This document shows, one piece after another, positions 1-64,000 of a stretch of 64,000 nucleotides of DNA. Numbering within the stretch: position 1 is the stretch's first letter; every line of letters starts with the position of its first letter. Source of the stretch: Rhodobacterales bacterium HTCC2255 (lineage in GTDB: Bacteria > Pseudomonadota > Alphaproteobacteria > Rhodobacterales > Rhodobacteraceae); assembly GCA_000153745.1 (NCBI GenBank), contig DS022282.1, forward strand, positions 1,842,816 to 1,906,815, read 5' to 3'. The notes beneath the pieces were generated by a model. It had not been told where the DNA came from, did not search any database, and saw only the letters and a program-made list of their open reading frames with translations. The translations under genes were made by a program, and so were the position numbers.

Positions 1-506
1 GTTCAAAAGATTCTTGGGTGGTTCTACAAAACGAAATTAATTTATCTATTGAGATCGCTAAAAAGGCTAAAGAGTTAGGATTTAGAATTTGCTATAGTGC
101 TGCACCTTTTGATGCATCGCATGCCAAAGAAATGTTACCGTACGTTGATTTATTAGTAATGAATGAAACAGAATTGAAAGAGTTGCAAAATTCAATTGAA
201 AAGAATGTCTTTGACTTAGATGTTGATATGATTTTGGTCACGTTGGGATCACGTGGTGCAGAATTACATATGAAAAATAATACTTACAAGCAATCTAGCT
301 TTATTGCAGAGCCAGTAGATACTACTGGCGCCGGGGATACTTTTTTGGGGTCGTTTATGGCATGTTATGACAATGGATACGAAATTAAGAAAGCGTTAGA
401 ATATGCTGCAGCTTCGTCATCAATTCAAATAACTCGGATTGGGGCGGCTAAAGCAATTCCAACATTTGATGAAGTTGAAGAATTTTTAAGTGAGCAAAAA
501 AAATGA
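1..506 (+). CDS. PfkB-family carbohydrate kinase (ribokinase-like), 5' end cut off by window
   Basis: The reading frame is already open at base 3, so only about the last 168 residues are present; the GTG at 18 is an internal codon, not a start. The motif DTTGAGDTFLGSF (anion hole and catalytic Asp of the PfkB family) and the following helix rich in Ala are seen, as is a VLQNE segment typical of ribokinases. Family knowledge: these enzymes phosphorylate ribose or nucleosides with ATP. Its stop overlaps the start of a nucleoside hydrolase gene (ATGA at 503-506), so the likely substrate is ribose released from nucleosides, or a nucleoside itself; that choice is inference. Confidence 0.85.
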   Translation, partial: SKDSWVVLQNEINLSIEIAKKAKELGFRICYSAAPFDASHAKEMLPYVDLLVMNETELKELQNSIEKNVFDLDVDMILVTLGSRGAELHMKNNTYKQSSFIAEPVDTTGAGDTFLGSFMACYDNGYEIKKALEYAAASSSIQITRIGAAKAIPTFDEVEEFLSEQKK

Positions 507-1429
507 AGTGTCAAAAGATAATCATAGATACTGATCCTGGTATTGATGACGCAATGGCAATATTTTTTGCAGGATTGTCTGACAAATTAGATTTAGTTGC
601 TATGACAAGTGTTTTTGGAAATGTTACTTTGGATATTGCCACACGTAATGCTATGGTTTTAGCTGAAATTTTGAAGCAGAAAATACCGGTATCAAGAGGA
701 TTTTCAAAACCATTAGTGCAGATACCAAACCCAGTTTCAGATTACGTTCATGGAGAAGAAGGATTTGGAGATATTCCAGCACGTGAGCCTAAATCAAAAG
801 AGTTAAGTATACCCGCACATGAATATATTTGTGATTTGATAAATGCCAATGTTGGAGAAATAATATTATGTCCTGTGGGACCTCTCACAAATATCGCCAT
901 GGCTTTACGCCATGATCCCACAATTGCGGCAAAAGTAAAATCTATTGTAATTATGGGGGGTGGAGTATTTTCAGGTGGTAATGTCACTGAATATGCTGAA
1001 GCTAACATATGGAATGATCCACACGCAGCTGATGAGGTATTCGCAGCTGATTGGGAAGTTACTGTCATAGGTCTCGATGTAACGCAAAAGGTGATTTGTT
1101 CTCATTCTGAGTTCTCGGAGTTATCACGAAATGTGCCTATAATTGGTAGTTTTTTGGAGCAAGCAACAGAGTTCTATATCAGATTTTATAAAGAAGCTGT
1201 TGGGATTGATGGTTGCCAAATGCATGACCCAATAACTGTCATAGCAACAATATATCCTGACTTATTTACATATGAATATCATCCAATTGAAGTTTGTTTG
1301 GAGTCGCCTCGGATAGGTGAGACAATAATTTGTAAGAATAAAAAACGCCGCCCAGCAAAAGTTGCTGTTGATGTAGATATTGACGCGGTGAAGAAAATAT
1401 TTTTTGATACTATTAAAACTGGATTTTAG
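503..1429 (+). CDS. Inosine/uridine-preferring nucleoside hydrolase
   Basis: A 308-residue protein opening with the calcium-binding signature IDTDPGIDDAMA (Asp9, Asp11, Asp15, Asp16) and carrying the C-terminal HDPITV motif that holds the catalytic His-Asp pair. These enzymes split ribonucleosides into base and ribose in the cytoplasm. The full family length is present. It is translationally coupled to the upstream kinase (4-base overlap) and followed after 11 bases by an oxygenase gene, inside an operon with a nucleoside importer and cytidine deaminase. Base preference (purine or pyrimidine) cannot be decided from the sequence. Confidence 0.93.
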   Translation: MKCQKIIIDTDPGIDDAMAIFFAGLSDKLDLVAMTSVFGNVTLDIATRNAMVLAEILKQKIPVSRGFSKPLVQIPNPVSDYVHGEEGFGDIPAREPKSKELSIPAHEYICDLINANVGEIILCPVGPLTNIAMALRHDPTIAAKVKSIVIMGGGVFSGGNVTEYAEANIWNDPHAADEVFAADWEVTVIGLDVTQKVICSHSEFSELSRNVPIIGSFLEQATEFYIRFYKEAVGIDGCQMHDPITVIATIYPDLFTYEYHPIEVCLESPRIGETIICKNKKRRPAKVAVDVDIDAVKKIFFDTIKTGF

Positions 1430-1440
1430 GAGCTTACTAA

Positions 1441-2274
1441 ATGGCTGAATTTGAAATATTAGCAATTGGATTAGATGAAGCTGATGCACCAGCTAAATTT
1501 GCAAAATCTTTTCGAGAAACAGGATTTGCAATAATTAAAGACCATAACATCAGTTCGGATGAAATAGACCGAATGTACGGAGTCTGGACAGATTTCTTTG
1601 CAAGTGATGAAGGCCCAAGTTTCGCAGTAAAGCCTGGAGAGTCAGCGGGATATTTTGGGTATAAATCAGAAAATGCTAAAGGAAGTGCAAATAAAGATTT
1701 GAAAGAATTTTTTCACGCTTACCAAAATAAAGAACTTCCAAAAGTAACAGAAAAAGAAACACGTGACTTCCAAGATAAGCTTATCAATATGGGTTCAACT
1801 TTATTAGGTTGGCTGGATCAAGAATCTGTAGATAATGTGAGTTTCTCAGAGCCTTTAGAAAATATGATTAATGGAAGTGATATGAATTTACTTCGCATTA
1901 TCCACTATCCACCATTGCCAGATGATGTTGAGCCAGGAGAAGTTCGTGCAGCCGCCCATGAAGATATAAATCTCATTACATTATTAGTAACGGGGACTGA
2001 ACCGGGATTGCAAGCAAAAGACGTAAATGGAAACTGGCATGATGTGCCTTGCAAACCTGGATATATTACAGTGAATTCTGGAGATATGTTATCAATGGCA
2101 AGCAAAGGGCATTATCCATCGACACCTCACCGTGTTGTAAATCCACCAAAGCAAGAAAATAGATCGCGATACTCGATGCCACTTTTTGTTCATCCGCGAC
2201 CAGATGTTTTATTGGACAAAATGACAGCCGGTGAATTTTTAGATGAACGATTAAAAGAAATCGGGTTGAAATAA
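1441..2274 (+). CDS. 2-oxoglutarate/Fe(II)-dependent oxygenase, isopenicillin N synthase-like
   Basis: A 277-residue protein with the 2OG-oxygenase facial triad His173-x-Asp175 and His230 (in STPHRVVNP) and the 2-oxoglutarate-binding RYS motif at 243-245. The N-terminal segment (GFAIIKDHNI) matches the DIOX_N region of isopenicillin N synthase-like enzymes. AGGAG overlaps the preceding stop and is spaced 8 bases from the ATG. It sits between a nucleoside hydrolase and the nucleoside-type ABC importer, so a nucleoside or nucleobase (for example a thymine- or deoxynucleoside-hydroxylase-like reaction) is a reasonable guess for substrate, but nothing in the sequence proves it. Confidence 0.85.
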   Translation: MAEFEILAIGLDEADAPAKFAKSFRETGFAIIKDHNISSDEIDRMYGVWTDFFASDEGPSFAVKPGESAGYFGYKSENAKGSANKDLKEFFHAYQNKELPKVTEKETRDFQDKLINMGSTLLGWLDQESVDNVSFSEPLENMINGSDMNLLRIIHYPPLPDDVEPGEVRAAAHEDINLITLLVTGTEPGLQAKDVNGNWHDVPCKPGYITVNSGDMLSMASKGHYPSTPHRVVNPPKQENRSRYSMPLFVHPRPDVLLDKMTAGEFLDERLKEIGLK

Positions 2275-2336
2275 GTTAGCAAACACTGTTGTTTGCTGTT
2301 ATAAAAAGTGCATCTGCACATAACAAGGAGAGTAAA

Positions 2337-3335
2337 ATGAAGAAAATCTATTTAATTATGATGGCTGCCATCATGAGTTTGATGGGATCTTTGGCTTTTG
2401 CTGATTTTAAACCAGCTGTAATTTACGACATGGGTGGTAAATTTGATAAGTCATTTAATGAAGGTGTTTATAATGGCATCAAACGTTTCACGGATGAAAC
2501 TGGAATTGCAGTAATGGAATTTGAAGTCACTAATGAAGCGCAGCGCCAGCAAGCAATGGAAAAAATGATCCAACGTGGAGCTACACTAGTATTGGGTGTT
2601 GGTTTTGCACAAGCCGATGCAATTGATAAAGTTGCGGCAGCAAATCCAGATAAAATGTTCTCAATTATTGATGTTAATTGGTTAGATAGACCAAATTTGC
2701 GACAGTATACATTTAAAGAAGAGCAAGGTTCTTATTTAGTAGGCATGGCAGCTGCTATGGCATCAGAAACTGGAATTGTAGGTTTTGTTGGTGGTATGGA
2801 TATCCCACTTATCAGAGCATTCCAGTGTGGATATGAGCAAGGCGTAATGGCTGCTGACTCTTCTGCAGTGGTGTTAAGTAATATGACTGGAACTACACCT
2901 GCTGCATGGAATGACCCTGCAAAAGGTTCAGAGCTTACTCAAAGTCAAATAGACCGTGGAGCTGATGTTGTATATCAAGCTGCTGGTGGTACAGGCGCTG
3001 GGGTAATATCAGCAGCAGTTGACGCTGGTAAGTTAGCAATTGGTGTTGATTCAAATCAAAACCATTTAGCTCCAGGATCAATACTGACTTCAATGTTGAA
3101 GCGTGTTGATGTTGCTGCATATAATACAATGAAAGACGGCCTGACAGGTGATTTCAATGTTGGTGTGCAGACGCTTGGATTAGCTGAAGATGGTGTTGGA
3201 TGGTCTTTAGACGAGCATAATGCAAGTTTAATTTCAGATGACATGAAAGCAGCTTTAGATGCTGCATCTGCAAAAATCATTTCAGGTGAAATTGACGTTC
3301 ATGACTATCGTTCTGATAATACATGCTCAATGTAA
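2337..3335 (+). CDS. BMP-family ABC transporter substrate-binding protein (nucleoside type)
   Basis: The start is placed at ATG 2337 because AAGGAG lies at 2325-2330 and the protein then begins with a clean signal peptide (MKKIYLIM..., predicted cut after AFA near residue 22); it is not a lipoprotein, as no lipobox Cys is present. The mature protein has the BMP/PnrA fold hallmarks: YDMGGKFDKSFNEG near the N-terminus, GVGFAQ, and the GGTGAG loop. 332 residues, normal for the family. Periplasmic receptor for the ATPase and permeases that follow; BMP proteins bind purine and pyrimidine nucleosides. A strong hairpin lies just after its stop. Confidence 0.93.
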   Translation: MKKIYLIMMAAIMSLMGSLAFADFKPAVIYDMGGKFDKSFNEGVYNGIKRFTDETGIAVMEFEVTNEAQRQQAMEKMIQRGATLVLGVGFAQADAIDKVAAANPDKMFSIIDVNWLDRPNLRQYTFKEEQGSYLVGMAAAMASETGIVGFVGGMDIPLIRAFQCGYEQGVMAADSSAVVLSNMTGTTPAAWNDPAKGSELTQSQIDRGADVVYQAAGGTGAGVISAAVDAGKLAIGVDSNQNHLAPGSILTSMLKRVDVAAYNTMKDGLTGDFNVGVQTLGLAEDGVGWSLDEHNASLISDDMKAALDAASAKIISGEIDVHDYRSDNTCSM

Positions 3336-3347
3336 TCATTGTCTGAA

Positions 3348-4919
3348 ATGATGATTGATAAAGCAAAAAAAACAAGCGGTGGTGACACCGCTTGTTATAT
3401 TTTAGAATTACAAAAAATAAGTAAATCTTTTGGATTGGTTCAGGCTAATAAAAACATTGATTTACAAATTGAAGCTGGAACTATTCACGGAATTATAGGT
3501 GAAAATGGAGCTGGTAAATCTACTTTAATGAATATCTTGTATGGTTTGCACCGCGCTGACTCTGGTGAGATGTTAATTGATGGAACAAAAGCAAAAATAA
3601 AAAGTAGTGCGGATGCATTGTCACTGGGCATAGGTATGGTTCACCAACACTTTATGCTTATTAATAGGTTCTCAGTTCTTGAAAATGTTATGCTTGGATC
3701 AGAGGGTGGCTCTCTTCTTAGTTCAGGCAAAATTGCTACTGTAAATAAGCTTAAAGAATTAGGCCAAACATTTGATATGGAAGTCGACCCAAACGCATTA
3801 GTAAGTGATTTAAATGTTGGAATGCGCCAGCGAGTAGAAATTTTAAAAGCTCTCAAGGGTGGTGCCAAAATTTTAATCTTGGATGAACCAACTGGCGTGC
3901 TTACCCCACAAGAAGCAACACAGTTATTTGATATATTAGATAAGTTAAGAGCGAACGGTGTTACTGTTTTACTAATAACGCATAAGTTAGCTGAAATTAT
4001 GGCAATAACTGATAATGTTTCGATTATGCGAGGCGGCGAAATGGTTGGACACCGCAAGACAAGTAACACAGACCCACAGGAGCTAGCTGAGTTAATGGTT
4101 GGCCGCAAAGTTTTACTAAATGTTGAGAAGCCTAAGGCTAAACCAAAAGAAATAGCGCTTAATGTAAATAGTTTGGGTTGCTTTTCTTCACGAGGCCATA
4201 AAGTTCTAGATGACTTAACATTTCATGTAAAGGCTGGGGAAATATTAGGGATCGCAGGTGTTTCAGGTAACGGGCAAACGCCTCTTATGGAGATTCTATC
4301 TGGAATGAGAAAGCCTGACGAAGGATATTTTGAGATACTTGGTAAAAAGATTGATCGAGATACCAAAGTATCACCATTTACAATGAGAGAAAATTCAATC
4401 GGTCATATCCCAGAAGATAGACATAAACATGGATTAATTTTAGGTTTTGAAGCTTATGAAAATATGGTTTTAGGGTTTCATAATACAGAGATGACTGGTG
4501 GGAAAAAACTATTAGATAAAAATCATATGTTAATGCATGCAGCTGAAAGAATGGATGAGTATGATATTCGCCCAAGAAATCCAAAGTTGCTTGCCAGTAG
4601 CTTTTCAGGAGGAAATCAACAAAAAATTGTTGTAGCTCGAGAGCTTTATAAGAATCCAAAACTTTTGATTGTTGGCGAGCCAACCAGAGGAGTAGACGTC
4701 GGTGCAATCGAGTTTATTCATAAACAATTAATTGAATTGAGAGACCAAGGATGCGCAATTATATTGGTATCAGTTGAATTAGATGAAATTTTGGGGCTGT
4801 CTGATAGAATTTTGGTCATGAACAAAGGTCAAGAAGTCTCGACGGTAAATGGTGATGAAGCCAATCCAAAAGATCTTGGTTTGATGATGGCAGGTATTTC
4901 ACAAGGAGCCTCAAATTGA
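3348..4919 (+). CDS. BMP-type ABC transporter, double ATP-binding protein
   Basis: Two ABC domains in one chain of about 523 residues. Domain 1 has Walker A GENGAGKST and Walker B ILILDEPTGVLTP; domain 2 has the degenerate Walker A GVSGNGQ and the signature SFSGGNQQKIVVARE, both usual in the RbsA/BMP subfamily. It energises nucleoside import through the two following permeases. Start is uncertain: TTG 3339, ATG 3348 and ATG 3351 are in frame, none with a clear Shine-Dalgarno site, and an 11-bp hairpin (3371-3396) falls inside the first 16 codons. ATG 3348 is chosen because the recognisable domain starts at about residue 19 and no later normal start codon exists. Confidence 0.92.
   Translation: MMIDKAKKTSGGDTACYILELQKISKSFGLVQANKNIDLQIEAGTIHGIIGENGAGKSTLMNILYGLHRADSGEMLIDGTKAKIKSSADALSLGIGMVHQHFMLINRFSVLENVMLGSEGGSLLSSGKIATVNKLKELGQTFDMEVDPNALVSDLNVGMRQRVEILKALKGGAKILILDEPTGVLTPQEATQLFDILDKLRANGVTVLLITHKLAEIMAITDNVSIMRGGEMVGHRKTSNTDPQELAELMVGRKVLLNVEKPKAKPKEIALNVNSLGCFSSRGHKVLDDLTFHVKAGEILGIAGVSGNGQTPLMEILSGMRKPDEGYFEILGKKIDRDTKVSPFTMRENSIGHIPEDRHKHGLILGFEAYENMVLGFHNTEMTGGKKLLDKNHMLMHAAERMDEYDIRPRNPKLLASSFSGGNQQKIVVARELYKNPKLLIVGEPTRGVDVGAIEFIHKQLIELRDQGCAIILVSVELDEILGLSDRILVMNKGQEVSTVNGDEANPKDLGLMMAGISQGASN
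3371..3396 (+). other. Strong hairpin at the junction of binding-protein and ATPase genes
   Basis: Perfect 11-bp inverted repeat AACAAGCGGTG / CACCGCTTGTT with a 4-base loop GTGA, preceded by a run of A and followed by ATATTTTA. It lies 36 bases after the binding-protein stop and inside the first codons of the ATPase gene. It resembles an intrinsic terminator with a poor T tract, or a 3' stabilising structure that keeps the binding-protein message abundant relative to the transporter. Confidence 0.75.
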
Positions 4920-6033
4920 GTGTTATTAAACCTTTGCCGCGTTGGGCAGATTTAATTCTTTTACCTTTTATTAATCTTTGCACTGCATTTTTTTTGTATG
5001 TGGAATTGTTGTCTATATAATCGGTGAAAATCCTTGGGACGCTTTGATGGTAATGCTCAAAGGAGCATTCATTTATCCAGGAAGCCTTGGGTATACATTA
5101 TATTATACTACAAACTTTATTTTTACTGGATTGGCTGTAGCAACTGCATTTCATGCTAAATTATTTAATATTGGTGGTGAAGGGCAGGCGTATGTTGGTA
5201 GTTTAGGAATATTATTAGCAACAGCTTTATTTGCACCATTTTTACCAGCGCTTTTTGTCGTTTTACTTTGTATAATTTGTTCAGCATTGATTGGTGCGGC
5301 TTGGGCATTTATTCCTGGATATTTACAGGCAAAAAGAGGCAGCCATGTTGTTATTACAACTATAATGTTTAACTTTTTAGCATCGTCCTTAATGGTTTAT
5401 TTACTTGCTGGGCCATTAATTCAATTAGGCCAACAATCCCCTCAATCTGATCTTATCCCAGAAAGTGCACAGTTAGCGTCTTTCGAAACATTCTTTAGTT
5501 TATTTGGTATTGATATTACTTCATCTCCATTAAATTTATCATTTCTTTTAGGGCTTTTTGCACTCTTTGTGTTTTGGGTTTTAATCTGGAAAACTAGGTT
5601 AGGTTATGAAATTCGTGCTGTTGGCAAAAATCAGGATGCGGCAAATTATGCAGGCATAAATGTTCCAAAAATTATCATTATTACTATGACAATTTCAGGT
5701 GCATTTGCGGGATTATTAGCAGTCAATGAGGTTATGGGTGTACAACATAGGGCAATATTAAACTTCACGGCTGGATATGGATTTACAGGTATAGCTGTTG
5801 CGTTAATGGGGCGTAATCATCCTGTTGGTATATTTTTTGCTAGTTTATTGTTTGGAGCATTATTCCAGGGTGGAGCAGAGTTAGATTTTGAATTTCAATC
5901 TATTACTCGTGATATGGTTTTACTCATTCAAGGCATGATCATTTTATTTTCTGGTGCACTGGCATATATGTTTAATCCCGCACTTTCTAAAATATTCAAT
6001 AATATTACAAAGAATGGTGCAAATGATGATTGA
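4916..6033 (+). CDS. BMP-type ABC transporter permease 1, apparent -1 frameshift at a T8 run
   Basis: A frame starting at TTG 4916 (overlapping the ATPase stop) encodes a family-like N-terminus, SVIKPLPRWADLILLPF then NLCTAFF, and then runs into TAA at 5018. The rest of the permease (GENPWDAL..., about 340 residues, many membrane segments, inner-membrane pore of the nucleoside importer) continues in the -1 frame from a run of eight T at 4988-4995. One extra T would join the two into a single normal protein of about 373 residues. Without a shift only an internal TTG (4978) can start the long frame, losing the first cytoplasmic segment and part of helix 1. Either a deletion, a sequence error, or slippage on the T run. 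Confidence 0.85.
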
Positions 6034-6994
6034 TTTTCTGTTTCAGACTTTATGGGCACTTGACGCTACGCTTCGTGTTGCGACACCTCTGATGCTTTGT
6101 GCTATGGCAGGTATATTTTCTGAAAGATCGGGCATTGTGGATATTTCTCTTGAAGGAAAATTGCTGTCAGGTGCTTTTGTTGCTGCAACAATCGCTAGTT
6201 TAACTGGATCGGTATGGTTGGGTTTGATGGGTGCAATTTGTGCGTCAGTAATGATGTCACTTCTTCATGGGTTTGCATGTATAACTCACAGAGGTGATCA
6301 AGTTGTAAGCGGGGTTGCCATTAACTTTTTAGCATCTGGGCTTACTGTAATTCTAGGCATTGCCATCTTTAAGCGAGGCGGTCAAACGCCAACGCTTAGT
6401 TCAGGTGAAAGATTTAGGCCAATCGAGCTCTGGTTTGTTGATGCTTTAGATAATGTACCAGTTATTGGAACAATTTATAGAGAGTTAATAAGTGGGCATA
6501 GCTTATTGGTTTATGTTGCTTTGCTGTGTGTGCCTATTGCTTCGTTTATTTTATACAAAAGTCGATTTGGTTTGCGTTTACGTGCAGTTGGAGAATCCCC
6601 TATAGCTGTTGATAGTGCAGGGGTTTCTGTGACTTGGCTACGTTATCGTGCACTTATTGTAGGTGGTGTATTTTGTGGAATTGCCGGCGCATATCTTTCA
6701 ATCTCTCACGGCGCAAATTTTGTTCGTGAGATGTCTGCAGGTAAAGGTTATATCGCATTAGCTGCCGTAATTTTTGGTAACTGGCGCCCTATCCGAGCTT
6801 TTTGGGCGTGTTTAATGTTTGGTTTTTTAGATGCAATAACTTCTAGATTACAAGATATAGACTTGCCTTTAATTGGTGAGGTTCCTGCCCAATTAATGTC
6901 TGCGCTGCCGTATATTATGACTATTATTTTGTTGTCAGGATTTATTGGACGGCCAAGTCCTCCATCAGCTATTGGTGTCCCCTACAAGAAATGA
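6023..6994 (+). CDS. BMP-type ABC transporter permease 2
   Basis: About 323 residues with 8-9 hydrophobic segments and the conserved stretch GIFSERSGIVDISLEGKLL, diagnostic of the second permease of BMP/ribose-type importers, plus the LRAVGESPIAVDSAG cytoplasmic loop that contacts the ATPase. Start set at ATG 6023, overlapping the stop of permease 1 (ATGATGATTGA), which indicates translational coupling; in-frame ATG 6014 and 6026 are alternatives. It forms the heterodimeric pore with the upstream permease. Confidence 0.92.
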   Translation: MMIDFLFQTLWALDATLRVATPLMLCAMAGIFSERSGIVDISLEGKLLSGAFVAATIASLTGSVWLGLMGAICASVMMSLLHGFACITHRGDQVVSGVAINFLASGLTVILGIAIFKRGGQTPTLSSGERFRPIELWFVDALDNVPVIGTIYRELISGHSLLVYVALLCVPIASFILYKSRFGLRLRAVGESPIAVDSAGVSVTWLRYRALIVGGVFCGIAGAYLSISHGANFVREMSAGKGYIALAAVIFGNWRPIRAFWACLMFGFLDAITSRLQDIDLPLIGEVPAQLMSALPYIMTIILLSGFIGRPSPPSAIGVPYKK

Positions 6995-7018
6995 ATTTTT
7001 TAAAAGGTACAAACAAAC

Positions 7019-7414
7019 ATGTTGGATAAAGATACAATTGATCGATTACTTGTCGCTGCTAAGTCGGTTATGTCTAATGCGCATGTCCCATATTCAAGTT
7101 TTCATGTTGGAGCGAGCATACTCTATGAAGATGGTTCGATTGAAGTTGGTTGTAACGTTGAGAATGCGTCCTTTGGTGCAACTATTTGTGCTGAGCGCAC
7201 TGCCATAAGTTCTGGAATTGCAAAAGGTAAAACTGCAATTGAAGCAATATGTGTTACTAACTTAACAGATACTATGGTTACCCCTTGTGGAATTTGTAGG
7301 CAAGTAATTTGGGAGTTTGGTAAAAATCTTCCTGTGATTTGTTCTAATAAAGATGGAGATTATAAAATCTTATCGATATCTGAGTTACTACCTCACGCTT
7401 TTGATTTAGATTGA
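7019..7414 (+). CDS. cdd: Cytidine deaminase
   Basis: A 131-residue homotetrameric-type cytidine deaminase. Zinc and catalytic site are clear: Cys57-Ala58-Glu59 (CAER) and the PCGIC motif with Cys90 and Cys93; the substrate loop CNVENASFG with Asn46 and Glu48 is intact. Converts cytidine and deoxycytidine to uridine and deoxyuridine. Last gene of the nucleoside operon, so imported cytidine would be deaminated, then split by the nucleoside hydrolase. A strong terminator follows. Confidence 0.96.
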   Translation: MLDKDTIDRLLVAAKSVMSNAHVPYSSFHVGASILYEDGSIEVGCNVENASFGATICAERTAISSGIAKGKTAIEAICVTNLTDTMVTPCGICRQVIWEFGKNLPVICSNKDGDYKILSISELLPHAFDLD

Positions 7415-7449
7415 TAAATCTTCGAAAAAAATAATTTATCAAAATAATT

Positions 7450-7476
7450 AAAGCCCCAGTGAATAACTGGGGCTTT
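7450..7476 (+). terminator. Bidirectional intrinsic terminator
   Basis: Perfect 11-bp stem AAAGCCCCAGT / ACTGGGGCTTT with a 5-base loop, placed between the ends of convergent genes (cdd on + and the small aceA-linked gene on -). The stem carries A and T at its base on both strands, so it can serve both directions. Confidence 0.9.
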
Positions 7477-7515
7477 GTGGGTTTGGCTGTTATGATTCCT
7501 TACCCAACAAGGGAA

Positions 7516-7740
7516 TTAACCCTTTTTAGTGATCACTGGGATTAATAAATCTCCCCAATTACCGTCACCGTTATGGTGGCGACTTGATCTAATTAATTCA
7601 ACTGTGACGCCGGCTTCAACTGCTCGTGCAACTGATTGATTTAATCTGTGTAAGTCATTTGCTAACATTCGGATTGCTTGATCTGCTTGATCAATTTTTT
7701 CAGATGTAGTTGGCTCTACGGCTTTTATTTGTGCAGTCAT
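7516..7740 (-). CDS. Small hypothetical protein co-transcribed with isocitrate lyase
   Basis: A 74-residue soluble protein, not recognised. The first half is helical and charged (SEKIDQADQAIRMLANDLHRLNQSV, read in parts), the second half has a polar RSSRHHNGDGNWGD stretch. AAGGAG at the right distance overlaps the end of aceA, only 11 bases upstream, so it is very likely translated from the aceA message. No membrane segment, signal peptide or Cys. The close linkage suggests a role in, or regulation of, the glyoxylate shunt; that is inference. Confidence 0.75.
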   Translation of the reverse strand: MTAQIKAVEPTTSEKIDQADQAIRMLANDLHRLNQSVARAVEAGVTVELIRSSRHHNGDGNWGDLLIPVITKKG

Positions 7741-7751
7741 AATATCTCTCC

Positions 7752-9338
7752 TTAGTTGAATTGGTTCATTGTATTGTCTTCACCAGCAGCTTTTAGTGCA
7801 GCTTCTCCGGCAAAGTATTCTTTGTGGTCGTCACCAAGGTCTGATCCAGACATATTTTGGTGTTTAACGCAGGCTATGCCTTGTCGTATCTCTTTACGTT
7901 GTACTCCTGACACATAACCAAGCATGCCTTCTGACCCAAAGTATTCTTTAGCTAGGTTATCGGTCGAAAGAGCAGCTGTATGATAAGTTGGAAGTGTGAT
8001 GAGGTGGTGGAATATACCGGCATCCTTGGCTGCATCAGCTTGAAATGTTTTGATTTTTTCATCTGCTAGGATCGATAATTCTGTTTCGTCATAATCCACA
8101 GACATTAATTTTGCCCTGTCATAAGAAGAAACATCACGGCCTTCTTCTAGCCATGCATCATAAACTTGTTGGCGGAAATTTAATGTCCAGTTAAACGATG
8201 GTGAGTTGTTATAAACTAATTTTGCGTTAGGAACTGTTTGTTTAACACGGTTGATCATTTCACCAATTTGACCAATGTGAGGTTTTTCAGTTTCAATCCA
8301 AATCATATCAGCCCCATTTTGCAATGAAGTTACTGAATCTAGAACACAGCGGTCTACTCCAGTACCTTCTTTAAATTGGAATAAATTTGATGGTAAACGT
8401 TTTGGACGCATAAGCTTGCCGTCTTGTTTGATAACAACATCGCCATTTCCCATAGTATCCAAAGTCACTTCGTCACAATCTAGGAAGCTATTATATTGAT
8501 CACCCAAATCGCCTGGTTCTTTGGTTACAGCTATTTGTTTAGTTAAGCCTGCACCAAGGCTATCGGTACGTGCAACTATGATACCATTATCTATACCAAG
8601 CTCTAAGAATGCGTGTCGGCAAGCACGAATTTTTTGTAAAAAATCTTCATGAGGAACAGTAACTTTGCCATCTTGGTGGCCACATTGCTTTTCATCTGAT
8701 ACTTGGTTTTCTATCTGAAGTGCACATGCTCCCGCTTCAATCATTTTCTTTGCTAGTAGATATGTTGCCTCAGGGTTACCAAATCCTGCATCAATATCAG
8801 CAATAATTGGTACAACATGTGTTTCAAAGTTATCAATTTTTGCTTGAACATTTGATCTTGTTGTTGAATCAGGAGCTGCGTCTAATTCACGGAAAAGACC
8901 ACCTAATTCACGAGCATCTGCCTGTCTTAAAAAAGTATATAATTCTTCAATTAAGGCAGGAACAGATGTTTTTTCATGCATTGATTGATCTGGTAATGGA
9001 CCAAATTCTGAGCGTAGAGCTGCAATCATCCAACCAGATAAATACAAATATTTTCTTTTAGTTGTGCCAAAATGTTTTTTGATGGCAATCATTTTTTGCT
9101 GCCCTATAAAGCCATGCCAGCATCCAAGTGATTGAGTATATTGTGAACTATCTGCATCATAAGCTGCCATATCTTCACGCATGATATCTGCAGTGTATTG
9201 AGCGATGTCTAAACCAGTTTTAAAACGGTTTTGCATTCTCATACGTTGAATATGTTCTGGATTGATTGCATCCCATGATGAACCATTTTCAGATTTTAAA
9301 CTATTGATGGTATCAAGCGATGTCCCGTCATATGCCAT
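7752..9338 (-). CDS. aceA: Isocitrate lyase (long form)
   Basis: A 528-residue lyase splitting isocitrate into glyoxylate and succinate, first step of the glyoxylate shunt. Active-site Cys219 lies in KQCGH (217-221), the form seen in the longer proteobacterial isocitrate lyases rather than KKCGH; the Mg-binding DIDAGFGNPE (181-190) and VARTDSLGAGLT segments are present. Start ATG preceded by AAAGGGG. Divergent from a ScfR/RamB-like regulator across 195 bases, which fits acetate or fatty-acyl control. Malate synthase is not in this window. Confidence 0.96.
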   Translation of the reverse strand: MAYDGTSLDTINSLKSENGSSWDAINPEHIQRMRMQNRFKTGLDIAQYTADIMREDMAAYDADSSQYTQSLGCWHGFIGQQKMIAIKKHFGTTKRKYLYLSGWMIAALRSEFGPLPDQSMHEKTSVPALIEELYTFLRQADARELGGLFRELDAAPDSTTRSNVQAKIDNFETHVVPIIADIDAGFGNPEATYLLAKKMIEAGACALQIENQVSDEKQCGHQDGKVTVPHEDFLQKIRACRHAFLELGIDNGIIVARTDSLGAGLTKQIAVTKEPGDLGDQYNSFLDCDEVTLDTMGNGDVVIKQDGKLMRPKRLPSNLFQFKEGTGVDRCVLDSVTSLQNGADMIWIETEKPHIGQIGEMINRVKQTVPNAKLVYNNSPSFNWTLNFRQQVYDAWLEEGRDVSSYDRAKLMSVDYDETELSILADEKIKTFQADAAKDAGIFHHLITLPTYHTAALSTDNLAKEYFGSEGMLGYVSGVQRKEIRQGIACVKHQNMSGSDLGDDHKEYFAGEAALKAAGEDNTMNQFN

Positions 9339-9424
9339 TTCATTCCCCTTTGTAAAAAAATTACTAAATTTTATGATGTTAAAAAATTTAAGTTATGTAA
9401 AATTCTAGTTTCTTAAGAACTTTG

Positions 9425-9533
9425 TGTATTTATTTACAAAATTTATCTATAAAATATTGATTAATACTTGAATATTTAAAGTAATATTGTAATATATTGT
9501 AAATAATAATTTGTAAACTTGTAAAGATTGTAA
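9425..9533 (+). promoter_or_regulatory. TTGTAA repeat array in the aceA / regulator divergent promoter
   Basis: Five direct copies of TTGTAA start at 9487, 9497, 9511, 9519 and 9528; the last abuts the ATG at 9534, and three extend to TTGTAAA or beyond. A further near-palindrome TGTATTTATTTACA lies at 9425-9438. The array sits immediately before the ScfR-like regulator gene, suggesting autoregulation, and the region is shared with the aceA promoter. Confidence 0.6.
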
Positions 9534-10940
9534 ATGAATATTCAGAAAATATTTGCTGGTCCAAGGGTAAAAAAAATCCGCAATTCAATTGGATTAAGCC
9601 AAAGTGCCATGGCGAATGAGTTGGATATATCTCCAAGTTACTTGAATTTAATTGAAAGAAATCAACGCCCAATTACGGTTCAATTGATATTAAAACTCTC
9701 CAAAACATATAATATATCGCCTGAAGAGCTTGAAGGAGATTCAGACGGTACCGTTACTGCTTTAAAGGAAATATTCTCTGATTCTTTACTGCAGGGAGAA
9801 TTACCTGGATATGAGGAATTATTTGAGGTTGCGGATGTTGCACCAAACGTTGCGAGCGGTATTAAAAAGTTACATGAAGGATATAGGCAAGCTTTATTAA
9901 GATTATCAGAATTAAATGCTGGTATGACTGAAGGTCAGGATATTAGCCAAACTGCTCTACCCACTGATTTGGTTCAAAGTGCTATGGAAAGTAGAGATAA
10001 TTATTATGACAATCTAGATCGCTCTGCAGAAAAGTTAGCATCAGAACTTGACCTGGGCAGTGGTATGTTTGCTGCCTTACAAGATAGGTTATTAAAAAAT
10101 CACCGAATTACTGTTCAAACACTCCCGATTAATACAATGCCTGAATGGACACGACGATTTGATAAGCATTCTATGCGTTTATTTATTTCTGATAGGCTCA
10201 ATTCTTACGGCCGTGTTGCAGAGCTAGCATGTTATCTTGTAAATTGTGAGTTGTCTGAAGAAATTGACAGGGCTGTATTAAGATTGAATCTAAAATCCCC
10301 TGAAGCAATAAAGGCGGGCAAGATTGAGTTAATGAATTATACTGCATTAGCATTGTTATTACCTTATAAAAGATTTTTTCAAACATCACAAAGAATGAAA
10401 TATGATGTTGAAGCAATTGCAAAGCGTTTTGATGTTTCTTTTGGTGAGGTTGCATATCGTATGACGACTTTAAGTCGAGCAGATATGGAGGGGATTCCAT
10501 TTTTCCTTCAGGAAGTAGATCAAGCAGGAAATAAAGTTCGCAGAGTTGGACTTAGGGGGTATCCTAAGAATACATTTGGTGGTCAGTGTCCTAAGCTATC
10601 AATTTTCAAAGCTGTTTCACTTCCACAACAACTTCTTACACAAATTGTAGAAAGCCCCAATGGACAAGCATATTTTACATTAAATCGGTCTACAAAACAA
10701 AGTGGTGGTGCTTATGGTGAAAATATGCGCCAGACTGCTATAATGTTGGCCTGTGAAGCTGAATTCATAACGGACATGATATATGCTTCAGGTGGTGCTG
10801 TTGATCGTGCAGATGTTGGCCAAAATTGTCGTCTATGTGAAAGGCCTCACTGTGCTCAAAGAGCTGAGCCACCCATTGCGAGACCTATGATGTTTGATGG
10901 AGCAGAGAATAGTATTTCTGCATTTAATTTTAAAGTTTGA
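9534..10940 (+). CDS. ScfR/RamB-like XRE-family regulator with IrrE-type and DUF2083 regions
   Basis: A 468-residue regulator: helix-turn-helix of the XRE type at about 10-65 (LSQSAMANELDISPSYLNLIERNQRP), a middle region resembling ImmA/IrrE peptidase domains, and a C-terminal DUF2083-like part ending in the Cys motif C432-x2-C435-x4-C440. This family (RamB, ScfR, McpR) controls acetate, propionate and glyoxylate-shunt genes, and several members sense acyl-CoA. Divergent from aceA, its probable target. No Shine-Dalgarno site: the region before the ATG is filled by TTGTAA repeats. A paralogue with the same Cys motif is at 15063-16361. Confidence 0.9.
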   Translation: MNIQKIFAGPRVKKIRNSIGLSQSAMANELDISPSYLNLIERNQRPITVQLILKLSKTYNISPEELEGDSDGTVTALKEIFSDSLLQGELPGYEELFEVADVAPNVASGIKKLHEGYRQALLRLSELNAGMTEGQDISQTALPTDLVQSAMESRDNYYDNLDRSAEKLASELDLGSGMFAALQDRLLKNHRITVQTLPINTMPEWTRRFDKHSMRLFISDRLNSYGRVAELACYLVNCELSEEIDRAVLRLNLKSPEAIKAGKIELMNYTALALLLPYKRFFQTSQRMKYDVEAIAKRFDVSFGEVAYRMTTLSRADMEGIPFFLQEVDQAGNKVRRVGLRGYPKNTFGGQCPKLSIFKAVSLPQQLLTQIVESPNGQAYFTLNRSTKQSGGAYGENMRQTAIMLACEAEFITDMIYASGGAVDRADVGQNCRLCERPHCAQRAEPPIARPMMFDGAENSISAFNFKV

Positions 10941-10942
10941 TT

Positions 10943-11689
10943 TTATGTATACGCACGTCTAATCAAATCAAGTCCCATGATTAAAAAGATAATCAATATA
11001 AATTTTTTAAAAATAATTTCTGACATTTTATTTCTAATTTTTTCACCAATCCAAAAGCCAATAAATGTTGGTAATAATAAGAAAACTGACAGTAATGATA
11101 ATTCTTTATTCATATGGCCTTGATTCAAATACGCTATTAAAAGTGGTATGGATCCAATGAAAAAAATTAACCCACTAACTCGAACAAACTCTTCTTTCTT
11201 GACCCTTCTAGCGGCTAAATAAATTGCGAGTGGAGGTGCCCATACTGACGTTAGACCCCCCATCACACCTGCTATAAAGCCTGATATAATTTGTGCCTTT
11301 CTATCATGATGGTTTGGGATGAATGGTGCATTTTTGAAAATATTCACAATTACAAATAATAAAATTACAAACCCTAAAAATCCAATTAATGTATTATCGC
11401 TAACTTGAGCAGTTTTGTTGACAGTTAGCCATACAAAAATAATTAACATTATAATAAATGGGAAATATTTTTTAAATGTTTGGTGTACATTTCCTGATCT
11501 AAAAACTTGCCAAGCATTAGTAAATATAAGTGGAAATATTAATAATGCGATTGCCGTTCTTGGAGCAATGGTGATGGTCATAAGGCCCATTGCGGTTGTT
11601 GGTAATCCTAATCCAGCAACACCTTTTATAGTGCCAGCTATTATAAAGATAGAGAATAAACATAAGATTAAAAATACTTGTTCTGTCAT
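10943..11689 (-). CDS. Sulfite exporter TauE/SafE family permease
   Basis: A 248-residue membrane protein with about 8 hydrophobic segments and the family features GVAGLGLPTTAMGLM near the N-terminus and GFIAGVMGGLTSVWAPPLAIYL in the second half. TauE/SafE proteins move organic acids, sulfite or sulfonates across the inner membrane. It ends 2 bases from the convergent regulator gene. Lying between acetate-related genes, a carboxylate substrate is possible, but the family is too broad to say. Confidence 0.85.
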   Translation of the reverse strand: MTEQVFLILCLFSIFIIAGTIKGVAGLGLPTTAMGLMTITIAPRTAIALLIFPLIFTNAWQVFRSGNVHQTFKKYFPFIIMLIIFVWLTVNKTAQVSDNTLIGFLGFVILLFVIVNIFKNAPFIPNHHDRKAQIISGFIAGVMGGLTSVWAPPLAIYLAARRVKKEEFVRVSGLIFFIGSIPLLIAYLNQGHMNKELSLLSVFLLLPTFIGFWIGEKIRNKMSEIIFKKFILIIFLIMGLDLIRRAYT

Positions 11690-11722
11690 AATAAGTTTCT
11701 CTTTGGTACAAGCACCCTTATA

Positions 11723-14383
11723 TTAATTTAAGGGTATTTTTACTTGAAAATTTGCCCCTATTTTACTTTCTAAGCATATAAGGGAACCACCTAAATTTTT
11801 CATTATTTCTTGACTAATTGCCAGCCCCAATCCAACTCCGCTACTGTTTTCTGTATTGGATAACCTCGTAAATTTTTCAAAGATAATTGTGTGTTTAGCT
11901 TCCGGAATACCTGGCCCATTATCTTGAAAAGAAACACACAAGAAATCATTATCTTTTTGGCAACTAATCTTTAAAGTTGGTTGGCTTTTATCATTATACT
12001 TAACTGCATTGGTTATTAGATTTATGAACACTTGTGATAAGCGATCAGGATCTGTTTGAATTTTAGTATTTGTGAAGTTCACATCAAACTCTAATAAAGC
12101 ATTCGAATTTGCTATGCTTTGTTGTGTTGATTGAAGTGCTGTTTGTAAGATCTCATTTAAGCGTAGGTTTGAAATGTTTAATTTAACTTGACCACTTTCC
12201 AAAAAACTTAAATCTAATATTTCATCTAATAGACGTGTTAATCGTTTGCTTTCATCATTTATAATCGTCGAAAAATACTTTAACTGGTCTTTATCAAGTT
12301 TTTCGTTTGATTGTAATATTTCTGAAAAAGATCTTATTGAAGTCATGGGTGTTCTTAATTCATGACTCACATGGCTTAAAAATTCATCTTTTTGGGTGCC
12401 TAATTCAGTTAGCTTACTATTAGCATCCATTAGTTCCGATGCTGCCCTAGTTAACTCTTTTGACTGCTCTTCCAATCTTGCAGAGTATTCTATGACTTGT
12501 ACTGTCTCATCTGCTACTGCAATTAAGTCTTCTACAGTAATTGATTGATTTCCAACTGCTTGAGTTATCATTGAATGTGCTGTTGCTGCTCCAACAGATC
12601 CTGCAAACTTTTGCTCTAATGTTTCCATTAGATCAACAGTGATATCGGGTAAATCAGTGCGCCCCTGTTTTTGTGAGAATTTATTAAAAAGTATTTGCGC
12701 ATCTTTCCTGCCTAAAATTCTTTGTGCAAGTATGAACAGGTCATCTGGTGTTACACCATCTCCCACAGATGTGATATTGGATTTCTGACCAAATACATTG
12801 ATAAATTTTTGCGCTTGCAATCTTTCTAACGGAGATGGAGTTGAAGCTAATGAAGTGACTATGAATACTACGGTATTGAGGAATATGGACCAGAAAACTG
12901 CATGCGTTAGAGGATCGTTAATATTTATTCCAAATAATGCCTGAGGTCTCAAAAATGACAAACCAAATGGGCCTTGTTTTAAAATTTCTGAATTTAAAAT
13001 AAAATCACCACCAAAACTTGGTAAAAACGATGAATAAGCCCAGATAATAAAACCAGTAGAAATTCCGTAAATTGCACCTTTTCTAGTAGCATTTCTCCAA
13101 AATAATGCACCTATTAAAGCTGGTAATACCTGTGCCACTCCTAAAAATGCAATTAAACCAATAGAAGCAAGTGCTGAGGTGCCTCCAGTAAGAATAAAGT
13201 ACAAATACCCAAACCCAATTATGCAAGCGATACTAATTCTTCTAGAGCGTAATAATACAGTCCTAACGTCATCGCTTTCTGGGTTTCTTTTTTGAACAGC
13301 ATAGAGCCAAAGTGGTAGTACTATATGATTGGATGCCATCGTCGATAATGCAATAGCTGCTACAATCACCATAGATGTAGCTGAAGAAAACCCACCCAAA
13401 AATGCTAATGCTGCTAATGTACCGCGATTTTCTGCCAAAGGTATTGTTAGAACAAATAAATCTGGATTAGAGCCCTCTGGTAAAATGTTTAAACCTGTTG
13501 CCGCTATTGGTAAAACAAAAATACACATTAAAAGTAAGTAAAGTGGAAAAGCCCAACTTGCAGTTGCTAAATGTTTTTCAGCACTGTTTTCAACGACAAT
13601 AACTTGAAACATTCGAGGTAAACAAATTATTGCTGTTGCAGATAAAAAAGTTAATGTAACCCATCTTGGTGAAAATACTTGATTTGTAATTGGTATGCTT
13701 TTTTCCATAATTTGTAGCATATTATTTGGGCCTTCGCTGAGGCCCCAAACTACAAAAACCCCAACAGATATAAAAGCAACCAACTTAACAATCGCCTCAA
13801 CTGCGATTGCAGTAACAACTCCGTGATGCCTCTCATTGGCGTCTAAATTGCGAGTTCCGAATAATATTGTAAATAATGCGAGGCCAGCAGCAATAAATAG
13901 TGCAGTTATAACTGGGTTGTAGTCTGTGGTGGTATTTTCTGTAAAAACTGCAAAGCTTAGTGTTAAGGATTGTAATTGTAATGCGATATATGGAGTAGAC
14001 CCAAAAATTGCTAATAAAGTAACAATTACACCCAATGTATTACTTTTACCGTACCGGGAAGAAATTAAATCAGCAATTGAAGTAATTCTTTGTGTTCTGC
14101 CGATGCGAACTAGTTTTCTTAAAAACCACCACCACCCAACGAAAACAATTGTTGGCCCAAGATAAATAGCCAAAAATTCAAAGCCATTTGTGGCTGCAGA
14201 TCCTACAGATCCATAAAATGTCCATGCAGTGCAATATACTGAAATAGATAGAGTATAGATCAAAGGTGACTGTAAGAAACCTAATTTTCTTTGTCTAGCG
14301 CGACGTTCAGCAAGGCCGGCTACAGCGAACAGAGATCCAACATATATCAAACAAATTATTACAATTACATTTGAGTTTAACAT
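11723..14383 (-). CDS. Sensor histidine kinase with sodium:solute symporter (SLC5) domain
   Basis: An 886-residue protein: about 13 membrane segments of the SSF fold in the first 500-550 residues, a linker, coiled coil, HisKA with H-box SHELRTPMTSI (His674), then HATPase_c with N box (NLITNAVKYN), G1 DNGPGIP and G2 GVGLGLA. No receiver domain, unlike many relatives. Architecture like CbrA and related kinases, where the transporter-like domain senses a solute. Shares a base with the upstream 83-residue gene (TAATG) and is downstream of a response regulator, so all three form one unit. In this location a carboxylate or acetate signal is inferred. Confidence 0.92.
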   Translation of the reverse strand: MLNSNVIVIICLIYVGSLFAVAGLAERRARQRKLGFLQSPLIYTLSISVYCTAWTFYGSVGSAATNGFEFLAIYLGPTIVFVGWWWFLRKLVRIGRTQRITSIADLISSRYGKSNTLGVIVTLLAIFGSTPYIALQLQSLTLSFAVFTENTTTDYNPVITALFIAAGLALFTILFGTRNLDANERHHGVVTAIAVEAIVKLVAFISVGVFVVWGLSEGPNNMLQIMEKSIPITNQVFSPRWVTLTFLSATAIICLPRMFQVIVVENSAEKHLATASWAFPLYLLLMCIFVLPIAATGLNILPEGSNPDLFVLTIPLAENRGTLAALAFLGGFSSATSMVIVAAIALSTMASNHIVLPLWLYAVQKRNPESDDVRTVLLRSRRISIACIIGFGYLYFILTGGTSALASIGLIAFLGVAQVLPALIGALFWRNATRKGAIYGISTGFIIWAYSSFLPSFGGDFILNSEILKQGPFGLSFLRPQALFGININDPLTHAVFWSIFLNTVVFIVTSLASTPSPLERLQAQKFINVFGQKSNITSVGDGVTPDDLFILAQRILGRKDAQILFNKFSQKQGRTDLPDITVDLMETLEQKFAGSVGAATAHSMITQAVGNQSITVEDLIAVADETVQVIEYSARLEEQSKELTRAASELMDANSKLTELGTQKDEFLSHVSHELRTPMTSIRSFSEILQSNEKLDKDQLKYFSTIINDESKRLTRLLDEILDLSFLESGQVKLNISNLRLNEILQTALQSTQQSIANSNALLEFDVNFTNTKIQTDPDRLSQVFINLITNAVKYNDKSQPTLKISCQKDNDFLCVSFQDNGPGIPEAKHTIIFEKFTRLSNTENSSGVGLGLAISQEIMKNLGGSLICLESKIGANFQVKIPLN

Positions 14384-14634
14384 TAATCTTCATCCACCCC
14401 ATTTGTGAGTAAGCGTGCCATGATAATTGCCAATATTATCAAAATACCCCAAGCACCAAAAATGTAAAAAATTACAGAAGAAAAATTAGCTTTATCTATG
14501 TTTGATGTGAAGCCGTTAAGTAAAGGGGAAACGAGTAAGCAAATTGCTAAAATGGGTATACCGAGAGAAAACTCAGTAATTTTACGCAGTTTCCTCCGCT
14601 CTACATCTCGTTTTGCACTTGAGCTATTGTTCAT
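14383..14634 (-). CDS. Small two-helix membrane protein of the sensor kinase operon
   Basis: An 83-residue protein with a basic N-terminus (KRDVERRKLRK) and two hydrophobic segments (about 25-42 and 53-75). It overlaps the response regulator gene by 4 bases and the kinase gene by 1, so synthesis of all three is coupled. A small hydrophobic protein also precedes some CbrA-type kinases (CbrX), so an accessory subunit of the symporter-like domain is a fair guess. Not otherwise recognised. Confidence 0.8.
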   Translation of the reverse strand: MNNSSSAKRDVERRKLRKITEFSLGIPILAICLLVSPLLNGFTSNIDKANFSSVIFYIFGAWGILIILAIIMARLLTNGVDED

Positions 14635-14999
14635 GAATTTATCATTAGTTTGACATGTTTTATAAGCTCTTCATTATCAAATGGCTTTGTCATAAACTTA
14701 CTGACCCCAGCGTCTTCAGCAGCTCTTCGATCTTTTTTTTGACCCTTTGCTGTTAACATCAAAACTGGCAAATGAGATATTTCATCTATCGCCCGAACAT
14801 CTTCCAATATTTTCATTCCACTGACATTTGGTAGCATGATATCTAAAATTACCAAATCAGGTTTTGATTTAATAATAAAATTTATTGCTTCGGCACCATC
14901 TGAGATAGCACTTACACCAAAGCCTTCATTTTCCAATAAAAAAGTTAAGGCTTCTATTATAAATGGTTCATCTTCAACTATTGCAATTGACTTTTTCAC
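14631..14999 (-). CDS. Single-domain response regulator (CheY-like receiver)
   Basis: A 122-residue stand-alone receiver domain with acidic pair Glu9-Asp10, phosphoacceptor Asp53 (LVILDIMLP), Thr in MLTAK and the conserved Lys in TKPF. There is no DNA-binding output domain. First gene of the three-gene operon with the symporter-domain kinase, so that kinase is its likely phosphodonor. Output could pass to another protein such as a regulator encoded nearby; the sequence does not say which. Confidence 0.93.
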   Translation of the reverse strand: MKKSIAIVEDEPFIIEALTFLLENEGFGVSAISDGAEAINFIIKSKPDLVILDIMLPNVSGMKILEDVRAIDEISHLPVLMLTAKGQKKDRRAAEDAGVSKFMTKPFDNEELIKHVKLMINS

Positions 15000-15062
15000 G
15001 TCTCTTCCCCCTTGAGAAAGTGAAATGCTAGCTTATCTTAATTAATCGAAGGTGCAATTTAT

Positions 15063-16361
15063 TTATTCATTGTCAAGTAAGTATGATGCCCTTCGCGATG
15101 AACATTCTCTTCTTGAGCATACTGTACATTGAAGCCCAACTGCTAATTGTGGCGTTTGAGCGTGTGATATTTTGGGCAGCATTATGTAGTCAGGGGTGAA
15201 CAACATAACAGCTTCTGTTAATGCGGGCATTCCAATTTGTGCGACTTCTGTTGGATACGCAAAGCTTATAGTATGAAAGCGGTCACCCATTGGCATATCA
15301 AGCATGGCTCTTATAGGTTGTAGTGGTTGAGATAAGCTACGATAGACCGGCCACAATGGGCATGCTCCACCATACCTTGGTAGGCTAAAAGAATTCAATT
15401 GTTTGCGATATAGAACAGCTCCTGAAGCATCACATTGAATTATACCAAATTTTGGTATGTTTGATTTGTTTGGTAAATGTGCCAATCGGAAACATATTGA
15501 AAGTATGTCAGAATTAAAATGTTTTGCTAACGCAATTGCATCAAAGCTATGTTTTTCTGCAACCTCCAAAAACAAATTAATTGGTAGATTTCGAGCCATT
15601 TCGGCGTATGCATTTAATGAGTTTTTTGTTTTTAAATAATCTTCTGATGAAAGTTGTAATGGGGTTAAAATTTCATCCACAGTTCGTTGATTATTTTCTA
15701 GGTCATCAAGATAGAATTTGTTTTTTTCCAAAAGTACTTCAAAGGGTGATAAATCTAAGGTTGTTACTTGCTTTTCAGATGTTGGTTCAAAGTAGTCAAA
15801 AATATCTTCGGCTGTCTTAGAAAGTTTGAGAGCTTCATTCGCTAAATTATCTATAAACCTATTTGATGTTTCTAGCGGTATTTTTTTATTTTTGGCTAAT
15901 ATGTCTGCAGTAGACCTTATAGTAGTAATGTTAGATAATAATAAATGCATCGCCTCTGCAAAATAAGGATCATGCTTTAGTTGATCTGATAAAATGGTAA
16001 ATTCTTCATCTCGTATATTAATTTGGTCACTTTGCCTGGCAATCAATCTTGCAAAGCCTGGGAAGCGGGCTGTGAATTCCTCAATTCTGTCTCCCTCTGT
16101 TTTTATTTGTTTGTTGCGAATAGCAGCAGATTTTAAACGATCAACAAGTGCTTGATTCATACCATCAGATAGTTCTGAAGGTTCTACTGATAACGCTCTG
16201 GCGATTGTATTTAATGTTTTGCCAGCGATTCCTCTACGATTGTGTTCTATTAAATTTAAATAGGATGCAGAAATTCCTGCGACCTTAGCTAAATCCTTTT
16301 GAGTAAGCCTTAGCGCTTTTCTATTTTCTCGTATTCTGGTTCCAAGGAGAGCTCCAGCCAT
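15063..16361 (-). CDS. Second ScfR/RamB-like XRE-family regulator
   Basis: A 432-residue paralogue of the regulator at 9534-10940: XRE helix-turn-helix at about 8-62 (LTQKDLAKVAGISASYLNLIEHNRRG), central IrrE-like part, and C-terminal DUF2083-like part with C412-x2-C415-x4-C420, the same spacing as in the first copy. It is divergent from the ABC importer that leads into acs, so that operon is a likely target. Upstream lies the palindrome TGTAAATTTATTTACA, close to the TTGTAA motifs at the first copy. Confidence 0.9.
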   Translation of the reverse strand: MAGALLGTRIRENRKALRLTQKDLAKVAGISASYLNLIEHNRRGIAGKTLNTIARALSVEPSELSDGMNQALVDRLKSAAIRNKQIKTEGDRIEEFTARFPGFARLIARQSDQINIRDEEFTILSDQLKHDPYFAEAMHLLLSNITTIRSTADILAKNKKIPLETSNRFIDNLANEALKLSKTAEDIFDYFEPTSEKQVTTLDLSPFEVLLEKNKFYLDDLENNQRTVDEILTPLQLSSEDYLKTKNSLNAYAEMARNLPINLFLEVAEKHSFDAIALAKHFNSDILSICFRLAHLPNKSNIPKFGIIQCDASGAVLYRKQLNSFSLPRYGGACPLWPVYRSLSQPLQPIRAMLDMPMGDRFHTISFAYPTEVAQIGMPALTEAVMLFTPDYIMLPKISHAQTPQLAVGLQCTVCSRRECSSRRASYLLDNE

Positions 16362-16378
16362 ATTTTAAGACCTTAATT

Positions 16379-16416
16379 TAAAACGTTTTATTTACTATAG
16401 TGTAAATTTATTTACA
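16379..16416. promoter_or_regulatory. Two perfect palindromes upstream of the second ScfR-like gene
   Basis: TAAAACGTTTTA (16379-16390, 12-bp perfect palindrome) and TGTAAATTTATTTACA (16401-16416, 7-bp arms, 2-base spacer) lie 18 and 40 bases upstream of the regulator start in the 212-base spacer shared with the ABC importer operon. A further TTTACAAT at about 16443-16450 gives TTGTAA on the minus strand. Position and symmetry fit operator sites. Confidence 0.55.
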
Positions 16417-16573
16417 AATAAAGTAGAAATAAAATAAAAAGATTTACAATATTATTGTTTATTAACAATGAGTTGTTGCTATGATTACATTTTGGGTTAA
16501 AGTGAAATAGTCTAAATGACACTGGCGAAAGTTGCGAGGAGGCAGCTTACGTGCAGAACTAGGGAGGAAATCT

Positions 16574-17911
16574 ATGTCAAAGTTTACAAGACGTGGGCTA
16601 ATTAAGACCAGTGCAACAGTTGGTGCTGGTTTAGCGATGCCTACTTTCATTACAAGTCCTTTAGCTGCGTATACAAATGCACCTACAGGCGGTTCAGTTA
16701 CTCTGGGCTTTAACGTTCCACAATCTGGTCCATATGCGGACGAGGGTGCGGATGAATTGCGCGCATACAAACTTGCTGTTGAGCATCTTAATGGTGGTGG
16801 CGATGGTGGAATGATGAATACATTTTCATCAAAAGCTCTCAAAGGTAATGGTATCCTGGGTAAAAAAGTTGAATATGTAACTGGTGATACTCAAACTAAA
16901 TCAGATGCTGCACGTGCTTCTGCAAAATCAATGATCGAAAAAGATGGCGCAGTAATGATTACTGGTGGCTCATCTTCAGGTGTTGCAATTGCAGTTCAGG
17001 GATTATGCCAAGAAGCTGGTGTTATCTTTATGGCTGGTTTGACACACTCAAATGATACAACTGGTAAAGATAAAAAAGCTAACGGTTTCCGTCATTTCTT
17101 CAACGGTTACATGTCAGGAGCTGCATTAGCACCTGTTTTGGAAGCCCGATATGGGAAAGATCGTAATGCATACCATTTAACAGCTGATTATACATGGGGT
17201 TGGACACAACAAGAATCAATTCAGGCGGCAACAGAAGCAAAAGGTTGGAATACAGTGAATAATGTATTAACACCTCTCGCTACAACAGACTTCTCATCTT
17301 ATGTTGCTCCAGTATTAAATTCAGGTGCTGATGTTCTTGTATTAAACCACTATGGTGGAAATATGATTAACTCACTTACATCTGCGGTGCAGTTTGGGTT
17401 AAGAGATAAAGTTGTCAACAATAAGAATTTTGAAATTGTTGTACCGCTATATTCTCGTCTCATGGCTCGTGGTGCGGGTGAAAATGTTAAGGGTATCTTT
17501 GGTTCAACGAACTGGCATTGGTCACTTTCAGACGAAGGTACTAAAGCATTTGTTAAATCATTCGGCACAAAGTATGGTTTCCCACCATCTCAAGCCGCTC
17601 ACACAACTTATGTTCAAACATTATTATATGCGGACGCATGTGAACGTGCAGGTACATTCAATCCGTGTGGTGTTGGAGAGGCTCTTGAAGGCTTTAAATT
17701 TGACGGCATGGGTAATGGTCCAACTGAATATCGTGCGGAAGATCACCAATGTTTCAAAGATGTGTTAGTTGTGAAGGGTAAAGAAAACCCGACATCAGAA
17801 TTTGACGTGCTGGAAGTTGTTGAGATTACTCCACGTAGTCAAGTTGAATATGCTGTTGACCATCCAATGTTTGCAGGTGGTGCATTGGGTAAATGTAACC
17901 CAGGCGCATAA
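16574..17911 (+). CDS. Branched-chain-amino-acid-type ABC transporter substrate-binding protein, Tat signal
   Basis: Start at ATG 16574 is fixed by GGGAGGAAA just upstream and by a twin-arginine signal (TRRGLIK, residues 5-11, then a hydrophobic stretch). The 445-residue protein is a LivK/UrtA-type periplasmic receptor (ANF-receptor fold): LGFNVPQSGPYADEG at the start of the mature part, then VMITGGSSSGVAIA. Four transporter genes and acs follow in the same direction. Given acs and the acetate-type regulators, a short-chain carboxylate is a more likely ligand than an amino acid or urea; this is inference. Confidence 0.9.
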   Translation: MSKFTRRGLIKTSATVGAGLAMPTFITSPLAAYTNAPTGGSVTLGFNVPQSGPYADEGADELRAYKLAVEHLNGGGDGGMMNTFSSKALKGNGILGKKVEYVTGDTQTKSDAARASAKSMIEKDGAVMITGGSSSGVAIAVQGLCQEAGVIFMAGLTHSNDTTGKDKKANGFRHFFNGYMSGAALAPVLEARYGKDRNAYHLTADYTWGWTQQESIQAATEAKGWNTVNNVLTPLATTDFSSYVAPVLNSGADVLVLNHYGGNMINSLTSAVQFGLRDKVVNNKNFEIVVPLYSRLMARGAGENVKGIFGSTNWHWSLSDEGTKAFVKSFGTKYGFPPSQAAHTTYVQTLLYADACERAGTFNPCGVGEALEGFKFDGMGNGPTEYRAEDHQCFKDVLVVKGKENPTSEFDVLEVVEITPRSQVEYAVDHPMFAGGALGKCNPGA

Positions 17912-17933
17912 AAGTTATACATTTATATAATAA

Positions 17934-17959
17934 AGGCCACAGCGTTTTCGCTGTGGCCT
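17934..17959 (+). terminator. Hairpin after the binding-protein gene (terminator or attenuator)
   Basis: Perfect 11-bp stem AGGCCACAGCG / CGCTGTGGCCT with a TTTT loop, followed by ATTTTAAAAG, 22 bases after the binding-protein stop and 51 bases before the first permease. Likely reduces read-through so that receptor exceeds permease, as with the hairpins at 3371 and 34311. Confidence 0.85.
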
Positions 17960-18010
17960 ATTTTAAAAGTTAGGTTAAACTAACTTATTGAAAAATAGTT
18001 TGGACACAAC

Positions 18011-19048
18011 ATGGATGCAATTCTTTTACAGATATTAAATGGCTTAGATAAAGGAAGTGCCTATGCATTAATTGCTTTGGGGCTTACTCTAATTTTTGGC
18101 ACTTTGGGGGTTGTTAATTTTGCCCACGGTGCTTTGTTTATGCTAGGCGCATTTTGTGCGGTGTCTTTACAAAAATTAATGTCTGTTTCAAAAATAACGA
18201 TTGATCCATCTCAGTTAGATTTTTTAGGCAATCCTTTAAAGGTAAAAACCCCCTATATTGTAGAGTGGTTTGGGCCAAACGTTGGAAATGTTATTATTGA
18301 CTGGAATGTACCATTATCAATCATAGTGGCAATTCCTGTAATGTTATCGATTGGTTACATTATGGAACGTGGTCTAATTAAACATTTTTACAAAAGACCG
18401 CATGCAGATCAAATCCTTGTAACTTTTGGATTAGCAATTGTGATACAAGAATTGGTTAAAGCAAATTATGGTGCAAACCCTATTCCTACTCCAGCCCCTG
18501 ATCAGTTCGTTGGATCTTTCAATGTAGGTGCTTTGATTGGTCTTGATGCGAGTTATCCATACTGGAGATTAATATACTTTGCATTTTCAGCAGTAATTAT
18601 TAGTGCAGTATTTGCTTTTCTGAGATTCACAACATTCGGAATGGTGGTGCGAGCTGGAATGGCTGACAGAGAAACTGTCGGTTTGCTGGGCATAAATATT
18701 GATCGGCGTTTTACAATTATGTTTGGTATAGCTGCAGCTGTCGCAGGTTTAGCGGGGGTAATGTATACTCCTATAAATTCTCCCAATTATCACATGGGAA
18801 TGGACTTTTTAGTCTTATCATTCGTTGTAGTTGTTGTGGGTGGAATGGGATCATTGCCAGGAGCAGTATTGGCAGGATTTCTATTGGGGATACTAGAAAG
18901 TTTTGCTTCAATGAATGAAGTCAAAGGCTTCTTTGAGATGCTTTATCTGCCATCAATTGACCAAATTATAATTTATCTTGTTGCAATAATCGTTCTGCTT
19001 ACTAGACCCAGAGGGCTAATGGGCAAAGCTGGTGTGATGGAGGAATAA
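18011..19048 (+). CDS. LivH-type ABC transporter permease
   Basis: A 345-residue inner-membrane protein of the LivH family. The N-terminus ([32 protein letters not shown]) is the family hallmark, and the ATPase-contact loop around [17 protein letters not shown] is intact. Slightly longer than LivH (about 300) because of an insertion at about 55-95 between helices. Followed after 2 bases by LivM, with which it forms the pore. Confidence 0.92.
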
Positions 19049-19050
19049 TC

Positions 19051-20253
19051 ATGAAAAGTATTTCAAATGCTGATACGCGAACATTATATTTTGTAGCTAT
19101 AATCGCAATATTAGCCCCATTTATTTTAAACCCATTCCCAACAGATTCTGGGCTAGCACAATTTAACGCTGGATATCCTGACTTAATGCAACGTTTTGCT
19201 ATCTATGGAATACTTGCTATTGGTTTTAATATTCTTTTTGGTTTAACAGGCTATTTATCTTTTGGTCATGCCGCATTTCTTGGTGTAGGATCATATTCTG
19301 CAGTCTGGATGTTTAAATTATTATCAATGAATATTATCCCTGCTATAATCTTATCAGTTATTGTTGCAGGACTATTTTCTTTGTTAATTGGATTTATTTC
19401 ATTGCGAAGATCGGGTATTTACTTTTCTATTTTAACACTAGCCTTCGCTCAAATGAGTTTTGCTTTAGCATACTCAGTTCTTACTCCGCTGACAAACGGT
19501 GAAACAGGTCTTCAAATAACACTCAATGATCCAAGAATTTTTGCTGCAGAGAACGTTTCTGGAAATTTACCTGTAACATCACTTTTTGGTATGGAAATGC
19601 GTGACACTTGGACATTAAATTTGGGTGCATGGGATTTTCAGTTTAACATTGGGTATTATATATGTGCAATATTTTTACTTATTGCATTTTATTTATCTAT
19701 TCGTATTTTTCGCTCACCTTTTGGAATGATGCTGCGCGCAGTTAAAACAAACCAAACACGTCTTAACTATACAGGAATTAATACACGGCCATATACACTC
19801 GCCGCATTTGTGATATCGGGGATGTATGCAGGTCTCGCAGGTGGTTTAATGGCATCGATGGATCCTTTAGCAGGTGCGGAGCGTATGCAATGGACTGCGT
19901 CTGGTGAAATTGTCTTGATGACAATCTTGGGTGGAACAGGGACACTATTAGGGCCTGTAATGGGCGCAGGATTCATAAAATATTTTGAAAATATTTTTTC
20001 AAAAATTAATGATACTGTCCTACATGGATGGTTCGCATGGATGCCAGACGGATTGGAAAATGTTATTGTTTGGATACTTCATTTATTTACAGGAAAAGGA
20101 TGGCATTTAACATTGGGTATAATGTTCATGTTGATTGTGATTTTTTTACCTGGAGGTCTTATGGAGGGAATGTCACGAATTGGTAATTGGTGGAAACGCC
20201 GAAAAGGTGGAGATGAAAATACATCTGAAGCCAAATCAACACCAGCAGAATAG
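19051..20253 (+). CDS. LivM-type ABC transporter permease
   Basis: A 400-residue inner-membrane protein with LivM features: [22 protein letters not shown] in the first third, the [17 protein letters not shown] coupling loop, and GGTGTLLGP near the end. The tail after about 380 is charged ([12 protein letters not shown]) and cytoplasmic. Spaced 2 bases from LivH and 9 from the ATPase, so one transcript. Confidence 0.92.
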
Positions 20254-20262
20254 GATCAACTT

Positions 20263-21021
20263 ATGGGAATTCTTGATGTTCAAAATGTGAATAAGAGCTT
20301 TGGTGGTCTTAAAGCATTGCACAATGTTAATTTAGACATTGAAGAGGGTAAAATTCATGCAATAATTGGGCCGAATGGTGCAGGTAAATCTACATTATTA
20401 AATTGTTTTGTAGGAAAACTAATGCCAGATACAGGCACTGTAATGTTTGATGGGCAATCTTTATTAGGTATCAAACCACATGAGATAAACCAACTTGGAG
20501 TAAGCCGCGTATTTCAAACGCCTGAAATATTTTCAGAACTAACGGTTTGGGAAAATACTTTAATTCCATGTTTCGCTAAACGTGATGGTTCATTTGCTCT
20601 TAATGCCTTGTCGAGAGTTTCTGAAAATAAAGATATGGCTGAGAAAGCTGAGAAAATGTTAGTTGATGTTGATCTTATTAATAAAAAAGACATGCTTGCA
20701 TCGTCAATGTCTCGTGGTGATAAAAGAAGACTAGAAATGGCAATGTGTCTTTCTCAAAATCCAAAATTACTTTTGCTTGATGAACCTACAGCTGGTATGG
20801 CTCGAGCTGATACTCAAAGTACAATCGAGCTTTTGAAAAGTATTCAAAAGAAGCTTAAAATTACTATGGTTATAATTGAACATGATATGGGTGTTGTTTT
20901 TTCATTAGCTCAAAAAATTTCAGTTCTAGCCCAAGGAACTGTCATTGTTGAAGACGTTCCAGAAAAAATTAAAGGGCATCCTAAGGTAAAAGAAGCTTAC
21001 CTTGGTGAAGCTCAAGTATAA
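20263..21021 (+). CDS. LivG-type ABC transporter ATP-binding protein
   Basis: A 252-residue single ABC domain with Walker A GPNGAGKST (about 36-44), Q-loop RVFQTPEIF, Walker B KLLLLDEPTAGM and switch His in IIEHDMG. The signature is MSRGDKRRLEMA instead of LSxGQ, keeping the Ser and Gly needed for ATP contact. One of the two ATPases powering the LivH/LivM pore. Confidence 0.93.
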   Translation: MGILDVQNVNKSFGGLKALHNVNLDIEEGKIHAIIGPNGAGKSTLLNCFVGKLMPDTGTVMFDGQSLLGIKPHEINQLGVSRVFQTPEIFSELTVWENTLIPCFAKRDGSFALNALSRVSENKDMAEKAEKMLVDVDLINKKDMLASSMSRGDKRRLEMAMCLSQNPKLLLLDEPTAGMARADTQSTIELLKSIQKKLKITMVIIEHDMGVVFSLAQKISVLAQGTVIVEDVPEKIKGHPKVKEAYLGEAQV

Positions 21022-21034
21022 GGTAAAAAACTAG

Positions 21035-21775
21035 ATGATTAACACTCCAGATAATGCAGAACCTTCAAAGCCTATTTATTTTTCAGCACATGATATTCAT
21101 GCATATTATGGAGAAAGCTATATCGTGCAAGGTGTATCGTTGAATGTGCATGAAGGTGAAATTTTAGCACTTTTAGGGAGAAATGGAGCAGGTAAAACTT
21201 CTACATTACGTGCAATTGCTCGCTTAGATGAGCCATCAGTAAATAAAGGTGAAATCTGGCTAGATCATCAACCCTTACATACAATGAAAGCTTGGGAGGC
21301 TGCTCAAGCAGGTATTTCTTTAGTCCCAGAAGATCGAAGGATCATTCAAGGTTTAACTGTGGAAGAAAATTTGCAATTAGCACAAATTGAAAAACCAATT
21401 GGATGGTCCCTAGAGCGAATTTATGAATTATTTCCTCGTCTTGGTGAGCGTAGAAAACAAGAAGGAACAACACTTTCAGGCGGTGAACAACAAATGCTGG
21501 CTATCGGGCGAGCACTTGCACGGGATATAAAATTATTACTCTTAGATGAGCCATATGAGGGTTTAGCACCTGTTATCGTTCAGGAAATTGAAAAAACCTT
21601 ACGCCTTATTCGCGAGCAAGGAATTACTACTATAATTGTAGAACAAAATGCTGTTGCTGCTTTAAAATTAGCAGATCGTGCGGTTATTCTTGATACTGGT
21701 GGTGTAGTATTCTCTGGGACAGCAAAAGAAGTTTTAGAAAATGAAGAATTGCGTCATGAGTATTTAGCAATTTAA
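21035..21775 (+). CDS. LivF-type ABC transporter ATP-binding protein
   Basis: A 246-residue single ABC domain: Walker A GRNGAGKTS, signature LSGGEQQMLAIGRAL, Walker B LLLLDEPYEGLAP, switch region VEQN (Asn in place of His, usual for LivF). An N-terminal extension of about 15 polar residues precedes the domain. Last importer gene; acs begins 63 bases later with no terminator between, so co-transcription is likely. Confidence 0.93.
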   Translation: MINTPDNAEPSKPIYFSAHDIHAYYGESYIVQGVSLNVHEGEILALLGRNGAGKTSTLRAIARLDEPSVNKGEIWLDHQPLHTMKAWEAAQAGISLVPEDRRIIQGLTVEENLQLAQIEKPIGWSLERIYELFPRLGERRKQEGTTLSGGEQQMLAIGRALARDIKLLLLDEPYEGLAPVIVQEIEKTLRLIREQGITTIIVEQNAVAALKLADRAVILDTGGVVFSGTAKEVLENEELRHEYLAI

Positions 21776-21838
21776 AAAATTAATAGATTAAAGAATAATG
21801 ATTAATCGATTTAGTATTTAAATCTTAAAGGTAATAGT

Positions 21839-23776
21839 ATGACTGAAAAAGTATTCCAACCAACTCCAGATTTTGCAAAAAATGCTCATGCGAATAAAGA
21901 GAAATATGAATTAATGTATACTGAATCAGTCTCTAATCCAGATGCTTTTTGGGGAGAGCATGGCAAACGCATTGATTGGATTACTCCATTTACGAAAGTT
22001 AAAAATACTTCCTTTGAATATCCAAACATATCAATAAAATGGTATGAAGATGGTGAATTAAATGTATGTGAAAATTGCGTTGACAGACATCTTGAGTCAC
22101 GTGGAGATCAGACTGCAATAATATGGGAGTCCGATGATCCAAATATTGATAAGCATATTACATATAACCAGCTTCATGATCATGTCTCTAGATTAGCTAA
22201 TGTGTATAAATCATTAGGTGTTGGAAAAGGTGATAGAGTTATTTTGTATATGCCAATGATTCCAGAAGCTGCATATGCAATGTTAGCGTGTGCTAGAATT
22301 GGCGCAATCCATTCCATAGTCTTTGGTGGATTTTCACCAGATGCGTTAGCTTCTAGAATATCTGATTGTAAAGCATCACTAGTTGTAACGGCTGATGAAG
22401 GCCCAAGAGGTGGGAAAAATATTCCACTGAAAAAAAATGTAGATGCCGCATTAGAAATATGTGGAGATGTTAAAACTTTAGTTGTTAGAAGAACTGGAAA
22501 CAGCACTCCATATAGAGAAAACCGTGATTTTGATTATGAAGAACTAGTTTCTGTTGCATCGAGTGATTGTCCAGTTGAAAAGATGAATGCTGAAGATCCT
22601 CTTTTTATTCTATATACTTCTGGCTCTACAGGTAAACCAAAAGGTGTAGTACATTCCTCTGCTGGATATTTAGTATATGCGTCGATGACACATCAATATA
22701 CTTTTGATTACCAAGAAGGTGACACATACTGGTGTACAGCAGATGTAGGCTGGATAACGGGGCACTCTTATATTGTATATGGGCCATTGGCCAATGGTGC
22801 GACAACTTTGATGTTTGAAGGCACCCCGACATACCCAGATGCATCACGTTTTTGGGCTGTTTGTGAGAAACATAAAGTTAACCAATTTTATACTGCGCCT
22901 ACTGCAATTCGAGCTTTAATGGGTTTAGGGGATGATTTAGTTTTAAAGCATAATTTATCTGATTTACGTGTACTTGGTACTGTAGGCGAACCAATAAACC
23001 CTGAAGCTTGGAATTGGTATAATGAAGTTGTTGGTAAGGGTGTTGTTCCTATTGTTGATACATGGTGGCAAACAGAAACCGGTGGCCATATGCTGACACC
23101 ACTTCCAGGTGTTACTGCGACTAAACCAGGCTCTGCTACAACACCATTTTTTGGAGTACAGCCGGTAATTTTAGATTCACAAACAGGTCAAGAAATTGAA
23201 GGAGCATGTGAAGGTGTTCTGGCGATTAAAGAAAGTTGGCCATCCCAAATGAGGACGGTCTATGGAGATCATGATCGTTTTGTCAAAACTTATTTTGAAG
23301 CTTATAAAGGTTATTACTTCACCGAAGATGGATGCAAGCGTGATAAAGATGGTTACTATTGGATAACTGGGCGAGTGGATGATGTCTTGAATGTATCTGG
23401 TCACCGAATGGGAACTGCAGAAATTGAAAGTGCTTTGGTTGCACACAAAGATGTAGCTGAAGCTGCAGTTGTTGGATATCCACATGAAGTTAAAGGCCAA
23501 GGAATTTATTGTTATGTCACACTCAATGCGAGTGCAGAATACACTGAAGAACTGCGTACGGCTTTAAGAGGATGGGTGCGTCAGCAGATAGGGCCAATTG
23601 CTAGTCCTGATTATATCCAGTGGGCACCTGGTTTACCTAAAACAAGGTCAGGTAAAATAATGAGAAGAATATTGAGAAAAGTTGCTGAGAATGATTATAA
23701 TTCATTGGGTGACATATCTACTTTAGCTGAGCCAGAAGTCGTAGAAAAACTTATTGAAAATCGTATGAATCGTTAA
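21839..23776 (+). CDS. acs: Acetyl-CoA synthetase, AMP-forming
   Basis: A 645-residue adenylating enzyme activating acetate (or propionate) to acyl-CoA. Seen motifs: P-loop [14 protein letters not shown], the ACS signature [33 protein letters not shown], and the C-terminal [11 protein letters not shown] whose Lys is the target of acetylation control. Full length. Linked to the upstream importer operon and to aceA about 13 kb away, giving uptake, activation and glyoxylate-shunt entry. An intrinsic terminator follows directly. Confidence 0.97.
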
Positions 23777-23794
23777 AATTAAACCATTAATTTT

Positions 23795-23822
23795 CCCACA
23801 TTTAAGTTCCATTAAATGTGGG
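23795..23822 (+). terminator. Terminator of acs, lying inside the 3' end of the opposing gene
   Basis: Stem CCCACATTTAA / TTAAATGTGGG (11 bp) with a 6-base loop, followed on + by TTTTCTTTTTTCT. The stem includes the stop codon and last codons of the convergent crotonase gene (ending at 23802), so the terminator sequence is also coding. Confidence 0.88.
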
Positions 23823-24584
23823 TTTTCTTTTTTCTATAAAAGCCTTCATACCTTCTTTTTGATCATGTGTATCAAATAATGAATAAAATAAACTTCTCTC
23901 GTATTTTAAGCCTTGTTCTAATGTGAGGTTATCGCTTTTATGGATCGCATTAGTAATCATTGTTAATGCTGGCTTTGAATATTGGGATATAATTTCAGCA
24001 ATACCCAAAGCATTTTCGACTAGTTCTTCATCCGGAAATATTCTAGCTATTAAACCACAATTAAGTGCTTCCTCAGCACCCATCATTCGTCCTGTCAGAT
24101 GCATATCCATTGATTTTGCACGGCCTATTAGCTTAGTCATTCTTTGTGTTCCACCAATACCTGCAATAACACCAAGTTTTATTTCTGGTTGGCCAAATTT
24201 TGCACTTTCACCAGCCAATATATAATCGCACATCATAGCAAGTTCACAACCACCCCCAAGCGCATATCCGTTCACGGCAGCTATTTTTGGCGTTTGCATA
24301 TTTGCAAATAGTTCCCAGTCAGAAAAATATCTTCCTTCACGCATTTCTTTAGAAGATTTATCACACATTTCTTTGATATCTGCACCAGCGGCAAATGCTT
24401 TCATATTCCCTGTTAAGATTATGCAGGCTAGATCTGGATCAGCATCCAAAGAAACAACATGCTCTAAGATTTCTTTTAAAACTTCCTTGTTTAGAGCATT
24501 CAATTCTTCAGGGCGATTTAGTTCTATTTTTAATACTTTATCATAACGAGTAAGTCTTATTGTCTTTGGCATTTTTTTTCTCAT
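23802..24584 (-). CDS. Enoyl-CoA hydratase/isomerase family protein (crotonase)
   Basis: A 260-residue crotonase: oxyanion-hole segments AFAAGADIKEM and NGYALGGGCELAMMCD, and the acidic residues of the hydratase type (GGGCELA Glu and EIKLGVIAGIGGTQR Glu) are present, so true hydratase activity is likely. Start ATG 24584 or ATG 24572 are both possible. 61 bases downstream of the trimethylamine-dehydrogenase-like gene on the same strand and convergent with acs. Its substrate and link to either neighbour are not clear. Confidence 0.9.
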   Translation of the reverse strand: MRKKMPKTIRLTRYDKVLKIELNRPEELNALNKEVLKEILEHVVSLDADPDLACIILTGNMKAFAAGADIKEMCDKSSKEMREGRYFSDWELFANMQTPKIAAVNGYALGGGCELAMMCDYILAGESAKFGQPEIKLGVIAGIGGTQRMTKLIGRAKSMDMHLTGRMMGAEEALNCGLIARIFPDEELVENALGIAEIISQYSKPALTMITNAIHKSDNLTLEQGLKYERSLFYSLFDTHDQKEGMKAFIEKRKPTFNGT

Positions 24585-24645
24585 AATTCTCTAATTTTTA
24601 GTTATTTTAAATTTTTTTTTTGCCTGTAATTTATGCTTAAAACAT

Positions 24646-26721
24646 TTAACTATCTTCAAAAAATACACGATCGTGTTTAAACGGATTATCGTAATCAATA
24701 GTTTCTTCTAACTCGCGTGCATATTTATGGCCTGCATAAATAGCTGCTGCAATAATTGCTGGTGCATCACAATCCCCTATCTTTTTTAAAGATTTGATAG
24801 TTGTACCTGGATAATTTTTCTCATGCATTAATAAACTATGATAAAGTTCATCATTTGGTTTTCGTGCGGTTACTAACACTATGGAGTTTGCTGATATTGT
24901 TGATTTGGAATTGGTATATATGCATTCAAATTCTGCTTTTTTCCCATTAAAACTTTTTAAACTTTTTGCACAAATAATCTTAACTCCTAGCTTCATAAGA
25001 TTTGATTGTGATCTCCATCTATCTGTTGTGTATGCTCCCCAACTAGAAACCATATCCTGAGGAGTAACTATTGTTGTTGGTACACCTGAAGCTTTTATTT
25101 TTTCGGCTATAACAGATCCCATATAATAGTGATCATCATCGTATATTATCGTTGGGCCATCAGGAAGATTCCCAGCCATGATATCATCGGGTGTAAATAA
25201 GTTTGGTGAATGCTTTAAATCATCAATTCCGTTTAAGTGAGTGCCTCCAAAACCGTCTCGACGCCATTCTGACCCTGTTGCAATAGCTATATGTTCAGCT
25301 CCGACCTCAATTATCTGGTCATGTGTCATTCTACTTTCACGAAAAACTTCTATATTTGGAAGTTTCTCAATCTGTTGTAACCGATAGTCACGAACCCGAG
25401 CCCATTGGGATAAACCAGGTAGTTTGGCCTCAGTACTTACACGTCCACCTAATTCTCGACTTGCTTCTGTAAGCATTACTTTATAGCCGCGTTTTCCAAG
25501 GGCATGTGCAGCTTCCAATCCTGTTGGCCCTGCTCCAATTATTAGAACGCTTGAGTCACTTATTTTTTTGTTAATTTTTTCGGGATGCCAACCACTACGC
25601 CACTCTTCACTCATTGTAGGGTTTTGGGTGCATCTAATAGGAACACCTTTGCCATCACCTACATAGCATATATTGCAACCAATACACTCGCGTATATCTT
25701 CAAATTTACCTTCTTGTATTTTTTTTGGAAGGAAAGGGTCAGCAATTGATGGACGTGCTGCTCCTATCAAATCAACTATTCCACCTTTTATTTGCGCTAG
25801 CATTGTATCTGGAGATGTAAAGCGACCCACAGTAACAACAGGCTTGGATGTGAGTTCTTTTATGCCTTTAACGTATGGCATTAATGAGGCTTCTTTAGTA
25901 AAGCGCGACAAACCCATTTCAAGAGAATAGTCATTTATATTTATATCCCAAAGGTCAGGAAATTCGCCAAGTAAACCAAGAATTTCTTCTGTTTCTCCAG
26001 GAATAGGATTTCCATCACCGCCAGATTTATTAGCGTTTGTTTCTGCAGAGAATCTGACAGCAACTGCCATTGTATCACCAACTGCTTCTTTGGTGTCTTC
26101 AATAATTTCTCGCATAAACCGTATTCGATTGCCAAGACTTCCACCGTATTCATCTATTCTTTTATTTGTCGTAGGTGATAAGAATTGTGAGATTAAATAT
26201 CCGTGAGTAGCGTATACATATACGATGTCAAAGCCGGCCTCTTTAGCACGCAAAGCCGCATTACGATGCCAAATTCTAACATTTTTTATATCGCTCTTAT
26301 CCATGGCTCGTGTTTGAAAAGGATTTCCACTAGTATTCATGAGGCTAGAAGGAGCAAGAGCAACTTCTCTTGTTGCAAGATTTGCCATTTGTGAGCCCCC
26401 AATAACAAGTTCCACACCAGCAAGAGCACCGTGAGCATGGACTTTTTCTGTCATCAAAGCATGAGATTTAATGTCTCCCTTGTCCCATAGGGAGGCACTT
26501 GGGTGGGGTGAGTCATCGCTTGAAGGATGGATGGAACAATATTCAGTATTAACAACCCCCCATCCACCTTCTGCTTTTACTTCACGTAAGCCAGCTAAAG
26601 TGCGGGGTTTATGCCAACCACTCCCTGTACAATGAGGTACTTGGTAAAATCGATTTTTTGTAGTTACTGGGCCAATTTTTAATGGCTCAAATAAAATATC
26701 AAATCTTGGATCACGGGGCAC
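24646..26721 (-). CDS. Trimethylamine-dehydrogenase-like flavin/iron-sulfur oxidoreductase
   Basis: A 691-residue enzyme: old-yellow-enzyme FMN barrel (1-340), 4Fe-4S cluster Cys346, 349, 352 and 364, then a Rossmann dinucleotide domain (IIGAGPTGLEAAHALG). It keeps Cys31 (in YQVPHC), which in trimethylamine dehydrogenase forms the covalent 6-S-cysteinyl FMN bond, plus Tyr61, Tyr170, His173 and Trp258 matching active-site residues. The Trp of the enzyme's aromatic bowl located between the last two cluster Cys is absent (CYVGDGKGVPIRC), so another methylated amine (N-methylproline, dimethylglycine, histamine-like) is more likely. GTG start with AGGAT upstream. Confidence 0.9.
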   Translation of the reverse strand: MPRDPRFDILFEPLKIGPVTTKNRFYQVPHCTGSGWHKPRTLAGLREVKAEGGWGVVNTEYCSIHPSSDDSPHPSASLWDKGDIKSHALMTEKVHAHGALAGVELVIGGSQMANLATREVALAPSSLMNTSGNPFQTRAMDKSDIKNVRIWHRNAALRAKEAGFDIVYVYATHGYLISQFLSPTTNKRIDEYGGSLGNRIRFMREIIEDTKEAVGDTMAVAVRFSAETNANKSGGDGNPIPGETEEILGLLGEFPDLWDININDYSLEMGLSRFTKEASLMPYVKGIKELTSKPVVTVGRFTSPDTMLAQIKGGIVDLIGAARPSIADPFLPKKIQEGKFEDIRECIGCNICYVGDGKGVPIRCTQNPTMSEEWRSGWHPEKINKKISDSSVLIIGAGPTGLEAAHALGKRGYKVMLTEASRELGGRVSTEAKLPGLSQWARVRDYRLQQIEKLPNIEVFRESRMTHDQIIEVGAEHIAIATGSEWRRDGFGGTHLNGIDDLKHSPNLFTPDDIMAGNLPDGPTIIYDDDHYYMGSVIAEKIKASGVPTTIVTPQDMVSSWGAYTTDRWRSQSNLMKLGVKIICAKSLKSFNGKKAEFECIYTNSKSTISANSIVLVTARKPNDELYHSLLMHEKNYPGTTIKSLKKIGDCDAPAIIAAAIYAGHKYARELEETIDYDNPFKHDRVFFEDS

Positions 26722-26773
26722 AAAGTTATCCTATCATATTAAATAATCTACTGTAATTGTAGTGTTCCATTTC

Positions 26774-26789
26774 TTGACTTATCAGTCAA
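26774..26789. promoter_or_regulatory. Palindromic operator-like element between divergent amine genes
   Basis: TTGACTTATCAGTCAA, 6-bp arms TTGACT / AGTCAA around 4 bases. Each arm can act as a -35 box: on + TTGACT is followed after 17 bases by AATACT, leading to the aldehyde dehydrogenase gene; on - the other arm points at the flavoprotein gene 53 bases away. Arms of this type are common in TetR-family operators. A near copy is at 32987-33002. Confidence 0.6.
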
Positions 26790-26899
26790 TATTTTGAATA
26801 CTTTCCCTAAATGCTTTAATTAATATTTTATAAGTTGATGAGGAAAAGAACGTTAGACACAGATGTGTTTTTTACCTTTTCGTGAGCAGAAAGATTACA

Positions 26900-26923
26900 T
26901 TTATCAAAAAGATTATTGATAAA
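26900..26923. promoter_or_regulatory. Inverted repeat before the aldehyde dehydrogenase gene
   Basis: TTTATCAA / TTGATAAA, perfect 8-bp arms separated by 8 bases, ending 24 bases before the ATG at 26948. Downstream of the likely promoter, so a repressor site or an mRNA leader hairpin; AT-rich, so chance is not excluded. Confidence 0.4.
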
Positions 26924-26947
26924 ATAATTTGAATAAAAGGATAAAAA

Positions 26948-28375
26948 ATGTCAAATTTGGATAAGTATTATATTAATGGTAAATGGGTTTTACCGCTTTC
27001 AAGAACTACTATGGATGTGATTAATCCTGCCAATGAAGATCATATTGGGAAGATAATTCTTGCAAATGAATTGGACGTAAACCTTGCAGTAGAAGCAGCT
27101 AAATCAGCTTTTCCAAGTTTTTCTCAAACTTCAAAAGAAGAACGCTTAGAACTATTAAGAGCTTTACTAGAAATTTCAAAGAAGAGATTGCCGGAATTAG
27201 CCAAAGTTATTTCTCTGGAGATGGGTGCACCAATGACAATGTCGTTGGAGTTGCAGGCAGATGCTGCTGTTGGTCATTTAGAAGGATATATTGATGCTTT
27301 GATAGACCAAAAGGAGCATGAAAAACTTTCTAATGGTGATATGCAAGTACGTGAGCCTGTAGGTATTTGTGGTTTAATTACACCTTGGAATTGGCCTGTT
27401 AATCAGATTGCCTTAAAGGCCCTTCCAGCGTTAGCTGCGGGCTGTACTTGTGTATTAAAGCCATCTGAATTCACCCCACTTTCATCAGTGATGTATTCTG
27501 AAATGATACATGACGCTGGTTTCCCTCCTGGAGTTTTTAACATGATACAAGGTGATGGGCCGCTAGCTGGTGCAACTCTTTCAAAGCACCCAGATATAGC
27601 AATGATGTCATTTACAGGATCTACTCGTGCTGGTTCATCGGTCTCTAAAGATGCTGCTGACAGTATTAAGCGTGTTGCATTAGAGCTTGGTGGAAAATCA
27701 CCTAACATTGTTTTTGCTGATTGCAATCTTGAAGAGCGAATTTCAGGATCAATTGAAGAATGTTATATAAATACAGGACAATCTTGTGATGCGCCTACAC
27801 GGCTTCTTGTTGAAAGAAGTTGTTATCAACAAGTTTTAGAAATTGCAAAACGATTAGGTGAAGCAGTTAAAGTTGATGATCCAGCTATAGAAGGCAATCA
27901 TTTAGGGCCTCTCGTAAGTGATATTCAATACGGCCGGGTTCAGGCTATGATTGAAAAAGGAATTAAAGAAGGTGCAACTTTATTAGTTGGAGGTCTTGGA
28001 CGGCCTGAGGGATTTGAAAAAGGGTATTGGGTTCGACCAACTATCTTTGCGGATGCACATAATAAAATGGCAATTGCTCAAGAAGAAATATTTGGTCCTG
28101 TTTTAACTATAATTCCATTCGATAGTGAGGAAGAAGCCATTGAGATTGCAAATGACACTCCTTATGGCTTAGCTGGTTATGTGCAATCAGGTGACATCAA
28201 GAGAGCGGAGCGTATTGCAAAAAAACTACGGGTGGGAATGGTTCATATAAATGGGGGTGGATTTAATTACGGCTCACCTTTTGGAGGGTACAAACAATCT
28301 GGTAATGGTCGAGAAGGTGGTATAATTGGAATTGAGGATTTCCAGGAAGTAAAAACATTACATTATCCCGAATGA
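26948..28375 (+). CDS. NAD(P)-dependent aldehyde dehydrogenase
   Basis: A 475-residue ALDH-superfamily enzyme. N-terminal PWNWP segment of the cofactor site, catalytic general base Glu in LELGGKSPN (about 249) and nucleophile Cys in NTGQSCDAPTRL (about 283), and EEIFGPV near 380 are all present. Oxidises an aldehyde to the acid. Divergent from the methylamine-type flavoprotein and in a region with an amine oxidase and an aminotransferase, both of which make aldehydes, so it probably oxidises an amine-derived aldehyde. Confidence 0.94.
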   Translation: MSNLDKYYINGKWVLPLSRTTMDVINPANEDHIGKIILANELDVNLAVEAAKSAFPSFSQTSKEERLELLRALLEISKKRLPELAKVISLEMGAPMTMSLELQADAAVGHLEGYIDALIDQKEHEKLSNGDMQVREPVGICGLITPWNWPVNQIALKALPALAAGCTCVLKPSEFTPLSSVMYSEMIHDAGFPPGVFNMIQGDGPLAGATLSKHPDIAMMSFTGSTRAGSSVSKDAADSIKRVALELGGKSPNIVFADCNLEERISGSIEECYINTGQSCDAPTRLLVERSCYQQVLEIAKRLGEAVKVDDPAIEGNHLGPLVSDIQYGRVQAMIEKGIKEGATLLVGGLGRPEGFEKGYWVRPTIFADAHNKMAIAQEEIFGPVLTIIPFDSEEEAIEIANDTPYGLAGYVQSGDIKRAERIAKKLRVGMVHINGGGFNYGSPFGGYKQSGNGREGGIIGIEDFQEVKTLHYPE

Positions 28376-28394
28376 AACTTTTACAATATTCAGG

Positions 28395-28434
28395 AATAAT
28401 AATGTCTTAGATATTTGATGAATTATTATTTTTT
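28395..28434 (+). terminator. AT-only hairpin with T run after the aldehyde dehydrogenase gene
   Basis: AATAATAAT (28395-28403) pairs with ATTATTATT (28422-28430) across an 18-base loop and is followed by TTTT. Weak because all pairs are A-T and the loop is long. Confidence 0.35.
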
Positions 28435-28467
28435 AAAGATTGAGTCAAAGTCTAAAGTGAGAAATTT

Positions 28468-29685
28468 TTGAACAAGCAAACATCAAATTATAAAATGATT
28501 AATGAAAGGGCTAGCCGAGAATTTTTTCGTTTTGCTTTTCCATCTGTATTTGGGATGATTGCAATTTCGTCTGCAATAGTTGTTGATGGAATATTTATTG
28601 GAAATTTTGTTGGTGCGATACCACTTGCTTCTGTAAATCTTATAATGCCTTTCATTACTGTAGTTTGGGGCGTTATATTGATGTTTGCGAGTGGGTCAGC
28701 AGTAATTGCTGGTAAGTATTTAGGTGAAGATAACCCTAATAGCGCATGTGATATATTTTCTAAAACAGTTGTGGTTATTTTATTTGCTATGATATTATTA
28801 TCAATAATTTCATATTTCTCTCCAGAATATATATCCTTTTTACTTGGTGCTAGAAACGAAACATTAGCTATGTGCGTGGAGTACTTAAAAAACATTGCTT
28901 GGTTTTATCCCATATTTGGGTTTGCTGTTTTAATGAGTTATTTTTTAAGAATTGATGGTAGGCCTATATATGCATTTTGTGGGTTATTAAGTACGACAAT
29001 AGCTAATATCTTACTTGATTATATTTTTGTTGCGCGGCTGGATTTAGGTCTTAAAGGTGCTGCTCTTGCTACTGGGCTTGCTTTTGTTATTGGCATGACT
29101 GTGGTCTTACCACATTTTCTGGGGAAGTATGGATCAATTAAATTTATTTTACCCCATGGATCGTGGCGTGAAATACCTCGTGCTGCTTTTAATGGTTTCT
29201 CGGAGTTTTTGACGGAAACTTCTGCTGGATTTATAGTATTAGTATTTAATTGGATACTGATAACTAATATTGGTTCAATGGGTGTAGCAGCATTTACTGT
29301 AGTTGATTATTTAATGTATTTTTCCATGTTGATATTTTATGGCGTTGGCGATGGAATATCCCCCTTGGTAAGTGTAAACTTTGGAGCAAAAAAACCAGAT
29401 AGAATTTTTACTTTTTTCAAGATGGGTTTACTTACAAATTTAATCATTGCTGCGTTTGTAACAGTTTTACTACTATCTTTAAGTGAAGAAATGGTGGGTA
29501 TCTTTTTGCCTTCAGGGGAAGAAGATATATCTAAATTATCAATTTCAATTGTTTCAATTGTATGGCCTATGTTAATTTTTGCAGGTGTTAATGTCGCATT
29601 TATAAGTTATTTTACTGGTATGCATTGTGCTAAAGAGTCAGCTTTAATTGCGCTGCGCGTTCAATTATTTTCCCCATTTTATTGA
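28468..29685 (+). CDS. MATE-family efflux transporter, frameshifted near the 3' end
   Basis: A 405-residue reading frame with 11 hydrophobic segments and MATE features in two bundles (GAIPLASVNLIMP, LKGAALATGLAF, GISPLVSVNFGAKKPD). It stops abruptly after ALRVQLFSPFY, losing the last helix. The missing helix (FPILLILLFWNLFGFMSAFY, then ALPVSE) is found in the -1 frame from 29670 to 29816, so one base was lost at TTTTCCCC (29668-29675). Start TTG 28468 has AAAGTGAG upstream; ATG 28495 is an alternative without a site. Possible exporter of a toxic amine or by-product; activity doubtful if the shift is real. Confidence 0.8.
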   Translation: MNKQTSNYKMINERASREFFRFAFPSVFGMIAISSAIVVDGIFIGNFVGAIPLASVNLIMPFITVVWGVILMFASGSAVIAGKYLGEDNPNSACDIFSKTVVVILFAMILLSIISYFSPEYISFLLGARNETLAMCVEYLKNIAWFYPIFGFAVLMSYFLRIDGRPIYAFCGLLSTTIANILLDYIFVARLDLGLKGAALATGLAFVIGMTVVLPHFLGKYGSIKFILPHGSWREIPRAAFNGFSEFLTETSAGFIVLVFNWILITNIGSMGVAAFTVVDYLMYFSMLIFYGVGDGISPLVSVNFGAKKPDRIFTFFKMGLLTNLIIAAFVTVLLLSLSEEMVGIFLPSGEEDISKLSISIVSIVWPMLIFAGVNVAFISYFTGMHCAKESALIALRVQLFSPFY

Positions 29686-29816
29686 TACTACTATTTTGGA
29701 ATTTATTTGGATTTATGTCAGCGTTTTATGCACTGCCTGTTTCTGAATTATGTGTCTTTATCATGAGTATATTTATATTTAAAAACCGACTACCCAAAAA
29801 TTTAATAAATGTTTAA
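29670..29816 (+). other. Out-of-frame C-terminus of the MATE transporter
   Basis: 48 codons in the frame -1 to the upstream MATE reading frame, encoding a hydrophobic helix, the ALPVSE turn typical of MATE C-termini, a last hydrophobic stretch and a basic tail, ending in TAA at 29814-29816, only 7 bases from the end of the convergent cupin gene. One inserted base in 29668-29675 would fuse it to the main frame. Confidence 0.75.
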
Positions 29817-29823
29817 ATTAGAA

Positions 29824-30171
29824 TTAAGCGTCTAAATATACAACGATCAAGCAGCCGTTTGGGGAATATGAAGTATGTTCCGTCCCTTTCCTAAGCCAAA
29901 CTAAATCACCAGGCCCATATTTGGTTCCATCATGATCTACCAGATCACCTTCGATAATATAAAATTCTTCGTCACTTTGGTGTTTATGAGCAACTGTAGT
30001 TTGTCCTGGTGTCATACGATATATGTGAAAACCGCTTCCAAGTGGTTTGCTATCGCCTAGTTGTAAAACTGATCCATCTTCGATCCCATCACTGATAAAG
30101 GGGATATAATCTGCACTTTTAACATTTACGACGCGTCTATCTTCTGATGCGATTGGTTTTAACTTTCCCAT
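29824..30171 (-). CDS. Small cupin-domain protein
   Basis: A 115-residue single cupin barrel. Metal ligands are intact: His-x-His (AHKHQSDEEF, with Glu) in motif 1 and His in GTEHTSYS of motif 2. GAGG precedes the ATG. Last gene of the operon Rieske oxygenase, 74-residue protein, amine oxidase, cupin (28-base gap from the amine oxidase). Could be an isomerase, dioxygenase or a metabolite-binding protein; the family does not decide. Confidence 0.88.
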   Translation of the reverse strand: MGKLKPIASEDRRVVNVKSADYIPFISDGIEDGSVLQLGDSKPLGSGFHIYRMTPGQTTVAHKHQSDEEFYIIEGDLVDHDGTKYGPGDLVWLRKGTEHTSYSPNGCLIVVYLDA

Positions 30172-30199
30172 AATGACCTCTTTCAGTTCTATTTAAACA

Positions 30200-31453
30200 C
30201 TAATTTGAATTATCGACTGCCAAGATTTTTGCAGCAACTTCTATACCACTTAGATATGCACCATGAACTGTTGCTTGAGAGTTTGACATTGTCGCTTCAC
30301 CCGCAAAAAATAATCGATCATCTAATGTTTCGGCTAAAATCTCTCGTGCTCCAAATCCACCGGGTAATGCATAACTATATGAACCATATGAGTTTATATT
30401 ACTTTTCCAAGCAGTTTCTGTAGTTTTATTAATAAATTTGGTAATGTCATTTCCAAAGATTGATTTCAGCGCTTCAGAGCAAAAGCTTGTTGCTGCACCT
30501 GGACCATCCATCTCTAATTGTTCAGCAAAGCGACCAGCTACAAAGCCAACAGCGATATTACTGTCATAGAATCCAAAATCTATTGAGCAGAAATCATTTT
30601 CTCCCACAAGATAATCAGCACTTTGACCTTGGTGAGCTTCTCGCCATTTTATATTAAATTCAAACCCAATTTTGTTTAGCAGACCGTTGGGTAAATTGTT
30701 AATGGCATCTTTTTTTCTTGGAGGTAACTTTGGAAAAAATTTAATTTTATTCTGGGATAGTACACCAGTAGAAACTGTTAATACTGCATAAGTTGCACTT
30801 ATTACTCCATCTGGTGTTTCAACTTTTACACCATTTGAAGAATAATCAATTTTTTTGGCAGCACAATTAGTAATTACTTTAATATCTTTATATAAATATT
30901 TTATGAAAGCGCCTAATCCATTTTCTACTAGCCAATCGCCTTCTGTATTTGTGAAATGAAATACATCATGAGCTGAACATACATCTGGATCTGCCCCCAT
31001 CATTGGAGCTATTTGATTTCTCGCAATATCTCGCCATTTTGCTTCCGGAAGTGATTTCTCAATTGATTGATCTTTCTTGTTTTTTCCTGCTTTATTTATA
31101 TTTTGCCACATATCTTCAATGTACTGGCTATATTCTTTTGTTTGTTTTGAAGAAAGGTTTGCACCATTAGAATGTACCCAAGTATGTGACCAGTTTTTTT
31201 TATGTAACTTAAAATTATTTTGAACTGCAATCTCTGCTAATGGATTCGTAACTGCTGAATGAAGCCACGATCCTCCAATATCAAACGGAATATCGAAAAC
31301 AGAATTGTCAGTCACGCATCTACCACCAATATGGTTGGCCGCTTCAATTACAATCACAGAATAACCAATATCTTTTAGAGATTTGGCTGCTGATAGGCCA
31401 GAAGTGCCAGCACCAATTACAACAACATCTGAATTGAGTGGGGTTAAGGCCAT
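30200..31453 (-). CDS. Flavin-dependent amine oxidase (MAO/polyamine oxidase-like)
   Basis: A 417-residue FAD enzyme with the N-terminal dinucleotide motif VIGAGTSGLSAAK, followed by the EAANHIGGR FAD ribose contact, and the C-terminal FAD motif FFAGEATMSNSQATVHGAYLSG (about 383-405, given in parts). No signal peptide, so cytoplasmic. These enzymes oxidise primary or secondary amines, polyamines or N-methyl groups to imines or aldehydes using oxygen or another acceptor. Directly downstream of the 74-residue gene in the Rieske operon. Confidence 0.92.
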   Translation of the reverse strand: MALTPLNSDVVVIGAGTSGLSAAKSLKDIGYSVIVIEAANHIGGRCVTDNSVFDIPFDIGGSWLHSAVTNPLAEIAVQNNFKLHKKNWSHTWVHSNGANLSSKQTKEYSQYIEDMWQNINKAGKNKKDQSIEKSLPEAKWRDIARNQIAPMMGADPDVCSAHDVFHFTNTEGDWLVENGLGAFIKYLYKDIKVITNCAAKKIDYSSNGVKVETPDGVISATYAVLTVSTGVLSQNKIKFFPKLPPRKKDAINNLPNGLLNKIGFEFNIKWREAHQGQSADYLVGENDFCSIDFGFYDSNIAVGFVAGRFAEQLEMDGPGAATSFCSEALKSIFGNDITKFINKTTETAWKSNINSYGSYSYALPGGFGAREILAETLDDRLFFAGEATMSNSQATVHGAYLSGIEVAAKILAVDNSN

Positions 31454-31466
31454 AGAAACATAATCA

Positions 31467-31691
31467 TCATAACTTAATCTTTAAATTTGGCACTTTCTCA
31501 AACTCAGCCAAATCGATAGGATCTTCATTATCGAATTTGCAACACCTTCTATAAATTTCAAGCATTGCTTCTGATAATATGCCTTGATTGTAAAAGTACA
31601 TTGCAGCACCATACCTTGCATAACCTGAACCAGAAATACCAAGTTTGCTGTTAAGTAGTTCTTGTTGCATTTTTTTTTCATTTGTATTCAT
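31467..31691 (-). CDS. Small protein coupled to the Rieske oxygenase
   Basis: A 74-residue protein that I do not recognise. It overlaps the end of the Rieske gene by 4 bases (ATGA), and is followed 13 bases later by the amine oxidase. Features: an aromatic, Gly-rich segment SGYARYGAAMYFYNQG and a Cys pair in EIYRRCCKFDNEDP; no membrane segment or signal. The strict coupling suggests a small subunit or partner of the oxygenase or oxidase, not a free-standing gene. Confidence 0.78.
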   Translation of the reverse strand: MNTNEKKMQQELLNSKLGISGSGYARYGAAMYFYNQGILSEAMLEIYRRCCKFDNEDPIDLAEFEKVPNLKIKL

Positions 31692-32890
31692 TGATATCGA
31701 TTATCAATCAATGATTTATTTAAGTCTCTAATGTCACTTTCTTTGGGAGTTTTTTGGATATTATAGATTGGAAGTATTGCCCGTAAATGATCATGATAGG
31801 TTCGAACACCATACTCTAAATCTGATAAATAAAAACCATCAAACGCATCTGATACCATAGATTCATTTGACCAAATTGTCAGCTGTTTATCCTCAACAAC
31901 CGTCTCACGATCAATCCGGCTAGCTAAATATCTAGCAACCTTTTGTTGCCGGTCTTCATTGGGATATTTATAAGTAGCGCTTCTTATAATTGATTTATCG
32001 GTAGAAATTGGGAACTCTTGATAGAATAATGATGTTTCTGGCGTCATAGCAATAACTGAATTTGGAAAAATCCCATAATACACCCATGTTTGATTAGACT
32101 CTTTTGGAAGATCTTTGTGGGGCTTTGAGAATTTTTTATAGTTACGAACACCCCAATGACGGCCCTTAGAGGCTGTAAATTTTCCTTCAGAACGAGATAT
32201 ACCATCTTTATAAGATTCATCGTAATAATTTGAGCCATATAGATCTTGTAATGCTGGATGAGCCATTGCTACATGATATCCTTCATTATCCACGTCTCGA
32301 ATTGATTTCCAATTAACTGGAGATGTTTCAGTCCAAAATCCATCTGTAGGTATTTGCTCAGACATCTTATAACCTGATGCTTCTGCTTCGTATTTGTTTA
32401 ATAACTCTTTTACAGATGGTTGAGGGCCTTTTTTAAAACGGACAAAAACAAAACCATTCCAAATTTCATGTTCAACAGTTCGCAAAGAAAACTCATTTTT
32501 ATCTAATGGCGGAAAAGATTTTGGTTGAGATGCTCCACGTAAGGTACCATCAAGGTTGTAGACCCATCCATGAAAAGGGCAAATCAAAGCATTTTTACAA
32601 GTACCCTGGTCTTTAGTCACCAACCTTGATCCACGATGACGACAAATGTTGTGAAAGGCTTTTACATCAAAGTTAGTATCTCGTAATATTATTGCACGTT
32701 CGCCACATAGATCAAATGTTTTAAAATTACCTATATTAGGTATATCTGAAATATGACAAGCAACTTGCCAATGAGTTTTAAACATTTCGATTTCTAAATC
32801 TAAAAGTGCTGAACTATGATATGTCCAGCCTGGTAATCCTGAACGATCCCATCCTTTGGGAGGACGTTTCAAATTCTTAGTATTATCCAT
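31688..32890 (-). CDS. Rieske non-heme iron oxygenase, alpha subunit (betaine/quaternary-amine type)
   Basis: A 400-residue oxygenase with Rieske ligands Cys83-x-His85 and Cys104-x2-His107 and mononuclear iron ligands His206 and His211. The bridging acid three residues before the first His is Glu203 (DNEGYH), as in carnitine, glycine betaine and stachydrine oxygenases, rather than the Asp of aromatic-ring dioxygenases; this points to N-demethylation or C-N cleavage of a quaternary amine. GAGG precedes the start. No ferredoxin reductase gene is in the window, so the electron donor must be encoded elsewhere. Confidence 0.92.
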   Translation of the reverse strand: MDNTKNLKRPPKGWDRSGLPGWTYHSSALLDLEIEMFKTHWQVACHISDIPNIGNFKTFDLCGERAIILRDTNFDVKAFHNICRHRGSRLVTKDQGTCKNALICPFHGWVYNLDGTLRGASQPKSFPPLDKNEFSLRTVEHEIWNGFVFVRFKKGPQPSVKELLNKYEAEASGYKMSEQIPTDGFWTETSPVNWKSIRDVDNEGYHVAMAHPALQDLYGSNYYDESYKDGISRSEGKFTASKGRHWGVRNYKKFSKPHKDLPKESNQTWVYYGIFPNSVIAMTPETSLFYQEFPISTDKSIIRSATYKYPNEDRQQKVARYLASRIDRETVVEDKQLTIWSNESMVSDAFDGFYLSDLEYGVRTYHDHLRAILPIYNIQKTPKESDIRDLNKSLIDNRYQ

Positions 32891-32986
32891 TTGTTAACCT
32901 CAATATTCATACTCTAATTTTTTTTACGCAAACCTTATTTATAACACTTTTTAATATTTTAAATACCAATACAAATGGTAAACTAT

Positions 32987-33010
32987 TTGCTTGATCAGTC
33001 AACTTGACTC
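32987..33010. promoter_or_regulatory. Operator-like repeats between the Rieske operon and the polyamine-type importer
   Basis: TTGCTTGATCAGTCAA (32987-33002) shares its last nine bases and first three with the element at 26774-26789. It overlaps a second inverted repeat AGTCAA-C-TTGACT (32997-33009). In the 296-base divergent spacer; each TTGACT can act as a -35 box, minus-strand copy with TACCAT 16 bases on. The rest of the spacer is AT-rich with no other clear signal. Confidence 0.55.
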
Positions 33011-33186
33011 TGAAGCTTTGTTTGGAATAGCGTTAGTATAGGGAGAAAATATAATTAAAATAATCTGCAAATTAATATAGATAATTTCTTTTAATTACAA
33101 AAAAATTTAAATGTGGACATTATGTTGTTCCTACAGGGATTAAGTGAAAAATAAATAAACATTATACTAGGGAAAGGATACTCATC

Positions 33187-34296
33187 ATGAAAATAAAAAG
33201 TAAAATATTAAATTTAGCGTGTTCAGTTGCTGTTGGCTCTTTATTTGCCAACGCTATTTCTGCTCAAGAACGTGTTCTCAATGTAACAAACTGGGGCGAG
33301 TATATAGCAGAAGATACGATTTCTAATTTTGAAAATGAATATGGTATTAAGGTAGTATATGATGCTTATGACTCTGCAGAAGCAATCGATGCAAAGTTAC
33401 TTGCAGGTAGTAGTGGATATGATGTCGTCAGCCATTCTGGTGGGATGACCGCTCGTCTAATACAAGCGGGAATTATCTCTCCACTTGATATTTCAAAATT
33501 AGACCAGCTTAAAAATGTTGACCCTGCAATAATGGGCCAATTAGCTAATTTATGGGATCCTGGTAATAAACATTTTATCCCTTATATGTGGGGTACACAT
33601 GGCGTCACTTATAATGAAGAATTAGTAAAAGCCACCTATCCTGATGCTCCGATTGGGTCAATGGATATGATTTTTGATCCAATTCATATGAAAGAATTAT
33701 CTAAGTGTGGAGTTTCTTTTCTTGACTCACCTGGTGATATTATTCCTATGGCTCTAGCGCATATGGGTCTTGATCCAAACTCAACTAATCGTGACGATTA
33801 TGCAGCTGTAGGTGAAATGCTTGCTGAGGTGCGACCTCACATAAAAACATTTGATAATTATGCATATCAACAAATGCCACAAAAAGAATTCTGTGTATCA
33901 GTAACATGGGGTCCTGATGGACTACTTGCCATGTCTGGTGCTGCTGAAGCAGATACTGGTGTTGTCTTAGATTTTTCTCTTCCAGAAGGGCAAGGAAAAT
34001 CACAATTATGGATTGATGGGTGGGTTATTCCTGCTGATGCGAGCAACAAAGATGATGCACATCTATTCTTAAATTACATGATGCGGCCTGAAGTTGCAGC
34101 TGCGGATAGTAATTACACTTGGTATGCGACAGCAAATCTTGCTGGTAAAGCAATGGTGGATGAAGAAGTAACCTCAAGCCCAGCAGCGTTTCCAACATCT
34201 GACCAAGTAGACCAGATGTATACAACAGCTATATTGCCACCAAAAATTAAAAGACTTCAAACTAGAACGTGGACTAATTTTGTAGCAGGCAATTAA
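33187..34296 (+). CDS. Polyamine-type ABC transporter substrate-binding protein (PotD/PotF-like)
   Basis: A 369-residue periplasmic receptor with a signal peptide (MKIKSKILNLACSV..., cut after ISA near 26) and the PotD/PotF N-terminal pattern LNVTNWGEYIAEDTISNFENE, written here in parts: NWGEYI and FENEYGIKV. Conserved ligand-pocket Asp and Trp regions (YDVVSHSGG, YMWGTHGVTYNEE) are seen. GGAAAGG lies before the ATG. Likely binds putrescine, spermidine or a related cationic amine. Followed by a strong hairpin and then the other importer genes. Confidence 0.93.
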   Translation: MKIKSKILNLACSVAVGSLFANAISAQERVLNVTNWGEYIAEDTISNFENEYGIKVVYDAYDSAEAIDAKLLAGSSGYDVVSHSGGMTARLIQAGIISPLDISKLDQLKNVDPAIMGQLANLWDPGNKHFIPYMWGTHGVTYNEELVKATYPDAPIGSMDMIFDPIHMKELSKCGVSFLDSPGDIIPMALAHMGLDPNSTNRDDYAAVGEMLAEVRPHIKTFDNYAYQQMPQKEFCVSVTWGPDGLLAMSGAAEADTGVVLDFSLPEGQGKSQLWIDGWVIPADASNKDDAHLFLNYMMRPEVAAADSNYTWYATANLAGKAMVDEEVTSSPAAFPTSDQVDQMYTTAILPPKIKRLQTRTWTNFVAGN

Positions 34297-34310
34297 TCTC
34301 AACTTTAATA

Positions 34311-34333
34311 CGGCGGTAGTATAACTACCGCCG
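34311..34333 (+). terminator. Hairpin after the polyamine-binding-protein gene
   Basis: Perfect 10-bp stem CGGCGGTAGT / ACTACCGCCG with a 3-base loop ATA, followed by TTTACTT, 15 bases after the stop codon and 37 before the ATPase start. GC-rich in an AT-rich genome. Acts as a partial terminator or 3' stabiliser within the operon. Confidence 0.85.
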
Positions 34334-34369
34334 TTTACTTATGCACTTATAAAATATGGTGATTTCGAA

Positions 34370-35512
34370 TTGGAAGATGAATTAATATTAGACAGTGCAA
34401 TTTCTCAAAGTGGTAAAAAAGAAAAACCATTTGTGCAGATTAGGGGTCTAACTAAAAAATTTGGTGCAATTACTGCGGTAGATAATATTAATCTTGATAT
34501 ATCCCAGGGGGAGCTATTTTGTCTTCTTGGAGGGTCTGGTTGTGGTAAATCGACACTTTTAAGAATGCTTGCGGGCTTTGAGTTTCCTGAAGCAGGGACA
34601 ATAAGTATCGATGGTATAGATATGTCTCAAGTTCCTGCATATGAACGACCAACAAATATGATGTTTCAAAGTTATGCATTATTTCCACATATGAATGTTG
34701 GTGAAAATATTGCGTTTGGTCTACAGCAAGACAAAATTCCCAAAGCTGAAATTACAGATCGTGTAAATGATATTTTAAAATTAGTTGAGCTTGAAGGTTA
34801 TATAAAGCGAAGACCTCAACAGCTTTCTGGTGGGCAGAGACAACGCGTTGCATTGGCAAGAGCATTGGTTAAGAAACCAAAGCTACTTTTATTAGATGAG
34901 CCATTAGCCGCACTTGATAAAAAATTACGCAAACAAACTCAATTTGAGCTGGCTAATATCCAAGAACAAGTTGGTGTAACATTTATTGTGGTGACGCATG
35001 ACCAAGAAGAGGCAATGACGCTATCGTCAAGAATGGCGGTCATGGACATGGGTAAATTCAAACAAATTGGTACACCAACAGAAATCTATGAATTCCCAGA
35101 ATCGCGTTTTGTTGCAGACTTTATTGGTTCTGCTAATATTTTTGAAGGAAAAGTAATTAGTAGCAAAGGTGGGAAATTGACCGTTTCAACGGACGTTGGT
35201 GAAGTGTTTGCAAGTAATGGCAGATCAATAACTGAAGGTGAAAAAATATGGTTAGGTCTTCGACCTGAAAAAATTTATTTAAGTAAAGCAAAACCTAAAA
35301 ATATTGGACCAAACCAAATAAAAGGCATTGTAGAAGAAATTGGATATTTAGGTGAAACGTCAATTTATAAAATTCGTTTAAAAAATGGACAAATTATTGA
35401 TGTATCAGCTCCAAATCAAAGTAGACCGATGTCACGCGTACGTGAAATAACTTGGGAAGATATGGTCTATCTAAATTGGGAGCCTGAGAGTGTGATGTTA
35501 CTTACGTCATGA
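34370..35512 (+). CDS. Polyamine-type ABC transporter ATP-binding protein (PotA/PotG-like)
   Basis: A 380-residue ATPase: Walker A GGSGCGKST, signature LSGGQRQRVALARAL, Walker B LLLLDEPLAALD, then a C-terminal TOBE regulatory domain (about 270-370, WLGLRPEKIYL). Start is TTG 34370, preceded by GGTGA at a good distance; no ATG is in frame between it and the domain. Overlaps the first permease gene by 4 bases. Confidence 0.93.
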   Translation: MEDELILDSAISQSGKKEKPFVQIRGLTKKFGAITAVDNINLDISQGELFCLLGGSGCGKSTLLRMLAGFEFPEAGTISIDGIDMSQVPAYERPTNMMFQSYALFPHMNVGENIAFGLQQDKIPKAEITDRVNDILKLVELEGYIKRRPQQLSGGQRQRVALARALVKKPKLLLLDEPLAALDKKLRKQTQFELANIQEQVGVTFIVVTHDQEEAMTLSSRMAVMDMGKFKQIGTPTEIYEFPESRFVADFIGSANIFEGKVISSKGGKLTVSTDVGEVFASNGRSITEGEKIWLGLRPEKIYLSKAKPKNIGPNQIKGIVEEIGYLGETSIYKIRLKNGQIIDVSAPNQSRPMSRVREITWEDMVYLNWEPESVMLLTS

Positions 35513-36471
35513 ATATTGGAATGAAGAATGACATCAGTATGAAAGTTAAAAATCAAAACTCTATAGTAGATCGCTTTTTACGGCGTCTTCAAGAAAATTG
35601 GCGAAGTATAGTTATAATCATACCATTCGTTTGGTTGTTAATGTTTTTCTTATTTCCATTTTTCATCGTTGCTAAAATTAGTCTAGCTGAAATAAAAATT
35701 GCAAGCCCCCCATTCACCAGCATGGTGGAATGGGCTGATGGTGGAATAATGACGATAAGAATTGTGTTTGATAACTTCTTATACATAATTAATGACAGTC
35801 TCTATATTAATACATATCTTAATTCTGTAAAAATTGCATCAACTGCAACAGTGATTAGTCTTTTATTAGGATATCCGATTGCATATGGAATAGTTCGTTC
35901 CGGCCCTATAGCTAAACCAATCCTTCTTTTTATGGTAATTTTACCTTTTTGGACTTCTTTTTTATTACGTGTGTATGCATGGATGGGATTACTTGCAGAT
36001 CAAGGCACGATTAATAGTTTGTTGATAGCGCTTGGGTTTATTAATGAACCAATACAAATGTTATATTCCGAATTTGCTGTCTATATTGGGATTGTTTATA
36101 CATATTTACCGTTCATGATTTTGCCACTTTATGCCAATATGGAAAAACTGGATAGCAGTTTAAACGAAGCTGCTGCTGATCTTGGATCAAAACCAACAAA
36201 TACTTTTTTCAAAGTAACGCTGCCCCTTACAATGCCTGGTGTGATCGCTGGATCACTATTAGTTTTCATACCTGCATCTGGTGAATATGTAATTCCAGAT
36301 CTTTTAGGTGGTGGTAATGTTCAAATGATTGGGCGAGTTTTATTTAATGAATTCTCTCGTAATACTGACTGGCCTGTTGCCTCAGCTGTGGCAATTGCAA
36401 TGCTCTTTTTGCTCGTTTTTCCGATAATAATATTCCAGCATTACCAAGGTAAAGCTGCAGAGGGTAATTGA
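35509..36471 (+). CDS. Polyamine-type ABC transporter permease 1 (PotB/PotH-like)
   Basis: A 320-residue inner-membrane protein with six hydrophobic segments and the EAA coupling loop EAAADLGSKPTNTFFKVTLP. Starts within the stop of the ATPase gene (ATGA). The N-terminal 35 residues are cytoplasmic and basic; later in-frame ATG codons at 35521 and 35539 are weaker choices. Confidence 0.92.
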   Translation: MNIGMKNDISMKVKNQNSIVDRFLRRLQENWRSIVIIIPFVWLLMFFLFPFFIVAKISLAEIKIASPPFTSMVEWADGGIMTIRIVFDNFLYIINDSLYINTYLNSVKIASTATVISLLLGYPIAYGIVRSGPIAKPILLFMVILPFWTSFLLRVYAWMGLLADQGTINSLLIALGFINEPIQMLYSEFAVYIGIVYTYLPFMILPLYANMEKLDSSLNEAAADLGSKPTNTFFKVTLPLTMPGVIAGSLLVFIPASGEYVIPDLLGGGNVQMIGRVLFNEFSRNTDWPVASAVAIAMLFLLVFPIIIFQHYQGKAAEGN

Positions 36472-36474
36472 GCT

Positions 36475-37314
36475 ATGTACGGAAAGCGCTCTAAATTTTT
36501 AACGGTAATGTTAACAATTGGAATGGCATTTTTTTATATCCCAATTATCTTATTGGTGATCTACTCTTTCAATTATTCGAAACTGGTTCTTGTTTGGGGC
36601 GGTTGGTCGACAAGATGGTATAAAGTTTTGTTTGAGTCTGAAGAAGTTTGGGCGGCTGTTAATATGAGTTTAAAGATTGCATTAGTAAATGCGACTTTTG
36701 CAACAATACTTGGCATGCTAGCTGCTTTATCAATGGTAAGGTTTGGTAAATTTAGAGGGCGCACTTTATTTGGTGGAATGTTAGTTGCGCCATTAGTAAT
36801 GCCTGAGGTTATTACTGGGCTTTCACTTCTAGTTATGTTTATAACTTTGAAACAGTTTTTTGGTTGGCCTGAAAATCGTGGTTTTGCAACAATTACAATT
36901 GCACATATTACATTTTCAATGGCTTACGTGGCAGTAACTATTCAAGCACGGTTAACTGGAATGGGGCAATCATTAGAAGAAGCAGCGGCTGACTTGGGCG
37001 CTAAGCCCTTTAAAGTTTTAACTGCAATTACAATGCCTCGCCTTACACCTGCACTTATTTCAGGATGGTTGCTTGCATTTACTTTGTCACTTGATGATCT
37101 GGTGATAGCTAGTTTTGTATCTGGGCCTGGCGCAAACACTCTGCCAATTTTGATTTTTTCGCGTATTCGACTAGGTCTTCGACCTGATATAAATGCATTG
37201 GCAACAATCATCATATTAGTTGTGGCCGTTTGTATAGCCATCGCTGCATTGATAATGTTTCGTCAACAAAAACGTGATATGTTAGATCAACAACTTGCCG
37301 AAGGTGAAAAATAA
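36475..37314 (+). CDS. Polyamine-type ABC transporter permease 2 (PotC/PotI-like)
   Basis: A 279-residue inner-membrane protein with six hydrophobic segments, the EAA loop EEAAADLGAKPFKVLTAITMP, and the PotC feature SLDDLVIASFVSGPGANTLP. Three bases after permease 1. With permease 1 it forms the import pore. The aminotransferase gene follows after 32 bases with its own AAAGG site. Confidence 0.93.
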   Translation: MYGKRSKFLTVMLTIGMAFFYIPIILLVIYSFNYSKLVLVWGGWSTRWYKVLFESEEVWAAVNMSLKIALVNATFATILGMLAALSMVRFGKFRGRTLFGGMLVAPLVMPEVITGLSLLVMFITLKQFFGWPENRGFATITIAHITFSMAYVAVTIQARLTGMGQSLEEAAADLGAKPFKVLTAITMPRLTPALISGWLLAFTLSLDDLVIASFVSGPGANTLPILIFSRIRLGLRPDINALATIIILVVAVCIAIAALIMFRQQKRDMLDQQLAEGEK

Positions 37315-37346
37315 TAATTCAAAACATTTTTTGAAAGGTTTCGATA

Positions 37347-38714
37347 ATGACCAATACAGCACTAACCTCTAATGCGCCTGATCTTGAAACACTCAAGAAA
37401 TGGGATCGATTACATCAGATACATCCCTGGGCGGCAATTGATAGCTGGAGGGGTTACGATAATATGTTTGTAGATTCTGCTGATGGAATTTATTTTTGGG
37501 ATGGCGCTGGTAAACGTTATATTGATGGGCCTGGCGGTATGTGGTGTAGCCAGATTGGGTATGGCCGTAAAGAAATGGCAGATGCAATTTCTGATCAAGT
37601 CATTAAATTACCATTCACCTCACCCTTTACTAATTCAACTCAACCCTCTGCCATACTATCAAAGAAAATAGCAGACATGGCACCGGGTGATTTAAATAAT
37701 GTTTTTTTCACAACAGGTGGATCCACAGCTGTTGATACAGCGCTGAGAACCATGCAGTATTTTAATAATCGACGAGGCTTACCTGAAAAAAAAATGATAA
37801 TTGCCCGCGAAAAAGGGTATCATGGCTCTACTTATCTTGCTCATTCTGTAACTGGAAAAGAAAGAGACAAATCCCATTTTGATTTTGCAACAAACCTTGT
37901 TCAATTCTTGCCTGATGTGAACCCATATATCCGTCCAGATGGTATGAGCATAGAAGATTGGTGTGATGCCAAAGTTGAAGATTTGAGGGAAATGATAAAA
38001 CAAATTGGGGCAGATAAAATTGGTGCTTTCATAGCTGAGCCAATTTTAAGTTCAGGTGGCGTAATCGTTCCTGCAAAAGGTTACCAAATGAGAACTTGGG
38101 AGATTTGTCGAGAAAATGATATTTTATATATATCTGATGAGGTTGTTACAGGATTTGGTCGTTTAGGGCATTGGTTCGCATCTGAAGAGGTTTTTGAAAT
38201 TATTCCAGATATGATAACATGTGCAAAAGGCTTAACATCAGGGTATTTACCTCTAGGAGCGTGCATTATATCTGACCGTGTATTAGAGATAGCAAGCCAA
38301 GGTGATGAACCATCTGCATTTACAAATGGATACACATATTCTGCTCACCCAGTATCATGCGCTGCAGCATTAAAAAATATTGAAATTTTTGAGAATGAAC
38401 GCATTCTAGAAAATGTTCGTAATGTGTCACCCCATTTTCAGCATCGCCTCAAAGACTTAATGAAGTATGATATTGTGGGGGATGCGCGCGGCATGGGTTT
38501 GCTAGGGTGCATTGAATGTAAAGCTGAAGATTTAGAAGCAGAAAGATCTTTAGGTTCAAAAATTGATGAAGCCTGTGAGGAATTAGGATTATTAGTTCGC
38601 CCACTAATCAATATGGCAGTTTTCTCTCCACCTTTAATCATAACTATAGAACAAATAGATGAAATGTTTGATATCTTGGAGGCTGCTATTATAAAAGTAG
38701 AAAACAATTTATGA
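37347..38714 (+). CDS. Class III pyridoxal-phosphate aminotransferase (putrescine/omega-amine:pyruvate type)
   Basis: A 455-residue fold-type I aminotransferase. PLP-phosphate binding TTGGSTAVDTALR, YHGST, the Asp of ISDEVVTGFGR, and the Schiff-base Lys in CAKGLTSGYLPLG are all present. Closest in pattern to SpuC-like polyamine:pyruvate and omega-amino acid:pyruvate transaminases. It sits at the end of the polyamine-type importer operon, so it likely removes the terminal amino group of the imported amine, giving an aldehyde for the dehydrogenase at 26948. Exact substrate unknown. Confidence 0.92.
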   Translation: MTNTALTSNAPDLETLKKWDRLHQIHPWAAIDSWRGYDNMFVDSADGIYFWDGAGKRYIDGPGGMWCSQIGYGRKEMADAISDQVIKLPFTSPFTNSTQPSAILSKKIADMAPGDLNNVFFTTGGSTAVDTALRTMQYFNNRRGLPEKKMIIAREKGYHGSTYLAHSVTGKERDKSHFDFATNLVQFLPDVNPYIRPDGMSIEDWCDAKVEDLREMIKQIGADKIGAFIAEPILSSGGVIVPAKGYQMRTWEICRENDILYISDEVVTGFGRLGHWFASEEVFEIIPDMITCAKGLTSGYLPLGACIISDRVLEIASQGDEPSAFTNGYTYSAHPVSCAAALKNIEIFENERILENVRNVSPHFQHRLKDLMKYDIVGDARGMGLLGCIECKAEDLEAERSLGSKIDEACEELGLLVRPLINMAVFSPPLIITIEQIDEMFDILEAAIIKVENNL

Positions 38715-38764
38715 TTTATACAATTTTGATATTCAAAAATATTTAACAGTATTTGGAAGTTTAT

Positions 38765-38839
38765 TGGCTGGGTCGATAGGACTCGAACCTATACTCTACG
38801 CTACCAAAAAGCGGTGCATTACCATTATGCTACGACCCA
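38765..38839 (-). tRNA. tRNA-Gln (anticodon UUG)
   Basis: Reverse strand folds into a complete 75-base cloverleaf with encoded CCA: acceptor TGGGTCG / CGACCCA (7 of 7), D stem GCAT / ATGC, anticodon loop TTTTGGT giving UUG, T stem ATAGG / CCTAT with TTCGAGT. The first anticodon-stem pair (27-43) is C against U, a mismatch; the rest pairs. Discriminator G73 and U1-A72 fit glutamine identity. Confidence 0.93.
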
Positions 38840-38935
38840 ACGTGAAGGCTGTTTACGCGGACTTTAAGTATCGTGCAAGTCAAAAAATAGTAATTTTGAC
38901 TTGTTTTGTGCCTTGCATGCTTCTAGGTGAAAAAT

Positions 38936-40111
38936 ATGAGAAAATTTGACGTAACTATTATTGGCGCAGGTGCCGCGGGCATGATGTGTGCTATTCAAGC
39001 TGGAAGACGTGGCAGAACAGTATTATTAGTAGATCATGCAGCGTCTGCAGGTGATAAAATAAGGATTTCTGGTGGTGGTAAGTGTAATTTTACTAATCTA
39101 GATATTAAATACGATAAGTTTATTTCGCATAATCCAAAATTTATGGCATCCTGTCTTTCCCGATATACTCAATGGGATTTTATTGACTGGGTGGAATCAT
39201 GTGGCATTTTGTATCATGAGAAAACATTGGGTCAGTTGTTTTGCAATAACTCCTCAAAAGAGATTTTGACAATGTTAAATCAAGCCATGTCAGATGCTGG
39301 AGTTGTTCTGGAATTAAAAACTTCTGTTAAGAATATAAAAAGATCTACCAACTTTGAAATTGAATTGAACACAAGCTCTATAATGAGTGAATCACTTGTA
39401 ATTGCAACTGGTGGCAAGTCTATACCTAAAATGGGTGCAACTGGCTTTGGTTATAAAATAGCAGAACAATTTGGACTATCATTAACTGAAACTCGACCAG
39501 GTTTGGTGCCTCTGATGTTCGCACAGCAAGAACTAGCACCAATAAAGCAAATGTCAGGAACTTCAGTACAAGCAAGTGTAAGTTGTAATAATGTTTCATT
39601 TGATGAAGGTCTATTGTTTACCCACCGTGGATTATCTGGCCCAAGTATATTACAAATAAGCAGTTATTGGGATCAAGGTGATGAAATTTCAGTAAACTTA
39701 CTTAGAGATAATAGTATTCTTGAAGCACTGAAAACTAAACGCCAGAAAAATGGCAAGCAAGCAATTCATAATGCTCTAAATGGTCTTCTTCCTTCAGTCG
39801 TTTGCAAATTTGTTACTGAATTGGCGAATGTAAGTGGAAATATAGGTGATCAATCTGATCTATCATTAATAAAACTTTCTAATGCTGTACATGAATGGAA
39901 AGTCAAACCGGTTGGATCTGAAGGATACCGTACGGCTGAGGTGACATTAGGTGGAGTTGATACTGATGAATTACATTCACGAACAATGGAATGCAAAACT
40001 GTAAAAGGTTTATATTTTATAGGTGAAGTTGTTGATGTTACGGGCTGGTTAGGTGGTTATAATTTCCAATGGGCTTGGTCATCTGGTTGGGCTGCCGGAC
40101 AAGAAGCATAA
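38936..40111 (+). CDS. HI0933-family FAD-dependent oxidoreductase
   Basis: About 391 residues. N-terminal FAD motif IIGAGAAGMMCAIQAGRRG, the family signature KIRISGGGKCNFTN, TGGKSIPKMGATGFGY in the middle and the C-terminal GEVVDVTGWLGGYNFQWAWSSG (given as GEVVDVTGWLGGYN) are clear. ATG 38936 chosen with AGGTGA at 38925; a GTG at 38927 is in frame but overlaps that site. Physiological substrate of the family (YhiN/HI0933) is unknown. Convergent with kdsA, 14 bases apart. Confidence 0.92.
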   Translation: MRKFDVTIIGAGAAGMMCAIQAGRRGRTVLLVDHAASAGDKIRISGGGKCNFTNLDIKYDKFISHNPKFMASCLSRYTQWDFIDWVESCGILYHEKTLGQLFCNNSSKEILTMLNQAMSDAGVVLELKTSVKNIKRSTNFEIELNTSSIMSESLVIATGGKSIPKMGATGFGYKIAEQFGLSLTETRPGLVPLMFAQQELAPIKQMSGTSVQASVSCNNVSFDEGLLFTHRGLSGPSILQISSYWDQGDEISVNLLRDNSILEALKTKRQKNGKQAIHNALNGLLPSVVCKFVTELANVSGNIGDQSDLSLIKLSNAVHEWKVKPVGSEGYRTAEVTLGGVDTDELHSRTMECKTVKGLYFIGEVVDVTGWLGGYNFQWAWSSGWAAGQEA

Positions 40112-40125
40112 GCACATCTTTTAAG

Positions 40126-40962
40126 TTATATTCTGATAGGAGATTTCTTGGCTAAAATGTCAAATTCCATAAGTGATTTAATTAAATCAGGCATACGATT
40201 CAATTCAATCATATTTGGCCCATCACTTGGAGCATTATTTGGATCTTCGTGGCATTCGATGAAAACACCGGCGATACCAAGGCTCACTGCACACCTTGCC
40301 ATCACTGGTGCAAACTCTCTTTGGCCACCTGAAGAGCCGCCATTTCCTCCAGGTTGCTGAACTGAGTGTGTAGCATCCATTATTACAGGTATGCCATTAC
40401 GTGCCATTTCAGGCAATCCACGCATATCAGCAACAAGAGTGTTATAGCCGAAGCTTGTACCTCTTTCACATGCCATGATCTTGTTATTTCCTGAAGTAGA
40501 TACTTTTTCAAGAACATTATGCATGTCCCAAGGTGCTAAAAATTGACCTTTTTTGATATTTATAATTGCATTTGTTTTAGCAGCTGCTAGCAGTAAGTCT
40601 GTTTGACGACACAAGAAAGCGGGTATTTGTAAAACATCAACAATTTTTGCAACCTGTGAACACTGTTCTGCAGTATGAACATCTGTAATTGTTGGGCAAC
40701 CAAGATTTGATTTAACTTCTTGCATTACTCGTAATCCTTCTTCAATACCCAAGCCCCTTTTGCCATTCATTGAAGTACGATTTGCTTTGTCGAAGCTACC
40801 CTTAAAAATAAAATTTGCATCGAATTTACTACATGCTTTCATAAGCGTTTCTGCTATGTTTAAAGAATGATCAATACTTTCCAATTGGCATGGTCCTGAT
40901 ATAATAGTTAAGGGACTATCATTAGAAATTTCGAAATTGTTTAATCTGATTTTATTTTGCAT
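40126..40962 (-). CDS. kdsA: 3-deoxy-8-phosphooctulonate synthase (KDO-8-P synthase)
   Basis: A 278-residue aldolase-type enzyme joining phosphoenolpyruvate and arabinose 5-phosphate for lipopolysaccharide KDO. Seen: ISGPCQLES at the N-terminus, FKGSFDKANRTS, CERGTSFGYNTLVADMRG, MDATHSVQQPGG, and the C-terminal ECHEDPNNAPSDGPN. Full family length. A monocistronic gene; the upstream spacer (40963-41252) is shared with the antiporter operon. Confidence 0.97.
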   Translation of the reverse strand: MQNKIRLNNFEISNDSPLTIISGPCQLESIDHSLNIAETLMKACSKFDANFIFKGSFDKANRTSMNGKRGLGIEEGLRVMQEVKSNLGCPTITDVHTAEQCSQVAKIVDVLQIPAFLCRQTDLLLAAAKTNAIINIKKGQFLAPWDMHNVLEKVSTSGNNKIMACERGTSFGYNTLVADMRGLPEMARNGIPVIMDATHSVQQPGGNGGSSGGQREFAPVMARCAVSLGIAGVFIECHEDPNNAPSDGPNMIELNRMPDLIKSLMEFDILAKKSPIRI

Positions 40963-41158
40963 TTTGATCTCGTGATTTATGAAATATTTGCTTAAAATTT
41001 TTTCAATGAAACTTCTTATTTTAAACTTTGAGGTAAATCTGTATTTTCATTTTTTGCTTGGGTAAGATAACTTTTCTATATCTTCTTATAACAGATATGA
41101 TGTTATTTTAAATTTCGCAAGGTGAAGTATTCAAACATATTTGAATTTTTTAAATTAT

Positions 41159-41187
41159 CTTAGAAATATTCTAAATTCATGTATAAT
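41159..41187 (+). promoter_or_regulatory. Candidate promoter of the antiporter operon
   Basis: TATAAT at 41182-41187 with a weak -35 (CTTAGA, 41159-41164) at 17 bases. It lies 66 bases before the first antiporter start in the 290-base spacer, which otherwise is AT-rich without clear repeats. Confidence 0.35.
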
Positions 41188-41252
41188 TTAGCTTTAGAGA
41201 CTTGCTCAAACCTAGGAAAACTTTAAATTGCGAACAAAGGAGTGAGATTCAT

Positions 41253-41738
41253 TTGTTACGATCTATTTTAACTGCAATTTTTTTATTTCTGCTTTGGTAT
41301 TTAATGTCTGGTATAGATAAAACGTTAACTCTAGGCTTAGGTATAGGCTCATCTATTTTTGCTGTCTGGATAGTGCGTAGAATGGAAAATGCATCTGATT
41401 TTAAGAGTCTTAAAGTACAATTGCGACCAGTTGAGTCTTTGAAATATTGTATCTGGATTTTATTAGAAATTCTCAAGTCAAATTGGACCATCACAAAGGT
41501 AATACTTTCACCGAATATGAATATTAAGCAGAATATGTTTAAAGTACCTTTTTCCCAAAAAAGTGATTTAGGGCAAACCATTTTTGCAAATTCAATTACT
41601 CTAACTCCTGGTACTATCTCAGTTGAAGTCGAAGAAGATCATTTTCTGGTACATGCATTAGTTTTCTCACCTGGGGACCATGCAGCATTAGCTGAAATGA
41701 ATGAACGTGTTTCTAAAATTGAAGGTGCTGTAAAATAA
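41253..41738 (+). CDS. mrpE: Na+/H+ antiporter subunit E (MrpE/MnhE)
   Basis: About 161 residues, the usual MrpE size, if started at TTG 41253, which has AAGGAG at 41237-41242; the longer frame from TTG 41202 lacks a site. Two hydrophobic segments at the N-terminus (FLFLLWYLM and GLGIGSSIFAVWIV), then a third and a soluble C-terminal part with the family motif NSITLTPGTISVEVE. First gene of the operon; overlaps the next by one base (TAATG). Confidence 0.9.
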   Translation: MLRSILTAIFLFLLWYLMSGIDKTLTLGLGIGSSIFAVWIVRRMENASDFKSLKVQLRPVESLKYCIWILLEILKSNWTITKVILSPNMNIKQNMFKVPFSQKSDLGQTIFANSITLTPGTISVEVEEDHFLVHALVFSPGDHAALAEMNERVSKIEGAVK

Positions 41739-42046
41739 TGATAAATACGATGCCACATTTCATTTTTTTAATTGCACTTATTTTATTATTTATAGCAATG
41801 ATCCTAGTTTTAATAAGATTATATAAAGGACCAACTTTATATGACAGGGTTTTATCGACTAACTCTTTTGGGACACATACTGTTCTATTTATTGGAGTGC
41901 TTGGTTTCTTAAGTGACCGTCCCGACTTTTTAGATATTGCATTATTATATGCTTTAATAAATTTTGTAGCTACAATCGCAATTCTTAAATTCTTTCGTTA
42001 CCGTGCAATTGGAGATGTATTAATAAAAAGGGAGTTAAAAAAATGA
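41738..42046 (+). CDS. mrpF: Na+/H+ antiporter subunit F (MrpF/MnhF)
   Basis: A 102-residue protein with three hydrophobic segments and the MrpF signature RLYKGPTLYDRVLSTNSFGT between helices 1 and 2, then DFLDIALLYALINFVATIA. Overlaps MrpE by 1 base and MrpG by 4. Confidence 0.92.
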   Translation: MINTMPHFIFLIALILLFIAMILVLIRLYKGPTLYDRVLSTNSFGTHTVLFIGVLGFLSDRPDFLDIALLYALINFVATIAILKFFRYRAIGDVLIKRELKK

Positions 42047-42381
42047 ACTTTCTTTATGATATTACGCAATTAATTGCTTGGGCTTTAATTTTACTAGGAA
42101 GTGTCATGGTTATTATAGGAGCATTGGGGTCTCTTAGGTTTCCAGATTTTTGGTCAAGATTACACGCTGCTTCAGTTACTGACAGTGGTGGAGTGATTTT
42201 ACTCCTATTAGGAATGGGTATTCATTCTGGGTTTAATTTAATTACTTTTAAATTATTTTTAATAGGTGCGTTCTTATTTATAACTGGTCCAACATCTTCG
42301 CATGCTGTTGCTAACGCTGCGTTAGTATCTGGAGCTAAACCTTCTAAAAAAAATCAAAATGAAATTGGTGATGAAGGATGA
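42043..42381 (+). CDS. mrpG: Na+/H+ antiporter subunit G (MrpG/MnhG)
   Basis: A 112-residue protein with three hydrophobic segments and the MrpG core GALGSLRFPDFWSRLHAASVTDSGG and the end motif TGPTSSHAVANAAL. Overlaps both neighbours by 4 bases, a chain of translational coupling through the operon. Confidence 0.93.
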   Translation: MNFLYDITQLIAWALILLGSVMVIIGALGSLRFPDFWSRLHAASVTDSGGVILLLLGMGIHSGFNLITFKLFLIGAFLFITGPTSSHAVANAALVSGAKPSKKNQNEIGDEG

Positions 42382-42932
42382 TTGATACTTTTACAAATAC
42401 AGTTTTATTTGTGATGCTGGTGCTCACGGCCTTAGCAATTGTTAGAATGGAACGCCTTTTTGCAGTTGTAATGCTTTCAAGTGTATTTAGTTTGTTGTCA
42501 GCATTATTATTTGTAACTTTAGATGCTGTAGATGTAGCATTCACTGAAGCGGCAGTTGGCGCAGGCATCTCAACAGTTTTAATGCTGGGAACAATCGCAT
42601 TAACTAAACCAGAAGCAAAAAGACCACGTCATACTGCTTTTGTGCCATTAATAGTTGTATGTGTGACTGGTGCTGCATTAGTCTATGGTACATTAGATAT
42701 GCCAGCATTTGGTTCACCAGATGCGCCGGCTCAAACACATGTAGGCCCAGATTATTTATCACGTACTCCAATTGATATTGATGTACCGAATGCAGTAACA
42801 GCAATTTTAGGCAGTTATCGTGGCTTCGATACACTGGGAGAAACTGCAGTTGTATTTACGGCGGGTATTGGTGTTTTGCTTTTATTGTCAGGACTAAGAC
42901 GCCGACGTGAAGATGAGGATGAAGAAATATGA
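42378..42932 (+). CDS. MrpA C-terminal-like subunit (DUF4040 plus MbhE-like)
   Basis: A 184-residue protein with five or so hydrophobic segments. Residues 1-75 match the DUF4040/MbhD region (VDVAFTEAAVGAGISTVLMLG), and the rest the MbhE-like region (GSYRGFDTLGETAVVFTAGIG). In canonical Mrp these are the C-terminal part of MrpA; here they stand as a separate gene, as in membrane-bound hydrogenase-type (Mbh) modules. 4-base overlaps on both sides. Confidence 0.88.
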   Translation: MIDTFTNTVLFVMLVLTALAIVRMERLFAVVMLSSVFSLLSALLFVTLDAVDVAFTEAAVGAGISTVLMLGTIALTKPEAKRPRHTAFVPLIVVCVTGAALVYGTLDMPAFGSPDAPAQTHVGPDYLSRTPIDIDVPNAVTAILGSYRGFDTLGETAVVFTAGIGVLLLLSGLRRRREDEDEEI

Positions 42933-43372
42933 TTTTCCATCATTTAATACTTCGTGTTGTTACCAAACTCTTAGTCGGAACTATAATATTATTTGCGCTA
43001 TATGTTCAATTTCATGGTGATTTTTCACCTGGTGGTGGTTTTCAAGCTGGAGTTATCATGGCTGTAGCTTTTATTCTATATGGTATTGTCTTTAGCTTAG
43101 AAGCAGCTAAAAAAGTTTTTCCTGAATGGCTTGTTCACAAATTATCAGCACTTGGTGTCCTGATTTATGCAGGTACTGGCATCGTTACCATGATTTTAGG
43201 CTATGATTTCTTAGATTATGATGCCTTTTCACCATTACATCCTACGCATGGTCAGCATTGGGGTTTGTTAATAATTGAATTTGGGGTTGGAGTTACAGTT
43301 ACTGGAGTAATGGTAGCAATATATTATGCATTTGCTGGCCGTCCTCCATGCATCTCAGATGAGGAATGGTAA
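42929..43372 (+). CDS. mrpB: Na+/H+ antiporter subunit B (MrpB/MnhB)
   Basis: A 147-residue protein with four hydrophobic segments and the MrpB signatures FHGDFSPGGGFQAGVIMA and GVTVTGVMVAIYYAF. Directly abuts MrpC (next base is its ATG). Confidence 0.93.
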   Translation: MIFHHLILRVVTKLLVGTIILFALYVQFHGDFSPGGGFQAGVIMAVAFILYGIVFSLEAAKKVFPEWLVHKLSALGVLIYAGTGIVTMILGYDFLDYDAFSPLHPTHGQHWGLLIIEFGVGVTVTGVMVAIYYAFAGRPPCISDEEW

Positions 43373-43828
43373 ATGGGTAAGTTTTTTGAACTTCAGTTTT
43401 TAACAGGCCATATACATTACTTATTATTTATAGTTTTAATGATGACTGGACTATTTATAGTTGTGGACAAAACTAATTTAGTAAAAAAGATTATTGGTTT
43501 AAATATTTTTCAAGTTTCAGTATTTATGTTTTATGTATCGATTGGGAAAGTTACCGACGGTACAGCTCCAATTTTCCCTATGGATTCAAATTATCATGTC
43601 GATCAGGCTGCAATGCAAACAATTCTATATTCAAATCCATTACCGCATGTTTTAATTTTGACAGCTATTGTCGTTGGAATAGCTACTACTTCATTAGGGT
43701 TAGCACTAATTGTTCGAATACGAGAAAGTTTCAATACAATTGATGAAGAAGATATTTTGCAAATTGAACAAAAAATGACACGTGATGATAATCAAAAATA
43801 TAAATATCTTTTAAGGGATATGCTATAA
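43373..43828 (+). CDS. mrpC: Na+/H+ antiporter subunit C (MrpC/MnhC, NuoK-like)
   Basis: A 151-residue protein related to NuoK: three hydrophobic segments, GLNIFQVSVFMFYVSIG with the conserved region of helix 2, and DPLPHVLILTAIVVGIA-like NPLPHVLILTAIVVGIATTS. The C-terminal 35 residues are charged and longer than in many MrpC. One-base overlap with the next gene (TAATG). Confidence 0.92.
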   Translation: MGKFFELQFLTGHIHYLLFIVLMMTGLFIVVDKTNLVKKIIGLNIFQVSVFMFYVSIGKVTDGTAPIFPMDSNYHVDQAAMQTILYSNPLPHVLILTAIVVGIATTSLGLALIVRIRESFNTIDEEDILQIEQKMTRDDNQKYKYLLRDML

Positions 43829-45402
43829 TGGCTAACATTGCGCATGTCGCCGAACATACAGCACGAGACTTAATTGATCACTTGCCGTTGCTTCAAGTTT
43901 TGGTGCCATTTTGTACTGCGCCAGTGATTGTTTTATTTGGAAGTCGTAGGTTTGCATGGCCTTTAGCATTTATTTCATCAGTTATTTCATTGGTTATTTC
44001 AGTTATGCTCATGATGATTGTGCGAGAAGGGGGGTATATCTCATACACCCTTGGAGGGTGGGCTCCACCATTAGGCATTGAATACAGAATTGATGCAACA
44101 AACGCATTTGTACTAATGCTGATTAGTACCATAGGTACATTAGTTTTACCATTTGCATATACTTCAATTAAGAATGAAATTCGCAATCGTGATCATACTC
44201 TGCTTTATGCATGCTGGATGCTTTGCTTCACAGGTTTGTTGGGAATGGTCGCTACAGGTGATGCTTTTAATGTGTTCGTGTTCTTAGAGATTTCATCATT
44301 GTCCACATATGTATTGGTAGCGCAAGGTGCATCAAAAGATCGTCGTGCACTGACTGCAGCATATGATTATCTGATCATGGGAACTATAGGAGCGACGTTT
44401 TTTGTTATTGGTCTTGGAATGTTATACATGGCTACTGGCACTTTAAATCTGGCGGATTTGGCAGATAGAATTGCTAATCAAGGTGCTAACCGTACTGTAA
44501 GGTCTGGTTTCGCTTTTGTGATTGTGGGAATGGGACTTAAGGTAGCGATTTTTCCACTACATCTATGGTTGCCAAAAGCATACACATTTGCACCTTCTGC
44601 AGTAACTGTATTTTTATCGGCTACTGCTACTAAAGCAGCATTATATGTAGTTATGAGATTTGTATTTTCTGTATATAATCCAGATTTTTCATTCGCAAAA
44701 AATACACTTGAAATCATTTTTTTACCATTGGCTATTATTGCAATGTTTTCTGCATCTTTCGTTGCAGTATTTCAAGTAAACATGAAAAAAATGTTAGCTT
44801 ATTCTTCGATTGCCCAAGTGGGATATATGTTGTTGGGAATAGCTATACTTAATGAAGCAGGCTTAACTGCTTCTCTATTACATATGTTTAATCATGGATT
44901 TGCAAAAGCATTGCTGTTTATGGGTGCGGGTGTTCTAGTCTTAAAAACGGGTGGGTCTTTTTATCTTCAAATATCTGGAATGGGGCGCAAAATGCCAATT
45001 ACGTCTGGGGCGATCGTAATTGGTGGGTTGTCACTGATCGGTGTGCCTGGCACAGCTGGATTTTTGTCAAAATGGTTGTTAGTTCAAGCAGCCTTGGAGC
45101 GAAGTGCTGATAATAGTTTATTTTTAGTTGTTGCCTTGAGTATAGTTTTATCTTCACTTTTAGCAGTTGTTTATGTTTGGCGTATATTTGAAGTTTTATT
45201 TTTACGTGAAGCAGATGTATTGATACCCTCATCTGAAGCTCCAATTATGATGCTAATCCCTATGTGGATACTGGCTGGATCTTGTGTGTGGTTCGGATTT
45301 TCAACAGACCTTTTATATGATGTAGCAAATCAAGCGGCTCTTAATTTGCTTGAAGGATCGATGGGTATGTCTGGCTCTATTTTGAATTTAGGGATGAACT
45401 GA
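43828..45402 (+). CDS. mrpD: Antiporter large subunit D, copy 1 (MrpD/NuoM-like)
   Basis: A 524-residue proton-channel-type subunit with about 14 membrane segments. The key charged residues are seen: Glu in VFLEISSLSTYVL (helix 5), Lys in GLKVAIFPLHLWLPKA (helix 7), Lys in SATATKAALYVV (helix 8), and the broken-helix motif KKMLAYSSIAQVGYMLLG. Complete, so proton or sodium translocation is expected. Overlaps the next gene by one base (TGATG). Confidence 0.93.
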   Translation: MANIAHVAEHTARDLIDHLPLLQVLVPFCTAPVIVLFGSRRFAWPLAFISSVISLVISVMLMMIVREGGYISYTLGGWAPPLGIEYRIDATNAFVLMLISTIGTLVLPFAYTSIKNEIRNRDHTLLYACWMLCFTGLLGMVATGDAFNVFVFLEISSLSTYVLVAQGASKDRRALTAAYDYLIMGTIGATFFVIGLGMLYMATGTLNLADLADRIANQGANRTVRSGFAFVIVGMGLKVAIFPLHLWLPKAYTFAPSAVTVFLSATATKAALYVVMRFVFSVYNPDFSFAKNTLEIIFLPLAIIAMFSASFVAVFQVNMKKMLAYSSIAQVGYMLLGIAILNEAGLTASLLHMFNHGFAKALLFMGAGVLVLKTGGSFYLQISGMGRKMPITSGAIVIGGLSLIGVPGTAGFLSKWLLVQAALERSADNSLFLVVALSIVLSSLLAVVYVWRIFEVLFLREADVLIPSSEAPIMMLIPMWILAGSCVWFGFSTDLLYDVANQAALNLLEGSMGMSGSILNLGMN

Positions 45403-46877
45403 TGGAATTTAATTCTATTGATACAATTACTCTTATTTACTGTGCTATGCTATTTCCAGTTTTAGCTATGGCGGGCAATATGGCTTTTTCTGGAGCTAAG
45501 AATGTCCGTGATACCTTTACATTATTGTGTGCAATATTAACATTTTTTAGTGTAGTTATGATACTTTATAATGTAGGAAATAACGTCACTGAGCCTGTAA
45601 GCTTGTTTAATGTATTTCCTGGAATTGATATTGCTTTTAATGTTGAACCATTAGGTTTGTTATTTGCAATCATTGCTTCAGGATTATGGATCCTGACACA
45701 TATTTATGGTGTTGGGTATATGCGAAGTAATAATGAACAGCATCATGCTAGATTTTTTGCATGTTTTTGCATTGCTATTTCATCAGTAATTGGAATTGCT
45801 TTTGCATCCAATATGTTCACATTATTTTTGTTTTATGAAATTTTAACAGTTTCGACTTATCCTCTTGTTGCTCATAAGGGGACAAGTGAATCTATTCGGG
45901 GTGCTCGTGTTTATTTATCAATCTTAATTGGTACATCAATTGTACTGCAATTAACTGCAATAATTTGGACGTATGTTTTAACTGGTACTTTGGACTTTAC
46001 TCAAGGTGGTATTCTTGAAGGTAAAATTTCAGATTGGGTCGTACCTATTCTTCTTGCACTTTATGCTTTTGGGATTGGAAAAGCAGCGCTAATGCCTTTT
46101 CATAAATGGTTGCCAGCAGCAATGGTTGCGCCAACGCCCGTATCAGCACTCTTGCATGCCGTAGCTGTAGTGAAAGCAGGAGTGTTCACTATGTTGAAAA
46201 TTGGTATTTATATCTTTGGCATTGATTTTCTTTCAGATACAGGTGCATCTGAATGGCTTATGTGGTTAGCAGCATATTCAATTATAGCTGCGTCAGTGAT
46301 TGCTATGTATCAAGATAATCTTAAAAAGAGGTTAGCATATTCAACAATATCTCAATTATCATATATTACTTTAGGAATGGCTTTGGCTAACTCTATGGGT
46401 GCACTAGGTGGGGGTATGCACATTGCTATGCATGCTATGGGTAAGATTACGCTCTTTATGTGTGCTGGTTCGATTTATGTAAAATACCATAAGACTGAAA
46501 TTTCAGAAATGTCCGGGTTGGGGCGTGCAATGCCGATTACGTTTCTTGCCTTTTTTATTGGTGCACTGTCGATTATTGGCTTGCCACCTTTAGGCGGGTC
46601 TTGGCCAAAATTTTTGTTAATTATGGGAGCAATTAATACTGAGCATTATATCATAATTGCTGTTCTGATGTTGTCATCATTATTAAATGTTGCTTATTTG
46701 ATGCCCATTGTTGGGCGAGCTTTTTTCAGCTCAAATTTGAATTCATCTGTGGGAAAATATAACGAAGCGCCAATTTTGTGTTGGTTACCTCCAGCAATTA
46801 CAGCTATTGGCTGTATAGTCTTGTTTTTCTATGCGGGCATCTTACAAGATTTTTTAACCCCAATTATTCAAAAATAG
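45402..46877 (+). CDS. Antiporter large subunit, copy 2 (MrpD/MrpA-N-like)
   Basis: A 491-residue second large subunit. Glu in FLFYEILTVSTYPLVAH, Lys in GIGKAALMPFHKWLP, and VSALLHAVAVVKAGVF, a pattern nearer to MrpA/NuoL than to MrpD, then KKRLAYSTISQLSYITLG. So it may fill the MrpA place, but it lacks the long C-terminal part of MrpA. Inner membrane. Confidence 0.9.
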   Translation: MEFNSIDTITLIYCAMLFPVLAMAGNMAFSGAKNVRDTFTLLCAILTFFSVVMILYNVGNNVTEPVSLFNVFPGIDIAFNVEPLGLLFAIIASGLWILTHIYGVGYMRSNNEQHHARFFACFCIAISSVIGIAFASNMFTLFLFYEILTVSTYPLVAHKGTSESIRGARVYLSILIGTSIVLQLTAIIWTYVLTGTLDFTQGGILEGKISDWVVPILLALYAFGIGKAALMPFHKWLPAAMVAPTPVSALLHAVAVVKAGVFTMLKIGIYIFGIDFLSDTGASEWLMWLAAYSIIAASVIAMYQDNLKKRLAYSTISQLSYITLGMALANSMGALGGGMHIAMHAMGKITLFMCAGSIYVKYHKTEISEMSGLGRAMPITFLAFFIGALSIIGLPPLGGSWPKFLLIMGAINTEHYIIIAVLMLSSLLNVAYLMPIVGRAFFSSNLNSSVGKYNEAPILCWLPPAITAIGCIVLFFYAGILQDFLTPIIQK

Positions 46878-46889
46878 GAGGCTGATTAA

Positions 46890-47237
46890 GTGATGAAGAA
46901 GGTAAAGAAAAGCACACAAGATTACCCTATTCTAGGTAGATGGATTTCTTGGGTTGATAAGCCAGGGAGCAACCAGAAAATATTTTATATTTTAATAATA
47001 TTATGTATTGCTTCATTTGGGCTTGAATGGACTTATGAAAAACATGCTTATTTCGAAATAGAAAACTATAAAGGTTTTTATGCAATCTATGGATTTATAG
47101 TTTTTTCAATACTTATTTTTATAGCAACATTATTACGAAAAATTATTAAAGTTCGTGAAGATTTTTATCTTGAAAAATCAATAGAATCTGAAGTTTACCC
47201 AGAAGATCAAATTCAGAGGATTGATCATAATGCTTGA
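46890..47237 (+). CDS. Small membrane protein of the antiporter operon
   Basis: A 115-residue protein, not assigned to an Mrp letter. Basic N-terminus, two hydrophobic segments (about 31-45 and 63-82) separated by a charged loop, and an acidic C-terminus. GTG 46890 has AGGAGG at 8 bases; ATG 46893 is the alternative. It overlaps the third large subunit by 8 bases, so it is part of the operon and probably a structural subunit of the complex. Confidence 0.82.
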   Translation: MMKKVKKSTQDYPILGRWISWVDKPGSNQKIFYILIILCIASFGLEWTYEKHAYFEIENYKGFYAIYGFIVFSILIFIATLLRKIIKVREDFYLEKSIESEVYPEDQIQRIDHNA

Positions 47238-48936
47238 TCTTTTACATCAAATTCCAACAGCTTTTTTATTCTTTTGTGCTGCATTTGTAGTGATGGTTCT
47301 TCCACAGGGCAATGCTCGCAACATTGTTTTATTGGGTACGCCCATAATTGCAGCTATTCAAGTTTGGACTTTGGGAATGGGAGAGTTTTACACTATTCCA
47401 TTATTTGGTTTTAACTTAGAGTTAATGCGGCTTGATAGCTTATCGCGTATTTTTGTTTTGATTTTTTGTCTTGCTGCATTTTTGGGAAATCTATTTGCAT
47501 GGCATATTAAAGATACAATTCAACAAGTGTCTGCTTTAGCTTATGCAGGATCTGCAATAGGTGCAGCTCTTTCTGGGGATTTAATTGCATTGTTCTTTTA
47601 TTGGGAAGGTACAGCTATAGCTTCTGTCTTCTTAATATGGGCTCGAAGAACTGAAGGCTCGTATTGGACTGGGATGAGGTACTTGGTTATTCAGATTGCC
47701 TCTGGAGTTATTCTTATTGCTGGTGTGTCTTTATATTATTATGATACGGGCTCTATTGCTTTTGAAAGAATGGAGCTTGGTTCTGTTGCAACTTGGCTTA
47801 TCTTTTTGTCTTTTGGTATTAAATGTGCATTTCCTTTATTGCATAATTGGTTGCAAGATAGTTATCCGGCAGCGACCATTACTGGAACAGTAATATTATC
47901 TGCATTTACAACAAAACTAGCTGTTTATGCATTGGCGCGTGGTTTTGCAGGCACAGAAATTTTAATTTATATTGGAACAATAATGGCATTATTCCCTATC
48001 TTTTTTGCTGAGATAGAAAATGATTTAAGAAGAGTTCTAGCTTACTCACTTAATAATCAACTAGGTTTTATGGTAGTTGGTGTCGGTATTGGTACTGAAC
48101 TGGCTTTAAATGGGACAGCTAGCCATGCATTTGCTCATATTCTCTACAAAGCTTTGTTGTTTATGTCAGTGGGTGCAGTAATGTACCGTACTGGCACTTC
48201 GAAAGCATCAGAATTAGGTGGGCTATATAAAACGATGCCAAAGACGGCAATTTTTTGTTTAGTTGGTGCTGCTTCTATTTCAGCTTTTCCATTATTTTCT
48301 GGTTTTATTACTAAATCACTCACATTGTCAGCGGTAGCACATGAACATTATATGTATATTTGGCTAGCATTAGTTTTTGCTTCTGCTGGGGTTTTATCAC
48401 ATTCTGGAATAAAGATACCATTTTTTACTTTCTTTGCACATGACAGTGGAAAACGACCAAAAGAAGCCCCCTTGCATATGCTTTTAGCAATGGGATTAAC
48501 GGCATTTCTATGTATATTCATCGGAGTTTTCCCGAATTTTCTTTACTCAATTTTGCCTTACGATGTAAATTATGAGCCATATACAATGGAGCACATAGCG
48601 GGGCAGCTACAACTTTTATTATTTGCTCTACTTGCGTTTGCGATAATATATAGGCGTGGGCTTCACCCACCCGAAATTCGGGCAGTAAACCTAGACACTG
48701 ATGTTATTTACCGTAAATTTATGCCTTCTGTTTTTATGTATGTTTCATTTATCGTTTCAAGAAGTTTTTCATCAATTCATAAATTATCAAAATTAATGTT
48801 TATTAATTTTATAAGTAGGCTAAATCATACCCATGGTCCTGATAGTTCACGTGCGGCTAGCTGGCCTGCTGGTGCAATGGTAATTTCTATAGCTGCATTA
48901 TTAGGGCTTGCATTGTTTGTAATATTTTTTAGCTAA
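47230..48936 (+). CDS. Antiporter large subunit, copy 3 (MrpD/NuoL-M-like)
   Basis: About 568 residues from ATG 47230 (GAGGA at 47216-47220; the TTG at 47221 would touch that site). Membrane segments as in NuoM: Glu in FFYWEGTAIASVFL, Lys in FGIKCAFPLLHNWLQD, Lys in FTTKLAVYALARG, RRVLAYSLNNQLGFM, and Lys in HILYKALLFMSVGAV. After about 480 an extra amphipathic region and a last membrane helix extend it beyond MrpD length. Third complete translocation module of the operon. Confidence 0.9.
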   Translation: MLDLLHQIPTAFLFFCAAFVVMVLPQGNARNIVLLGTPIIAAIQVWTLGMGEFYTIPLFGFNLELMRLDSLSRIFVLIFCLAAFLGNLFAWHIKDTIQQVSALAYAGSAIGAALSGDLIALFFYWEGTAIASVFLIWARRTEGSYWTGMRYLVIQIASGVILIAGVSLYYYDTGSIAFERMELGSVATWLIFLSFGIKCAFPLLHNWLQDSYPAATITGTVILSAFTTKLAVYALARGFAGTEILIYIGTIMALFPIFFAEIENDLRRVLAYSLNNQLGFMVVGVGIGTELALNGTASHAFAHILYKALLFMSVGAVMYRTGTSKASELGGLYKTMPKTAIFCLVGAASISAFPLFSGFITKSLTLSAVAHEHYMYIWLALVFASAGVLSHSGIKIPFFTFFAHDSGKRPKEAPLHMLLAMGLTAFLCIFIGVFPNFLYSILPYDVNYEPYTMEHIAGQLQLLLFALLAFAIIYRRGLHPPEIRAVNLDTDVIYRKFMPSVFMYVSFIVSRSFSSIHKLSKLMFINFISRLNHTHGPDSSRAASWPAGAMVISIAALLGLALFVIFFS

Positions 48937-48951
48937 AAGTAATCTACTTTT
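48935..48951 (+). terminator. Short AT-rich hairpin after the antiporter operon
   Basis: AAAAGTA / TACTTTT, 7-bp stem with a 3-base loop immediately after the stop of the last large subunit, followed by TTGTTAATTAA. Too weak to be sure; the next gene starts 20 bases on with its own AAGGA site. Confidence 0.35.
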
Positions 48952-48971
48952 TGTTAATTAAGGATTAAATC

Positions 48972-49748
48972 ATGACTCCAATAGATATTGCGTTTTCTGA
49001 TATGAATGCTGATGAGACGAATGACATTGCAAGACTCAGGTTCTACGAAAGATTAATTGATTGTGAGCTTTTTATGCTTTTAGAAGCAGAGTCTGATGGC
49101 CAATCTATTAGACCAGATATATTTGATGTTGAAAAACAGCAGGTCGCACTAGTTTTTGATAAAGAAGACCGTTTGGCAGATTTTGCAAATAGTATCGTAC
49201 CATTTGCCTCTTTGTCAGGTAGGTCGATAATTACTATGATAGCGGGGAAAGATATTAGCCTTGGCTTAAATCTTGCTGTTGCGCCTTCATCAATTATTTT
49301 ACCTCCTGATGTTATTTCATGGATGGCTGAAACAATATCAAATGGGCCAATTATGGCGGAAGCTAAAATCAAAGAAGTTTTTCCGCCAAGTGGACTGCCT
49401 GAAATAGTTGTATCGGCTTTGGATACTAAACTAGCAACAATGGCAGGGTATGCAGATATCGCTTATTTAGCTGAAGTGGTTTATGATAATGATATAACTT
49501 CATCAGTCATTATTTTCATAAATACAAAAGCTGATGCAGAAGTGGCTATTGCCAATGCAATTTCTGAAACACTAATTTTTTCTGGCATAGAAGCAGGAAG
49601 TCTGGATGTTATGTTTTTAAATTCAGAGAATCCAATTTGTGCAAAACTAGCTAAATTTGGACTTAGATTTGATTTGCCTAAGTTAATTAAAAAAGGGCAA
49701 CCAGCTGCCCCCGGTTCAGACCCTAAAAACCCGCCAATATTAATTTAA
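48972..49748 (+). CDS. SseB-family protein
   Basis: A 258-residue soluble protein. The N-terminal 120 residues fit the SseB N-terminal domain (DCELFMLLEAESDG, VEKQQVALVFDKEDRLADF, YVPF-like SIVPFASLSGRSI), and the C-terminal half fits SseB_C (ELAEAV-like IAYLAEVVYDND, and ending FDLPKLIKKG). Function of the family is poorly known (enhanced serine sensitivity). It shares 4 bases of stop codon with the convergent dehydrogenase gene. Confidence 0.8.
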   Translation: MTPIDIAFSDMNADETNDIARLRFYERLIDCELFMLLEAESDGQSIRPDIFDVEKQQVALVFDKEDRLADFANSIVPFASLSGRSIITMIAGKDISLGLNLAVAPSSIILPPDVISWMAETISNGPIMAEAKIKEVFPPSGLPEIVVSALDTKLATMAGYADIAYLAEVVYDNDITSSVIIFINTKADAEVAIANAISETLIFSGIEAGSLDVMFLNSENPICAKLAKFGLRFDLPKLIKKGQPAAPGSDPKNPPILI

Positions 49749-50683
49749 TAGCCAGATAATTTGTTGACTAAATATTTAAATGGTTTTTGGGTTTCACCGC
49801 GTTTAATGTTTTCTGCAAGTATTTGACATGCTGTATCAATGCGAGTTGCAGATGCAATATGTGGGGTAACTAATACCTTTGGGTGAGACCAATATTTATG
49901 ATCTTTTGGTAAGGGTTCTTCATTAAATGTATCTAGTGTTGCACCAAGAATTTTTCCTGAATTGAGCGCATTTAATAATGCATCATCATTAATTAGTGTG
50001 CCGCGTCCTGGATTGATAATTGAGACCCCAAATCTCATTTTATTGATACTTTCCTCATTTATAATTTCTAGTGTCTCTTTAGTATTTGGTAATAATAATA
50101 CAATTATTTCTGAGCATTTTAAAATTGTATCCAGGCCATCAATTCCATTCATGCATTGTATGTTTGGATGTGTTTTTTTACTTCTACTCCACCCAGATAC
50201 CTTAAATCCAAATTCAGACAATTTAGATGCGCAATGCATTCCAAGTTCACCAAGCCCCAATACTCCAACTGATCTATTTTTTGATAATGGAGGAATTTGA
50301 TCGCCATGCCACTCGCCGGGCAATGCATTTTGAAACTTGTCAGTATTTAAGTGATATCGTAAAACATGCCCCATTACATAATCAGCCATACCCAAGGTTA
50401 ATCCGGGTTCAACCATTCTTGCTAATGGTTGGGTTAATGTTTCATTTGCTATTGGAACTTCGACACCTGCCCATAAATTTTGTACTAATTTAACATTTTT
50501 GAACGGCTGAAAATCTTTTAGATCACCATTTGGAGCATAAACAATATAATCAATTTTTAATGGGTCTATTGGATCAATAGTTAATGAATATTTGATGTTC
50601 ACATAATCTAACGCATTCTTAATGTGAATTTGATATTCGTTAAATTCATCTCTATTTCCAGCATAAAAAATATTTACCATCAT
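49745..50683 (-). CDS. ghrA: 2-hydroxyacid dehydrogenase, GhrA-like (glyoxylate/hydroxypyruvate reductase)
   Basis: A 312-residue D-2-hydroxyacid dehydrogenase: NAD(P) motif GVLGLGELG (about 138-146), SGWSRSKK after the second strand as in NADPH-using GhrA, catalytic Arg in NPGRGTLI, Glu in FNEEPLP and His in VTPHIASAT. Likely reduces glyoxylate and hydroxypyruvate. Its start (ATG 50683) overlaps the rodA stop by 4 bases, making it the last cistron of the cell-elongation operon, an unusual partner. Confidence 0.9.
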   Translation of the reverse strand: MMVNIFYAGNRDEFNEYQIHIKNALDYVNIKYSLTIDPIDPLKIDYIVYAPNGDLKDFQPFKNVKLVQNLWAGVEVPIANETLTQPLARMVEPGLTLGMADYVMGHVLRYHLNTDKFQNALPGEWHGDQIPPLSKNRSVGVLGLGELGMHCASKLSEFGFKVSGWSRSKKTHPNIQCMNGIDGLDTILKCSEIIVLLLPNTKETLEIINEESINKMRFGVSIINPGRGTLINDDALLNALNSGKILGATLDTFNEEPLPKDHKYWSHPKVLVTPHIASATRIDTACQILAENIKRGETQKPFKYLVNKLSGY

Positions 50684-51819
50684 CTTGCCTTATGTATATG
50701 AGCACTTTGTACTAAGCCAAAAGCACCAAGTAATACTAGCATTGCAGAACCACCATAACTCATAAGTGGTAAAGGTACACCAACTACTGGGGCTAGTCCC
50801 ATAACCATGAGCATGTTTACACTAAAGTAGAAAAAAAATGTAGCGGCAATTCCTAAAGTTAAAAGAGCTGAGTACCTGTTGTGGTTTTGCATAGCTGTCA
50901 AATAACAGAAAAAAATAATTAGAATGTATAATAATAATAATATTATACCTCCCAAAAACCCAAATTCTTCTGCAAAGGTTGTAAAGATAAAATCTGTATG
51001 CTTTTCGGGTAGAAAATTTAATTGGCTTTGCGTGCCTTGCATGAAACCCCGACCAGAATAACCACCAGATCCTAACGCAATTTTTGATTGTGTTATGTGG
51101 TAACCTGTACCAAGAGGATCTGAACTTGGATCTAAAAAGGTTTCTATCCTTTGATATTGATAATTTTTGAGTATTTGAAACTCAGTACCTCTTGATATTA
51201 TTACTGCGTATACCAGTCCTGCTATGGAGCTTATTCCAGCCATAAAATACCATAAACTTACTCCAGCTAACAACATTACTACTGCTGCTCCACTTGCCAA
51301 TAAAATAGCAGTTCCTAAATCAGGTTGATTTAGGACCAATATCATTGGTAGTGCAGTTAGTAATATAGGAGGTAATAGCCAACGTAATTTAGATACTTTA
51401 TCTTCTCCAAGCCAATCATAATATAACGCTATAACCATTACCAAGGCAATTTTCATAAATTCACTTGGTTGGAGTCTTATAAATCCTAAATCAATCCACC
51501 TCTGTGCGCCTTTGCCAGTTATGCCAAAGTATTCTACATAAAATAACAATATTAAGCTTATTAAATATGTAGGTATAGACATACTTCGCCAAATTGAAAT
51601 TGGAGTAAAGCTGATTACAATCATTGCTATAAAGCCTATACAAAAGCGTATAATTTGTGGCTCAGCCCATTTGTTGAAATTTCCACCTGAAACAGAAAAT
51701 AGCATTAAAAACCCAATGAAACTAACTGAAGTTAGTAGCAATGCAATAGGCCAATGAAAATGTAAAATTTTGCGAAATCCAGTAGGTATTCCTTGATATT
51801 TTTCTGATATAAAACTCAT
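50680..51819 (-). CDS. rodA: Peptidoglycan glycosyltransferase RodA (SEDS family)
   Basis: A 379-residue SEDS protein with about 10 membrane segments and the family features LQPSEFMKIALVMVIA, LNQPDLGTAILLASG and the catalytic-loop Asp in this region, LPEKHTDFIFTTFAEE and PVVGVPLPLMSYGGSAM. Polymerises glycan strands during side-wall growth, in complex with PBP2. 4-base overlap with mrdA. Confidence 0.96.
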   Translation of the reverse strand: MSFISEKYQGIPTGFRKILHFHWPIALLLTSVSFIGFLMLFSVSGGNFNKWAEPQIIRFCIGFIAMIVISFTPISIWRSMSIPTYLISLILLFYVEYFGITGKGAQRWIDLGFIRLQPSEFMKIALVMVIALYYDWLGEDKVSKLRWLLPPILLTALPMILVLNQPDLGTAILLASGAAVVMLLAGVSLWYFMAGISSIAGLVYAVIISRGTEFQILKNYQYQRIETFLDPSSDPLGTGYHITQSKIALGSGGYSGRGFMQGTQSQLNFLPEKHTDFIFTTFAEEFGFLGGIILLLLYILIIFFCYLTAMQNHNRYSALLTLGIAATFFFYFSVNMLMVMGLAPVVGVPLPLMSYGGSAMLVLLGAFGLVQSAHIHKAR

Positions 51820-53702
51820 ACTGTTTTGCCAGATTTTTTAATTTTATCAGAACGTATTTGATTAGGCATAGGGCCATATGAGTTTTCACCTAGGGACAAA
51901 GCTTTCTTCATTATGTCCCGCGCAATTGGAGCTGCTTTTCTTGAACCTGCACCGCCATGTTCTACTATTACTGATATTGAATAGCGTGGGTTTTTGTATG
52001 GTGCATATCCTACAAATAATGCATGATCTCTGCGGTTCCAGGGAAGATCCTCATTTTTGGTAACACCACCCTCACGCTCTTTTTTGCTAATGAACCTTAC
52101 TTGACTGGTTCCAGTTTTTCCTGCCATCTTATATTTTTCATCAATCCTAGAACTAAATGCTGTCCCTCTAGGATGGTTTGAAACATCATACATACCAGTT
52201 CGAATAAGATTTAGATGCTCAGTTTTAAAATTTAACTTTTGATTTTCATTTATGAAAGTAGATTTATTGTCAATCATGTTCAACATTCGTGGTTGAAGGA
52301 TTAATCCAGATGCTAATCTGGCGGTCATTGTTGCGAGTTGTAGGGGAGAAGCAAGCACAAAACCCTGACCAATTCCTGCATTAGCAGTATCACCAATAAA
52401 CCAATCTTGTTTTTTATTTTTCCGTTTCCACTGTTTTGTTGGCATGAGACCAGTCCGTACTGCAGGCAGTGGTAAATCATGTTTAATGCCCAAGCCAAGG
52501 GCTTTTGCAGTTTCTGTTATTTTTTCAATGCCGACTCTTATTGCAATATCATAAAAGAAAACATCACAAGAATATCGCAATGCTTCTCTTAATGATACCT
52601 TACCGTGTCCACCTTTTCGCCAACAATGAAATTTTCTACCGTTTATATCTTTGTGACCTGGACAAAAGATTTCTTCGTTCTTGTTTATTACTCCATCTGT
52701 TAATGCTGCAAGCGCAACAACCATTTTAAAAGTTGAGCCTGGTGGGTACAAACCCTGAACTGTTTTGTTTGCTAATGGACGATATTTATTATCGTTCAAT
52801 GCCTCCCAATCAGATACTGAAATACCATTTACAAATTTATTTGGATCAAATGTTGGTGCTGATGCAAGTGCCAATACATCGCCGTTGTTAACATCCATGA
52901 CAACAGCTGCAGAACTTTCTCCTTGCATGCGTTCAGTAGCAAATCTCTGCAAATCATGTCCAATAGTGAGTTGTAAATTAACCCCAGGCGAGCCTGATTG
53001 ATCTTTTAAAACTCGCATAACTCGGCCAACTGAATTCACTTCTATAGTCTTATAGCCAGCCTTACCTCGAAGTGGTTTCTCAACTTTTGCTTCTATCCCA
53101 TTTTTGCCAATTTGGAATCTTGGAATAAGGAGTAGTGGGTCTTTGTCATTAATTTGTGATAAATCATAATCACTAACTGGTCCAACATATCCAATGACAT
53201 GTGCAAAATCTGCTCCAATTGGATATTTTCTATTCAATCCCAATTTTGGAATAATTCCAGGTAATGATGGAGAATTTGCAGAAACAGCAGCAATATGCTC
53301 CCATTCAAGTCCTGTAGCAACGGTTACTGGTACAAAAGCTCTTCTACGAGATAGTTCCTTTAAGATTTCTGAAATTCTTATTTTTGAAAGTGGAATTAAT
53401 TCTGCGAGACGATTTAATACTGCTTCAGGATCAGTTGCTTGTTCACGAATAATTTCAATAGTATAGACTTGACGGTTTAGTGCTAATGTATTTCCTGAAC
53501 GGTCATATATTATGCCTCGTGAAGGTGGTTGTAAGCGAATATTAATTCTATTTTCTTCAGCGAGTAATCGGAATTTATCAGACTCTTTAACTCCAAGCTG
53601 GTTCATTCGCCAAGCAAGTGTGCCTGCTAATCCCAATTGCATTCCAGCCAATAATAAAGCCCGCCTTCTAAAGCGTCTTGGCGTTTTGAGAGGAAGATTC
53701 AT
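51816..53702 (-). CDS. mrdA: Penicillin-binding protein 2 (peptidoglycan D,D-transpeptidase MrdA)
   Basis: A 628-residue class B PBP. One N-terminal membrane helix after a basic stretch (PRRFRRRALLLAGMQ), pedestal domain, then transpeptidase motifs STFK (in YPPGSTFKMV), SCD (RYSCDVFFYD) and KTG (GKTGTSQV). Cross-links side-wall peptidoglycan with RodA and MreBCD. Overlaps mreD and rodA by 4 bases each. Confidence 0.96.
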   Translation of the reverse strand: MNLPLKTPRRFRRRALLLAGMQLGLAGTLAWRMNQLGVKESDKFRLLAEENRINIRLQPPSRGIIYDRSGNTLALNRQVYTIEIIREQATDPEAVLNRLAELIPLSKIRISEILKELSRRRAFVPVTVATGLEWEHIAAVSANSPSLPGIIPKLGLNRKYPIGADFAHVIGYVGPVSDYDLSQINDKDPLLLIPRFQIGKNGIEAKVEKPLRGKAGYKTIEVNSVGRVMRVLKDQSGSPGVNLQLTIGHDLQRFATERMQGESSAAVVMDVNNGDVLALASAPTFDPNKFVNGISVSDWEALNDNKYRPLANKTVQGLYPPGSTFKMVVALAALTDGVINKNEEIFCPGHKDINGRKFHCWRKGGHGKVSLREALRYSCDVFFYDIAIRVGIEKITETAKALGLGIKHDLPLPAVRTGLMPTKQWKRKNKKQDWFIGDTANAGIGQGFVLASPLQLATMTARLASGLILQPRMLNMIDNKSTFINENQKLNFKTEHLNLIRTGMYDVSNHPRGTAFSSRIDEKYKMAGKTGTSQVRFISKKEREGGVTKNEDLPWNRRDHALFVGYAPYKNPRYSISVIVEHGGAGSRKAAPIARDIMKKALSLGENSYGPMPNQIRSDKIKKSGKTV

Positions 53703-54238
53703 GTTCTATTCCTTATGGAATATGAGATACTTTTTTCTGTTTTTTTAACTTGAAATACAATTCTAACAAAAATTACAACAATTGGGTACATAAAGATATC
53801 CACTCCTATTTGTTGAAGTGTTTCTATCCAACCGTTTCTTTCAGATAACGAAAGTATCAGTAGTATTTCTTTTAATAGGCTAGCAAAAAATAATATAATA
53901 GAAATTACAAGCCATTCACTTAAGAATAACATTTCTACAAAAGCAGGGCGATTTCGTCTAACAAATTCAGTTATAATCAATACTAAAAAAGTGTTTAAAC
54001 CTAATGGTTTCGTTAATAAAAAATCACTCAAAATAAATGTTAAAAAAATGAGCCAAAACGGCACATAATCCGGACTACGTATAATTAATATTAATGTAAT
54101 TAATAGTGTTGTTTCAGGCAGCAGAATATTTGTAGGTAACAATGTGATTGGTGATAATAAAATAAAAAGGCCAAGTACGAAAATAAAAAAAAATAGAAAT
54201 TGATTTAATATAATTCTGTATCTGTAGTTTTTAATCAT
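53699..54238 (-). CDS. mreD: Rod-shape-determining protein MreD
   Basis: A 179-residue membrane protein with five or six hydrophobic segments, few conserved motifs but RSPDYVPFWLIFLTFILSDFLLTKPLG-type pattern (in parts RSPDYVPFW and DFLLTKPLG) as in MreD. Identified mainly by position between mreC and mrdA and by topology. Overlaps mreC by 8 bases and mrdA by 4. Confidence 0.9.
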   Translation of the reverse strand: MIKNYRYRIILNQFLFFFIFVLGLFILLSPITLLPTNILLPETTLLITLILIIRSPDYVPFWLIFLTFILSDFLLTKPLGLNTFLVLIITEFVRRNRPAFVEMLFLSEWLVISIILFFASLLKEILLILSLSERNGWIETLQQIGVDIFMYPIVVIFVRIVFQVKKTEKSISYSIRNRT

Positions 54239-55115
54239 CAGTATTTGCCTTGGTTAATTCAGGGCCTATTAAACGACTAGGTTGGTTGATTGGTGCATTA
54301 GGAGAGTGTCTGATTATTCTGAGATATTCAAGACCACTAAAATTAGCTGACAACTGAGCTTTGAGTTGATTTGAGTTATCAAGAGATACTTGGCCTATAA
54401 GTAAATTAGCTGGGAAAACTCCACCATCTCCAGATGTTAATATTCTATCACCAGGCTGTACTTGTTTATTGTTTTCTATGAATAACAAACTGGGCTGTAT
54501 TGTATTATTACCTGAAAGAATTGCACGTTGATTAGATGGTTTAATCAAGACTGGGACATTACTAGATGTATCTGTCAGAAATAATATTCGTGAAGTATTC
54601 TTTCCAACGCCAGCAATTCGTCCAACTAATCCCAACCCATCCATAGCTGCCCAACCCTCGATGATGCCATCCGATATGCCTAAATTTATTATAGCTGATT
54701 GTCTAAATAGGCTTCCACTATCTACCAATATCTTTCCTGAAATATAGTTAAGCTTTGGATTTAGCTTAACATTATTTAAATCTAATAAGCGGGCATTTTC
54801 TTGTTCAAGCTGCAAGGCAGCTTCACGCCATGATCTCATTTTTTGTAATTCATCACGTAATTCTTGGTTTTGATCATAAAGTCGTTTGTAACTTTGAAAA
54901 TTTTGCACCATTTGAGATGCTTTGGTTACTGGTGCCATTGCCCAATCTAAATTGGGAACAATCTTATCAATAACAGAAATTCTTATAAGTTCTGCACGTG
55001 GATTATCAATTCGCCATAATATAAAAAAACAAAATGATATCAGAATGATTGCCGCCATACCTACAAAGGCTAGCGGTTTAATGAACTTTCCATCTTCGTG
55101 CTTTTTATCTATCAA
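54231..55115 (-). CDS. mreC: Rod-shape-determining protein MreC
   Basis: A 294-residue bitopic protein: one membrane helix at about 17-35, a coiled coil at about 70-110 (LRDELQKMRSWREAALQLEQE), then beta domains with YISGKILVDSG, GLVGRIAGVGKNTSRILFLTD and GDRILTSGDGGVFPANLLIGQV. Periplasmic scaffold linking MreB to the PBP2-RodA synthase. 23 bases downstream of mreB. Confidence 0.95.
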   Translation of the reverse strand: MIDKKHEDGKFIKPLAFVGMAAIILISFCFFILWRIDNPRAELIRISVIDKIVPNLDWAMAPVTKASQMVQNFQSYKRLYDQNQELRDELQKMRSWREAALQLEQENARLLDLNNVKLNPKLNYISGKILVDSGSLFRQSAIINLGISDGIIEGWAAMDGLGLVGRIAGVGKNTSRILFLTDTSSNVPVLIKPSNQRAILSGNNTIQPSLLFIENNKQVQPGDRILTSGDGGVFPANLLIGQVSLDNSNQLKAQLSANFSGLEYLRIIRHSPNAPINQPSRLIGPELTKANTDD

Positions 55116-55138
55116 TTTTTATTCCAAGTTGAATTTAA

Positions 55139-56194
<1,056 letters not shown>

Positions 56195-56347
56195 TTATTT
56201 TAAATTAATCATTTAATAAATTATACTTATTCAAAGATTATATTGAAAGCGAAGACTTTCTATTCCCCTTGATGAAGTGTTCTTTAGGCCAATTAATGCT
56301 TACATAATGAATTAGTTCAAACGAAATAATAACATATATGCAAAAAA

Positions 56348-57880
56348 TTAATTTGGGGCAGTTTTTTCACGTCGAACTAAAAGTTTGTTAAGCGCATTAA
56401 CATATGCTTTTGCGCTTGCTACAACAGTATCAGTATCTGCAGATTGTCCAGTTACTATTTTGCCATTTTCTTCCATTCTTACAGAAACCGTTGCTTGAGC
56501 ATCTGTCCCCTCAGTAACTGCATGTACTTGATATAGCTGCAGATGTGCTTGATGTGGGAATAAAGCTTGAACAGCTTTAAATACAGCATCGACAGGGCCA
56601 TCACCAATTGCTTTATGGCTGTATTCGACCTTATCAATAATTAAAGCTAATGAAGCAGTTTGTGGTCCTTCAGTGCCACATGTAACTTGAAGTGACTTTA
56701 CTTGAATTGTGTCGTTTGCTGAATTTGTTTCCTCATCTGATACCAATGCTAACAAATCATCGTCATAAACTTCTTTTTTGCGATCAGCTAAAGCTTTGAA
56801 ACGTACAAATACATCTTTAAGTTGATTGTCACCCAAATCATATCCAAGATCTTTCAACTTTGATCTAAGTGCTGCTCGACCTGAGTGTTTTCCCATTACT
56901 AGATTTGTTTCTGACAAACCGATATCTTCTGGACGCATAATTTCAAAAGTATCTGCTGATTTTAACATGCCATCTTGATGAATACCGCTTTCATGGGCAA
57001 AAGCATTTTTGCCAACTATGGCTTTATTATATTGTACTTGAAAACCTGAAACAGTTGCTACGCGGCGGCTTATATTCATTAATTTTGTTGAATCAATCAT
57101 AGTTTTATATGGCATTATATCGTTACGCACTCTCAAAGCCATTACAACTTCTTCAAGAGCTGTATTGCCTGCTCGTTCACCTAATCCGTTTATGGTGCAT
57201 TCGATTTGTCTTGCTCCACCAGTAATAGCAGCAAGAGCATTTGCGGTGGCCATACCTAGGTCGTTATGGCAATGGGTAGCAAAAATAATCTGGTCAGCGC
57301 CTGGCACGCGTTCAATAAGCATGCGTATTATATCGGCACTCTCAGATGGTGCGGTATAACCAACAGTATCTGGAATATTTATTGTATTAGCCCCTGCTTT
57401 TATTGCAGTTTCAACTGTACGGCATAAATAGTCTTCTTCTGTGCGAGTTGCATCCATCGGTGACCATTGAACGTTTGGGCATAGATTTCGAGCATGACTA
57501 ACTGTGTCGTGAATGCGCTCAACCATTTCATCCATTGTAAGATTAGGTATTGCTCTATGTTGGGGGCTTGTTCCTATAAATGTATGAATACGAGGGTTCA
57601 CGCCGTTCTTTACAGCTTCCCAACATCTATCAATATCTTTATAAACAGCTCTTGATAAGCCGCAGACCTGTGCATTTTTGGTATTAGATGCAATTTCAGA
57701 CACAGCCTTAAAATCACCTTCAGATGCGATTGGAAAACCAGCTTCAATAATATCGACGCCCATATCATCAAGCATTCCTGCAATTTCTAACTTTTCGTTG
57801 TGGCTCATAGTTGCGCCAGGAGATTGCTCACCGTCACGAAGTGTTGTGTCAAATATTAATACGCGATCTTGTTTTGTCAT
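56348..57880 (-). CDS. leuA: 2-isopropylmalate synthase
   Basis: A 510-residue enzyme that condenses acetyl-CoA with 2-oxoisovalerate, first step of leucine synthesis. N-terminal HMGL barrel with FDTTLRDGEQSPGA (Arg and Asp catalytic, metal site), HCHNDLGMA metal His pair, NGLGERAGNTALEEV, and a C-terminal LeuA_dimer allosteric domain (about 390-500) for leucine feedback. GAGG lies before the ATG. Preceded by a leucine-rich leader ORF and hairpins (58132-57994). Confidence 0.97.
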   Translation of the reverse strand: MTKQDRVLIFDTTLRDGEQSPGATMSHNEKLEIAGMLDDMGVDIIEAGFPIASEGDFKAVSEIASNTKNAQVCGLSRAVYKDIDRCWEAVKNGVNPRIHTFIGTSPQHRAIPNLTMDEMVERIHDTVSHARNLCPNVQWSPMDATRTEEDYLCRTVETAIKAGANTINIPDTVGYTAPSESADIIRMLIERVPGADQIIFATHCHNDLGMATANALAAITGGARQIECTINGLGERAGNTALEEVVMALRVRNDIMPYKTMIDSTKLMNISRRVATVSGFQVQYNKAIVGKNAFAHESGIHQDGMLKSADTFEIMRPEDIGLSETNLVMGKHSGRAALRSKLKDLGYDLGDNQLKDVFVRFKALADRKKEVYDDDLLALVSDEETNSANDTIQVKSLQVTCGTEGPQTASLALIIDKVEYSHKAIGDGPVDAVFKAVQALFPHQAHLQLYQVHAVTEGTDAQATVSVRMEENGKIVTGQSADTDTVVASAKAYVNALNKLLVRREKTAPN

Positions 57881-57993
57881 TTCATACCTCGTCTCTAATG
57901 TTCTATACGCGATGCTTAAGTATACTATATTTTTTCATATAAAAGCGGCAGTATTAATAGAGCTATATTTTTTATTTTCTTTTAAGATTATTT

Positions 57994-58054
57994 GGCGCAT
58001 TGTCTATCCCCTGAGCTTTGCGCCCAAAAAGATGAACGCTCAGAGGAAGCTCAG
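57994..58054 (-). promoter_or_regulatory. Candidate leucine attenuator: mutually exclusive hairpins
   Basis: On the minus strand, in order: segment A CTGAGCTT (58054-58047, in the last leader codons), B GGCGCA (58024-58019), A' AAGCTCAG (58018-58011), B' TGCGCC (57999-57994). A pairs with A' (8 bp) and B with B' (6 bp, extendable by 3 past one bulge), and the pairings cross, so only one can form. This is the layout of a ribosome-mediated attenuator. No T run follows B', so intrinsic termination is not assured. Confidence 0.55.
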
Positions 58055-58132
58055 TAATAAGAGTGCAGATAATGCTAAAAGTGCATTATGCGTGATTGCT
58101 TCAGGAGCTTGTATTGTTTTTACATTTACCAT
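58040..58132 (-). CDS. Leucine-rich leader peptide upstream of leuA (LeuL-like)
   Basis: A 30-codon ORF starting ATG at 58132 and ending TGA at 58042-58040, 159 bases before leuA on the same strand. Its C-terminal part reads ALLALSALLLLSFL: 8 leucines in the last 13 residues, encoded by CTT, TTA, TTA, CTC, TTA, TTA, CTG and CTC. Leucine-rich leaders before leuA or leuABCD are known attenuation devices. Start is preceded only by a weak AGG. Crossing hairpins follow. The best explanation of this 387-base spacer. Confidence 0.75.
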   Translation of the reverse strand: MVNVKTIQAPEAITHNALLALSALLLLSFL

Positions 58133-58267
58133 GGCCTAACAATACTTGATTTAAACAAGATTGAAAGCCTTAATAAACAATTCTTATAATAAAATTTTAA
58201 TTAAGTGGTTTTCTCTTATTAAAAATCTATTTATCAATATTATAGTAATAAAAGATATAACGTTAAA

Positions 58268-58966
58268 ATGAATGAAAATCATACTTTCAACCCAATTTGC
58301 AGAGCTTTAATAATAGGCGCTTCAGGTGGAATAGGTTCAGCTCTACCAAAAGCAATAAACACTGCATATGGGATAACTGATATTGTAAAAATTTCACGCT
58401 CTGATGATGGTCTAGATATTACAAATGAGGATAGTATTAAGGATATTTTTAAAAATTTAGATGGAGAGTTTGAATTAATTTTTGTAACCACCGGTGCATT
58501 AGAAATTAATGGTGTTGGGCCTGAAAAAACAATTTTACAAATGACACCAGAAAATCTTCGTGCGCATTTTGAAATAAACACTTTAGGTCCAGCTTTATTA
58601 ATTAAACATTTACACAAATTATTACCAAAAAATCGCAGAGGCATTTTAACCGTGTTAACTGCAAGAGTCGGATCAATAGGTGATAATAATTTAGGTGGGT
58701 GGATAAGTTACCGCACTTCTAAAGCTGCTGTTCATCAAATAATTAGAACTTCGGCATTGGAGATAAAAAACAAGTATAAGGAGTCAATTTGTATAGCCTT
58801 ACATCCTGGCACTGTTAAAACTAGTCTTACTCAGAAATATGTTGGTAAGCACCCAAGTGTTTCACCAGATCAATCTGCAAAGAATATCTTGAATGTAATT
58901 AATTCTTTATCTCAAGAAGATACTGGTAATTTTTTCGACTGGGCGGGAAATAAAGTGGAATGGTAA
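58268..58966 (+). CDS. Short-chain dehydrogenase/reductase (SDR) family protein
   Basis: A 232-residue Rossmann protein with cofactor motif GASGGIGSALPKA, TTGALE in place of NNAG, catalytic Ser in the VLTARVGSIG strand region and YRTSKAA (Tyr-x3-Lys). Resembles C-signal/CsgA-like SDRs that act on unknown substrates. Stands alone, divergent from the leuA leader and convergent with the MORN gene, 21 bases away. Confidence 0.87.
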   Translation: MNENHTFNPICRALIIGASGGIGSALPKAINTAYGITDIVKISRSDDGLDITNEDSIKDIFKNLDGEFELIFVTTGALEINGVGPEKTILQMTPENLRAHFEINTLGPALLIKHLHKLLPKNRRGILTVLTARVGSIGDNNLGGWISYRTSKAAVHQIIRTSALEIKNKYKESICIALHPGTVKTSLTQKYVGKHPSVSPDQSAKNILNVINSLSQEDTGNFFDWAGNKVEW

Positions 58967-58987
58967 AAAGATTTTTACTAATTTGAA

Positions 58988-60325
58988 TTACATCAGAGGT
59001 GTTTTTTCTTTTCCATTATCCCATATGCCTTTGAAGACTCTTCCTGATATGTAAATCATTTTGCCGACGCCATGTGGTTGAGCTTTTTTTAAGTAGCCAG
59101 AGTATACATTTCCATTATTATAGGTTGCTTTTCCAAGTCCAGTAATTTCGCCATCAGTCCACTCACCAATATATTTAAAATCATTTGCCAACTTTAATTC
59201 ACCTTTTCCATGTGGGCGTCCTGCTACAAAAGCTCCATTATAAGTTGATCCATCAGGTTGGATTTCTAACCCAATCCCTTGCTTTAAACCTTCATACCAA
59301 TCACCATCGTAAGAATGGCCATCGAGGTAAATAATTTTCCCCTTACCATGATTTTTTGCATCTTTAAAAGCTCCTTCATAAACAGTGCCGTTTGCAAAAA
59401 TCACTTTCCCAGGACCTTCAATTCTACCATTAACCCAGTTTCCCGAATAACTACCACCGTTTGCATAGTTTAATTTTCCGATGCCGTGAGGCTTTCCAGC
59501 TAAAAAATTTCCAAAGTATATTGAGCCATCTATGTAAAAAGATTTTGCAATTCCTTGAACTATATCATTTTGCCATTTGCCATCAATTATATGGCCACTT
59601 TTACTAGTGAATACTCCATCTCCATGTCGCTTCCCTTGACGAAAGTCACCTTTGTAGGTCTCACCATTAATCTTTTTCAAAATACCATTCCCTGAGAAAC
59701 GATCATTAATCCATTCACCATCATAAGTGGTGCCGTTTGTATATTTAATGGTTCCTATGCCATATTTTTTACCATTTAAGATATTGCCAGAATAAACACT
59801 TTTATCTTTATATGTGACATCCGCAGTTCCTGTTTGTCTTCCATATAACCAATCTCCATTATATTTTATGCCTGAAGGTGTTGTCAGAAGGCCTTTCCCA
59901 TGATGTTGGGCATCTTTAAATTCCCCAACATAGATTGATCCATCTGCATAAATAGCAGTTCCGCTGCCTAGAATTTCACCATTTACCCATTCACCTTCAT
60001 AAACGCCACCATCATTAAATTCTATTTTACCATTACCGTTAGGCTCACCATTAAAGAATTGCCCACTATAAATTGACCCATTTGGATATTTTGCTTTCCC
60101 ACGCCCCTCGATTTCACCGTCTATCCAGTATCCAGTATAAGTGAAACCATTTGGCGATGTGTAAGTAGCAAGACCGTGACGTACACCGTTTTTAAATGTA
60201 CCTTCATAAATGCTTCCATCATCATATTGTTTTAAAATTACTTTATTTTCCGCCCAAATAGGTGTGGCAACAAACATTAAAGCTTTCAAAGTGATACAAA
60301 CGATTAGTGTTTTGATTCTCGACAT
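58988..60325 (-). CDS. Exported MORN-repeat protein, 18 repeats
   Basis: A 445-residue protein with a signal peptide (IVCITLKALMFVATPIWA, cut near 25) followed by 18 MORN repeats of 23 residues with almost no other sequence. Odd-numbered repeats have Y-x-G-x-F/L and end -HG-, even-numbered have Y-x-G-x-W, an unbroken alternation giving nine copies of a 46-residue double unit. MORN arrays form long flat beta sheets that bind membranes or proteins. Likely periplasmic or cell-surface; partner unknown. A similar, shorter MORN type is common in marine Alphaproteobacteria. Confidence 0.92.
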   Translation of the reverse strand: MSRIKTLIVCITLKALMFVATPIWAENKVILKQYDDGSIYEGTFKNGVRHGLATYTSPNGFTYTGYWIDGEIEGRGKAKYPNGSIYSGQFFNGEPNGNGKIEFNDGGVYEGEWVNGEILGSGTAIYADGSIYVGEFKDAQHHGKGLLTTPSGIKYNGDWLYGRQTGTADVTYKDKSVYSGNILNGKKYGIGTIKYTNGTTYDGEWINDRFSGNGILKKINGETYKGDFRQGKRHGDGVFTSKSGHIIDGKWQNDIVQGIAKSFYIDGSIYFGNFLAGKPHGIGKLNYANGGSYSGNWVNGRIEGPGKVIFANGTVYEGAFKDAKNHGKGKIIYLDGHSYDGDWYEGLKQGIGLEIQPDGSTYNGAFVAGRPHGKGELKLANDFKYIGEWTDGEITGLGKATYNNGNVYSGYLKKAQPHGVGKMIYISGRVFKGIWDNGKEKTPLM

Positions 60326-60476
60326 TGGTTATCCCTATTTATCGTAACAAAGCATTATAATTCTCCTTAGACTCTAAAACTAAGTAAAACTAGGGGCAAT
60401 CGATTTAATTGTGCACTTTTAAAGATTGGAAACTCTGCTACATATAAAAATAAGAAAAATAATCAAAGGACACCCG

Positions 60477-62135
60477 ATGACCAAAGAATTTAAGCTTACC
60501 ATGGCTCAACTTAATGCAAGTGTAGGGGACTTTGATGGTAATTTAAATAAAGCACGAGATGCATATTCTATAGCATGTAAAGAAGGTGCTGATATGCTCG
60601 CTTTTCCTGAAATGTTTTTAACTGGTTATCAAACTCAAGATTTAGTTCAAAAAAGTGCTTTTGTTGAAGATGCACAATCCAAATTGATTGAATTTGCAAA
60701 AGAATGTTCAGATGGTCCAACAATTGGAATTGGAGTTCCACTTCAAGATGGAGATAAAGTTTACAATGCGTATGCCATATTACAAAATGGTAAAATTATA
60801 ACACAAATTCGCAAGCATCATTTGCCAAATTACAAAGTATTTGATGAAAAACGTGTTTTTGATAGTGGTGAAATTCATGGTCCATATGTTGTGAATGGCG
60901 TTAGAATTGGATCCCCAATTTGTGAAGATGCATGGTTTCCTGATGTTTGTGAAACATTAGAAGAAACAGGTGCTGAGATTTTGATAAGCCCAAATGGATC
61001 ACCTTACTATCGTGGTAAGTTTGATAAACGTATATCATTAATGGTAAGTAGGGCAGTGGAAAACAATCTCCCAATGGCTTATTTGAATCTTGTGGGTGGT
61101 CAGGATGATCAAGTCTTCGATGGAGGCTCATTCGTTATAAACTCAGATGGTGCTTTAGCACTTCAAATGCCATTATTTGAAGAAAACATTGAGACAATTA
61201 CTTTCAAGAGAACTCAAGATAGGTGGGTGGCCCAAGAAGGTAAAAAAGCCTCATACCCTGACCATTGGGAACAAGATTATCATGTTATGGTTTTAGCTCT
61301 AAGAGATTATATGAAAAAAACTGGCTTTAAAAAAGCCCTTCTTGGAATGTCCGGTGGTATTGACTCTGCTCTTGTAGCAGCAATCGCATGTGATGCTTTA
61401 GGTTCTGAAAATGTGCGATTGGTAATGCTTCCTTCAAAATATACAAGTCAAAATAGCTTAGACGATGCAGCAAACTGTGCAAACTTATTGAAAGCTAAAA
61501 TACAAACAATCCCAATATCTGATAGTTTTAATTCGGTATTGAAAACATTAGAGCCAATCTTTGAAGGGCTTGATGAAGATACAACTGAAGAGAATATTCA
61601 GTCAAGATTGCGTGGTTTATTATTGATGGGTTTGTCTAATAAGTTCAATGAAATGCTTCTCACCACTGGGAATAAGTCGGAAGTTTCTGTTGGTTATTCA
61701 ACAATTTATGGCGATATGGCAGGTGGGTTTAACCCAATAAAAGATTTATACAAAGTGCGTGTATTTGAAACTTCTAGATGGCGAAATAATAATTATTTCT
61801 CATGGATGAAAGGTTCAAGAGGTGAAGTTATACCAAATGAAATAATACAAAAGCCCCCAACCGCTGAATTAAGAAATGATCAAAAAGACTCAGATAGTTT
61901 GCCAGATTATGAAATTCTTGATGGAATTTTGGAGATGCTAATGGATAATGATGCTTCTGTTGCTGATTGTGTTGTTGCAGGGTACGAACTAAGTGATGTG
62001 AAACATGTTGAAAAATTATTGTATCTTTCTGAATACAAGCGGTTCCAGTCAGCGCCAGGAACAAGGCTGTCTTTGAAAGCCTTTTGGTTAGACAGACGTT
62101 ATCCAATTGCAAATAAATGGCGAGATAATAAATAA
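60477..62135 (+). CDS. nadE: Glutamine-dependent NAD+ synthetase
   Basis: A 552-residue two-domain enzyme: N-terminal nitrilase-type glutaminase (catalytic Glu in LAFPEMFLTGYQ, Lys in KHHLPNYKVFDE, Cys in GSPICEDAWFPD) and C-terminal ATP-pyrophosphatase synthetase domain (LGMSGGIDSALVAAIA). Amidates deamido-NAD. Start at ATG 60477 with AAAGGA at 60465-60470; the frame upstream of it is not family-like. gltX follows after 100 bases. Confidence 0.96.
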   Translation: MTKEFKLTMAQLNASVGDFDGNLNKARDAYSIACKEGADMLAFPEMFLTGYQTQDLVQKSAFVEDAQSKLIEFAKECSDGPTIGIGVPLQDGDKVYNAYAILQNGKIITQIRKHHLPNYKVFDEKRVFDSGEIHGPYVVNGVRIGSPICEDAWFPDVCETLEETGAEILISPNGSPYYRGKFDKRISLMVSRAVENNLPMAYLNLVGGQDDQVFDGGSFVINSDGALALQMPLFEENIETITFKRTQDRWVAQEGKKASYPDHWEQDYHVMVLALRDYMKKTGFKKALLGMSGGIDSALVAAIACDALGSENVRLVMLPSKYTSQNSLDDAANCANLLKAKIQTIPISDSFNSVLKTLEPIFEGLDEDTTEENIQSRLRGLLLMGLSNKFNEMLLTTGNKSEVSVGYSTIYGDMAGGFNPIKDLYKVRVFETSRWRNNNYFSWMKGSRGEVIPNEIIQKPPTAELRNDQKDSDSLPDYEILDGILEMLMDNDASVADCVVAGYELSDVKHVEKLLYLSEYKRFQSAPGTRLSLKAFWLDRRYPIANKWRDNK

Positions 62136-62235
62136 ATATTGGTATCTAAATTTAAAAATATTTTAGAATGCCTTATGCCCCTTGGAGTCTTTACTAAATC
62201 AGTCTAATAAATTTCAAACAATAAAAGAGATTATA

Positions 62236-63552
62236 ATGAAAACTACACGTTTTGCACCGAGTCCAACAGGATATATCCATGTTGGAAATTTACGTACTGC
62301 ATTATTTAATTATTTAATTGCACGCAAAAGTGGGGGTGAATTTATTCTCAGATTAGACGATACAGATCCGGTACGTTCTACTGAGGAATATGCAGATTCT
62401 ATCAAAGAAGACTTAACTTGGCTTGGTCTGCATTGGGACAGAGTTGAAAAGCAATCAGATAGAGTAGATCATTATAAAGCCAATGCTGAACTATTACGTA
62501 ATACTGGCCGTCTTTATGAATGTTTTGAAACTCCTATTGAGCTTGATTTAAAACGTAAAAAGCAACTAAATATGGGAAAGCCACCTGTCTATGACCGATC
62601 GGCTTTATCAATGTCCAAGTCGGAAATTCAAGAATTAAGATTAAATCGAGAAAGCCATTGGAGATTTAAGCTAGATTTAGAACGAATAAATTGGAAAGAT
62701 GGTATCTTAGGTGATTTGTCCATTGATGCTGCATCTGTCTCTGATCCAGTTTTAATCCGTGGAGATGGCCAATTTCTTTATACGTTGGCATCTGTTTGTG
62801 ATGATGTTGATTTCGGAATTACAAATGTTGTTCGGGGATCTGACCATGTTACAAATACAGCTACACAGATTCAAATAATAGAATCTTTGGGCGGTAATGT
62901 GCCACATTTTTCACATCATTCATTATTAACTGGGTCTAAAGGTGAGCCTTTATCAAAAAGGTTAGGTACTTTGTCTTTGAGGGATTTACGGGCGAATGGG
63001 TTAGAGGCAATGGCAATATTATCTTACATGTCTCGTTTAGGCTCATCTGAAGCAATAGAATTATTTGATAACATTGATGATTTGGCAGAAAATTTTGATA
63101 TTTCAAATTTTGGGGCTCAACCAACAAAATTTGATTTAACTGATATATTACCACTTTCAAAAAAGTATATTTCTGGTTTGGATTTTTCTGAAGTGTATGA
63201 CAATTTAAAAGCATCAGGAGTTCCTTCTGACATTGCGCCAAACTTTTGGTTGATAGTACGTGAAAATATTAGCACTCGAGCTGAAATCAAACACTGGTGG
63301 AGTATCTGTTCTGAGGGTGTGACACCAGTAATTGATAAAGAAGATATTCAGTTTATTGAAATAGCGAAATCATTGTTACCAGTAGGAAATTTTGATGAAA
63401 ATACTTGGAAAAATTGGACATCTGAAATTAAAGCAATAACTGGTAGAAAAGGAAAAACACTTTTTATGCCACTACGTAAAGCTTTGACTGGAATGGAACA
63501 TGGGCCTGATATGTCAAGATTATTACCATTGCTTCAAAAAATAAACATATAA
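62236..63552 (+). CDS. gltX: Glutamyl-tRNA synthetase (class I, discriminating-type length)
   Basis: A 438-residue aminoacyl-tRNA synthetase: HVGNLRTA in the HIGH position after FAPSPTGYI, and SKR in GEPLSKRLG in the KMSKS position. Short for GluRS, with a compact C-terminal anticodon-binding part, as in the second GltX type of Alphaproteobacteria. ATG 62236 chosen over 62182 because FAPSPTG should start at about residue 5. Could charge tRNA-Glu, tRNA-Gln or both; alphaproteobacteria commonly use an amidotransferase route for Gln. Confidence 0.94.
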   Translation: MKTTRFAPSPTGYIHVGNLRTALFNYLIARKSGGEFILRLDDTDPVRSTEEYADSIKEDLTWLGLHWDRVEKQSDRVDHYKANAELLRNTGRLYECFETPIELDLKRKKQLNMGKPPVYDRSALSMSKSEIQELRLNRESHWRFKLDLERINWKDGILGDLSIDAASVSDPVLIRGDGQFLYTLASVCDDVDFGITNVVRGSDHVTNTATQIQIIESLGGNVPHFSHHSLLTGSKGEPLSKRLGTLSLRDLRANGLEAMAILSYMSRLGSSEAIELFDNIDDLAENFDISNFGAQPTKFDLTDILPLSKKYISGLDFSEVYDNLKASGVPSDIAPNFWLIVRENISTRAEIKHWWSICSEGVTPVIDKEDIQFIEIAKSLLPVGNFDENTWKNWTSEIKAITGRKGKTLFMPLRKALTGMEHGPDMSRLLPLLQKINI

Positions 63553-63570
63553 GCATCAGAATATTATTCG

Positions 63571-63600
63571 TGCCCACCTCCTAGATCAAGAAGATGGGCA
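63571..63600. terminator. Candidate terminator between gltX and the convergent permease gene
   Basis: TGCCCACCT pairs with AGATGGGCA (9 positions, one mismatch) around a 12-base loop, between two convergent genes. No T run on either side, so it is only a possible terminator. Confidence 0.3.
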
Positions 63601-63609
63601 ATTATTAGT

Positions 63610-64000
63610 TTAACCTCTACCTTTCCAAGGAATAAGGCGATTTTCGGCTTTACGCATTAAAACTTCGATTGCAAAACCTATTATCCCGATAATGATAATC
63701 CCAATGATTACGATATCTGTTAATTGAAATTTAGACGCTGCTATAATCATTTTACCAGCGCCTTTTTCTGCTGCAACAAGCTCAGCTGCAACAACTGTGC
63801 CCCAACAAACTCCCATAGCAACGCGAGCTCCAGTGAAAATTTCAGGAAGTGAATTTGGTAATATTACTTTAAGTAATAATTGCCTCTTTGTTGCCCCTAG
63901 TGAATATGCTGCATGAACTTTTGATATATTAACACCAGAAACCCCAGCCCTAGCAGCAATAGTCATAATCCAAAGTGCAGCAAGGAATAAAAGACTAATT
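63610..64000 (-). CDS. ABC transporter permease of the nitrate/sulfonate/taurine type, N-terminus cut off
   Basis: The frame is open to the window end, so the first part of the gene lies beyond 64000 (residues ISLLFLAALWI are readable before the internal Met at 63966). The remaining 130 residues have the EAA loop AYSLGATKRQLLLKVILP with the conserved Gly, AELVAAEKGAGKMI, and a last membrane helix (IVIIGIIIIGIIGFAIEVL), fitting SsuC/TauC-type permeases. Substrate cannot be told. Confidence 0.88.
   Translation of the reverse strand, partial: ISLLFLAALWIMTIAARAGVSGVNISKVHAAYSLGATKRQLLLKVILPNSLPEIFTGARVAMGVCWGTVVAAELVAAEKGAGKMIIAASKFQLTDIVIIGIIIIGIIGFAIEVLMRKAENRLIPWKGRG

Follow-up and report, generated by a model that had tools for sequence, protein, structure and literature searches.

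A leucine-rich leader peptide and crossing RNA stems upstream of leuA in Rhodobacterales bacterium HTCC2255 suggest a translational attenuator built like the actinobacterial LEU element

The 64,000-nt stretch of DNA analysed here (the window) carries upstream of leuA a leucine-rich open reading frame (ORF) followed by segments capable of pairing with each other, which raises the question of whether this is a leucine leader belonging to leuA and, if so, how it would act on that gene. The following elements frame the question:

58139..58144, minus strand: candidate -10 element TATTGT, 6 nt before the leader AUG, read from the sequence
58040..58132, minus strand: leader peptide ORF of 30 codons, MVNVKTIQAPEAITHNALLALSALLLLSFL before the stop, from the translated ORF and its relatives
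58052..58063, minus strand: run of four Leu codons, CTC TTA TTA CTG, the putative sensor, Leu being kept in relatives
57886..57890, minus strand: leuA Shine-Dalgarno-like GAGGT, read from the sequence
56348..57880, minus strand: leuA, 2-isopropylmalate synthase, 510 aa, 43-45% identical to leuA-annotated matches in plasmid records

The Leu-rich ORF that the preliminary description had placed before leuA at 58132-58040 was reproduced, with 8 Leu among its last 13 codons. Of the 564 ORFs in the window that start with ATG and span 20-61 codons, with both strands and nested starts included, 2 carry at least 8 Leu in the last 13 codons, the leader ORF being one of them. Folding energy was ordinary for the 260-nt region (z -0.41) and reached z -1.84 for the 71-nt core, and the case for an element rests on conservation and covariation rather than on folding energy. 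The sole match of the whole window at an Rfam gathering score was a tRNA gene (38839-38768, minus strand).

A LeuA search gave a match in 55 of 61 related genomes, the best 30 of which were used as loci. The leader core was situated directly upstream of leuA in 29 of these 30 Rhodobacteraceae loci chosen by LeuA alone, and in the remaining one (L008) it preceded an inserted gene. In addition, searching named genomes with a DNA pattern of the core yielded at least 120 stretches; leuA was detected by tblastn downstream of 119 of the 120 listed matches, L050 being cut by the locus end. Since these 120 loci hold the core by construction, its presence is tested by the count of 29 out of 30. Titles were available for 80 of the listed pattern matches; by genus nearly all of these belong to Rhodobacteraceae or Rhodobacterales, a few were classified no further than Alphaproteobacteria or Proteobacteria, and one was Maritalea mobilis. 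The LeuA nearest to that of the window among these matches was from an uncultured Amylibacter (L064, 92%).

Leaders could be parsed at 147 of 150 loci (L068, which was short, L008 and L029 were dropped), and all 147 ended in Leu-Ser-x-Leu-stop, mostly with three further Leu before. Counted back from the stop, Leu was kept at codon -5 in 141, at codon -6 in 142 and at codon -7 in 119 of the 147 leaders with at least five synonymous codons in use (CTT, CTC, CTA, CTG and TTA), whereas codons -4 (CTT in 145), -3 (AGC in 146) and -1 (CTC in 146) were fixed as bases and codon -2 was free. The search pattern itself fixed parts of codons -4, -3 and -1, not of codons -5 to -7. Conservation of the amino acid at -5 to -7 and of the bases at -4, -3 and -1 is as expected of a sensor followed by a pairing strand. 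Comparison with relatives, which had been suggested as a check on the ORF and its Leu codons, found the core in nearly all Rhodobacteraceae loci chosen by LeuA, with Leu kept through synonymous change. The leader ORF is real and conserved in these sequences, a chance ORF is ruled out by its conservation among relatives, and the earlier assignment of a leucine leader peptide to leuA is well supported.

The RNA elements around the leader stop codon were assigned as follows:

58038..58046, minus strand: 5' arm of the stop-codon stem S1, CCTCTGAGC, conserved and containing the leader stop codon
58008..58016, minus strand: 3' arm of S1, GCTCAGGGG, conserved
58019..58024, minus strand: 5' arm of the crossing stem S2, GGCGCA, inside the S1 loop (exact pairing, covariation)
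57994..57999, minus strand: 3' arm of S2, TGCGCC, forming an H-type pseudoknot with S1 or an alternative hairpin
58048..58052, minus strand: candidate 5' arm of the base stem S3, GAGCT, over the last Leu-Ser codons, at the position of CTTAGC in relatives
57960..57964, minus strand: candidate 3' arm of S3, AGCTC, at the position of GCTAAG in relatives and weak in the window

Two mutually exclusive pairings had been described for this region. The first, CTGAGCTT (58054-58047) with AAGCTCAG (58018-58011), is exact in the window, but its register is not conserved: it requires CTG at codon -4, and 145 of 147 leaders read CTT at this codon, whose T the search pattern already fixed for 119 of these 145. 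The sequence CTGAGCTT is confined to the window genome (L001) and L003, and the pairing was therefore rejected as a conserved stem; the conserved partner of its 3' arm lies 8 nt further downstream and is CCTCTGAGC. The hairpin logic initially proposed was thus right in its second stem and incomplete in missing the stop-codon hairpin S1 and the base stem S3. In L001 and L003 only, the perfect 8-bp stem rivals S1 for its 3' arm, perhaps as a replacement for a base stem lost in this clade.

The same kind of leader was found beyond Rhodobacteraceae. R1, a covariance model built from the core in Rhodobacteraceae, matched 19 of 387 alphaproteobacterial genomes at E<=0.001, 13 of them outside Rhodobacteraceae; leuA was downstream in 19 of 19 loci, with a gene intervening in L153 and L158. 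When regions upstream of LeuA were chosen by protein only (109 of 115 LeuA places were taken), a strict rule placed the stop codon within a suitably shaped hairpin in 57 of the 109 regions, and 66 passed by motif score. Two of the strict hairpins (L206 and L246) were dropped in later counts, leaving 55 leaders outside Rhodobacteraceae with the consensus CTTCGACTTA..GCCCCTGA(A/G)CG and the partner CG(T/C)TCAGGGG. Codon -4 was Leu in all 55 of these leaders and codon -6 in 50; at codon -5, 34 leaders had Arg and 18 had Leu. Codon -1 was Pro in all 55, a preselected feature because this codon belonged to the strict-hairpin rule. S1 covaried in this set through changes of the stop codon between TGA, TAG (L181, L207, L221 and L227, among others) and TAA (L189, L220). 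Cells of S1 changed on both sides numbered 37 versus 6.2 in shuffles, but some circularity enters this covariation, as complementarity had been used to find the 3' arm. Among the matches of a wider covariance model (R2, below), in L337, L338, L341, L346 and L351, inspected by eye, TGG replaces TGA and the ORF ends 2-7 codons later with the hairpin kept, so that S1 seems to be selected independently of the stop codon.

A second covariance model (R2) detected a leader or a diverged form at most 600 nt upstream of leuA in 70 of 113 alphaproteobacterial genomes with a window-type LeuA, and none in the other 43. Of the 64 leaders used to train R2, 49 came from genomes included in this search and the window's own was a further one; the count therefore holds partly by construction, and the independent count is 57 of 109. 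Across 397 genomes of the phylum, R2 matched 101 at E<=0.01, 100 of them in Alphaproteobacteria. Of 87 R2 matches, 70 adjoin window-type LeuA, 5 more adjoin leuA and 5 are opposite-strand shadows, the others having E values of 0.0088 or worse. Twenty non-randomly chosen contexts were examined by eye, and in 18 the downstream gene was leuA as recognised by its motifs, 4 of these (L332, L333, L334 and L336) encoding another LeuA subfamily. The matches L340, next to an msrA-like ORF and the sole R2 match outside the class, and L349, next to a transporter-like ORF, appear to be chance matches.

LeuA of a different subfamily was observed behind the same kind of leader in L332, L333, L334, L336 and L357, from Sphingomonas-type genomes and another genome. 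The Sphingomonas LeuA is 57% identical to an actinobacterial LeuA, and the arrangement looks as though one enzyme had been exchanged for another and the leader retained or gained anew. On pSymB of Sinorhizobium meliloti (L360) a Leu-run uORF, MTQADAHKIAAIFSGHDANRAPARAFASLLLLGLIRGCRVR, ending in LLLLGLIRGCRVR before the stop, lies upstream of a leuA of the other subfamily; its R2 score corresponds to E=0.073. The leuA-like gene of Streptomyces clavuligerus (L201), which stands in another setting, was left out.

The second pairing of the preliminary description (58024-58019 with 57999-57994), S2 in our assignment, is exact in the window, conserved, and covaries in Rhodobacteraceae. In an alignment of 113 of 114 selected reference leaders (L068 omitted), in whose selection S2 played no part, 93.9% of S2 cells were paired. 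Two-sided changes occurred in 49 cells, all in S2, versus 17.6 in shuffles, and 0 of 500 shuffles reached as many; the next pair outward was formed in 102 of 141 leaders versus a shuffled mean of 54 and a maximum of 75. We also applied a swap test, which compares pairing with the own partner to pairing with the partners of other loci after removal of near-identical rows (147 reduced to 99 leaders in Rhodobacteraceae, 55 to 49 in other alphaproteobacteria). In the 99 Rhodobacteraceae none of 20000 permutations matched the own partner. In the 49 leaders outside this family 12635 of 20000 permutations were as good, which gives S2 no support there and rules it out as a class-wide pseudoknot. As in the LEU element found before actinobacterial leuA genes, S1 and S2 cross; both arms lie in the window and S2 covaries in Rhodobacteraceae. 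In the predicted fold of the window an apical pairing inside S1 uses the GGGCG strand and excludes S2, and the base stem is absent.

The base stem S3 is formed in relatives by CTTAGC, over the last Leu-Ser codons, pairing with GCTAAG shortly before the start codon. An exact GCTAAG arm was present in 87 of 147 Rhodobacteraceae leaders and missing from 60. The pair beyond this arm was formed in 37 of the 87, whereas shuffles averaged 25 and only 3 of 10000 did as well. Among 139 leaders with an assigned start, 82 had GCTAAG upstream of it, and in 81 of these the arm ended 5-30 nt before the start (median 19 nt). It continued as GCTAAGGA in only 27 of the 82, which implies that the arm more often lies just upstream of the Shine-Dalgarno sequence than on it. 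In the swap test the own partner was best, with 0 of 20000 permutations as good, both in the 99 Rhodobacteraceae and in the 49 other alphaproteobacteria, and a cruder test agreed (own 16.36, swapped 14.95, top of 30 swaps 15.53). A control pairing the loop with downstream sequence was not above swaps (13012 of 20000 in Rhodobacteraceae, 1926 of 20000 in the others). A further control tested the Leu codons for pairing with the first 30 nt downstream of S1, a stretch that shares sequence with the S3 region, and here too the own partner exceeded swaps in both sets (0 of 20000). Contact between the base helix and the Shine-Dalgarno sequence may therefore not be general; in L178 and L179 the helix adjoins S1 and not the Shine-Dalgarno sequence.

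Outside Rhodobacteraceae the Leu codons can pair with the Shine-Dalgarno sequence itself, as in L236, where TCCTTCGA pairs with TCGAAGGA 7 nt before the start, and in L193, where GTCCTTCG over the Leu codons pairs with CGAAGGAC. The best pairing of the Leu run comprised at least 6 bp in 30 of the 55 leaders outside Rhodobacteraceae, and 19 of these 30 pairings ended 3-25 nt before the start.

Loci in which leuA is not the first gene bear on the position of this arm. Inspection of 11 loci with a large gap between leader and leuA or without an adjacent leader revealed an intervening gene of 118-123 codons in 7 Rhodobacteraceae loci (L041, L083, L088, L144, L153, L158 and L008), labelled cupin-like from its sequence rather than by a family search. 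GCTAAG precedes the start of this gene in 5 of the 7 (L041, L088, L144, L153 and L008) and is looser in L083 and L158. This placement suggests control of translation initiation of whichever gene comes first. Downstream of leuA in the window, mreB-, mreC- and mreD-like genes, named from their sequence, follow on the same strand (region 53699-57880), and through read-through the leader could also touch these cell-shape genes.

The candidate -10 element of the window would leave little or no untranslated RNA ahead of the leader AUG, giving an essentially leaderless transcript. A -10-like hexamer at -14 to -12 of the leader AUG was present in 80 of the 85 Rhodobacteraceae leaders with a single in-frame ATG, versus 4 of 340 control windows. 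Outside Rhodobacteraceae no such fixed-distance element was found in 26 single-ATG leaders (control 6 of 100), which confines the leaderless reading to Rhodobacteraceae.

The element probably attenuates translation of leuA in response to leucine, with an architecture like that of the LEU element of Actinobacteria. Comparison among the leaders shows that the ORF is conserved, that Leu is preserved in the peptide and that terminators are rare, and it supports S1, S3 within the family and, for Rhodobacteraceae, S2. The leader ORF would be translated, in Rhodobacteraceae from a transcript starting at or just before its AUG, and the Leu codons would be both sensor and effector, the last Leu codon and the one after it forming S3 with a strand at or slightly upstream of the leuA Shine-Dalgarno sequence. 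S3 would enclose the S1 hairpin that holds the leader stop, and in Rhodobacteraceae the S2 pseudoknot would lock S1. With ample Leu-tRNA the ribosome would finish and leave, allowing S3, S1 and S2 to form, and leuA would be initiated poorly. With scarce Leu-tRNA it would stall on the Leu run, cover the 5' arms of S3 and S1, and free the leuA start. Stalling, the direction of the effect, and translational rather than Rho-dependent output are what we infer from this arrangement.

The preliminary description had noted the missing T run after the second hairpin and guessed at translational or Rho-dependent control. There is indeed no U run, and the guess fits the leader family. In Rho-dependent transcriptional attenuation, ribosome release at the leader stop would expose the RNA between leader and leuA to Rho, stalling would protect it, and the structures would modulate Rho access or pausing. 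The lack of an intrinsic terminator in the window and their small number in relatives agree with this scheme, and in its passages on terminator-less cys leaders PMC1262725 proposes Rho. However, it would not predict an S3 arm near the start of the first gene, the cupin-like gene included, and the stretch from S1 to the LeuA match is as short as 44 nt (L048, L065, L085 and L139). We therefore consider Rho-dependent control unlikely.

Translational attenuation was further explored in a pseudoknot-free folding model in which a ribosome footprint was masked on the Leu run, with a control mask at the leader 5' end and near-identical rows removed. Predicted openness of the Shine-Dalgarno zone in 94 Rhodobacteraceae increased from 0.53 in the free RNA to 0.62 with the Leu run masked (control 0.50; p=7e-8), and in 49 other alphaproteobacteria from 0.37 to 0.46 (control 0.37; p=0.003). 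It moved the wrong way in 20 of the 94 and in 10 of the 49.

The window itself showed no modelled gain (free 0.40, stalled 0.40, control mask 0.45), and L003, L004 and L006 were flat too. Its S3 comprises only 5 bp, with a pairing probability of 0.01, about 70 nt from the leuA Shine-Dalgarno sequence. The distance from leader stop to leuA start is 159 nt in the window and 157-165 nt in its group, versus 84 nt in the short-spacer sisters L005 and L007. The roughly 75 extra nt together with the weak S3 imply that coupling to leuA may have changed in this small clade. Alternatively, the leader could still be translated there and no longer control leuA, as a decaying relic after a ~75-nt insertion. 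An S3 probability of 0.00-0.03 and the absence of a modelled effect in L001, L003, L004 and L006, as well as the spacer length, point in this direction, but L002 of the same long-spacer group still responds in the model (0.31 to 0.54, S3 probability 0.37). Moreover, between L001 and L002 the core is better conserved (0.86) than the 5' part of the ORF (0.62), the spacer (0.70) and the promoter (0.40), and we regard a relic as quite unlikely. In the sisters, S3 probabilities were 0.77 (L005) and 0.75 (L007), with openness rising from 0.41 to 0.53 in L005 and falling from 0.61 to 0.52 in L007. The element is thus kept in the clade of the window, but its reach to leuA there is uncertain.

A protein could instead bind the folded leader, the Leu codons being incidental. 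The authors of PMC1262725, where they discuss the actinobacterial leaders, argue for a regulatory protein and cite Streptomyces mutants, and the fixation of codons -4, -3 and -1 at the nucleotide level is in line with this. Codons -5 to -7, which vary synonymously and remain Leu, and the S1 loop, which is highly variable outside Rhodobacteraceae and leaves no constant unpaired core to be seen there, make protein binding very improbable. A riboswitch was rejected as the alignment of leaders outside Rhodobacteraceae showed no constant unpaired core.

S1 or S2 could also act as an intrinsic terminator and attenuate transcription. One example favours this, L270 (genome G174), where S1 is directly followed by eight T. 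The 8 nt after S1 contain at least 5 T in just 1 of the 147 leaders from Rhodobacteraceae and in 5 of the 55 from outside, and those after S2 in 3 of 141; no intrinsic terminator was found on the leuA strand in the window region. These counts rule out intrinsic termination as a general mechanism and leave it scarcely probable here. The T run of L270 indicates that the element can evolve into a terminator, and a switch from translational to transcriptional attenuation is possible at that locus.

As to previous annotation, Rfam 15 gave no match for the leader region of the window, none at gathering score in 16 loci and none by E-value in 10 loci; weak matches to RUF1, SNORA29, SNORD105 and IS1222_FSE were below gathering scores, made no biological sense and were discarded. 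As no Rfam family matches, leuA control is probably unannotated across Alphaproteobacteria. The open-access literature matches listed described no leuA leader in Alphaproteobacteria; an earlier description in Vitreschak et al. 2004 is possible, a work that, as PMC1273637 refers to it, described an alphaproteobacterial ilvB leader.

Among known systems, uORFC-8-2 upstream of cysS in Rhodobacterales, as outlined in PMC8632094, likewise comes from this bacterial order and sets an amino-acid uORF ahead of the matching gene, but has Cys codons, a tRNA synthetase gene and a terminator with a U run. Streptomyces lividans LeuL1, MRFGLLLLSCRGEGL, belongs to another phylum; in the description given by PMC8079986 its transcript is leaderless, as that of the present leader may be, and it likewise lacks a typical Rho-independent terminator. 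The leuL leader of E. coli and Salmonella is likewise a Leu-rich leader before leuA, but its terminator with a U run is absent from the window, as is any match to its Rfam family, Leu_leader (RF00512). In translational attenuation of the erm type a stalled leader ribosome uncovers a masked ribosome-binding site, as proposed here, but the stall results from antibiotic and nascent peptide and not from a missing aminoacyl-tRNA. Architecturally, the leader groups with the LEU element rather than with the leuL attenuator of E. coli. In the account of Seliverstov et al. (2005, PMC1262725) the LEU element before actinobacterial leuA has a Leu-run leader, a pseudoknot, a base stem between Leu codons and the Shine-Dalgarno sequence, and no terminator; the alphaproteobacterial leader is alike in gene, Leu-run peptide, pseudoknot and lack of a terminator, and may also share the base stem, which in the family often lies beside the Shine-Dalgarno sequence and is weak in the window, and the alternative internal hairpin. 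The same source mentions leader mutations of Streptomyces coelicolor leuA that had some effect, unlike classical attenuation. The two differ in that the S1 sequences are unrelated (GCCGCGACGAG in L354 versus CCTCTGAGC or CCCCTGAGC in Alphaproteobacteria), that the ORF of the actinobacterial examples continues through the S1 5' arm whereas most alphaproteobacterial leaders stop inside S1, and that the counterpart of the pseudoknot, S2, is supported only in Rhodobacteraceae.

Four actinobacterial leuA leaders end in LLLLSCRDESSD (L354), LLLSCRGGGL (L352), LLLGRRDGV (L353) and LLLGCRGGV (L358) before the stop, and on visual inspection each of the four seems to form a stem resembling S1 downstream of the Leu run, crossed by a pairing further downstream. 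R2 finds L354 (E=8e-4) and L352 (E=0.007), not L353 and L358; identical strings shared with alphaproteobacterial leaders are 16 nt long for L352 and L354 and at most 10 nt (L353) or 9 nt (L358). Common descent of the alphaproteobacterial and actinobacterial leaders is plausible, though unproven, since Leu codons complementary to a Shine-Dalgarno sequence may arise twice. Tentatively, and as a possibility short of probable, we propose a single design in two phyla (LLLLSC/LLLLSR), in which pyrimidine-rich Leu codons resembling an anti-Shine-Dalgarno sequence mask the leuA start, which would be ancestral or widespread in Alphaproteobacteria, also before Sphingomonas-type LeuA, and would be the same as the actinobacterial LEU element. 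If true, codon sensor and translational switch would be the same nucleotides, and Leu codons doubling as the masking strand would explain why a terminator is dispensable. By the same token, the LEU element would work via ribosome position and not via a dedicated protein. The comparison would carry an actinobacterial RNA element that has received little study into an entire proteobacterial class, provides about two hundred naturally covarying sequences, and opens tractable hosts to the 20-year-old question of whether the LEU element responds to ribosome position or to a regulatory protein.
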